Shown here: piece by piece, positions 1 through 32,707 of the stretch | Position numbering within the stretch: position 1 is the stretch's first letter | How the letters are laid out: the number at the start of each line of letters is the position of its first letter | Assembly (NCBI GenBank): GCA_017433125.1 | Contig: JAFRHT010000050.1 | Span: 1-32,707, forward strand | From: Solobacterium sp. | GTDB taxonomy: Bacteria > Bacillota_I > Bacilli_A > Erysipelotrichales > Erysipelotrichaceae | Direction of reading: 5' to 3' | Length of the DNA: 32,707 bases | Notes under the pieces: generated by a model | Database searches by the model: none | What the model saw: the letters and a program-made list of their open reading frames with translations, nothing else | What the model was told of the DNA's origin: nothing | Position numbers and translations under genes: made by a program

Positions 1-513
1 CAGGGTTGCCTGATAGGAAGCCGAACGGTATGCCGAACCCAGCACCAGATGCACGCCGTCATTTTCTGCCGCCGCGAACATCTCCTCCAGGGCCCTGGCG
101 GCTTCTTCCCGGACCAGCCAGTACGCTGACGCCGCGACATTGGGCTGCACCAGGTCTGCCGGTTCATATCCCTCCGGCAGCGGATGCACCTTGTTGGCTA
201 CGACAAGCAGGCTGTTGGTGTCATAGAACATTGGATCTTCCGAATACCCGCCGGCTGTTTCACTGGTCGGCACCGGGGTCGGTTCCGGGGTTGGCTCAGG
301 CGTTGGTTCAGGCGTCGGTTCCGGCGTCACTTCCGCCGGGGTTTCCGCCGGTTCCGGGGTTTCTGTTGCCTCCGGGCTTTCAGATACCGCAGCCACCGGG
401 CCGGCGGCAGGTGTCTCCGCCGGTTCCTTTTCGCCAACGGAAATACGCTGCGAGATTCCCACTCCCAGCGCGCAACAAAGCAATACAAGTAAAAACGTCA
501 TGAATTTTTTCAT
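1..513 (-). CDS. VanY-like D-Ala-D-Ala carboxypeptidase (LAS family), C-terminus off the window
   Basis: Only the first 171 codons are present; the frame runs open through base 1. Residues 1-20 form a signal peptide or membrane anchor (MKKFMTFLLVLLCCALGVGI). A Pro/Glu/Thr linker with repeated PEPT units follows, then the start of a peptidase domain with KVHPLPEGYEP and the GSAYRSASYQ motif typical of the M15B/VanY fold. The metal ligands (SxHxxGxAxD and ExWH) would lie outside the window, so activity cannot be judged. Such enzymes trim the terminal D-Ala from peptidoglycan stem peptides outside the membrane. The ATG has no Shine-Dalgarno; a TACAAT box lies 6 nt upstream (520-525), directly after the queT stop, so the gene may be transcribed as a leaderless mRNA. 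Confidence 0.85.
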   Translation of the reverse strand, partial: MKKFMTFLLVLLCCALGVGISQRISVGEKEPAETPAAGPVAAVSESPEATETPEPAETPAEVTPEPTPEPTPEPTPEPTPVPTSETAGGYSEDPMFYDTNSLLVVANKVHPLPEGYEPADLVQPNVAASAYWLVREEAARALEEMFAAAENDGVHLVLGSAYRSASYQATL

Positions 514-519
514 GCGTTT

Positions 520-525
520 ATTGTA
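520..525 (-). promoter_or_regulatory. -10 box for the VanY-like gene, leaderless start
   Basis: On the minus strand TACAAT is followed by 6 nt and then ATG (513). Transcription would begin at or next to the start codon. No convincing -35 and no Shine-Dalgarno are visible. Confidence 0.5.
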
Positions 526-1032
526 CTATGAGTTGAACAGTTTTGTCTTGCCAAGCCAGTTGATTACAAACCAGCCGACCGTCACGGAAATCAGTTCCCC
601 GACGGCAACTTCCGCCCCGCAGATCAGACTGCCCATGATGAGGTTGTCCGGGAAGAACAAATAGCCCAGTTCCGCACCGATAAAGAAGAAGTTGAATATC
701 ACCGGCATCAGGATGCTGAGCACCGGTATATTGCCCACTTTACGGTCTCTGAATTTGTATGTGCAAAGCGCCGCCAGCAGGGTCGCTGCCGTGCCGATCA
801 CCGCGTCAATCATGCCTGTCGGATTAAAGCCCATAATGGCCCCGATCAGGTTGGTCAGGAAGCATCCCAGGGTTACACCCCAGATCGCCGGCTGGTAAAT
901 CAGCGGCAGCAGGGTCAGCGCTTCCGCAATACGGACCTGGATGTTGCCGTAGGAAAACGGCGCCAGGGCGAGGGAAAGAGCCGTATAGATTGCCGCAATC
1001 ATGGCAATCTGTACCATTTTCTTTGTGTTCAT
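526..1032 (-). CDS. queT: QueT family queuosine-precursor transporter
   Basis: A 168-residue protein with about five to six hydrophobic segments. It matches the QueT/COG4708 pattern: MNTKKMVQIAMIAAIYTALS at the start, then RIAEALTLLPL and a conserved acidic site in FIGAELGYLF. The family is predicted to be an ECF-type substrate component importing a queuosine precursor (preQ1 or related) used for tRNA wobble modification. I chose the ATG at 1032 because an AAGGAG site (1040-1045) lies 7 nt upstream; the open frame extends further but has no ribosome site there. A preQ1-like hairpin in the leader supports both function and regulation. It is a single-gene unit between its own promoter and the VanY-like gene's promoter. 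Confidence 0.9.
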   Translation of the reverse strand: MNTKKMVQIAMIAAIYTALSLALAPFSYGNIQVRIAEALTLLPLIYQPAIWGVTLGCFLTNLIGAIMGFNPTGMIDAVIGTAATLLAALCTYKFRDRKVGNIPVLSILMPVIFNFFFIGAELGYLFFPDNLIMGSLICGAEVAVGELISVTVGWFVINWLGKTKLFNS

Positions 1033-1039
1033 TCTGTTT

Positions 1040-1078
1040 CTCCTTATTTTCGTTTTACGTCGGGTAGCCGCTACCGAC
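1040..1078 (-). promoter_or_regulatory. Probable preQ1 class I riboswitch controlling queT translation
   Basis: The minus-strand leader has a 20-nt stem-loop (1059-1078): GTCGG, loop, CCGAC, with a cytosine just before the closing strand at the position that pairs with preQ1 in class I aptamers. An A-rich tail (GTAAAACGAAAATAAGGAG) ends in the Shine-Dalgarno, as in short translational preQ1-I switches such as the Thermoanaerobacter tengcongensis one. From memory, the 5-bp P1, the loop length and the C9, G11, A14 and C15 positions agree with that RNA. The tail is not identical: pseudoknot pairing could be C9-G10 with the CG in the tail. The downstream gene is queT, the expected target. Confidence 0.7.
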
Positions 1079-1102
1079 GGTGAGCTGAATTCACAGTTTT
1101 CT

Positions 1103-1130
1103 ATTGTACCCGTTTTTGCCGGCCGCGCAA
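1103..1130 (-). promoter_or_regulatory. queT promoter
   Basis: On the minus strand, TTGCGC (1125-1130), a 16-nt spacer and TACAAT (1103-1108). Initiation about 7 nt downstream would place the whole riboswitch in the leader. Confidence 0.6.
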
Positions 1131-1133
1131 TAT

Positions 1134-1154
1134 AAAAAGCCTGCCGGGGCAGGC
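1134..1154 (-). terminator. Intrinsic terminator of the 2613-1170 operon
   Basis: Minus strand: GCCTGC stem, short loop, GCAGGC, then TTTTT. It sits 15 nt past the stop of the 47-residue membrane protein gene and just upstream of the queT promoter. Confidence 0.85.
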
Positions 1155-1169
1155 GGATCAATGCGGCGG

Positions 1170-1313
1170 TTACTTCCGGAAGAAACGGCGGATCAGCACA
1201 AGTGACACAATGATCACCGCGGCTGCCAGCAGAATGACCGGAAGCATATCCGTCAGTCTCTCCGTCGGGGAATAGGCGATATCCCGGACAATCAGTTCAG
1301 CAGTTTTATCCAT
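1170..1313 (-). CDS. Small single-span membrane protein, 47 aa, unknown function
   Basis: An unlisted short gene of 47 codons. Its start overlaps the end of the upstream gene by 22 nt. A GGAGG site sits 7-8 nt before the ATG (minus strand, gggaggaatcat). The product has a polar N-terminus (MDKTAELIVRDIAYSPTERL), one membrane span (about residues 23-41, MLPVILLAAAVIIVSLVLI) and a basic end (RRFFRK). The overlap, ribosome site and terminator after the stop argue for a real third cistron in the operon. I do not recognise the family. The charge pattern suggests the N-terminus faces outward and the basic tail inward, a common arrangement for small accessory subunits. Confidence 0.7.
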   Translation of the reverse strand: MDKTAELIVRDIAYSPTERLTDMLPVILLAAAVIIVSLVLIRRFFRK

Positions 1314-1618
1314 ATGATTCCTCCCAGCATGCTGATGCAGTTACATACTATCACAAGCCGGCCTGCTTTCGGCCGGTCCAGGTACTTTCTTAATATATTG
1401 TATTCGATCAGGACAGCCAGCGGCTCGAGCAGGCCGTATGTGACCAGTGCGCTCTCCGTCAGCGCGGTCAGCACCACCACAAACGGATTGGTCACACCGT
1501 TGACCAGGGCCAGAAGCAGATATTCCTTCTTTCCCCGCAGGCCCATCACAAAGGCCGCCAGGCTCTCCAGCAGGATCGTGCCGGCCAGCGGGTACAGCAG
1601 ATACAGGATAGTCTTCAT
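1292..1618 (-). CDS. Small multi-span membrane protein, 108 aa, unknown function
   Basis: Starts at ATG 1618, overlapping the stop of the upstream MFS-like gene (ATGA). The 108-residue product has about four hydrophobic segments. Intramembrane acidic residues (LLESLAAF, ALTESALV, LLEPLAVLIEY) are spaced regularly, which is unusual for a simple scaffold and suggests a transport or enzymatic role. The family is not recognised. Being sandwiched between a transporter-like protein and a 47-residue single-span protein with overlapping stops and starts suggests the three act together. A longer open frame upstream of the ATG is only the shadow of the MFS-like gene. Confidence 0.75.
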   Translation of the reverse strand: MKTILYLLYPLAGTILLESLAAFVMGLRGKKEYLLLALVNGVTNPFVVVLTALTESALVTYGLLEPLAVLIEYNILRKYLDRPKAGRLVIVCNCISMLGGIIWIKLLN

Positions 1619-2613
1619 GATTTCTCCATCAGGACAAACAGGGCTGCGGACACAGCGCAGCCGCTGATTCCGGCTGTCACAGCCGGAACTGCCAGACCCG
1701 CCAGCCACGGCACAAACCCCGCAAACAGCGCAAACGTAAGCAGCCCGAACGCAAACCCGGGCTGCTCCGGATAAGCCCGGTACAGCCGGTACAGCGTCAT
1801 CGGCATGGTCATGTTGAACAGAAACAGCACCAGCAGGCCAGCCGGCATATACGGCACCGGCATCAGGACCGTGGCAGCCAGCAGGGTTGCACAGGCACTG
1901 CGGGTCAGCCCGTACCGGGCCGCAGGAAAGCCGCCGGCAGCTTTGCCCAGAGCCACTGCCGCGCTCACCACAAGCCCGGTCATGAAGCCTGTGTTCCATT
2001 GAAAAGAAAGATTCATGCCGGTCCAGGAACGCAGCACGACGATCAGAAAGCACAGCAGCGCAATCCGGCCGGGCTGTTCCGGTGCTCTTGTGACCGGGGC
2101 ACTCTCCGTGGTTTTTTCCAGCATGACTGCCGCGCTCAGAATCCCCATCAGGATAACCGCCGGCAGTGTATACGCCGAAAGCCCGCCGCGGCCCAGTCGG
2201 GTGCCCAGGTACAGGCCGACAGCCCCCGGGGCCACAAAGATACCCAGGCCCCGGCCGCTGAGTCCGGCCTGATCATCCGCCGCGATGCTGAGCAGGCCGC
2301 CGCCGACATGGAACAGCGCGTTGCCAAGACCAAGCGCCCACACCGATGTCTGCAGCCCGACGGCCGTAAACAGCACCCCGGCCAGCAGGACAATCTTGCC
2401 GGACAGGCACCGTCTCCCAGTCTTCTGACTGATCACATCCGCCAGAATACCCAGCGGCATCTGCAGCGCAAAGGCCGCGAAGTTGTAATACAGATAGACC
2501 AGGGCCGCCGGACCAGTCAGCGCATAGCGGGAAAAGACCGCAAAAGCACATAGAAAATCCACCAGGCTGTGCAGGACGGAGACATATGTCAGAAACCGGG
2601 CCGATTGTTTCAT
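1615..2613 (-). CDS. MFS-like membrane transporter, 332 aa
   Basis: The 332-residue protein has about ten hydrophobic segments. The N-terminal HSLVDFLCAFAVF and the central LGNALFHVGGG resemble the fosmidomycin-resistance (Fsr) branch of the major facilitator superfamily, where HxxxD and NALFHPGGG are typical. It is shorter than the usual 380-420 residues, so some helices are missing or short. It heads a three-gene operon with two small membrane proteins. The ATG lacks a Shine-Dalgarno, but a consensus TATAAT lies 6 nt upstream, so a leaderless transcript is likely. The substrate is unknown; MFS membership is fairly sure, efflux function is inference. Confidence 0.75.
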   Translation of the reverse strand: MKQSARFLTYVSVLHSLVDFLCAFAVFSRYALTGPAALVYLYYNFAAFALQMPLGILADVISQKTGRRCLSGKIVLLAGVLFTAVGLQTSVWALGLGNALFHVGGGLLSIAADDQAGLSGRGLGIFVAPGAVGLYLGTRLGRGGLSAYTLPAVILMGILSAAVMLEKTTESAPVTRAPEQPGRIALLCFLIVVLRSWTGMNLSFQWNTGFMTGLVVSAAVALGKAAGGFPAARYGLTRSACATLLAATVLMPVPYMPAGLLVLFLFNMTMPMTLYRLYRAYPEQPGFAFGLLTFALFAGFVPWLAGLAVPAVTAGISGCAVSAALFVLMEKS

Positions 2614-2619
2614 AAATAA

Positions 2620-2625
2620 ATTATA
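2620..2625 (-). promoter_or_regulatory. -10 box for the MFS-like operon, leaderless start
   Basis: A perfect TATAAT on the minus strand, then 6 nt (TTATTT) and ATG at 2613. Initiation 7 nt below the box would fall on the start codon. No Shine-Dalgarno is visible; the -35 is weak. Confidence 0.6.
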
Positions 2626-2629
2626 TACA

Positions 2630-2656
2630 GAAAAACAGGCGGGTTCCCCCGCCTGT
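2630..2656 (-). terminator. Terminator of the ADH/AKR operon
   Basis: Minus strand: ACAGGCGGG, 4-nt loop, CCCGCCTGT, then TTTTTC. It lies 4 nt past the aldo/keto reductase stop and just above the next promoter. Confidence 0.9.
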
Positions 2657-2660
2657 GAGA

Positions 2661-3644
2661 TTACTTAATATTCTTAATGGCTTCAGCCAGGGCACTGATC
2701 CGGCTGACTTCCTCATCATTCAGACGGATATCAAACACCCTGCATGTATCTTCCATCGTGTGCCGCCGCCGGAAGCCGGTCAGCAGGTTCAGGGCATCAT
2801 ACTGCCGCAGGGTCCACGCCTGTACCAGGTTGGCAAAGGAACAGCCATGCCCCTGACACATTTCCTCCAGGCCGGCATACATATCCTTCAGGGCCTTCCG
2901 ATACGGTTCCTGCATGTACTTCGCTTTGGCCCGCACATCATCCGGTCCGAACTGCCTGTCCAGAATACCCGGCCCGGCCAGGAACCCTTCTTCCAGCGAA
3001 CCATAGACCTGGAAGACCGCATTGTATTTCGAGCAGGTATCAAAGTATGCCCTGTTGGCATCATCCAGAAGGCTGAACTTTTCCTGCACTCCGGCCACAT
3101 ATCCGTACTGCTCATATTCATCGAGATCGGCCGGCTGGCTGTTGGAGATCAGGACAGCCCGGATCTTGCCCTCCTCTTTCAGCCGGTTCAGCTCCGCCAT
3201 GGTCTCCTGCACCGGCACTGTCCGGGAGATACGGTGAACCACCAGCGCGTCGATATGATCCGTGCCAAGCCGTTCCAGGGAGTCTTCGACATCTTTCCGG
3301 ACCGCTTCTGCCCGGTGATCCCGGTTGACCGTATACCCGTCCCGCACATACTCGAACTCGCCGCCTTCATTGCGCCAGTTCAGGCTGCACTTGGTCTGCA
3401 GGATAAAGCGGTCCCGCCGGCCCTTCAGGGCCTGGCCCAGTACGGTTTCACTGTGGCCGATGCCGTAGACCGGGGCTGTATCAATGTAGTTGATGCCCAG
3501 CTCGTAAGCGTCATCCAGCAGGTTTTCCACCATATGCACATCCACCGCCATATCCGACCAGACATTGCCGGCCCCGAGGCCCCATGCCCCGAAGGAAACC
3601 TGTGATACTTCGATGTCGGTATTACCCAGTTTCTGATATTTCAT
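2661..3644 (-). CDS. Aldo/keto reductase
   Basis: A 327-residue (alpha/beta)8 NAD(P)H-dependent oxidoreductase reducing aldehydes or ketones in the cytoplasm. The catalytic tetrad is visible: Asp55 and Tyr60 in DTAPVYG, Lys85 in LQTKCS and His137 in LVVHRIS. The cofactor end has the usual C-terminal pattern. The ATG at 3644 is preceded by GAGGAG 7 nt away; the upstream in-frame Met lacks this. It follows the iron-dependent alcohol dehydrogenase by only 19 nt, so the two reductases are probably co-transcribed and may act on related carbonyls. The physiological substrate cannot be told from sequence. Confidence 0.92.
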   Translation of the reverse strand: MKYQKLGNTDIEVSQVSFGAWGLGAGNVWSDMAVDVHMVENLLDDAYELGINYIDTAPVYGIGHSETVLGQALKGRRDRFILQTKCSLNWRNEGGEFEYVRDGYTVNRDHRAEAVRKDVEDSLERLGTDHIDALVVHRISRTVPVQETMAELNRLKEEGKIRAVLISNSQPADLDEYEQYGYVAGVQEKFSLLDDANRAYFDTCSKYNAVFQVYGSLEEGFLAGPGILDRQFGPDDVRAKAKYMQEPYRKALKDMYAGLEEMCQGHGCSFANLVQAWTLRQYDALNLLTGFRRRHTMEDTCRVFDIRLNDEEVSRISALAEAIKNIK

Positions 3645-3663
3645 ATCGTTTCTCCTCATCTGT

Positions 3664-4830
3664 TTACAGGCACATCCGCAGAATCGCCTCGGAATCCTGC
3701 GGGGACAGCGGGATCCAGGAATTGCTCAGCCGGCCCTTCCGGTCCGCATGGACTGCCATTTCGGCAAAATGTTCATCGGTAATGCCCAGTTCGCCCAGGG
3801 TCATCGGCAGGCCGGCTTCCCTGAAGAAGTTCTCCAGGGCAGCAATACCCTGTTCCGCCAGCAGCTGCTCATCCGTTCCGGCCAGACCCCATACATTACG
3901 GGCAAACCGGGCCAGCTGCGGCCGCACCCGTTCCGGATCCTTCGTCAGGATATAACGCATCCACTGCGGTGTCAGGATGGCCAGGCCGGCCCCGTGGGTA
4001 ATGTCATACCAGGCTGAGAGTTCATGCTCCAGCGCATGGCATGGCCAGCCGCTCCACTTCTTGCCGTATTCCGGAATACCCGAGCAGGCAATCGAAGATG
4101 CGCTCATCAGACTGGCCCTGGCCGCATAGTTGTCCGGTTCCTTCAGGACAACCGGCAGGCATTTGATGACGGTCTTCAGCAGCGCCTCGGCAATCGCATC
4201 AGACAGGATGCTGTCGGTGGTTTCCGCGAAGTAGCCTTCCATGACATGGCTCATGATATCGGCTGAGCCGGCTGCCGTCTGATAGGGTGATACCGTAAAT
4301 GTATATGTCGGATCGCAGATCGACACCGCCGGATATGTATAGCTGCCGCCGAATTTTTCATTGGTTTCAGGGTTGGAGATCACCCCGCCGCCGTCATACT
4401 CGGAGCCAGTCGCGCTGAGCGTCAGGATATCCACCAGCGGCAGCGCTTTCCGCCCTTCCCGGGCGGTCAATACCATCTCCCAGAAATCGTCGCCTTCATA
4501 GAAGGTCCCGACGGCAATGGCTTTGGCACAGTCAATGACACTGCCCCCGCCGGCCGCCAGAATTACATCAATATTGTTCTCCCGGCAGAGCTGCGCACCC
4601 CTGGCTACCGAGGAAATCCGCGGATTGGGTTCGATCCCGCCGCATTCCACAACGGTGAAATCCTTCAGCAGATCCATGATCTGATCATACAGTCCGGTCT
4701 TTTTAATCGATCCGCCGCCGTAGCATAACAGCACCCGCTTTCCGTAACCGGCCAGGATTTCCGGCAGATGTTTGATCTGCCCTTTCCCGAACAGAATCTT
4801 TGTCGGTATATCGTGCGTATAGTTTTCCAT
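3664..4830 (-). CDS. Iron-containing alcohol dehydrogenase (NAD(P)H-dependent)
   Basis: 388 residues, typical of the group III butanol dehydrogenase/YqhD-like family. The nucleotide-binding GGGS motif is at about residues 38-41, with a second GGGSVIDCAKAIA at 94-106. The metal ligands are all present: Asp191 and His195 (SADIMSHVME), His265 (CHALEHELS) and His279 (ITHGAG), with the usual 14-residue gap between the last two. It should interconvert aldehydes and alcohols in fermentation or detoxification. The ATG at 4830 has a GGAGGAG site close upstream. It lies between a small membrane protein gene (17 nt) and an aldo/keto reductase (19 nt), which points to one operon. Confidence 0.93.
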   Translation of the reverse strand: MENYTHDIPTKILFGKGQIKHLPEILAGYGKRVLLCYGGGSIKKTGLYDQIMDLLKDFTVVECGGIEPNPRISSVARGAQLCRENNIDVILAAGGGSVIDCAKAIAVGTFYEGDDFWEMVLTAREGRKALPLVDILTLSATGSEYDGGGVISNPETNEKFGGSYTYPAVSICDPTYTFTVSPYQTAAGSADIMSHVMEGYFAETTDSILSDAIAEALLKTVIKCLPVVLKEPDNYAARASLMSASSIACSGIPEYGKKWSGWPCHALEHELSAWYDITHGAGLAILTPQWMRYILTKDPERVRPQLARFARNVWGLAGTDEQLLAEQGIAALENFFREAGLPMTLGELGITDEHFAEMAVHADRKGRLSNSWIPLSPQDSEAILRMCL

Positions 4831-4847
4831 AGATGTTCTCCTCCAGA

Positions 4848-5246
4848 TTACAGACGGATGTGAAATGTACTGAACGCGCTGCCGGACGTCGTGATCATGA
4901 AAACAATCAGATCCGGCCACCAGGGAAAATGCAGTACGGTGAACAGCAGGGATGCCGCAAGATAGATCACGGACCCGTCTGCGAAACGGATCAGGTGCGC
5001 AAAGACAAAACCCTGCCGTTCCTGCGGTGTGGCCGCTTCCGCCGCTTCATTTGTCACCCCGTTGATCAGCCGGACACTGTCAGTCACCATGATCATGCCC
5101 AGCAGGACAAGAATCATGATGTCGGTCAGGTTGAAAACAATCCTGATCATCAGGGTCTCGTCCCCGACTGGCAGGAAAATGACTGCCGCCAGCAGCAGGC
5201 AGTATAACAGAAGCCAGATGATCAATACGCGCCATTCTTTTCTCAC
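4848..5246 (-). CDS. Membrane protein, 132 aa, unknown function
   Basis: A GTG-initiated frame of 132 residues with four hydrophobic segments: about 7-27, 33-55, 89-104 and 108-122. The last two flank a short Pro/Trp-rich turn (HFPWWPD). The central loop is acidic (NEAAEAATPQERQ). I do not recognise the family. It precedes the alcohol dehydrogenase by 17 nt and probably shares its mRNA. No Shine-Dalgarno precedes the GTG. Instead an extended -10 (TGCTAAAAT) ends 6 nt upstream, so a leaderless GTG start is likely. An ATG 8 nt upstream is out of frame and stops after three codons. Confidence 0.65.
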   Translation of the reverse strand: MRKEWRVLIIWLLLYCLLLAAVIFLPVGDETLMIRIVFNLTDIMILVLLGMIMVTDSVRLINGVTNEAAEAATPQERQGFVFAHLIRFADGSVIYLAASLLFTVLHFPWWPDLIVFMITTSGSAFSTFHIRL

Positions 5247-5252
5247 GGCTTC

Positions 5253-5261
5253 ATTTTAGCA
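5253..5261 (-). promoter_or_regulatory. Extended -10 promoter, leaderless GTG start
   Basis: Minus strand TGC-TAAAAT, then 6 nt and the GTG at 5246. An extended -10 can work with a weak -35, and the -35 here is weak. Confidence 0.5.
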
Positions 5262-5280
5262 TTTGCTGTCCGGCGCAAAA

Positions 5281-5302
5281 GAAAAACTGCATTTCCGTGC
5301 AG
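5281..5302 (-). terminator. Terminator of the aldolase gene
   Basis: Minus strand: CTGCA, loop CGGAAA, TGCAG, then TTTTTC. It lies about 11 nt past the aldolase stop. Confidence 0.8.
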
Positions 5303-5312
5303 CTTTCAGTTA

Positions 5313-6038
5313 TCACTTCAGCAGGTTCCGATAGGCATCCAGCAGGATCATTGCATCAAGCCCCAGCGCCACACTGTCAAAGCCCTGCGCAAAATACCGC
5401 TCTTCGTCTTCCTTTCTGCCCGCAAAGATCAGCGCTTCTTTGCCGGCCGCATGACAGGCCGCAAGAATCCTGCTGATGGCTGCCTGCAGGTCAGGATGAT
5501 CCGTCTGCAGCGGAATACCCATGGCAATTGAGAGGTCAAGCGGGCCGATGAATATTCCGTCCACCCCATCAATTGCCGCTATCTCTTCAATATGCTCCAG
5601 CGCTTCCAGTGTCTCACACTGCGGGTACAGTTTCACCCGGCGGTTGGTTTCCTTCATGTATGCCAGCGGGTTCCGGCCCCACTCCTTAGCACCATAGACA
5701 GTCGTCCGGTTGGGACAGTACCCGCGTTTGCCCAGAGGAGGAAATTTTCCATATTCCACCAGATCTTTTACCTGCTGAATATCTGTGATGTTCGGTACGA
5801 TCAGCCCCCGGGCCCCGATATCCAGCATATGAAGTACCTCTGTCCGGGATCCGGCTGGAATACGGACATACGGCAGGGTATTGCCAAGCTCGGCAACGCG
5901 GATGTAATCAGCGGTTTCTTCTGCGGAAAAACACCCATGTTCCCGGTCAATTACGATATAGTCCAGTCCGGCTGCTGCCAATACCTCCATGGTATTGCGG
6001 CCGCCCAATTCAAAAAATGTTCCGACAGTTTGTTTCAT
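5313..6038 (-). CDS. HpcH/HpaI-family aldolase/lyase
   Basis: A 241-residue TIM-barrel enzyme of the class II aldolase group that includes HpcH/HpaI and 2-keto-3-deoxy-L-rhamnonate aldolase. These cleave or form 2-keto acid aldol adducts with a divalent metal. Visible landmarks are IDREHG (His34), the pyruvate-binding Arg59 in YVRIP, the metal Glu142 in QCETLEAL and Asp168 in FIGPLDLS. The gene stands alone between two terminators, so the pathway is not indicated. The ATG at 6038 lacks a Shine-Dalgarno; TTGTCA-15-TATACT ends 8 nt before it, implying almost no leader. No in-frame upstream start has a better ribosome site. Confidence 0.88.
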   Translation of the reverse strand: MKQTVGTFFELGGRNTMEVLAAAGLDYIVIDREHGCFSAEETADYIRVAELGNTLPYVRIPAGSRTEVLHMLDIGARGLIVPNITDIQQVKDLVEYGKFPPLGKRGYCPNRTTVYGAKEWGRNPLAYMKETNRRVKLYPQCETLEALEHIEEIAAIDGVDGIFIGPLDLSIAMGIPLQTDHPDLQAAISRILAACHAAGKEALIFAGRKEDEERYFAQGFDSVALGLDAMILLDAYRNLLK

Positions 6039-6046
6039 ATTATCAG

Positions 6047-6073
6047 AGTATATCCACAGAACGGGTTTGACAA
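6047..6073 (-). promoter_or_regulatory. Aldolase promoter, near-leaderless
   Basis: Minus strand: TTGTCA (6068-6073), 15-nt spacer, TATACT (6047-6052), then 8 nt to the ATG. Confidence 0.5.
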
Positions 6074-6121
6074 CAGTCCTGCGGCGCAGGACACTGTGCA
6101 AAGATATCCGGAAACAGAATG

Positions 6122-6149
6122 CAGGCAGGAATCCGCATATTCCTGCCTG
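6122..6149 (-). terminator. Hairpin after the DUF6773-like gene
   Basis: An 11-bp perfect stem (CAGGCAGGAAT / ATTCCTGCCTG) with a 6-nt loop, 20 nt beyond the stop at 6170. The minus-strand tail is only moderately T-rich. Confidence 0.65.
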
Positions 6150-6169
6150 TTCCGTTTATTACTTGCCGG

Positions 6170-6625
6170 TTATTCCGGCTCTGCTTCGTCTTCTTGCTGC
6201 TTTTTCCGATATGCTGCGGCTGATGCACTCAGACCCGCAAAACACAGGATGAACGTGAGGAGCCCGGCAAACAGTGCCCCATACCCGGCGATCCGCATGT
6301 TTTCCATACGCCGCAGGACAAGCAGGAAAACAGTTGCCGCAACCACGAGGCAGGCTGCCGCGGAAGCCAGGGCATTTGTTTTTCTGTCCGGCTTCAGCCG
6401 TCTGTCCCAGATACCGTTCTTCATGCATGCGTACAGCATATACAGACACAAAACCATGAAGACAAGCCACTCCCCGGCAATATATTTCAGCTCACCGCCG
6501 TAAATCACTTCCTGTGCCAGGATAGACACAAGCAGGCCCCAGAAAGCCAGCCAGCAGCCGTTATGTTCGATGCCGAGCAGGACCTGTTCCTGCCGTTCAT
6601 CCAGATTACTCTTCCGTGTTGTCAT
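6170..6625 (-). CDS. DUF6773-like membrane protein
   Basis: 151 residues. The N-terminal LDERQEQVLLGIEHNGCWLAFWGLL matches my memory of the DUF6773 family, which is repeatedly paired with a small XRE regulator in Bacillota. Four membrane segments follow, at about 21-40, 50-68, 86-104 and 113-133, then an acidic tail (KKQQEDEAEPE). The start lies inside the end of the regulator gene (20-nt overlap), so translation is coupled. The function is unknown. The regulator-plus-membrane-protein layout suggests an autoregulated response unit, not housekeeping. Confidence 0.8.
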   Translation of the reverse strand: MTTRKSNLDERQEQVLLGIEHNGCWLAFWGLLVSILAQEVIYGGELKYIAGEWLVFMVLCLYMLYACMKNGIWDRRLKPDRKTNALASAAACLVVAATVFLLVLRRMENMRIAGYGALFAGLLTFILCFAGLSASAAAYRKKQQEDEAEPE

Positions 6626-6824
6626 TGTCTTCTTCCTCCCAGAACAGATCGTTCAGTGTAACGCCCAGGGCCCGGCAGATCGCATTGCAGAGCTTGATGG
6701 ACGGATTGAATTCCCCTGCTTCAATCAGACCGATTGTCTGCCGTGTCACGCCGGCTTTCTGCGCCAGTTCTGTCTGTGACATGTTCAGTTCGATCCGTCT
6801 GAACTTCATTTTCAGATTTCTCAT
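6606..6824 (-). CDS. XRE-family HTH regulator (YozG-like), 72 aa
   Basis: A compact Cro/C1-type DNA-binding protein. The helix-turn-helix spans about residues 16-36 (TELAQKAGVTRQTIGLIE), and the rest (NPSIKLCNAICRALGVTLNDLF) is typical of the single-domain regulators paired with DUF6773-type proteins. A GGAGG site sits 7-9 nt before the ATG at 6824; an earlier in-frame Met lacks one. The upstream promoter contains a 19-bp palindrome across spacer and -10, so the protein probably represses its own operon. The acidic tail EEEDNDNTEE overlaps the start of the membrane protein gene. Confidence 0.9.
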   Translation of the reverse strand: MRNLKMKFRRIELNMSQTELAQKAGVTRQTIGLIEAGEFNPSIKLCNAICRALGVTLNDLFWEEEDNDNTEE

Positions 6825-6848
6825 CAGCAGTTCCTCCTGACAATGCAA

Positions 6849-6877
6849 AGTATAGTTTGCATCAAACTATATGTCAA
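6849..6877 (-). promoter_or_regulatory. Consensus promoter with embedded palindromic operator
   Basis: Minus strand: TTGACA (6872-6877), exactly 17 nt, TATACT (6849-6854). A perfect inverted repeat, ATAGTTTG-ATG-CAAACTAT (6852-6870), fills the spacer and most of the -10, so a bound protein would block RNA polymerase. The likely ligand is the XRE protein encoded directly downstream. Confidence 0.85.
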
Positions 6878-6878
6878 T

Positions 6879-6913
6879 TATATTTTGCATAATGATTTTA
6901 TATTTTGCTTAAT
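6879..6913. repeat. Two 15-bp direct repeats upstream of the XRE promoter
   Basis: TATATTTTGCATAAT (6879-6893) and TATATTTTGCTTAAT (6899-6913) repeat with a 20-bp period, about two helical turns. The core (minus strand ATGCAAA) recurs in the promoter palindrome 28 bp from the nearer copy. They may be auxiliary binding sites for the same regulator. Confidence 0.6.
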
Positions 6914-6923
6914 GCAATTTATA

Positions 6924-6945
6924 AATGCCGTCATATGACGGCATT
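6924..6945 (-). terminator. Hairpin after the GNAT gene
   Basis: A perfect 22-bp inverted repeat, AATGCCGTCA/TATGACGGCATT, 4 nt past the stop at 6949, followed on the minus strand by TATAAATT. The U-tract is weak, so this is an imperfect intrinsic terminator. Confidence 0.55.
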
Positions 6946-6948
6946 GTT

Positions 6949-7470
6949 TCAGTTCTGGGGATAATAGATGTATTCGTAGCCGGTCTGCGGTTCCACCCGG
7001 TATGAACCACCGTCCCAGCGCATGACATCTGCCTGGAACGCCCGCATCTGCCGGAAGCCGGCATGGGTCAGCATCCGGCGGGCATGACTGTTGTCCCTGG
7101 ATACATAGGCATATACAGCCCGGCACCAGCCCCTTCTGTATACTTCCTTCAGCAGGATGCCCAGTGCCTGTGTGCCATAGCCTTTGCCGGTCTCGCTTTC
7201 CCGGATAACCACATCCAGTTCCGCGTCCCCGTCATCCTGGCGGGTCAGTTCGATCTTGCCGATGAGAACAGCCTCCGCGTAAATTCCAAAACAGACAAAC
7301 GGCTGGCCGGCGTTGTTTCCGGTGCGGATAACTTCAAGATACCGGGCCGTCTCCTCCTGTGGCAGCGGGACCGGCAGATGCACCAGGCAGTAGCGCTGAT
7401 TCACCTGCGCGTACAGGTCATTCAGTGCTGTGCTGTCCTGAGCCGGGAACGGCTTCAGCTTCACTGTCAT
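6949..7470 (-). CDS. GNAT-family N-acetyltransferase
   Basis: 173 residues with the GNAT fold. The acetyl-CoA pyrophosphate loop is visible as ESETGKGYGTQALGILLKEV (about residues 91-110), and ARRMLTHAGFRQ near 132 is the usual motif B region. It transfers an acetyl group to an unknown amine, often a peptide N-terminus or small molecule. The start codon overlaps the stop of the S9 peptidase (ATGA at 7467-7470), so it is translationally coupled as the last gene of a Nudix-peptidase-GNAT operon. Pairing with a peptidase hints at peptide or amino-acid derivative handling, but that is inference. Confidence 0.88.
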   Translation of the reverse strand: MTVKLKPFPAQDSTALNDLYAQVNQRYCLVHLPVPLPQEETARYLEVIRTGNNAGQPFVCFGIYAEAVLIGKIELTRQDDGDAELDVVIRESETGKGYGTQALGILLKEVYRRGWCRAVYAYVSRDNSHARRMLTHAGFRQMRAFQADVMRWDGGSYRVEPQTGYEYIYYPQN

Positions 7471-9431
7471 TTCGTATGCTTCTCAAACCATTCCGTAATC
7501 TCGTTGAGACGTCTGAGCCGGTGGACCGGCTTGCCGGAACGGGACAGTTCGTGATTTTCCCCGTGGAAGATCACCATGCGGGTCTCCACACCCTTGTTGG
7601 CCAGGGCCTGCATCATCTGCATGCCTTCCGGCAGCGGGCACCGGTAATCCTCGTCGCTGTGGATAAACAGCGTCGGGGTAACGGCGTTCTCCGCGTATTT
7701 CAGCGGCGAATGATCCCAGAATTTTTCCGTGTCACGGTACGGGTTCTGCACATCATTCTGATCCGTGCCGAACCAGAGCCCGATATCACTGATGAAAGCC
7801 ATCGATACCCAGTTGGAGATGGAGCGCTGGCTGGCTGTGCAGCAGAACCGGTCTGTATGGCCGATAATCCAGTTGGCCATGAAACCGCCGTAGGAACCGC
7901 CGGTCATGCACACCCTGTCCTGGTCGATACACGGATAAGCCTGCAGCACCGCGTCCGTGAAGTCCATCAGGTTCAGGTAATCCACATACCCGTATTCCCC
8001 GCGGATATCCGCGAAGGCATCCCCGCGGCCGTCGCTGCCGCGGATGTTGGTGAAGAAGACAATGTATCCCTTGCCGGCCCAGACCTGCATCTCGTGGAAG
8101 AAGTTCTCGCCGTAGACCCCGCGCGGGCCGCCGTGCACATCCAGCACGGCCGGATATTTTTTCTTCGGATCAAAGTCCTGCGGCAGCAGCACCCAGCCCC
8201 GCAGCTGCTGGCCTTCACTCTCATAGTCCAGGACCTGCGGCGCAGCTACATAGGTGTCCTGCATCAGCGGTTTGTTGTGCGCAGTCAGACATTTGACCTG
8301 TTTCCCTTCCCGGGTGCACTCATAAATTTCCATCGGGCCGCTTGGATCGGTCAGCACAAAGGCAATCTTCTTGTCTGTCGCATCCAGCATGGATACCGAA
8401 CCGCGGGCCCGGTAGAGAACCTGGTGTTCAAAACTGCTGTCATAAGCCCAGATTTCGGTGTGGTCCTGCTCGGTCGCCAGCGTGATATACGCGTCATCCA
8501 GCACAGCTGCCTGTTTTCCGCCGCCCAGCACGGTATCGCCGGAAACGGTATTGTGCAGGGTCCGTTCCGGCTTTTTGATGCGGATGGCCTGTCCGTCCTT
8601 CAGTTCAGTGAAGGCTTCGGTTTCCAGCCGGCCGTATTCCTTGTGATCCGAGGCAAAGGCAAACAGCCGGCCGTCCATCACAAACGGCTCGGACCAGTGC
8701 AGATCCTTTTTCTTGTATAATGTGCGGACTTTCATCGTCTCCGCATCCAGCGCGTAAACCCTGTTTTTGCGCTCCAGCTTCATCTTCCGCTCGGTTCCGG
8801 TCCAGTAAACCATACCGGCCTGGACCCGCCAGTTTTCCAGATCAAAGTACGGCGCGGTAATCCGCCTGATCCGCAGTTCCGGATCCGTCTGCACAATGAA
8901 TAATGCCCTTCTGCGCCCGTTGACAAAACCGGCCCCGTTGGCCCAGTACGGCAGTTCATCGATGACCTGGTAATCCTTGCCGGCTTTTATTTCCTGCAGC
9001 TTGGCGGCTCTTTCTTCCGCGCTGTCCAGGTATGTGTCCGGATCCGCCGCAATGATCACGGCCGTGGCGGCATAGACACCGGCCTTTACCTTCTTCATTT
9101 CCTGCAGGGCCAGCGGCAGCTGCAGCCACGGCATGGCCTCGCCGCCGGTCACGTCCAGCCGGAACAGTTCGCACATGCCGGCTTCTTCCGCCTCGGTGCG
9201 CCGCTTCAGGATCAGGTGTGTGTCATCGTCCCAGCCGACAATTGCCGCGTCAAGCGAGGCTGTCAGCTGCTTTGGTTTGCCTTTTTCGATCAGCCAGATA
9301 TCGCGGCGGTATGTGTTCTTCTTCACATCGCAGCAGGCCAGTTGGTACGCCAGATACCGGCCGTTGGGGCTGTACTGCAGGTTTTCGATAAAGCGGTACT
9401 TAAGCAGATCTTCCACCTGTACGGTTTTCAT
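7467..9431 (-). CDS. S9-family serine peptidase (acylaminoacyl-peptidase/dipeptidyl-peptidase type)
   Basis: 654 residues: an N-terminal beta-propeller of about 390 residues (repeats such as SPNGRYLAYQL) and a C-terminal alpha/beta-hydrolase. The catalytic triad is about Ser513 (GGSYGGF), Asp595 (SDEDYRCP) and His627 (ENHELSRSG). No signal peptide is visible, so it should cleave short or modified peptides in the cytoplasm. The ATG has a GGAGG site and overlaps the Nudix gene's stop (ATGA). The end overlaps the GNAT gene in the same way. The length is normal for the family. Whether it prefers acylated or free N-termini cannot be read from the sequence. Confidence 0.92.
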   Translation of the reverse strand: MKTVQVEDLLKYRFIENLQYSPNGRYLAYQLACCDVKKNTYRRDIWLIEKGKPKQLTASLDAAIVGWDDDTHLILKRRTEAEEAGMCELFRLDVTGGEAMPWLQLPLALQEMKKVKAGVYAATAVIIAADPDTYLDSAEERAAKLQEIKAGKDYQVIDELPYWANGAGFVNGRRRALFIVQTDPELRIRRITAPYFDLENWRVQAGMVYWTGTERKMKLERKNRVYALDAETMKVRTLYKKKDLHWSEPFVMDGRLFAFASDHKEYGRLETEAFTELKDGQAIRIKKPERTLHNTVSGDTVLGGGKQAAVLDDAYITLATEQDHTEIWAYDSSFEHQVLYRARGSVSMLDATDKKIAFVLTDPSGPMEIYECTREGKQVKCLTAHNKPLMQDTYVAAPQVLDYESEGQQLRGWVLLPQDFDPKKKYPAVLDVHGGPRGVYGENFFHEMQVWAGKGYIVFFTNIRGSDGRGDAFADIRGEYGYVDYLNLMDFTDAVLQAYPCIDQDRVCMTGGSYGGFMANWIIGHTDRFCCTASQRSISNWVSMAFISDIGLWFGTDQNDVQNPYRDTEKFWDHSPLKYAENAVTPTLFIHSDEDYRCPLPEGMQMMQALANKGVETRMVIFHGENHELSRSGKPVHRLRRLNEITEWFEKHTK

Positions 9432-9976
9432 TTCTTTTCCTCCTGTTTTTTCAGTTCGATAAGCTTGAAGGTCATGACAATTGTTTTGGCATCGGTAATC
9501 CCGCCGTCCATGACGGCATCCCGCAGTTCATCCAGGGACATCGAGGCAACCTCCAGATATTCATCCTTGTCCAGCTGCTGGCCGGTATACGCGCCTTTCC
9601 GGCATGCGTACATATGGATGATTTCGGAATCATACGCGCCGGTCGGCACCATCTTTCCGAGATACCGGAAATCGACACCCTCGTACCCGGTTTCCTCGCG
9701 GATTTCCCGGGCCGCCGTAGTTACCGGGTCTTCTCCTTCTTCCCGTTTGCCGGCCGGGTATTCGATCATCAGGCAGCGCTGGGCATAACGCCACTGGGTC
9801 ACCACAAAGAACCGTCCCTCTTCGTCCTCCATCGCAACCGCCACGCCGCCGGGATGGTCCACCACGACCCGCAGGGCATGATTTCCCGAGGGCATCAGGG
9901 CATCATCCTCATACACCTTGACAACCGGGCCTTCGTAGCGCAGCCGGCGGCTGCATGTTTTTTCGATCAGTTCCAT
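9428..9976 (-). CDS. Nudix hydrolase, ADP-ribose pyrophosphatase-like
   Basis: 182 residues with a full Nudix box: Gly76 followed by the glutamate-rich REIREETGYE at 90-99. YPAGKREEGEDP and the later PTGAYDSEIIHMYAC are typical of the ADP-ribose/sugar-nucleotide pyrophosphatases of the NudF group. It would hydrolyse an ADP-sugar to AMP plus sugar phosphate. I use the ATG at 9976 because AGAGGA lies 8 nt upstream. The in-frame ATG at 10006 overlaps a TATAAT box, so it is most likely in the promoter. It is first in a three-gene operon with overlapping stop and start codons. Confidence 0.88.
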   Translation of the reverse strand: MELIEKTCSRRLRYEGPVVKVYEDDALMPSGNHALRVVVDHPGGVAVAMEDEEGRFFVVTQWRYAQRCLMIEYPAGKREEGEDPVTTAAREIREETGYEGVDFRYLGKMVPTGAYDSEIIHMYACRKGAYTGQQLDKDEYLEVASMSLDELRDAVMDGGITDAKTIVMTFKLIELKKQEEKK

Positions 9977-10004
9977 GTCAGTTATCCTCTGTTCTATATG
10001 GATC

Positions 10005-10010
10005 ATTATA
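10005..10010 (-). promoter_or_regulatory. -10 box for the Nudix-peptidase-GNAT operon
   Basis: TATAAT on the minus strand with weak upstream -35. Initiation about 9998 leaves a leader of about 20 nt containing the AGAGGA ribosome site. Confidence 0.5.
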
Positions 10011-10026
10011 GTACAGAGGCATAGAA

Positions 10027-10051
10027 AAACCCGGAATCAGGATCCGGGTTT
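10027..10051 (-). terminator. Terminator after the VanX-like gene
   Basis: Minus strand: AACCCGGA, loop, TCCGGGTT, then TTTTC, immediately after the stop at 10055. Confidence 0.88.
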
Positions 10052-10054
10052 CTT

Positions 10055-10768
10055 TCAGATGATCATGCTTTCCGCTTCTTCCGGGGTAAAGATGCCGGCA
10101 TAGCAGGCCGGTCTGCCGGTCACTTTTGACCAGTTGCGGTCCCCGGTTTCATAGTGCCACCACTCACTGGCCAGGTTGGTGAAACCGGCTTCGGTCATGA
10201 TGTGGTACAGCAGCCGGCGGTTGTCCCGGACCGTTTCATCTGTATCGTTCCGTTCAAACCAGACTGTTTCCGTACGGTCTGTAAAGGCATCAAATTCCGT
10301 GCCCATGGCCAGCAGTCCGTCCGGGCCGGCAATGGTCAGGTCAACTGCCCCGCCGGTGGTGTGGGCCGGCGGATATGTCCTGTCCGCCACCGGGTCCGCC
10401 ACAAACTGCGATATGAACTCCGCCTGCTCTGCCGCGCTCTTCCCTGCCAGATGAAACTCTTCAATAATCACATCCCGGTAATAGGTATACAGTTCCTGCT
10501 GCAAGGCAAAAGGCCGCCACGCATCCCAGATGACAAAGCGGTATCCTTCCGGCAGAAGTGCCTTCGCTGTTTCCAGCATGTCCGCCGCCTCCCTGCGCAG
10601 CAGGCAGTCCTGATACCCGCTGCGCATGCCCAGGGCGGGATACATCATATGTATTTCCAGCCTGTCATCAGGCACGATCCGCACGAGCGGGCTGTCACAG
10701 AACTGCGGTTCTGTTTCCGCGTGCATCTGTCCCGGCGCGGGTATGGGTCTGTTCAGCCGTTCGTCCAT
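10055..10768 (-). CDS. D-alanyl-D-alanine dipeptidase (M15D, VanX-like)
   Basis: 237 residues of the zinc D-Ala-D-Ala dipeptidase family. Key residues are in place: Arg85 (DAWRPF), zinc ligands His136 and Asp143 (HTTGGAVDLT), and Glu202 with His205 (SEWWHYE). No signal peptide, so it acts in the cytoplasm, splitting free D-Ala-D-Ala. No vanH, vanA or vanRS genes are adjacent, so recycling of the dipeptide fits better than glycopeptide resistance. The ATG has a GGAGG site and lies 2 nt after the stop of the lipoprotein gene, so both are co-transcribed. Confidence 0.92.
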   Translation of the reverse strand: MDERLNRPIPAPGQMHAETEPQFCDSPLVRIVPDDRLEIHMMYPALGMRSGYQDCLLRREAADMLETAKALLPEGYRFVIWDAWRPFALQQELYTYYRDVIIEEFHLAGKSAAEQAEFISQFVADPVADRTYPPAHTTGGAVDLTIAGPDGLLAMGTEFDAFTDRTETVWFERNDTDETVRDNRRLLYHIMTEAGFTNLASEWWHYETGDRNWSKVTGRPACYAGIFTPEEAESMII

Positions 10769-10770
10769 GC

Positions 10771-11997
10771 TCAGTCCTCCACGGTATCCAGATAATAATA
10801 CTCCGTGCGGTTGTACATGTTTTTGATCAGCACCTGTCTGCCCAGCGCGTCATATTCGTGGCTTGTCTGCATCATCGTGCCGTCATAGTTCAGATAATAC
10901 TCCGATATGATCCGGCCGTCCTGGTACAGCATTTCCGAGGTCATAGTCCCGTCACTCTGCACCACGGTATACCGGGACAGTTTTCCGTCCTCGTCGTATT
11001 CGAAATATTCATCATAATCCGTGCCGGTACCGCCCATCCGGTGGGCAACCCGTTCCAGCTGCTTTTTCTCTGCGTCGTGGTAAATTCTTGTGATTGCTTC
11101 ATTCATGCTGTAGCAGTCCGATTCCTGCATGACCTGGTTGCCCCAGCTGTCATAGGAATAATTCATCGTGCAGGTACCGCCGGGGCTTTCCGACCTGGTA
11201 TAGGTCTGTCTGCCCTCGGCATCATATATCTCGCGGGTCTTGGTCCGGCTGCCGTCATAGCTGCTGACCGTGTCATAGGTGATGACGGTATTCTTTCCTT
11301 CTTTCTTGCGCAGGAAATTCTCGTAATTATATCCGTACGGAATACTGTAGGTCTCCATCAGTTCCGGAATGCCGAGCTTGTCCGTAACCGTGCGGACCGC
11401 AGGTTTGTTGTAATCGGTAAACTGGATGTATTCCCGGGAACCGTCATCATAGAGCTGTTCTTCTGACAGCTTCTGCCCGCCTTCCATGTACGTCACCGAA
11501 TGCACCAGGGTGCCGTCCGCGAGATACTCCGAGGCACTTTCCAGATATTCGGGCTGGTCCTCATAGCTCCGGTAGACTTCCTCGGTCATCACAGTGCCTT
11601 CGTCATAATATGTTTTTTCCGTCCGGGTGCGCACTTCCATGCCATTGCCGTACTGTTCGAAGTAGTGTTCCTTTACGGTGACCGCCAGCCCCTTTTCATT
11701 ATAGGAATATTCATAATCCGTCTGATACGCATACGTATAATCCCCGTCATAACGGTTAATGATCCGCACCGGGGCAAACATGATGCTCTTGATCAGTTCA
11801 TAGTCCTTCTGCAGGATCTCCTCATCGGTCAGGCGGTCGGAAAGAAACTGATACGCTTCCGGGTACTGGCCTTCAGCGATCATGGTCATAAAGCGGTCGT
11901 GCACTTCCTGTCCGGTCATTTTTGCCTGGCCGCCCCCGCTTCCCGTACACCCGGTCAGCAGGGCAGCGCCAAGCAGAATCATTATCTGTTTTTTCAT
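10771..11997 (-). CDS. Lipoprotein with YD/antitoxin-like tandem beta-hairpin repeats
   Basis: 408 residues. A signal peptide with lipobox (LLTGC, Cys17) predicts lipid anchoring outside the membrane. After a helical segment of about 60 residues, the rest is many degenerate repeats of about 20 residues (for example YDAEGRQTYTRS, YDSWGNQVMQES, YDALGRQVLIKN). These resemble YD/RHS or MORN-like beta-hairpins and would form a long beta-sheet or wrapped surface. No catalytic motif is seen. A GAGGTGAGAGG ribosome site and a TACAAT -10 (12017-12022) precede it. It leads a two-gene operon with the VanX-like dipeptidase, a pairing I cannot explain. Confidence 0.8.
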   Translation of the reverse strand: MKKQIMILLGAALLTGCTGSGGGQAKMTGQEVHDRFMTMIAEGQYPEAYQFLSDRLTDEEILQKDYELIKSIMFAPVRIINRYDGDYTYAYQTDYEYSYNEKGLAVTVKEHYFEQYGNGMEVRTRTEKTYYDEGTVMTEEVYRSYEDQPEYLESASEYLADGTLVHSVTYMEGGQKLSEEQLYDDGSREYIQFTDYNKPAVRTVTDKLGIPELMETYSIPYGYNYENFLRKKEGKNTVITYDTVSSYDGSRTKTREIYDAEGRQTYTRSESPGGTCTMNYSYDSWGNQVMQESDCYSMNEAITRIYHDAEKKQLERVAHRMGGTGTDYDEYFEYDEDGKLSRYTVVQSDGTMTSEMLYQDGRIISEYYLNYDGTMMQTSHEYDALGRQVLIKNMYNRTEYYYLDTVED

Positions 11998-12016
11998 GGC
12001 CTCTCACCTCATTTTC

Positions 12017-12022
12017 ATTGTA
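12017..12022 (-). promoter_or_regulatory. -10 box for the lipoprotein-VanX operon
   Basis: TACAAT on the minus strand, 19 nt before the ATG, with a Shine-Dalgarno between. Inverted repeats lie between this promoter and the divergent cobalamin operon (12028-12095: GGACA...TGTCC and CGGGCAG...CTGCCCG), of unknown role. Confidence 0.5.
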
Positions 12023-12155
12023 GACGGACAGCAAAAGAAAAGCACCACCCGTGCGGGCAGTGTCCGGCTGTTTTCCGCCGCTGCCCGGCTGCGCCTGCGT
12101 ATCTCTTTCCTAAAATGCTAATCTGCGGTAACATGACAGCGGAAATATATCGGAA

Positions 12156-12325
12156 GGACCCGGGTGGGATGAGAGGTGAAAACCTCCGGTCATCCAGAAT
12201 AGGGAAACAGGTGAAAGGCCTGTACGAACTCGTCGCTGTAAGCAGTGCGGGACATGCACGATGCCATTGGGAAACCGAGAAGGCGCATGTCTGATTCCTG
12301 CGAGTCAGAAGACCTGCCCGGGATC
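12156..12325 (+). promoter_or_regulatory. Cobalamin (AdoCbl) riboswitch
   Basis: The aptamer's conserved blocks appear in order: AATAGGGAA, CAGGTGAAAGGCCTG, CGTCGCTGTAA, GATGCCATTGGGAAACC followed by GAGAAGG, and GTCAGAAGACCTGCC. The outer P1 helix pairs GGACCCGGG near 12156 with CCCGGGATCC near 12317. Downstream (12360-12395) is a long hairpin with stem GAAAACATG/CATGTTTTC. The ribosome site of the next gene can pair with the TTTTCC just before it, so control is probably translational. The two downstream genes are a DUF4430 protein and an ECF S component, consistent with corrinoid uptake shut off by sufficient B12. Confidence 0.93.
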
Positions 12326-12432
12326 CGGACGTGAACCACGAGAGCCTGGCCATCACGTACCGTCCGAAAACATGTTTTCATGTTTTCTGTACGGCCCGGC
12401 CTCATGGGTTTTCCTTCAGGAGGATAGAAAAC

Positions 12433-12858
12433 ATGGAACAAAAGAAATCTTACAAACCGCTGATTGCCCTGCTGTGCCTGCTTGTGTGCGCATGCGGGCT
12501 GTATTTCTTCTGGCAGAGCAGGAAACCGGCTGTCACGGAAGGGGCCAAGGCAATCACGATCGAAGTGCTCGACAACGAGGAAAAGACCACTTCCTATGAA
12601 CTGCATACCGATGCGGAGTATCTGAAGGGTGCCATGGATGAACTGGCAGCCAAGGACAGCACCTTCAAAGTGGAGGGCAGCGACGGGGAATACGGTTTCT
12701 TCATTGAGGCTGTCAACGGCATCACCGCTGACTTCGAAACCGACAAGGCTTACTGGGCCATTTACGTCAACGATGAATACGGACAGTATGGCGCAGACCA
12801 GCAGCCGGTCAATGACGGTGATGTCTTCCGTCTGGCTTACGAAATCTCCACGTACTGA
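12433..12858 (+). CDS. DUF4430 (transcobalamin-like C-terminal domain) surface protein
   Basis: 141 residues. A hydrophobic N-terminus (residues 9-28, LIALLCLLVCACGLYFFWQS) acts as signal anchor; VCAC could serve as an imperfect lipobox with Cys at about 21. The extracellular part has the DUF4430 pattern: ITIEVLDN at the start and YWAIYVNDEYGQYGADQQPVNDGDVFRLAYE at the end, which is similar to the C-terminal domain of animal transcobalamin. It probably binds a corrinoid and hands it to the adjacent ECF S component. An AGGAGG site precedes the ATG, within reach of riboswitch control. Cobalamin binding is inferred from domain and regulation. Confidence 0.88.
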   Translation: MEQKKSYKPLIALLCLLVCACGLYFFWQSRKPAVTEGAKAITIEVLDNEEKTTSYELHTDAEYLKGAMDELAAKDSTFKVEGSDGEYGFFIEAVNGITADFETDKAYWAIYVNDEYGQYGADQQPVNDGDVFRLAYEISTY

Positions 12859-12864
12859 TCTTTC

Positions 12865-13371
12865 ATGACGGATACCGGACGGGCGATCCGGCGGATTGTT
12901 TTCATTGCTTTTCTGACGGCAATCCTGGAAACCGCCAAATTTGCCCTGAATGCCATTGCCAATGTGGAACTGATCACCCTGCTGATCATCATCTTCACCC
13001 GCCGGTTCGGGACCCGGATGATGCTTGCGGTGTGTCTTGTTTTTACCATGCTTGAATGCATGTGGTGGGGCATCAGCATCTGGACGGTCACATACTTTTA
13101 TGTCTGGCCGATCCTGGTGCTGCTCGTGTACGTGTTCCGGAAGATGACCGCTGCTTTGTCATGGGCCATCCTGTCCGGGGCCTACGGACTTGTCTTCGGC
13201 GCCCTCTGTTCCTTTACCACCCTGGTGATTGCCGGCTTCAGCGCGGCCGTATCCTGGTGGATCGCGGGGATCCCGTATGACCTTGTCCACTGTGTCTCCA
13301 ACTTCATCATCTGCCTGTTATTGTTCCGGCCGCTTACCGCGGCCCTGGACCGCATGCCGATCCCGCTGTAA
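12865..13371 (+). CDS. ECF transporter S component, predicted corrinoid/B12-precursor (CblT-like)
   Basis: 168 residues with about six hydrophobic segments. The opening TAILETAKFALNAIANVELITLLIIIFTRRFG is the pattern I associate with the CblT-like ECF substrate-binding subunits. It would work with the shared EcfA-A'-T module, which is not in this window. It starts 6 nt after the DUF4430 stop without its own Shine-Dalgarno, so translation is probably coupled, and both are under the cobalamin riboswitch. The exact substrate (cobalamin, cobinamide or a lower-ligand precursor) is not settled by sequence. Confidence 0.82.
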   Translation: MTDTGRAIRRIVFIAFLTAILETAKFALNAIANVELITLLIIIFTRRFGTRMMLAVCLVFTMLECMWWGISIWTVTYFYVWPILVLLVYVFRKMTAALSWAILSGAYGLVFGALCSFTTLVIAGFSAAVSWWIAGIPYDLVHCVSNFIICLLLFRPLTAALDRMPIPL

Positions 13372-13376
13372 ATCCT

Positions 13377-13404
13377 TTGACTAATAAAGATTTATCAATA
13401 TACT
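13377..13404 (+). promoter_or_regulatory. MATE gene promoter
   Basis: TTGACT (13377-13382), 16-nt spacer, TATACT (13399-13404). It begins 5 nt after the ECF gene's stop. Initiation near 13411 gives a 60-nt leader. Confidence 0.8.
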
Positions 13405-13425
13405 TTATATGGAAAAGTGATCATG

Positions 13426-13455
13426 GATACTCATGAAACTGTGAGTATCTTTTTT
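13426..13455 (+). terminator. Terminator-like hairpin in the MATE leader (attenuator or operator)
   Basis: An 8-bp perfect stem, GATACTCA/TGAGTATC, with an 8-nt loop, followed directly by six T. It lies about 15 nt below the predicted start site and 5 nt above the AAGGAG ribosome site (13461-13466). It would stop readthrough from the cobalamin operon and also act on the gene's own transcript. The same palindrome could bind a regulator. Confidence 0.7.
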
Positions 13456-13470
13456 ACGGAAAGGAGTCCT

Positions 13471-14838
13471 ATGGCCAGAGATTTTACCACCGGCAAGCCG
13501 ATGAAGGTTATCTTCACGTTTGCTGTACCGATGCTGATCGGCAATGTCTTCCAACAGCTGTATTCGACCGTCGACTCGATCATCGTCGGCAACTTCGAGG
13601 GCAAGAACGCGCTGGCTGCCATCAGCGGCAGCATGTCCGTTCAGTTCCTGATCCTGGCCATTGCCTTCGGCTTTACTGCCGGCATGTCCGTCGTCATTGC
13701 CCAGACCTACGGGGCCAGGGACTACAAGCGGCTCAAGAAGGTCATGTCGACCGGGATCATGTTCATCATCGGGCTGTCCATTGTGCTGGGCCTGACCGGT
13801 GTCATCATCTCCCCGCCGCTGCTGCGGCTGCTGGGCACGCCGGATGAGATCCTGCCCCAGGCAATCCTGTACCTGCGCATCATGTTCATCGGCATGCCTG
13901 CCTCCTTCCTGTACAACTACTTCGCGTCCATCCTGCGGGCGATCGGCGACAGCAAGACCCCGCTGTACTTCCTGATCATCGCCTCCCTGACCAATATCGT
14001 GCTGGACTACGCGTTCGTGGCGTTCCTGGGCTGGGGTGTCATGGGTGTGGCGGTAGCCACGGTCATGTCCCAGATTCTCAGTGATGTACTGTGCTTTATC
14101 TACATCAACAAGCGGGTGGAAATCTACCAGCTCAAGCGGGAAGAATATGTCTTTGACCGGAACATCCTGAGCGCCATCATCAACTACGGTCTGCCGGCTG
14201 CCATCCAGCAGTCAATCATCTCGGTGAGCATGATGTTCGTGCAGAGCTTCGTCAACTTCTTCGGCGCCGACATGATGGCCGCCTTCGGCGTCTCCAACCG
14301 GATCGAGGGCTTTGTCACTATGCCGATGATGAACCTGGCCATGGCGCTGTCCACCTTCGCAGGCCAGAACATCGGTGCGGGCCTCGAGAAACGGGCCATC
14401 AACGGCATCAAGGCCACAATGATCATGCAGGCGGTCTTCTGCGGCATCATGGCATTTGTCCTGCCGGTGGCAGCTGTCCCGCTGATCAACCTGTTCGGCC
14501 TTGCGGATGATCCGAACGTGATCGCCCTGGGCCGTCTCGGTATCAGTTTTGCGGCAAGGTTCTATGTCATCTTCGCCCTGTTCCAGACCCTGAACCAGTT
14601 CCACCGCGGGGTCGGCGACACGAAGTTTTCCCTGGTTGCCAGCCTCTTCATGATCGGGGTCCGCATCCCGGTCACCTACATCCTGGTACATATTGTGCAG
14701 CTGGGAGAGATCTCCATCTGGATGGGCATGGTCAGCGGCTGGGCAGCCTCCCTGCTCATCAACAGCCTGCGGTTCTTCTCCGGCGGCTGGCGCGGCAAGG
14801 CCTACATCCAGGTAAAGCGGGCAGAAGCAGACGCATAA
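13471..14838 (+). CDS. MATE-family multidrug/sodium antiporter
   Basis: 455 residues with twelve predicted membrane helices. The start (TTGKPMKVIFTFAVPMLIGNVFQQLYSTVDSIIVG) is diagnostic of the MATE family. The two halves show the internal similarity usual for MATE proteins, and the length is standard. It exports organic cations or other compounds using an ion gradient across the cytoplasmic membrane. The ATG at 13471 has AAGGAG 4 nt upstream, rather close. An in-frame ATG at 13423 would add 16 residues but overlaps the leader hairpin and lacks a good ribosome site. The gene has its own promoter and a terminator on each side. Confidence 0.93.
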   Translation: MARDFTTGKPMKVIFTFAVPMLIGNVFQQLYSTVDSIIVGNFEGKNALAAISGSMSVQFLILAIAFGFTAGMSVVIAQTYGARDYKRLKKVMSTGIMFIIGLSIVLGLTGVIISPPLLRLLGTPDEILPQAILYLRIMFIGMPASFLYNYFASILRAIGDSKTPLYFLIIASLTNIVLDYAFVAFLGWGVMGVAVATVMSQILSDVLCFIYINKRVEIYQLKREEYVFDRNILSAIINYGLPAAIQQSIISVSMMFVQSFVNFFGADMMAAFGVSNRIEGFVTMPMMNLAMALSTFAGQNIGAGLEKRAINGIKATMIMQAVFCGIMAFVLPVAAVPLINLFGLADDPNVIALGRLGISFAARFYVIFALFQTLNQFHRGVGDTKFSLVASLFMIGVRIPVTYILVHIVQLGEISIWMGMVSGWAASLLINSLRFFSGGWRGKAYIQVKRAEADA

Positions 14839-14845
14839 TACCGAT

Positions 14846-14873
14846 AACGGTCAGGGTACTGACCGTTTATTTT
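14846..14873 (+). terminator. Terminator of the MATE gene
   Basis: AACGGTCAG, loop GGTA, CTGACCGTT, then TATTTTT, 7 nt past the stop. Confidence 0.93.
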
Positions 14874-14916
14874 TGGGTATAGACTTTTAAAAGAAATCAT
14901 TTTATTTATTTGTTAT

Positions 14917-15372
14917 ATGAAAACAGGCACGCTTCTGAAAACAAAACGTATTGAAGCTGGACTCAGCCAACAACAACTCGCAGATAAACTATACATTGAC
15001 AGATCTATGATATCCCGGTGGGAATCCGAAAAGTCCCATCCGAATGAACAGCAGTTTCAGCAGTTATGTGATGTTCTAAATATTCCTTATGACTCGTTTT
15101 CAGATCAGAACAAGCCGGAAAACACATACATCTCCAGAATTACAAATGAACAGATTTACAGTTATATAGTCTTGATTGTTTGTTCTGTTATAGGCTTATT
15201 TGTCAAACCTTGGGGATTACCTTTTGCTGCTTTTTCTATTTACTACTCATTCAAAAAAAGAATGCCGTTGTTATTCAAACTATTCAGCATTCTTGTGTTC
15301 TTATACTGTCTGGACAATCTTTTGTTTTTGTTTGGTATCTATATCATTCGCCCAAAGATAACGATTGATTAA
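14917..15372 (+). CDS. XRE-family HTH protein with membrane tail
   Basis: 151 residues. An N-terminal Cro/C1 helix-turn-helix (about 5-60: LSQQQLADKLYIDRSMISRW and a following DNA-contact helix) is joined by a short linker to two or three hydrophobic segments (about 80-100, 105-115 and 120-142). It would be a membrane-tethered regulator. No Shine-Dalgarno precedes the ATG, and the upstream bases are AT-rich, so the start is the most plausible in-frame ATG, not a proven one. Its stop overlaps the stop of the convergent gene by 4 bp. The gene is AT-rich unlike its left neighbour, suggesting transfer. Confidence 0.8.
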   Translation: MKTGTLLKTKRIEAGLSQQQLADKLYIDRSMISRWESEKSHPNEQQFQQLCDVLNIPYDSFSDQNKPENTYISRITNEQIYSYIVLIVCSVIGLFVKPWGLPFAAFSIYYSFKKRMPLLFKLFSILVFLYCLDNLLFLFGIYIIRPKITID

Positions 15373-15815
15373 TTATGTGTGACTACGATACTTCCCGAAC
15401 TGATATTACTTCGTAAATACTTGCTTGTTGTTATCCAAAGGCTGCTTAGAGTAATTGTATAGGTGGCTTGAACAGAAGAATCAACGGTCAATGATGATGA
15501 AGATACTGAATATCCGCTGACGGAATAATTATCATCATAAGCAGAAGATATTTGATTGCTATTATTGATATATATCTTGTACGACATTGTGAGATATTCA
15601 TTTTGCATTTTGATTAAATGCTCACCATTTAACGAAGAAGTTACACTGACTGTAGTTAATATACCCTTATCATCTCTAAACACATACTCTTGATACGCTT
15701 CATCGACAGAAAAATAAATTGCCTCATTTTGTTCTTCTGTGGTTTTTATATATTCAGCTTTTATTGGAATAGTGGTCATCATTGTTGCACATATAATGAT
15801 TAATAGTCTTTTCAT
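15369..15815 (-). CDS. Secreted protein, DUF5626-like
   Basis: 148 residues with a signal peptide (MKRLLIIICATMMTTIPIKA, cleavage near 20). The mature part is Ser/Thr/Tyr-rich and beta-like. A tail with repeats of Val-Ser (SVSGYSVSSSSLTVDSS and the closing SIVVTHN) resembles the extracellular DUF5626 family; that assignment is from memory. Function unknown. A GGAGG site lies 7 nt before the ATG at 15815. AT-rich like its neighbours, it is convergent with the XRE gene and divergent from the frameshifted secreted protein, so the three may have arrived together. Confidence 0.65.
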   Translation of the reverse strand: MKRLLIIICATMMTTIPIKAEYIKTTEEQNEAIYFSVDEAYQEYVFRDDKGILTTVSVTSSLNGEHLIKMQNEYLTMSYKIYINNSNQISSAYDDNYSVSGYSVSSSSLTVDSSVQATYTITLSSLWITTSKYLRSNISSGSIVVTHN

Positions 15816-15982
15816 GTTTTTTTCCTCCAAGCAAATAGTAATCAAAGAAAGACTAAATATCGGTGAGAACCCTGTCACATAATATGATTTCCCATCCATT
15901 TCTCAAATCACCATTTGTGATCGGTAATTCACAAAATCTGTTGAAAAACTTATTTATAGTCTTTTTAGGAGGAAAACAATTA

Positions 15983-16409
15983 ATGAGAAAACTATTACAA
16001 TTATTAACTTCCACCTTTCTTATCGTTACTTATCTCTGTGTCCCTGTTCTCGCATTAGAAGAAGAACCGCCCGTTACCCACCATTGATCCTGAACCCATC
16101 GTCACATACAATAATATGTTGCTAAGAAGTACTTGTGCTTCTGGAGGAGGCCCAACAGCCTATGAGATGTATGGCACCATCAAAGTGCCTTACAACATCA
16201 CTCAAACCAGGATCTTCTTCGCTCATTTAGCTTCGAACGATCCTTATGGTCCGTACATCGGTGCTTTCACTTCCGGAAATGTGTACTATGTTAATTACTA
16301 TCTTTCAAATGGAACAATCATTGATCCTTATGCATATACACATACAAATGTTTATTATCAGTACAACTATAATGCAAATTATTGTACAGTAATGGATGGA
16401 TATTACTAA
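15983..16409 (+). pseudogene. Tyr-rich secreted protein, interrupted by a frameshift
   Basis: A clear AGGAGG site precedes ATG 15983, and the first 26 residues are a good signal peptide (MRKLLQLLTSTFLIVTYLCV, then PVLA). That frame stops at 16085-16087. The next frame, open from 16059, continues with TIDPEPIVTYNNMLLRST and runs to 16409 with the same composition, ending in many Tyr and Asn (NVYYQYNYNANYCTVMDGYY). A single extra base, about 16060-16085 (near CCGCCCGTTACCC), separates them. Either the gene is broken, a +1 shift is programmed, or a base is miscalled. The joined product would be about 141 residues, mature part about 115, of unknown function. Confidence 0.7.
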
Positions 16410-16435
16410 TTTACTTTGAGCAAAGGAAAATAATT

Positions 16436-17002
16436 ATGACAACTAAAATTAAATCCAAACGATTTTTTGGCACCTTATTTGTCGCAACATTATTTCTTAT
16501 TGCTTTTGGCTGTAAAACACCGTCCAAGCAATCCCCTGTTGATTCTTTCCTCAAAGCAGAATCAGCCACACTTGAATACCGCATGATGTATCGCTATGAA
16601 GACCCGATCACGGAACGGGTCGATCCTTACCTCAGCGGCTGGCTCTCTGCCAATCCGAATGCGGTTCCGGATGAGCAGGAATATGCCGAACAGTTCCGGC
16701 AGTTCATCAGCGAAACCGGTGAAGACACTATCACGAGACTGCAGGAAGTGCTCCGCAGCGCCACCCTGAAAGAAACAGACAAACCGACGGATGAAAAAGA
16801 AATCAACTATATGGTCCGCCTGCCGGATGAAACTGTGTATTCCTTTTATCGGAATGATTATCTCAAGATCGTTCAGGGTGATGCCCGGCAGATATACTCT
16901 GTTGAATCCTCTGCATATGATGAACTGATGCAGGAACTGGATGAATATATTCCCTTCTGGACCACCGCTGAATTCCGGGAAGAAATGTTCCCTGATTCCT
17001 GA
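16436..17002 (+). CDS. Putative lipoprotein, unknown function
   Basis: 188 residues. The signal segment ends in LIAFGC (Cys25), an acceptable though atypical lipobox, so lipid anchoring is likely. The mature protein is hydrophilic, Glu/Tyr-rich and predicted mixed alpha/beta (DEQEYAEQFRQFISETGEDT, INYMVRLPDETVYSFYRND). No enzyme motif is recognised. The ATG has an AAAGGAAA site. The coding DNA changes sharply near 16565: AT-rich before, GC-rich after. That suggests the 5' part (signal and linker) and the rest have different origins, possibly a recombination edge of the AT-rich island. A strong terminator follows. Confidence 0.75.
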   Translation: MTTKIKSKRFFGTLFVATLFLIAFGCKTPSKQSPVDSFLKAESATLEYRMMYRYEDPITERVDPYLSGWLSANPNAVPDEQEYAEQFRQFISETGEDTITRLQEVLRSATLKETDKPTDEKEINYMVRLPDETVYSFYRNDYLKIVQGDARQIYSVESSAYDELMQELDEYIPFWTTAEFREEMFPDS

Positions 17003-17029
17003 AACCGTTTATTGCCACAAAGAAAACAG

Positions 17030-17068
17030 GCTCTGCTGCAGTCAGATATGATTGCATCAGAGCTTTTT
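17030..17068 (+). terminator. Terminator after the 16436 lipoprotein gene
   Basis: GCTCTG (17030-17035) pairs with CAGAGC (17058-17063), with an inner GCA/TGC pairing, followed by TTTTT. Confidence 0.8.
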
Positions 17069-17100
17069 CAGTGATATTCAAACAGACGCGACCGGCAGAA

Positions 17101-17592
17101 TCATGGGTACCACGGCTCTTTCCGGAACAGCAGTCTGTACCGGATAAAGTCATTATCCCTGGTATCGAAGTTCTCCTCCGTGACCAGGTAAATGTGGGAA
17201 TACCCGGTGCGGTGTACGGAGATATTGAAGAAGGAATCCACTTCCCGGTGTTCGTCATATACTTTCTCAAAGCCGTTCTGCAGTACTTCGGGATCAAACC
17301 GCAGGCGTGCCGCGAACTCGTCATAGTTCCTGATACTTCCGCCCAGGTCACAGGCCGCTTCTGCCGGTACAGATGTGTCTGCCCGGTCATACTCTTCCTG
17401 CACCACTTCCAGAATCCACGAGAAAGCCTCGTAATATTCCTTCTGTATCGTATAGCGGATGAATTCTGCCAGGTCATCATATGCCTGCGCACTGATCAGC
17501 TGCCGGGTGAGCTCAGCCGTCTCCAGCAGCGGCTCAATCGCTTCTTCGTCTGCCAGGGCATCAGAGCGTAAGAATAATTCCAGTCTTTCCAT
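17101..17592 (-). CDS. Hypothetical protein, acidic, 163 aa
   Basis: I start at ATG 17592 (MERLELFLRSDALADEEAIE); an open frame continues 32 codons further up but runs into the divergent promoter and is not coding-like. The protein is soluble, helical and acidic (about residues 18-88), with a C-terminal half rich in beta segments (HRTGYSHIYLVTEENF). No known motif. It is GC-normal and not part of the AT-rich patch. Upstream, CATAAT lies 9 nt before the ATG and no Shine-Dalgarno is seen, so a very short leader is possible. It is convergent with the lipoprotein gene, sharing no obvious partner. Confidence 0.6.
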   Translation of the reverse strand: MERLELFLRSDALADEEAIEPLLETAELTRQLISAQAYDDLAEFIRYTIQKEYYEAFSWILEVVQEEYDRADTSVPAEAACDLGGSIRNYDEFAARLRFDPEVLQNGFEKVYDEHREVDSFFNISVHRTGYSHIYLVTEENFDTRDNDFIRYRLLFRKEPWYP

Positions 17593-17649
17593 ATCATTTT
17601 CATTATGTATAAATCGACCCGGAAAAACCATGTATTCAGTCGCAATTGC

Positions 17650-17655
17650 TATAAT
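17650..17655 (+). promoter_or_regulatory. Extended -10 promoter for the GNAT gene
   Basis: TGC-TATAAT; the -35 is poor, which an extended -10 tolerates. The transcript would include an AAGAGG ribosome site 9 nt before the ATG at 17680. Confidence 0.6.
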
Positions 17656-17679
17656 AAATACATAAAAGAGGTATTTATT

Positions 17680-18177
17680 ATGGAGCAATATTACAGGGAT
17701 ATCCTGCTGACGACAGAATTCACCCCGGAGGATGTGGAGACAGCCATCCGCCGGCAGCGTGAGATCTTCGGACAGGAATTCGGCTTTCTGGATTCATCGC
17801 ACCCGTATGCCGAGCGGGCCCAGCGTGACTTCGCGGCGAACTGGCGGGAAGGAAAAGACTTCCTGCTGATTGCCCGGAAGGACGAGAAGTTTGCCGGCAC
17901 GATTACCCTGATGGGCGAAACCGATGACGTCGCAAGGCTCCGCTTCCTCATCGTGGAAAACGAACTGCGGGGCATGGGCCTCGGCAAGGCAATCGTAACC
18001 ACGGCGCTGGAATGGGCAAAGGAGATGGGCTATACCCATGTCTGGCTGACCACGCACTCCGTGCTGACAACCGCACTCAAAATGTATCAGTCCCTGGGTT
18101 TTGTGAAGACAGCGGAGGAATCCGCCGAAGAGGTCTGCCCGGGCGCAACGGAAATAACATACGAGATTGATCTTTGA
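17680..18177 (+). CDS. GNAT-family N-acetyltransferase
   Basis: 165 residues. The acetyl-CoA loop is clear: ENELRGMGLGKAIVTTALEWAKEMG (about residues 92-116), with RFLIVENEL before it and KMYQSLGFVKT near 138-148. The N-terminal half is long and helical, as in GNATs acting on peptides or small amines. The substrate is unknown. The ATG is preceded by AGAGG. An 18-nt gap to the next gene suggests one operon with the conserved hypothetical that follows. Confidence 0.88.
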   Translation: MEQYYRDILLTTEFTPEDVETAIRRQREIFGQEFGFLDSSHPYAERAQRDFAANWREGKDFLLIARKDEKFAGTITLMGETDDVARLRFLIVENELRGMGLGKAIVTTALEWAKEMGYTHVWLTTHSVLTTALKMYQSLGFVKTAEESAEEVCPGATEITYEIDL

Positions 18178-18195
18178 CTCAGGGAGGAAACAGAC

Positions 18196-18939
18196 ATGAT
18201 CATACAGGCTTTTCTTTCCCCGGCAGCGGGAAAACGACTGATCGCAAAAGGCCTGGCTGCCCGTGCAGATGTCCGGACGGCATTGAAGGAGCATACCATC
18301 CTGATCATCAAGGGTTCCACCAACGCCGCCCTGGCCGAAGAACTGCTGAAGCTCTGCGGATATGACGAAAAAGTACGTGGTTTCTACCGCGGCATCTTCA
18401 AACCGGCAGATGCCGAAGCAGAATATCCGGTGGATAAATACGATCTGATCATCCGGAAGGGTGAAATCATCCGGGACAGGACGGTATTTGACATCGCCGA
18501 TGAACTCGGACCGGACGATATAGCTTTCAAGGGTGCCAACGCGGTCAACCCGCTGACCCATCAGGCAGCCGTGCTGATCGGCAATCCGACCGGCGGGACC
18601 ATGGTGCCGCTGACCAAGGCGGTCATCGGAAAACGGCTGAAGCTCATTCATCCTGTCGGCCTGGAAAAGCGCAACCGGAATGATTTCCACATGATGGCCC
18701 AGCTGTGCAACGAAAGCGGCACCGCAGGGGTCCGCATGATGGTATCCCCCGGTACGGCATATACCGAAGCCGATGCCTTCCGGGAGCTCTTCGGCATCAA
18801 AGCCATCCTGGCCGGGGCCGGCGGGGTAGCCGGATATGAAGGCGGCTGTTTCTTCCTGCTGCAGGGTGAGGAAGCGGCCCTCGAACAGTGCCGCGCCCTT
18901 CTGGCTGAGATCACGGCGGAACCGCCGTTTGCACTGTAA
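18196..18939 (+). CDS. Conserved hypothetical protein, 247 aa
   Basis: The ATG has a strong GGGAGGAAACAGAC ribosome site. The pattern AAGKRLIAKGLAAR at the start, TILIIKGSTNAALAEELL, DDIAFKGANAVNP, NPTGGTMVPLTKAVIGKRLKLIHPVGLEK and a Gly-rich AILAGAGGVAGYEGG resembles a conserved uncharacterised family I recall from anaerobic bacteria and archaea. I cannot name it. The Gly-rich and GANA/GLEK segments look like a nucleotide- or phosphate-binding fold, but no known catalytic motif fits. It follows the GNAT gene by 18 nt and ends at a bidirectional terminator. Confidence 0.75.
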   Translation: MIIQAFLSPAAGKRLIAKGLAARADVRTALKEHTILIIKGSTNAALAEELLKLCGYDEKVRGFYRGIFKPADAEAEYPVDKYDLIIRKGEIIRDRTVFDIADELGPDDIAFKGANAVNPLTHQAAVLIGNPTGGTMVPLTKAVIGKRLKLIHPVGLEKRNRNDFHMMAQLCNESGTAGVRMMVSPGTAYTEADAFRELFGIKAILAGAGGVAGYEGGCFFLLQGEEAALEQCRALLAEITAEPPFAL

Positions 18940-18945
18940 TCACAT

Positions 18946-18980
18946 AAAAGGATCTTCTGTCCGGGACAGAAGATCCTTTT
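18946..18980. terminator. Bidirectional intrinsic terminator
   Basis: A 16-bp perfect stem (AAAAGGATCTTCTGTC / GACAGAAGATCCTTTT) with a 3-nt loop, flanked by A and T runs. It serves the 18196 gene on the plus strand and cardiolipin synthase on the minus. Confidence 0.95.
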
Positions 18981-18983
18981 TCT

Positions 18984-20546
18984 TTACATCAGCGGCGCGA
19001 TGGTTTTCATCAGTATGCCGGCCAGCTTGTAGAACAGTTTTTCGTTTTTGATTGTTTCCGCGGTTACTTCACGGCACTTCTCCAGTGTTTCCTGGAAATC
19101 TTTCTCAATGTCCGGGATACAGGATGTTCTGTACATGTAACAGGCACATTCGAAGTGGTGGTACAGACTTCTGTAATCCAGGTTGATCGTGCCGACTACG
19201 GCCTTCTCGTCATCACTGACAAATACCTTGGCATGCACAAAGCCCGGGGTATACTCATAGATTTTGATCCCGGAGGCAGTCAGTGAACGGTAATGTGTCT
19301 TGGCCAGGGAATACGCCAGTTTCTTGTCCGGGATCCCCGGCAGGATCAGCTTCACATCCACCCCGCGCTCCGCCGCGTATTTCAGTGCCGTTTCCAGTTC
19401 ATTGTCCAGGATCAGATACGGCGTCATAATGTGCACATAACTCTTTGCCCGGTACAGGATATCCATGTACACACTTTCACCGACCTTGTCGCTGTCCAGC
19501 GGGAAATCGCAGTATGGGATGACATAGCCGTCATTTTCTGCCGGTTCCCGGATTTCGATTCCCTCCCAGCCGACCTGTTCCTCGGTCATATTCCACATCT
19601 GCAGGAACATCAGTGACAGGCTCTGCACCGCCTCGCCTTTCAGCATGACAGCAGTATCCTTCCAGTGGCCGAACCGCTCGATATGGTTGATATACTCATC
19701 GGCCAGGTTCACCCCGCCGGTAAAGCCTGTTCTGCCGTCAATGACCAGGATCTTGCGGTGATCCCGGTAGTTGTAGTGGGACGATATGAACGGCTGGATT
19801 TCGGCAAACGGCTTGCAGCGGATACCAAGTTCCTGCAGTTTTTTCGGATACTTCGCGTTCAGGGTGGAAATCTCGCACATGCCGTCATACATGACCCGCA
19901 CGTCTACCCCGGCTTTGGCTTTGTCCGCCAGGATCTTCAGGATACTGCCCCACATCAGGCCTTCATCAATGATGAAGTATTCCAGCCAGATGAACTTCTC
20001 CGCCTTCTCCAGCTCGGTCAGCATCGCTTCATACTTCTCTTCCCCGCTGCCGAAGAACTTTACCTGGGTATGCTCATAGACCGGGAAGCATCCGCTGCGG
20101 CTCAGATACCGGCACAGATCATCCGTTCCGGAATCAATCAGTTCCTGTCTGGCAAATGTTTCCGGATCCTGGGCCAGGCTGGTCTTCGTCGCGGCAATCA
20201 TCTCCTCCATCCGCTGCCGCAGCACCCGGTGACCGATATTGTGCTGGGTGAACCACAGGAAAATCGTGGCCGGCACCGGCACCAGCATGATCATGAACAT
20301 CCAGGTCAGTTTGGCGCTGTAATCCATCGTGCTGTTAATCAGATAGAACACCATGATTAACGAGAAGATGCCCTGGGCTGTCGCAAACCACTTGAAATAG
20401 TCCGCAAACCACAGATAAAATCCCAGAAGTAATATGATTTCCACCACCAGCAGGCAGGCCACAAGGCCGATCCGGCTGAATACCAGGCGCAGAATACCAG
20501 ACCGTTTTTTCGGGAGCAGGGTCAGTACCTCTCGGTTTTCCGTCAT
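18984..20546 (-). CDS. cls: Cardiolipin synthase (phospholipase D family)
   Basis: 520 residues. Three N-terminal hydrophobic segments (about 28-48, 55-72 and 80-98) anchor it to the membrane, followed by two phospholipase D domains with complete HKD motifs: His263, Lys265, Asp270 (HRKILVIDGRTGFTGG) and His438, Lys440, Asp445 (HAKVFVSDDEKAVVGTINLD). It should condense two phosphatidylglycerols into cardiolipin and glycerol. The ATG at 20546 has an AGGAGG site 5 nt upstream, and the length matches the family. It is divergent from the cytidylate-kinase-like gene, sharing about 170 bp of regulatory sequence. Confidence 0.93.
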   Translation of the reverse strand: MTENREVLTLLPKKRSGILRLVFSRIGLVACLLVVEIILLLGFYLWFADYFKWFATAQGIFSLIMVFYLINSTMDYSAKLTWMFMIMLVPVPATIFLWFTQHNIGHRVLRQRMEEMIAATKTSLAQDPETFARQELIDSGTDDLCRYLSRSGCFPVYEHTQVKFFGSGEEKYEAMLTELEKAEKFIWLEYFIIDEGLMWGSILKILADKAKAGVDVRVMYDGMCEISTLNAKYPKKLQELGIRCKPFAEIQPFISSHYNYRDHRKILVIDGRTGFTGGVNLADEYINHIERFGHWKDTAVMLKGEAVQSLSLMFLQMWNMTEEQVGWEGIEIREPAENDGYVIPYCDFPLDSDKVGESVYMDILYRAKSYVHIMTPYLILDNELETALKYAAERGVDVKLILPGIPDKKLAYSLAKTHYRSLTASGIKIYEYTPGFVHAKVFVSDDEKAVVGTINLDYRSLYHHFECACYMYRTSCIPDIEKDFQETLEKCREVTAETIKNEKLFYKLAGILMKTIAPLM

Positions 20547-20597
20547 ATTTTCCTCCTTTCGGGGCATTTTATATTTTTGTACTTTATGTAATCTATT

Positions 20598-20615
20598 CTG
20601 ACACAGAAATGTCAG
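20598..20615. repeat. Palindrome in the cls / cytidylate-kinase-like divergent region
   Basis: CTGACA-CAGAAA-TGTCAG, 6-bp arms around a 6-nt centre, 10 nt above the -35 of the plus-strand promoter. It could be an operator shared by the divergent genes, or a hairpin by chance. Confidence 0.4.
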
Positions 20616-20624
20616 GATTTCCCC

Positions 20625-20654
20625 TTGAAAAAATACATGCTTTGCAAAGATAAT
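20625..20654 (+). promoter_or_regulatory. Promoter of the cytidylate-kinase-like gene
   Basis: TTGAAA (20625-20630), 18-nt spacer, GATAAT (20649-20654). Confidence 0.65.
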
Positions 20655-20719
20655 TAAGTCAGAGGATGGATCTTTCATCACGGCATAAATATGCCATGAA
20701 AGGGAAAGGAAGGAACAGT

Positions 20720-21319
20720 ATGAAGAAAATCATTACGATCAGCCGGCAGTTCGGCAGCGGCGGCAGAACCATCGGCAAGGAAGTGGCGGAGAAACTCGGC
20801 ATTCCGTGTTATGATCAGGAGCTGATCCAGAAGATTTCCGAGGAAACCGGCCTTGATGGTGACTATATCAAGGAAAACGGTGAGTACACGGTTTACAGAG
20901 GCTGGTTTGCGAACGCCTTCCTGGCCCGTGACGAACGCGGTCTTTCCACACAGGACTACATCTGGCTCGCCCAGCTGCAGATCATCCAGCAGCTGGCGGA
21001 CAAGGAATCCTGCGTGATCGTCGGCCGCTGCGCAGACTACATCCTGCGGGACAGACCGAATGTCCTGAAGACCTTTATCCATGCGGATACAGCCTGGCGG
21101 GCTGACCGGATTGTCAGGGTCTACGGCGAAACCGATGAAACCCCGGAGAAGCGCCTGAAGGACAAGGACGAGAGAAGAAAGGCCTACTATCAGCGTTACA
21201 CCGACATGGAGATGGGCGATGCGGTCAACTACCATATTTCCCTGGACAGCGGTGTGATCGGTCTGGAGAAGTGTGTAGACATCATCTGTGATCTCTACAA
21301 CAACATGGAAGACGAATAA
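20720..21319 (+). CDS. Cytidylate-kinase-like family protein
   Basis: 199 residues with a P-loop-like start: MKKIITISRQFGSGGRTIGKEVAEKLGI. This belongs to the cytidylate-kinase-like proteins of Bacillota, distinct from canonical Cmk. A later CVIVGRCADYILRDRPN is the usual second conserved block, and ADRIVRVYG plus DKDERRKAYYQRYTD looks like the lid region with arginines. It should phosphorylate a nucleotide-like substrate; the true substrate of this subfamily is not clear. The ATG has an AAGGA site. An upstream in-frame ATG has no such site. Own promoter and terminator. Confidence 0.85.
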   Translation: MKKIITISRQFGSGGRTIGKEVAEKLGIPCYDQELIQKISEETGLDGDYIKENGEYTVYRGWFANAFLARDERGLSTQDYIWLAQLQIIQQLADKESCVIVGRCADYILRDRPNVLKTFIHADTAWRADRIVRVYGETDETPEKRLKDKDERRKAYYQRYTDMEMGDAVNYHISLDSGVIGLEKCVDIICDLYNNMEDE

Positions 21320-21337
21320 TTTTTACCGGAACATGTT

Positions 21338-21373
21338 AAAAGGAACTGCGTACCTATGCGCAGTTCCTTTTTT
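21338..21373. terminator. Terminator after the kinase-like gene, usable on both strands
   Basis: AAAGGAACTGCG, 8-nt loop, CGCAGTTCCTTT, then TTT on the plus strand and TTTT on the minus. It also closes the six-gene operon coming from 24882. Confidence 0.93.
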
Positions 21374-21385
21374 GTTATACGGAGC

Positions 21386-21655
21386 TCAGACTTTTTTCTT
21401 CTGGTTGCGGATCTTCGGCTCGGCGTCCACCGACCGGCCGCAGTGCCTGCACTTTTCATCATACCGGCGGAGCCGCTTGCCGCAGTGCGGGCAGCGCATG
21501 AATTTCACGCTGAACAGGAAATACACCATCAGGACGACGAAGATGGCGGCGGAAACAAATGTCCGGTACTGCTTGAGGATAAAAAACAGCATGACCAGGC
21601 CGATTTCAACCAGGTAAATGACATCAGAGATTTTCCGTGCTGTTTTCAGATTCAT
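21386..21655 (-). CDS. Membrane protein with C-terminal zinc ribbon, 89 aa
   Basis: Two hydrophobic segments (about 10-28 and 33-52) are followed by a zinc ribbon, CPHCGKRLRRYDEKCRHCG (residues 55-73), and a basic tail (KIRNQKKKV). The function is unknown. Small zinc-ribbon membrane proteins are common in this phylum and often sit beside hydrolases. The ATG has a GGGAGG site. It starts 18 nt after the DJ-1/PfpI gene stop, so it is probably the last gene of the operon. Confidence 0.85.
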   Translation of the reverse strand: MNLKTARKISDVIYLVEIGLVMLFFILKQYRTFVSAAIFVVLMVYFLFSVKFMRCPHCGKRLRRYDEKCRHCGRSVDAEPKIRNQKKKV

Positions 21656-21673
21656 ATACTGCCTCCCGATTCA

Positions 21674-22252
21674 CTAGAATATATCATGTTCCGCGTCTGT
21701 ATTCCAGTGATATTCCATGCGCCGGGCTGCTTCTTCTGCCGCTTCCTGTCCAAGCCGGTCCGCAATAAAGCCCAGGGCCATGTCGGTTCCGGCCGAGACA
21801 CCGGCCGATGTATAGATATTTCCATCCCTGACCCAGCGGGCTTCCCGGTGCCACTTCACCTGCTCACCGCAGCTCTGCACCCAGGCAAACGAGAGCTTGT
21901 TCGAGGTGGCGTCTTTCTGATCCAGCAGGCCGGTCCTGCCCAGCAGGGCCGAGCCGGTGCAGACGGTCAGGATATACGCGGCATCCTTTACGAGTTCCTT
22001 CAGGGCCGCAATGAATTCTTCATCTTTAGCCAGCGGCCTGGTGCCGCCCCCGCCCGGGATCAGCCAGATCCCATCCGGACACGGTTCTGCCTTTTCAGTT
22101 TCAATCCGCACCCCGTGTTTATTCGCAACCATGCCGCCGGGCAGTGACACGAAGTGAATATCATAAGCCCCGGTCATGCCGAACGCTTCCACCGGACCGA
22201 AGACATCAAGGGTTTCAAAGTTCTCAAACAGCAGGATATTGATACGTTCCAT
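21674..22252 (-). CDS. DJ-1/PfpI-family protein
   Basis: 192 residues with the class I glutamine-amidotransferase-like fold. The nucleophile is Cys in ILTVCTGSALLG (about residue 98), with WLIPGGGGTRPL earlier and the YTSAGVSAGTDMAL region that completes the family pattern. Members include isonitrile hydratase and GATase1-like proteins. The start and first residues (MERINILLFENFETLDVFGPVEAF) are typical of the isonitrile hydratase-like branch. The ATG has a GGAGG site and follows the S66 peptidase stop by 1 nt. Confidence 0.9.
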   Translation of the reverse strand: MERINILLFENFETLDVFGPVEAFGMTGAYDIHFVSLPGGMVANKHGVRIETEKAEPCPDGIWLIPGGGGTRPLAKDEEFIAALKELVKDAAYILTVCTGSALLGRTGLLDQKDATSNKLSFAWVQSCGEQVKWHREARWVRDGNIYTSAGVSAGTDMALGFIADRLGQEAAEEAARRMEYHWNTDAEHDIF

Positions 22253-22253
22253 A

Positions 22254-23084
22254 TTATGCCTCCAGATCAGCCATCCGGCCGATTACAATCGCCCTGGCAT
22301 CCTTTCCGTGCCCGATATACGGGGTCAGGGCCAGCGGTACGTGTTCCGGCAGGAGTTCTGCCAGCATCTCTGCCATACCCGGTTTCAGACCGTCCCGGTC
22401 CATCTGGGTAAATGTTCCCAGCAGGATCCCGGAAACCCGGTCAAATACCCCCATCTGCTGCAGCTGCACCAGGGATGTCTTCATGCGGGCCGGACCGCCG
22501 GACATGCTTTCCAGCAGCAGGATCTTCCCGTCCATGTCCGGAAAATACGAGGTGCCTGCCAGCTTGAGCAGGCAGCGGATATTCCCGCCGGCAACGATGC
22601 CGCGCATGGCTGTGCCGCGGACAAAGCGGACGGCCAGGTCAGCGGGATTCAGTTCATCCGTCAGGATCTTTTCCCGGAAATATGCCTGTTCCTCTGCCGC
22701 GTGCTCATAGATCAGGTTGCGGATCTGCCAGTTGACCGTTTCCCGGCCGGTCTTTGCCAGGATGGCATTAAGCACCACGGTCAGATCGCTGTAGCCGGCA
22801 AATACAGCCCGGCTGCTGCGGATTATTTCATAATCCAGCAGGCCTAGGACCTCATTGGCCAGGTCGCCGCCCGTAATGTCGAAAATATAATCCATGTCAG
22901 GATCAGCGAAAAAGCCCGTCAGTTCAGCTGCCTTTTCCTCAGCTGTGCCGCCCCACACGCATTTTCCGCATACCACCCCGAGGTCCATGCTTTCCAGAAT
23001 ACGGATCAATTCCTGCAGGGACTGCTGTTCTTCCGCCCGGCGGGGATCCGAGCATCCTGCCAGCGCGATTTTCTTCCAGGTCAT
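22254..23084 (-). CDS. S66-family LD-carboxypeptidase-like protein
   Basis: 276 residues, slightly short for the family. The nucleophile motif AGYSDLTVVLNAIL contains Ser at about 98. The later ILLLESMSG (Glu) and YIGHGKDARAI (His) fit the rest of the Ser-Glu-His triad of LdcA/MccF-like serine peptidases. These cleave L,D-peptide bonds in cell-wall tripeptides or, in MccF, microcin C. No signal peptide, so it acts in the cytoplasm. The ATG has a GAGG site. It sits in a tight run with a cyclase-family hydrolase and a DJ-1/PfpI protein, so wall-peptide recycling or detoxification are both possible. Confidence 0.85.
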   Translation of the reverse strand: MTWKKIALAGCSDPRRAEEQQSLQELIRILESMDLGVVCGKCVWGGTAEEKAAELTGFFADPDMDYIFDITGGDLANEVLGLLDYEIIRSSRAVFAGYSDLTVVLNAILAKTGRETVNWQIRNLIYEHAAEEQAYFREKILTDELNPADLAVRFVRGTAMRGIVAGGNIRCLLKLAGTSYFPDMDGKILLLESMSGGPARMKTSLVQLQQMGVFDRVSGILLGTFTQMDRDGLKPGMAEMLAELLPEHVPLALTPYIGHGKDARAIVIGRMADLEA

Positions 23085-23099
23085 TGTCTGTTCCTCTCT

Positions 23100-23678
23100 T
23101 TACAGCGGCATCAGCCAGGCCCGGCACGGGGCGCCGTCACTGCCGCCCAGGTTCAGCGGGGCTGCGTTCAGGAAGTATTTCCCGGCCGGCACATCCCTGA
23201 GGACAATTCCCTCCAGGATCACCACACCGGCCCCCAGCAGGATCAGGTGCACCTCCATCGGGGCGTTTTCCGGACCGACCGTCTGGCTCTCGTTGCCGAC
23301 CAGTTTCACCCCGGCGGCCGCAAACACCCGGGCAGCCGAAGCGGTAATGACCGCCTCCCCGGCGACCAGCAGCCGTTCAGCCCCGGTTTCCCGCAGGAAA
23401 CGCTCCGCGTCCGCCGCCGTGACCTCGCCGGCATGGCGCACGACATGACAAGGGCCGACAAAGGCATCGAGAGGTATCTGATCGATTGTCTTTCCGTCTT
23501 TCAGGAAGTGGTACGGCGCGTCCACATGGGTGCCGTTATGCGCGCACATGGAGAACGCCGTCACATTGCAGGGTGAACCCTCCGGGATGGCGGCGATTGT
23601 CTTCTTTTCCGGCACAGGATCCCCCGGCCACACCCGGCAGCCGAAGAGTTCCTGGGTAATATCGATTATCCTGTTCAT
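23100..23678 (-). CDS. Cyclase family protein (kynurenine-formamidase-like)
   Basis: 192 residues. The metal-binding HNGTHVDAPYHF motif (about residues 47-58) defines the cyclase/amidohydrolase family, which includes bacterial kynurenine formamidase and isatin hydrolase. The start MNRIIDITQELFGCRVWPGDP is also typical. It probably hydrolyses an amide or lactam, but the substrate is unknown; no tryptophan-degradation genes are adjacent. A GAGGTAAGG site precedes the ATG, and it starts 5 nt after the DUF1294 gene's stop. Confidence 0.88.
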   Translation of the reverse strand: MNRIIDITQELFGCRVWPGDPVPEKKTIAAIPEGSPCNVTAFSMCAHNGTHVDAPYHFLKDGKTIDQIPLDAFVGPCHVVRHAGEVTAADAERFLRETGAERLLVAGEAVITASAARVFAAAGVKLVGNESQTVGPENAPMEVHLILLGAGVVILEGIVLRDVPAGKYFLNAAPLNLGGSDGAPCRAWLMPL

Positions 23679-23683
23679 CTGCC

Positions 23684-23947
23684 TTACCTCACGAATTTCA
23701 GATACGCATACAAAGCAAGTTCCATGGCCAGGATCAGCGGGACACCATAACGGAACGCCGCTTTTCTGGTTTTATGATGAAAGATCCGCATTGCGGCCAG
23801 GGCGCCGGCCCCGCCGCCCAGCAGGGCCCCGGCAAGCAGCGTTTTTTCGCTGATCCGCCAGCCGCCGTGCGCTGCCTGGTGTTTGTCCCAGCCGTACAGC
23901 AGGAATACCAGGATGTTGACAGTCGCAAGATAATACCGCAGGCTCAT
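23684..23947 (-). CDS. DUF1294 membrane protein
   Basis: 87 residues. The family pattern YGWDKHQAAHGGWRISEKTL, then LLGGGAGALAAMRIFHHKTRK, is complete, with hydrophobic segments around it. The function is unknown; related domains are fused to cold-shock or nuclease domains elsewhere. The start overlaps the LRR gene's stop (ATGA), so translation is coupled. Confidence 0.92.
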   Translation of the reverse strand: MSLRYYLATVNILVFLLYGWDKHQAAHGGWRISEKTLLAGALLGGGAGALAAMRIFHHKTRKAAFRYGVPLILAMELALYAYLKFVR

Positions 23948-24882
23948 TCATCCTCCGGCCGGAAAACCGCCTGCAGAATCCGGCTGGTTCCGTAATCATC
24001 TTTCCACTCTGTTTCTTCTGCTGCCCGGCGGCCGTTTTCATACCATCCGGCAAAGACGTGCCCGGGCTGCGGCATGGCCTGGTACAGCTGTTCCCATTCC
24101 CCGGTTTCCTGCCACTGGGCATTGTAGACCGGGTTGAACCGCAGGCCGACATACCCGCCGTCCCCGGCAGTCAGTTCCAGCGGCATGCCCGCCTCATTCT
24201 GCGGCGCCAGGGCCCGGATGGTCTTCATGGGATTATGCATGGCGTTGAGATGCCGCAGTTTCGGGTTGGCCGTCGTATCCAGGGCCGTGATCCCATTATT
24301 GTGGCAATAGAAGTATTTCAGTTCCGGGCAGGCGGAAAGATCAATTTCCGTCAGCCGGTTGTCATTGACATACAGTTCCCGCAGTTCGACGTTCTGTCTG
24401 ACATCCAGTTCCTGAAGGATATTCCGGCCGGCATCGATGCCCAGGACCAGCGGCATTTCCGACACGTCCAGATGACTGATCCGGTTGTCCTGCAGGCCCA
24501 GAATCCTTATCTCCGGCAGATCCTGCAGAAAGATATCCTCAATCCGGTTATGGTACAGATCCACATACAGCAGATCCGCACAGCCGGACAGATCCAGCAG
24601 CCCGGACAGGTCACAGCTCCGCAGATAGATCTCAAAACGCTGCAGCGGATAAATATCCTCGTTGAAAATATGAATGCCGAAACCGATCAGTTTGCCCGCT
24701 TCCGCAACAATGCCGTACCGGGTCAGATCATCAGCGGCCTCTGCCGCCTCATAGCTCCGGCTGCGGTCCGTTTCGGCTGTCCGCCGGATGACTTTCCGGT
24801 ACCTGTCAATCTTCTCCCGGTTGCTGAGACCGGTCTCATCACGGTAAGCCAGAAACGCTTCCAGCTGCGCCATTTCCCTCAT
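23944..24882 (-). CDS. Leucine-rich-repeat protein with C-terminal Flg_new-like repeat, apparently cytoplasmic
   Basis: 312 residues. A helical, charged N-terminus (1-60) is followed by eight or so internalin-type leucine-rich repeats of about 21 residues, for example LREIYVNDNRLTEIDLS-like units between about 85 and 225. The end (GHVFAGWYENGRRAAEETEW) resembles the Listeria-Bacteroides/Flg_new repeat. Neither feature is paired with a signal peptide or anchor, so the product appears cytoplasmic, which is unusual for both domains. The ATG at 24882 has GGAGGG 7 nt upstream; ATG 24873 is an alternative. It heads the six-gene operon. Confidence 0.78.
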   Translation of the reverse strand: MREMAQLEAFLAYRDETGLSNREKIDRYRKVIRRTAETDRSRSYEAAEAADDLTRYGIVAEAGKLIGFGIHIFNEDIYPLQRFEIYLRSCDLSGLLDLSGCADLLYVDLYHNRIEDIFLQDLPEIRILGLQDNRISHLDVSEMPLVLGIDAGRNILQELDVRQNVELRELYVNDNRLTEIDLSACPELKYFYCHNNGITALDTTANPKLRHLNAMHNPMKTIRALAPQNEAGMPLELTAGDGGYVGLRFNPVYNAQWQETGEWEQLYQAMPQPGHVFAGWYENGRRAAEETEWKDDYGTSRILQAVFRPEDE

Positions 24883-24917
24883 TGGATATCCCTCCGGTGT
24901 TTTCTACAGTTTACCAT

Positions 24918-24948
24918 AAAAAGAAAATGGCACTGCATAGGCAGTGCC
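24918..24948 (-). terminator. Terminator of the COG4720-like S component gene
   Basis: Minus strand: GGCACTGC, 4-nt loop, GCAGTGCC, then ATTTTCTTTTT. A second hairpin, TGCTCATA/TATGAGCA (24950-24970), stands between it and the stop at 24982. Confidence 0.85.
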
Positions 24949-24981
24949 GTGCTCATAAGGGGTATGAGCAGGAAGGGATAC

Positions 24982-25575
24982 TCAGTATTTCGGGGCAATC
25001 TTCTTCAGCGTATCATTATTCTTCAGACGTTTCCGGACAGCGATGTACAGCAGTGACGCAATGATCACCGCGATAACCGCGTTCGTAAAGGTTGTTATGG
25101 CGTTGAACTTGGCCAGTTTTTCCGCTGCCTGGGCCGGCGCACCGAGGATGTATGCCGTGTAGAAATAGGAGAAAATGGGTTCCCCGATGCAGTTGAACAG
25201 CATGCCCATGGCTGAGGAGATAAATACGGCTCTGGTCAGCTTCTTTCCGTCTTCCAGATGATTGATCTTGAAGATCTTGTGGGCAAACAGGCCGGTCACA
25301 ACCCCGATCATGGTCTTCAGGATAATGGTCTTCGGCGCTACGGTGATATAGAGGGGATCGAGGACATCACCGATACCCATGCCGATGGCTCCGGCAATCC
25401 CGCCGGTCAGCCCGCCCAGCATCAGCGCAGCCAGCACGGTGAATGTATTGCCTAAATGGAAAGCGGTGTATCCTCCCGGGGTAGGAATGTTGATTTTTAG
25501 ATAAGTAAATGATACATAGGCCAGCGCCGCCATGAGTGCCGTAACACTCAGCCGCAGAATACGATTGTCACGCAT
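24982..25575 (-). CDS. ECF transporter S component (COG4720-like)
   Basis: 197 residues and about six membrane segments. LAYVSFTYLKINIPTPGGYTAFHLGNTF and GIGDVLDPLYITVAPKTIILK match the ECF S-component group that includes predicted HmpT/PdxU2-like vitamin transporters. It would bind a vitamin precursor and use shared ECF ATPases encoded elsewhere. The ATG at 25575 has AAAGGGGG upstream. A MocR-type regulator is encoded directly above it, and MocR regulators often control vitamin B6 genes, so pyridoxine is a reasonable guess. A hydroxymethylpyrimidine substrate cannot be excluded. Confidence 0.82.
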   Translation of the reverse strand: MRDNRILRLSVTALMAALAYVSFTYLKINIPTPGGYTAFHLGNTFTVLAALMLGGLTGGIAGAIGMGIGDVLDPLYITVAPKTIILKTMIGVVTGLFAHKIFKINHLEDGKKLTRAVFISSAMGMLFNCIGEPIFSYFYTAYILGAPAQAAEKLAKFNAITTFTNAVIAVIIASLLYIAVRKRLKNNDTLKKIAPKY

Positions 25576-25600
25576 ATGAATTCCCCCTTTGCTGTGTGCG

Positions 25601-25629
25601 ATTACAATATAACTGTCTTCTGATGTCAA
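25601..25629 (-). promoter_or_regulatory. Promoter of the COG4720-like S component gene
   Basis: Minus strand: TTGACA (25624-25629), exactly 17 nt, TGTAAT (25601-25606). The -35 overlaps the T run of the upstream terminator. The spacer contains ACA-GTTATAT-TGT, a possible half-symmetric site. Confidence 0.8.
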
Positions 25630-25654
25630 AAAAATATCCAGTTTCGGATATTTT
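25629..25654 (-). terminator. Terminator of the MocR-type gene
   Basis: Minus strand: AAAATATCC, 6-nt loop, GGATATTTT, then further T. Its tail runs into the TTGACA of the next promoter. Confidence 0.85.
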
Positions 25655-25666
25655 TATATAACCAGA

Positions 25667-26752
25667 TCAGCCTTTCTTTTTCTGCCGGCGGATTCTGCGC
25701 ACCCGGTTGATATGCCGTTCAAAGTCCCCGCTGTTCAGCAGTTCCGCCAGGACAATCTGCTCGAAAACAGGCACCGTGCAGGAGTAAAAACCGACGTTTC
25801 CTTCATATTGTTCCAGCAGGGCCGGGGGCAGGACCATATAGCCGGCCCGGATCGCCGGGGAAACCGACATCGTAAAGGAATTGACATAGACCACAGTCCG
25901 CTCCGGTTCCAGAGAGAACAGCGTATCCTCTGTCTTGGTCAGGCTGCTGAATTCCGAGTCGTAGTCATCCTCGATGATCACCGCGTTCCGCTCAAGCGCC
26001 CAGTCAACATACTCCCGCCGTTTGGAAGCTGTCGCCGTGATCCCGGTCGGATAGCTGTTGTACGGCGTCACGTGCAGCACCGAAGCAGGCGTGCGCTCCA
26101 GTTCACTGGTCAGCACCCCGTCCGGCCCCATCTTCAGGAAATCAATCCGGGCCCCGTTGCCCTTGTAGACCTTCTCGATCTTCTCAAACGAAGGGCTTTC
26201 CAGGCCATAGATCCGGCTGCGGCCAAACATCTGTATAATGATGCCGTACATGTATTCCGAACCGGAACCGATGACAATCTGCTCCGGACTGACATAGATG
26301 CCGCGGCTTCTGGCCAGATACCCCGCCAGGGCCTGCCGCAGTTCCGTCGTGCCGTATTCCGGGCTGCGGTCCATGATTCTTTCGTCATAGACGGAAATGA
26401 CCTTGCGCATGGTGCGGGCAAAGACAGAGAAAGGAAACGCTTCATCCTCATCCCGGCCCTGCGGCAGGCTGACTGCGGTCATCTGCCGGGCCGAAGCGAC
26501 AGAGAATGTGTCTTTCGGACGGTACGTAACAAACACCCCGCTGCGCTGCCGGGCCTCAACATAGCCTTCGTCCGCGAGAATATTGTAGGCATGCTGGACC
26601 GTGATCACACTGACCCCGGTTTCCTCTGCCAGCAGACGCTTCGAGGGCAGCCGGCTGCCATGCGGAAGAACCCCGCCGGTGATATCCTCCCGGATCTGCC
26701 GGTACAGCTGCAGATATGCCTTTCCCTCTTCTTTCGATACAATATATTTCAT
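25667..26752 (-). CDS. MocR-type regulator (GntR HTH plus aminotransferase-like domain) with Met in place of the PLP lysine
   Basis: 361 residues. A GntR winged helix (about 10-75, LPSKRLLAEETGVSVITVQHAYNILADEGYV) is fused to an aminotransferase fold (about 110-345). PLP-site elements are present (GSGSEY near 163, HVTPYNSYPTG near 227 and EDDYDSEF near 261), but the segment normally SFSK..SP..R.GYM reads SFTMSVSPAIRAGYM, with Met295 (25868-25870) where the internal-aldimine lysine should be. The protein also ends near RRIRRQKKKG, about 100 residues earlier than most MocR proteins. It sits just above an ECF S component gene, its likely target. The ATG lacks a Shine-Dalgarno and follows TTGAAA-17-AATAAT, so a leaderless transcript is likely. 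Confidence 0.85.
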   Translation of the reverse strand: MKYIVSKEEGKAYLQLYRQIREDITGGVLPHGSRLPSKRLLAEETGVSVITVQHAYNILADEGYVEARQRSGVFVTYRPKDTFSVASARQMTAVSLPQGRDEDEAFPFSVFARTMRKVISVYDERIMDRSPEYGTTELRQALAGYLARSRGIYVSPEQIVIGSGSEYMYGIIIQMFGRSRIYGLESPSFEKIEKVYKGNGARIDFLKMGPDGVLTSELERTPASVLHVTPYNSYPTGITATASKRREYVDWALERNAVIIEDDYDSEFSSLTKTEDTLFSLEPERTVVYVNSFTMSVSPAIRAGYMVLPPALLEQYEGNVGFYSCTVPVFEQIVLAELLNSGDFERHINRVRRIRRQKKKG

Positions 26753-26760
26753 CTGGTTAT

Positions 26761-26789
26761 ATTATTCTATGCCGGACATGTCTTTTCAA
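26761..26789 (-). promoter_or_regulatory. MocR gene promoter, near-leaderless
   Basis: Minus strand: TTGAAA (26784-26789), 17-nt spacer, AATAAT (26761-26766), then 8 nt to the ATG at 26752. No Shine-Dalgarno fits in the gap. Confidence 0.55.
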
Positions 26790-26807
26790 GCAGATCACCC
26801 GGCAGAG

Positions 26808-26831
26808 AAAAAACAGGAGGTTTCCCTCCTG
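26808..26831 (-). terminator. Terminator of the MFS exporter gene
   Basis: Minus strand: CAGGAGG, loop GAAA, CCTCCTG, then TTTTTTC. Confidence 0.92.
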
Positions 26832-26839
26832 CCTGTGTC

Positions 26840-28054
26840 TTACTTTGTATAGATACCCCTGGCTTTGAGCTGCCGGTAGTTGATCATTGTGAAGACCGCT
26901 GCCGCAATGAGCAGGGCCCCGAAGGTCAGGAACGCGTAGTCCGGATTGATGTCAAACAGCAGGCCCGCGAAGGTCGGCCCCAGCATCATGCCCAGGCTTC
27001 TTGCCGTGTTGTAGAGACCGGCCACCGCCCCTTTGGATGATTCGTCGTCATTCTTGAGCATGACGGACTGCTGCAGGGGCAGGTAGATCGCGTAGAAGGC
27101 ATAGTAGATCAGCGCGAAGGCCAGCACGCCGGTCGTGGAGGCGGACAGCACCATCGCGATGATTGCCGCCCCGGACAGGGCCAGTGACCCGGCCAACCCC
27201 TTCGAGATGTTCATCCGGCGCACAATCCACATGGAAACCGTCATATTCATGACCAGCGACACCACGCCGACCACGGCTTTGAAGAGTCCGGAGGAAGACG
27301 GCGCGAAGTTGAACTTGGCCCGCAGGAAGTAATTGAAGTTCTGATCAAAGCCCGTCGACGAGAACATGGACAGGAATGCCGAGATCAGGAAGATCGTGAT
27401 GGCAATGTTGATCAGCTTTGAACTGTCAATAATCGAGGTGAACGGGTTGACATCCCGGACGGTCAGTTTCTCACTGCTCTTCTCAAATCCTTCGTGCTCC
27501 CGGATGAAGAAGAACGTCGTCAGGGCCAGCACCAGCAGGACCCCGGCCTGACTGTAGAATGAATAATATAGATTGACATCCCCGATCAGGCCGCCGATGA
27601 GGAACCCGAACGCCCCGCCGATACTTGTAATGGACGCATGCATGACCAGCAGCTTTGATTTTTCTTCGGAGGTCGCGCCCCGCATGCTGGTCAGATAGGC
27701 CATGGAACCGACCTGGGTGGCACTGACGGTCAGGCCGCCGATAAACCGGCCCAGAACCACCAGGTGCCAGCTCTTTGCCAGGGAAAAGATAATCGCGGAA
27801 AGACCGTAGCCGAGATACCCGTATACCATGGAGCGGGCATATCCCATGCGGTCGCCCAGCCGGCCCCAAAGGGCACTGGTAATGAACTGGCCCAGGGCCA
27901 TGGCCGCAAACGCAAAGCCGAACATTGAACTGGAGCAGTTGATCATCTGCAGGAAGGCAGGTGTCACCGGATGGACAAAATTGGAGCACATGGAAAACCC
28001 GGCATAGACAAAATAGAACAGTGCCAGATGGTATTTACGGATCAGATCAAGCAT
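26840..28054 (-). CDS. Major facilitator superfamily transporter
   Basis: 404 residues with twelve predicted helices. The motif-A region GRLGDRMGYARSMVYGYLG (about residues 63-81) and the second-half equivalents identify the MFS, most like drug/sugar efflux pumps. The substrate is unknown. I use ATG 28054, preceded by GTGGGGAAT; a GTG at 28066 is in frame and would add four residues. It is a single-gene unit between a weakly defined promoter and a strong terminator. Confidence 0.9.
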   Translation of the reverse strand: MLDLIRKYHLALFYFVYAGFSMCSNFVHPVTPAFLQMINCSSSMFGFAFAAMALGQFITSALWGRLGDRMGYARSMVYGYLGYGLSAIIFSLAKSWHLVVLGRFIGGLTVSATQVGSMAYLTSMRGATSEEKSKLLVMHASITSIGGAFGFLIGGLIGDVNLYYSFYSQAGVLLVLALTTFFFIREHEGFEKSSEKLTVRDVNPFTSIIDSSKLINIAITIFLISAFLSMFSSTGFDQNFNYFLRAKFNFAPSSSGLFKAVVGVVSLVMNMTVSMWIVRRMNISKGLAGSLALSGAAIIAMVLSASTTGVLAFALIYYAFYAIYLPLQQSVMLKNDDESSKGAVAGLYNTARSLGMMLGPTFAGLLFDINPDYAFLTFGALLIAAAVFTMINYRQLKARGIYTK

Positions 28055-28149
28055 ATAATTCCCCACAGCTGCATAAACGCAACATAAAAGGTATACGCCA
28101 TTCTTTTCTTTTATGTCAATTCATATAATCAGAAACCGCTGTCTGATCT

Positions 28150-28692
28150 TCACCTGTCTGCCGGCCGGCGCAGGTTGCTTTTCATCTTGTAGCAGTTGAC
28201 TGTGACTTCCTCCGGCTTGGCAGCTGAGAGAACCCGCTTTTCGGAATAATCATAGATAAAGCCGGTCTTGCGGATCACTTCCCGGCTGGCCGAGTTGCGC
28301 ACATCCGCCTCAATGAGGATCTTTTCGAATCCCTCCGCAAACAGATAATCCGTGACCGCCCGGCAGGCTTCGGTCATATAGCCCTGATTCCACCAGGCCT
28401 TCCCGAGCACATAGCCGATCACCGGGAAATCTTCCTGCCAGCCGACTACGTCAATCATGCCTGTCAGGGTTCCTGTTTCCTTCTCCTCAATGCCCCAGCG
28501 GTATGTACGCGCATCTCCGTATTCCCGCAGCCAGCCGGCCAGAACCGCTTCCGTAACCTGCACGGATTCATGCGGGTTCCAGGTAAGAAAGCGGGTCACT
28601 TCCGGGTCATTGGCCCAGTTGCTGAAGATGGCTGCCGCATCCGCGGCCTGCAGTTTCCGCAGTTTCAGACGATTCGTTTCCAGTTCCTTCAT
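28150..28692 (-). CDS. GNAT-family acetyltransferase (RimJ/RimL type)
   Basis: 180 residues. ETNRLKLRKLQAADAAAIFSNWANDPEVTRFL and later IGYVLGKAWWNQGYMTEACRAVTDYLF are typical of ribosomal-protein-type GNATs. The acetyl-CoA loop is less canonical (WWNQGYMTEA) but complete. It probably acetylates a protein N-terminus or an amino compound. A GGGGAAATGAT site precedes the ATG. Its ATG follows the glycosylase stop by 1 nt, so the two share an mRNA. Confidence 0.9.
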   Translation of the reverse strand: MKELETNRLKLRKLQAADAAAIFSNWANDPEVTRFLTWNPHESVQVTEAVLAGWLREYGDARTYRWGIEEKETGTLTGMIDVVGWQEDFPVIGYVLGKAWWNQGYMTEACRAVTDYLFAEGFEKILIEADVRNSASREVIRKTGFIYDYSEKRVLSAAKPEEVTVNCYKMKSNLRRPADR

Positions 28693-28693
28693 A

Positions 28694-29344
28694 TCATTTC
28701 CCCTGTTTCTTTTTCGGTGCGTAATCCTTCAGCTCCGGCAGTGCCCCGGCCGCGGCTTTCCAGAAGTACAGGCTGGCAATCGAGCAGTACGGTGAGAAGC
28801 GGCGCCGGTATTTCTCAAACAGCTTCCGGTCAATCTTCCGGTGGTGATAGACCATGCGCAGGCCCCGCTGCACGGCCAGGTCATCATACGCAAAGATATC
28901 TTTCCGGCCAAGCGCGAACAGCAGGATCATCTCCGCCGTCCATACGCCGATCCCTTTCAGCCTGCTGAGGGCCGCGATCGCTTCCGCATCGCTCATGGCT
29001 GCCACCGCGGCCAGGTCAAACTGCCCGCTGACAACCTGCTCCGTAAAATCGAGGATATACTCTGCTTTCCGGAACGTCATCCCGCAGGCCTGCAGTTCTT
29101 CCCGGCTGAGCGTGTGCACATTTTCCGGTGTAACGCTGCCCAGTTTTTCCTGCAGGCGGTTCCAGACGGTTTTCTGGGCGGCCGAAGAGATCTGCTGGCC
29201 GATGATATGGTGCACAACCGAGCTGTACAGGTCGTCATCCATGGGCCGGTCTATATGCCCGATGCAGTCAATGACCGCGGCCAGCCGCTTGTCTTTCCGT
29301 TTCAGGTATTCGGTTTCGGTTTCCCCGTACTGTACAAATTTCAT
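28694..29344 (-). CDS. HhH-GPD DNA glycosylase, 3-methyladenine (AlkA) type
   Basis: 216 residues. The helix-hairpin-helix is LKGIGVWTAEMILLFALGRKD (about residues 129-149), and the catalytic Asp155 is in AYDDLAVQRGL. The first half (SSVVHHIIGQQISSAAQKTVW) is the usual AlkA-like region. It should excise alkylated bases, leaving an abasic site. No Fe-S cluster motif is present, unlike MutY/Nth. The ATG at 29344 lacks a good Shine-Dalgarno (only AAAAGA). It is followed directly by a GNAT gene. Confidence 0.92.
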   Translation of the reverse strand: MKFVQYGETETEYLKRKDKRLAAVIDCIGHIDRPMDDDLYSSVVHHIIGQQISSAAQKTVWNRLQEKLGSVTPENVHTLSREELQACGMTFRKAEYILDFTEQVVSGQFDLAAVAAMSDAEAIAALSRLKGIGVWTAEMILLFALGRKDIFAYDDLAVQRGLRMVYHHRKIDRKLFEKYRRRFSPYCSIASLYFWKAAAGALPELKDYAPKKKQGK

Positions 29345-29351
29345 AGCAGTC

Positions 29352-29379
29352 TTTTAAGAAAACCCGTATCCGGGTTTTC
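29352..29379 (-). terminator. Terminator of the PLP decarboxylase gene
   Basis: Minus strand: GAAAACCCG, loop GATA, CGGGTTTTC, then TT; a T-rich tail embedded in the stem. It lies just past the stop at 29384. Confidence 0.8.
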
Positions 29380-29383
29380 GTTG

Positions 29384-30574
29384 TTATTCTGTTTCGTACC
29401 CGGTATCCGTCTTCAGATACTGTTCCGGAATACTGTGGCTGGAGAAGAACTGCGGCGACAGCGGGAAGGCATAGCTGCCGGCATTGGTAACGGCAACGAT
29501 GTCCCCGATTTCCGCCTTGTTCATGGTGACGCTGTTCTTGATGACATCCAGCGCCGTGCACAGGCTGCCGACCACACTGACGGTCTCCTGTTCCGCGCTG
29601 TCATTGAGCACTTTCACTTCAAACTCATTGCTGTTGGTATACAGCGGTTCCATGCCCGGCACCGGCTGGCCCTTGGCCACATTGTTCACCAGGCTCGCAA
29701 TCGCCGGCCGCAGGAAGGAGTTCATGCCGTTGGGCACGATCAGGTAGGTCACGCCATGGGATGTCTTCTTATCCACGACACGGGTGTAATATGTGCCGGC
29801 ATGGCAGACGACAAACCGGCCGGTTTCAATCAGCAGCCTGGCCTTCAGATCCAGGTTGAGTTCCATCAGTTCCGTGCTCTTTTCCCGCAGTTTCGCCAGA
29901 TCCACCGGTGTTTCCTTAACGTGGTCATAGACAGTGCCGATGCCGGAGCCGAAGTTGACAAACTCCATGTCCGCCCCGCATTCTTCCCTGAGCATGACCG
30001 CGGTCTTCATCGTATCAATGTAATACTGGCCGATCGTCTCCGCGTCCAGCACCTGGGAGCGCAGATGCACATGCATGCCGGCAATCCGCACATCCGGGCA
30101 TTCACCAATGACCTTCTTCAGTTCATCCAGCTGTTCGAGATCCACCCCGAATTTGCTGGGGCCCTGCGTGCCTGAACCCATGACATACAGCGGATGGACG
30201 CGCAGGCCGACGGTGACTTTTTCACCCTTTTCCGCCGCGATTTTCTGAATCAGCTTCAGTTCATTCAGACTGTCGGCCACCAGGACGCATTTACCCCAGG
30301 CATTGCGCAGATCCTTTTCGCTCTTGCCCGGGCAGGAGTAGTAGATATCTTCCTTTTTCATCCCGCAGGCCAGGCTTTCCTCCACCTCGCGCCAGGAGGC
30401 CGCATCCGCGCCGAAGCCATGGCCGGCAATGGTCCTGACTACCGGCACAAACGGATTGGCCTTGATGGAATACAGGAAGTCAAAGCCCGGAAGTTCCCGT
30501 TTCAGTTCTTCACAGGCATCATCAATTGTCTTTTTATCGTATATATAGCAGGGGACAAGATCTTTCAGTTCCAT
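29384..30574 (-). CDS. Fold-III PLP-dependent decarboxylase (DapDC/ODC family)
   Basis: 396 residues, an alanine-racemase-like barrel plus beta domain. The PLP lysine is Lys38 (FLYSIKANPF). Other landmarks are HVHLRSQ, the glycine-rich FVNFGSGIG, IETGRFVV and the second-subunit Cys in GSLCTALDVI. These fit the diaminopimelate/ornithine/carboxynorspermidine decarboxylase group; the substrate cannot be decided. No lysine- or polyamine-pathway neighbour is present, so assignment to lysA would be unsafe. A GAGGAAC site precedes the ATG. It stands alone between hairpins. Confidence 0.85.
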   Translation of the reverse strand: MELKDLVPCYIYDKKTIDDACEELKRELPGFDFLYSIKANPFVPVVRTIAGHGFGADAASWREVEESLACGMKKEDIYYSCPGKSEKDLRNAWGKCVLVADSLNELKLIQKIAAEKGEKVTVGLRVHPLYVMGSGTQGPSKFGVDLEQLDELKKVIGECPDVRIAGMHVHLRSQVLDAETIGQYYIDTMKTAVMLREECGADMEFVNFGSGIGTVYDHVKETPVDLAKLREKSTELMELNLDLKARLLIETGRFVVCHAGTYYTRVVDKKTSHGVTYLIVPNGMNSFLRPAIASLVNNVAKGQPVPGMEPLYTNSNEFEVKVLNDSAEQETVSVVGSLCTALDVIKNSVTMNKAEIGDIVAVTNAGSYAFPLSPQFFSSHSIPEQYLKTDTGYETE

Positions 30575-30702
30575 ATTCAGGTTCCTCTTTTCTTCTTTTT
30601 CATTTTACACATTTTATATGCCATGAATACAGCCGGTTCTGCCTTCCGCCGGCCCGGCAGCGGTATATCAAAGCAGCAAACTGGAATGATCCGCCCCTGC
30701 GC

Positions 30703-31092
30703 TCATATTGACTGTTCACGGCCGGCAGAATCAGCCGCCGCCATGATCCACGCCAGCAGTTCATCGTCCGCTTCCTGCGGTGAACCCAGCAGGACATGGT
30801 GGGTCCAGCGGTGCGGGTACGGTTCCGACACAGCCGCAATCCGCGCACTTTCCACCCGGTACCGCAGCCCGAAGGTCACCGTCAGATACGGTTCCGGACG
30901 CTCTTTCTTCCGGCGGGCCGGCAGGAACGACACAGCCGCGAACATATGCTTCACGAAAAATGATATCTGGGTTTTCTTCACATCAATGCGGGCTTCGGGA
31001 ACAGCCTGCAGCACGGCAGCCCGGAACGCCTCATAAATCGGCAGGACGGCCGGCTTCTGTTCAAAAAACCACAGTTCCGCCAGGGTGATCAT
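30703..31092 (-). CDS. DUF5655-like protein
   Basis: 129 residues. LWFFEQKPAVLPIYEAFRAAVLQ and KKTQISFFVKHMFAAVSFLPARRKKE match the DUF5655 pattern I remember. It is a small soluble protein with a predicted alpha/beta core. The function is unknown. Its start overlaps the RHH gene's stop (ATGA at 31089-31092), so translation is coupled. That arrangement resembles toxin-antitoxin operons, but no toxin fold is recognised here. Confidence 0.8.
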   Translation of the reverse strand: MITLAELWFFEQKPAVLPIYEAFRAAVLQAVPEARIDVKKTQISFFVKHMFAAVSFLPARRKKERPEPYLTVTFGLRYRVESARIAAVSEPYPHRWTHHVLLGSPQEADDELLAWIMAAADSAGREQSI

Positions 31093-31262
31093 TGTGTCTT
31101 TTTATGCCCTTGGAAATACGCTTCCAGCTGTTTCAGCAGAAACTTTTCCACCGCCATGGTCCGGGACTCGCCGGTGTTTGCGCAGTATGTATCCAGCAGT
31201 TTGATCAGGGCGCGGTTCAGTTCCAGTTCCAGTACTTCCGTATCTCTTTTCTGTTTCAGCAT
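31089..31262 (-). CDS. Small RHH-like (CopG-type) DNA-binding protein, 57 aa
   Basis: I start at ATG 31262 because AGAGGA lies 8 nt upstream; the earlier ATG at 31283 overlaps a TATAAT box. The protein (MLKQKRDTEVLELELNRALI, then LLDTYCANTGESRTMAVEKFLLKQLEAYF) has the strand-helix-helix layout of ribbon-helix-helix proteins, with a basic start. It probably binds DNA as a dimer and may repress its own promoter. It is co-transcribed and overlapping with the DUF5655-like gene. Confidence 0.7.
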   Translation of the reverse strand: MLKQKRDTEVLELELNRALIKLLDTYCANTGESRTMAVEKFLLKQLEAYFQGHKKTQ

Positions 31263-31281
31263 AATCTGTTCCTCTGTCTTC

Positions 31282-31287
31282 ATTATA
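31282..31287 (-). promoter_or_regulatory. -10 box for the RHH/DUF5655 operon
   Basis: TATAAT on the minus strand; initiation about 7 nt below leaves a leader containing AGAGGA before ATG 31262. Confidence 0.55.
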
Positions 31288-31298
31288 TTCCCGGGGAC

Positions 31299-31326
31299 GC
31301 AAAAGGGCACGGTTCTCCGTGCCCTT
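31299..31326 (-). terminator. Terminator of the ABC transporter gene
   Basis: Minus strand: AAGGGCACGG, loop AGAA, CCGTGCCCTT, then TTGC; stem of 10 bp, tail short. It lies 5 nt past the stop at 31332. Confidence 0.8.
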
Positions 31327-31331
31327 GCCGA

Positions 31332-32707
31332 TTACCCGCCGATTTCATTGCCGGTATACAGCTGATAGTATCTGCCTTTCTTCTCCAGCAGTTCATCGTG
31401 TGTGCCCCGCTCTATGATGCGGCCCTGTTCCAGCACCAGGATGCAGTCACTGTTGCGGACAGTGGAGAGCCGGTGGGCTATGACGAAGGTTGTCCGGCCC
31501 TTCATCAGCGCGTCCATGCCCCGCTGCACGAGCGTCTCGGTGCGGGTATCGATGGACGAGGTCGCCTCATCCAGGATCATGGCCGGCGGGTCAGCCACAG
31601 CTGCCCTGGCAATGGCCAGCAGCTGCCGTTCACCCTGGGACAGCGAACCGCCGTCACCGGTGATCTTCGTATCATACCCATTGGGCAGACGCCGGATAAA
31701 GCCGTCCGCGTTGGCCAGTCTTGCGGCCCGGCGGCATTCCGCGTCGGTCGCGTCCAGCCGGCCGTAGCGGATATTGTCCATGATCGTGCCGGTGAACAGA
31801 TGCGTGTCCTGCAGCACCATGCCGAGGGACCTGCGCAGATCGCCTTTTTTGATCTTGTTTACATTGATGTCATCGAAACGGATCTTGCCGTCGGCAATGT
31901 CATAGAACCGGTTGATCAGGTTGGTAATGGTTGTCTTGCCGGCCCCGGTGGAACCGACAAAGGCAATTTTCTGTCCCGGCAGTCCGTACAGCGTGATGTT
32001 GTGCAGAACGGTCTTCTTGCCGTCATAGCTGAAGTCCACGTCATCCATGGTGATCTTGCCGTTGAGCTTCTGATAGGTAACGGTTCCTTCCGCCCTGTGG
32101 GGATGCCGCCAGGCCCAGGTACCGGTCCGCTCATCGGTTTCACTCAGGGTGCCGTCTTCATTTTCCCGGACCCGGACCAGTTCCACATAGCCCTCATCCG
32201 TTTCACTTTCTTCATCCATCAGGTCGAAGATCCGCTCAGCTCCGGCCATGGCCATCGCCACGGAATTGACCTGCTGGGAAATCATATTCACCGGTCTGGT
32301 GAAGTTCCGGTTCAGGGTCAGGAATGATACCAGCGTGCCCAGGGTCAGCGCGCTCAGCCCGGACAGGGACAGGCCCGCACCAACCACCGCCACCAGCACA
32401 TAGCTGATCTGGGACAGGTTGGCATTGATCGGCATCAGGATATTCGCGAACTTGTTCGCGTTGTTGGCACTGCTGCGGAGTTCCTCGTTCAGCGCCCGGA
32501 AATCACGGATGGATTCCTCTTCGTGGCAGAAGACCTTAATGACCTTCTGGCCTTCCATCATTTCCTCAATATAACCGTTGACCTTGCCCAAGGCCTTCTG
32601 CCGTTCCACAAAGTACTTTCTGGACTGGCCGCCGATCTTGCCGGATACCGTCATCATGATCGCGATCATGAACAGCGATACGCCGGTCAGCGGGATACTC
32701 ATGCGCA
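31332..32707 (-). CDS. ABC transporter, fused permease-ATPase (multidrug/lipid export type), N-terminus off the window
   Basis: The frame is open to the right edge, so the true start and first membrane helices are missing; about 458 residues are seen. The membrane part includes YIEEMMEGQKVIKVF and the helix pair near 90-130. The ATPase has Walker A (GSTGAGKTT), the signature LSQGERQ, Walker B (AMILDEAT) and the switch His (VIAHRLST). A 45-residue insert before the ATPase (EDGTLSETDERTGTWAWRHP) is longer than usual. It is an exporter half acting as a homo- or heterodimer. A partner gene, if any, is beyond the edge. Confidence 0.92.
   Translation of the reverse strand, partial: RMSIPLTGVSLFMIAIMMTVSGKIGGQSRKYFVERQKALGKVNGYIEEMMEGQKVIKVFCHEEESIRDFRALNEELRSSANNANKFANILMPINANLSQISYVLVAVVGAGLSLSGLSALTLGTLVSFLTLNRNFTRPVNMISQQVNSVAMAMAGAERIFDLMDEESETDEGYVELVRVRENEDGTLSETDERTGTWAWRHPHRAEGTVTYQKLNGKITMDDVDFSYDGKKTVLHNITLYGLPGQKIAFVGSTGAGKTTITNLINRFYDIADGKIRFDDINVNKIKKGDLRRSLGMVLQDTHLFTGTIMDNIRYGRLDATDAECRRAARLANADGFIRRLPNGYDTKITGDGGSLSQGERQLLAIARAAVADPPAMILDEATSSIDTRTETLVQRGMDALMKGRTTFVIAHRLSTVRNSDCILVLEQGRIIERGTHDELLEKKGRYYQLYTGNEIGG

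Follow-up and report, generated by a model that had tools for sequence, protein, structure and literature searches.

A cobalamin riboswitch-led gene pair in Solobacterium probably couples a transcobalamin-like capture protein to a CbrT-like ECF corrinoid importer

Gram-positive bacteria have no outer membrane, many of them also have no BtuFCD system, and the acquisition of corrinoids in the gut is poorly described. A two-gene locus from Solobacterium sp. (assembly GCA_017433125.1, contig JAFRHT010000050.1) raises the question of what a surface protein resembling half of an animal vitamin B12 carrier does beside a membrane transport subunit and behind a cobalamin riboswitch. The stretch of DNA analysed, referred to here as the window, covers 32,707 nucleotides of this contig, and the features of the locus are collected in Table 1. 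The results suggest that the operon is probably a B12-repressed corrinoid import system, in which an anchored DUF4430 protein is the capture subunit serving a CbrT-like ECF importer. The host, a rumen gut bacterium, thus appears to catch B12 outside the cell with a protein that has the fold of one half of transcobalamin.

Table 1. Coordinates of the features of the riboswitch-led gene pair within the window.
Feature	Position	Strand	Basis
Cobalamin riboswitch aptamer, RF00174	12145..12335	+	cmscan
Shine-Dalgarno sequence AGGAGG of the DUF4430 gene	12418..12423	+	Sequence; computed pairing probability 0.42
DUF4430 gene, transcobalamin beta-domain-like, membrane anchor, 141 aa	12433..12858	+	PF14478, model, fold
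N-terminal anchor helix, residues 8-29	12454..12519	+	Model; preceded by Lys, hydrophobic (sequence)
Transcobalamin beta-type domain, residues about 37-139	12541..12849	+	Alignment to haptocorrin, transcobalamin and intrinsic factor beta domains
CbrT-like ECF S component, 168 aa	12865..13371	+	phmmer to 6fnp_A; S-component fold
Terminator-like hairpin	13425..13450	+	11-pair stem and T run; ahead of MATE gene

The riboswitch was recovered over the complete model (positions 1–189) and scored 93.9 bits (gathering score 31.5; E 2.4e-22). It was the single RF00174 match in the host genome, and the Rfam scan of the window returned no further family at threshold. The terminator-like hairpin that precedes the neighboring MATE gene makes the locus look like a two-gene unit. 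The region from aptamer to start was folded for 13 sequences (the window and 12 named loci, described below), four of which had no usable start or Shine-Dalgarno sequence. Computed pairing of the Shine-Dalgarno sequence ranged from 0.34 to 0.99 across the folded sequences, with the window at 0.42, and in some relatives terminator-like hairpins, identified by eye, were found in place of this pairing. The folding was thus ambiguous across relatives, and control may act at translation or at termination. Two other ECF S components are encoded on the minus strand of the window: QueT (526–1161; PF06177) and a riboflavin-type protein (24982–25629; PF07155).

The product of the first gene matched PF14478 at 45.5 bits (curated cut-off 23.8), and its structure model (pLDDT 89.0) places the domain directly after the N-terminal helix. 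Judged from the sequence, this anchor looks uncleaved, with no canonical lipobox. The best structure match of the model was 3u7z (Z 17.1); the beta domains of haptocorrin, transcobalamin (TC) and intrinsic factor (IF) followed with Z scores of 15.2–16.2 over 99–104 residues, and the next unrelated fold scored 7.7. For the TC beta chain 5no0, 103 of 105 residues were aligned (Z 15.5, rmsd 2.6). Identity to these animal domains in the structure alignments was only 12–17%; a profile built from 33 relatives reached transcobalamin-1 (E 1.2e-4), transcobalamin-2 (1.7e-3) and intrinsic factor (7.5e-3) by sequence. In fold, as modeled, DUF4430 is a beta domain of the transcobalamin type. The original prediction had described a B12 riboswitch followed by only two genes, the first encoding a signal-anchored DUF4430 protein similar to the C-terminal half of transcobalamin, and the results above bear this description out.

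The window protein and the animal carriers share some 100 residues of beta fold. The chain of the animal proteins, however, also includes an alpha toroid at the N terminus, whereas the window chain has no alpha/alpha toroid and consists of the anchored beta domain alone. In the animal proteins the alpha domain closes the binding site; in the host genome no such domain was found (see below for the reach of this search). Isolated human TC beta has been crystallized with CNCbl and with cobinamide bound, and cobalamin is required for it to assemble with TC alpha (PMC5599065). A lone beta domain can therefore bind corrinoid, if less tightly.

The second gene product matched nothing in Pfam or NCBIfam. 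Against the PDB (phmmer, E≤10) its sole match was 6fnp_A (E 2.1e-12), titled 'ECF-CbrT, a cobalamin transporter' in the fold listing. The model (pLDDT 93.1) has the ECF S-component fold, with Z 12.2 to CbrT and 14.0–14.5 to the top three structures, namely 4huq_S and two folate S components. As modeled, the fold settles the family and the sequence indicates kinship to CbrT, while the fold does not by itself define the substrate. The prediction of an ECF S component was thus upheld, and its label 'CblT-like' gives way to CbrT-like. ECF-CbrT of L. delbrueckii carries Cbl and Cbi (PMC5997447). It belongs to the S component family of the window protein and, as is probable for the latter, uses an ECF module common to several S components. 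Its gene cluster, nrdJ-cbrS-cbrT-pduO, is unlike the window pair, and transport of B12 was measured in reconstituted liposomes without an outside partner (PMC5997447). An outside partner is therefore not strictly required for the L. delbrueckii S component, and the DUF4430 partner probably serves to improve capture when concentrations are very low, without being essential. We would guess that the cbrS product is itself a DUF4430 protein.

The host genome (96.8% complete, 142 contigs) was searched for other routes of corrinoid supply and for corrinoid consumers. Two matches to FecCD-type (BtuC-type) permeases were obtained, both below the curated cut-off, and neither CobS nor the class II ribonucleotide reductase NrdJ (TIGR02504) was found. 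The sole PF02310 protein (locus L117, host contig C27) is a fusion of a URO-D methyltransferase and a corrinoid-binding domain that resembles methyltransferase corrinoid proteins; as far as PF02310 shows, the genome has no MetH. This gene content suggests that finished corrinoid is imported to serve a methyltransferase; the window operon is the only corrinoid import route found in the genome. An EcfA-type ABC ATPase gene lies beside a CbiQ-family EcfT gene elsewhere in the genome (L158), and we infer that their products are the motor for the window S component. A separate CbiM-PDGLE-CbiQ-CbiO metal importer (L159, host contig C31) is also present in this genome without CobS; it may supply nickel or cobalt for another use.

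Conservation of the pair was assessed in sets of loci of increasing breadth. A set of 24 loci in named genomes was found by the DUF4430 protein alone, and in all 24 an S component gene lies directly downstream. A riboswitch was detected just upstream of DUF4430 in half of them (L033–L042, L047 and L056), and a MetH-like gene lies in the flank retrieved for eight of the 24. Some pairs for which no riboswitch was found adjoin MetH (L048, L055 and, in the genus set below, L058 and L059). At L046 (371–5946) the DUF4430 and S component genes are the last two of a cobT-cobU-cobS-cbiB-cobD run, with no riboswitch detected. Among the neighbors scanned, nine loci (L043, L044, L045 and L049–L054) showed no riboswitch, MetH or cob genes of the L046 type, with the qualification that L044, L050 and L051 were scanned for the riboswitch at the gathering threshold or less only, and that the upstream sequence of L044 was limited to 163 bases. 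Since the locus sets overlap (e.g. L034 is L078, and L036 is L088), the named and the other sets are not independent.

Within the genus, surroundings were read for 30 of 32 DUF4430 sites, and an S component adjoins DUF4430 in 28 of the 30, the exceptions being L062 and L080. At L080 (1951–2439 and 2439–2879) a riboswitch and DUF4430 are followed by a gene without detectable S-component similarity; the S component there may have been replaced or may be very divergent. Twenty of the 28 genus pairs have a riboswitch, and eight have none under a permissive scan. Two of these eight have MetH in the fetched flank (L058 and L059), and another (L064) adjoins a gene for a radical-SAM protein that has a B12-binding domain. 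The S component frame of L064 (2399–2908) is in two pieces and apparently broken, and its DUF4430 gene is intact.

Among 100 relatives, DUF4430 occurred in 68 genomes and RF00174 in 50. DUF4430 lay within 3.5 kb downstream of the riboswitch, on the same strand, in 47 of the 50 riboswitch-bearing genomes (21 of 23 for the genus alone). Across the phylum, a survey of 295 genomes, some of them in common with the relatives sample, found DUF4430 in 45, RF00174 in 69 and both in 34. Linkage within 3.5 kb downstream was seen in 32 of these 34, against approximately 0.05 genomes expected by chance in a simple estimate based on length. Any RF00174 scan spanning over 40 genomes was run with stricter filters, and the riboswitch counts are therefore lower bounds. 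The S component adjoined DUF4430 at 47 of 60 relative loci, lay further downstream at 10 and was not nearby at three; the corresponding numbers for 40 phylum loci were 21, seven and 12, with two of the 12 also giving no DUF4430 match to our own profile. The survey of DUF4430 genes beside S components under cobalamin riboswitches, proposed with the original prediction, thus came out in its favor. Overall, the pair was not found mostly without the riboswitch; the named set, evenly divided, came close to such a result. The eight genus pairs and the 12 named pairs that lack a detected riboswitch weigh against the reading.

Richer forms of the system were found outside the genus. In the sister family, many operons consist of a riboswitch, a toroid gene, DUF4430 and an S component (L111, L100 and L097, for example). 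The products of the toroid genes show similarity, weak in some cases, to the prenyltransferase alpha/alpha toroid domain, and several look, by eye, as if they carry a sortase-type C-terminal tail. A toroid profile searched against the PDB reached squalene cyclases and MstE, not transcobalamin, so the comparison with the TC alpha domain is made by domain type and gene context. At L114, ECF motor genes (one for a double ABC ATPase, the other weakly similar to CbiQ) lie between DUF4430 and the S component; L112 has a double ATPase in the same place, and its other intervening gene gave no match. Other families of the class encode a protein of 385–475 aa with DUF4430 at the N terminus. In most of these loci, an additional short DUF4430 gene follows, together with an S component. 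A C-terminal toroid stretch was detectable in six of 11 such proteins inspected (L119, L121, L122 at 3495–4721, L126, L127 and L129); here DUF4430 comes first and the toroid after, the reverse of the order in animal transcobalamin. At least three of the fused proteins (L121, L122 and L126) have, by eye, a lipoprotein-like signal at the start. A further protein of 344 aa (L133, 3558–4592; genome G280) has three tandem DUF4430 domains and lies downstream of a cobalamin riboswitch. A toroid partner was sought in the host genome with PF00432 and gave no match at E≤10; PF00432 was also silent on fused proteins matched by our own toroid profile, and this absence is therefore not firm.

Compared with known systems, the window pair is like BtuFCD in that an extracytoplasmic corrinoid binder would feed an ATP-driven importer. 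The folds and motor of BtuFCD are unrelated to those of the pair, and the host genome differs in having no FecCD-type permease above cut-off. A bacterial transcobalamin-like clade was described in 2007 within the SLBB beta-grasp superfamily (Burroughs et al., PMC1796856). That paper reports secreted or anchored TC-beta-like proteins in Gram-positives, some fused to a toroid on one side or the other, with paralogs as operon partners and with genes for CbiO-like ATPases and CbiQ-like proteins nearby; B12 scavenging was proposed for the bacterial proteins, as was transfer to animals. The original prediction had known of no settled function for DUF4430 in this setting. In light of this proposal, the function was less unclaimed than stated. 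The window pair differs from the described clade in consisting of just a beta domain and a single CbrT-like S component; its operon has neither toroid nor motor genes. No S component is named in the portions available, and a word search of the text gave neither 'riboswitch' nor 'ECF' (PMC1796856). Similarly, 'DUF4430' and 'transcobalamin' were absent by word search from the available text of the 2025 ECF-CbrT paper (PMC12075633), and the accessible parts of two further papers hold no test of bacterial transcobalamin-like proteins (PMC2667541, PMC1949818). Searches on DUF4430, PF14478 and transcobalamin-like proteins found no corrinoid-binding test in bacteria, in a literature sample drawn mainly from open-access papers. 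What is new here is the small form of the predicted system, and the explicit link to an S component and a riboswitch.

Taken together, comparative genomics, fold and host gene content agree with the predicted pairing of an outside binder with an S component; binding and hand-over are steps that we infer. At low cellular cobalamin the riboswitch would allow expression of both proteins. Its N-terminal helix would anchor the DUF4430 protein in the membrane, the beta-like domain facing outside, where it could catch cobalamin or cobinamide. It would then raise the local corrinoid concentration at the CbrT-like S component, or hand the ligand over to it. The S component would dock on the common EcfA/EcfT motor, whose genes lie elsewhere in the genome, and bring the corrinoid inward, to be used by the corrinoid-dependent methyltransferase. 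The riboswitch and docking steps follow the known behavior of RF00174 riboswitches and ECF transporters, and those of catching and hand-over are drawn from the DUF4430 fold and the gene pairing. More tentatively, the S component could stand in for the missing alpha domain, with the corrinoid sandwiched between DUF4430 and the side of this component that faces outward; we consider this possible, though doubtful.

Other explanations of the pair were weighed against this capture and import role. The pair could import a corrinoid precursor, such as alpha-ribazole, in the manner of CblT, rather than whole corrinoids. The earlier CblT-like label pointed this way, as does L046, where the pair closes an operon for nucleotide-loop assembly, and precursor transporters are also under cobalamin riboswitch control. 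Use of alpha-ribazole, however, requires CobS, which is missing from the host genome at its high completeness, and this absence makes the role less likely. Furthermore, the only PDB sequence match of the S component is CbrT, and the DUF4430 fold is that of corrin binders, so that we regard precursor import as unlikely.

Roughly as improbable, if slightly less so, is that DUF4430 acts as a sensor, stabilizer or metal-binding accessory of the S component without binding corrinoid. Its solved relative 3u7z is titled a putative metal binding protein, yet the whole DUF4430 domain superposes on the beta domains of TC, IF and haptocorrin, and in relatives it is accompanied by, or fused to, an alpha/alpha toroid, the type of transcobalamin's other half. 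Finally, the riboswitch neighborhood could be coincidental and DUF4430 could have a general surface role, as it also occurs away from riboswitches and, at the 12 phylum loci noted above (including the two without a match to our own profile), away from S components. Coincidence of riboswitch and DUF4430 was rejected on the linkage counts, with nearly all phylum genomes that hold both showing them together against almost none expected, and the S component is next door in every named relative; a general surface role is thus extremely improbable.

This locus and its relatives offer a small, concrete and testable system, comprising two genes behind a B12 riboswitch. Beside one transporter family, the beta domain is found alone, fused to a toroid or accompanied by a toroid encoded separately, and the system therefore bears on the origin of the animal B12 carriers. 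An extracytoplasmic capture subunit is generally considered dispensable for ECF systems. If the sandwich arrangement is true, the pair would be a split transcobalamin within an ECF transporter, that is, an ECF importer with a dedicated extracytoplasmic capture subunit. ECF transporters are usually told from other ABC importers by their missing outside binding protein; should the DUF4430 protein prove to be a capture subunit, they would gain one.
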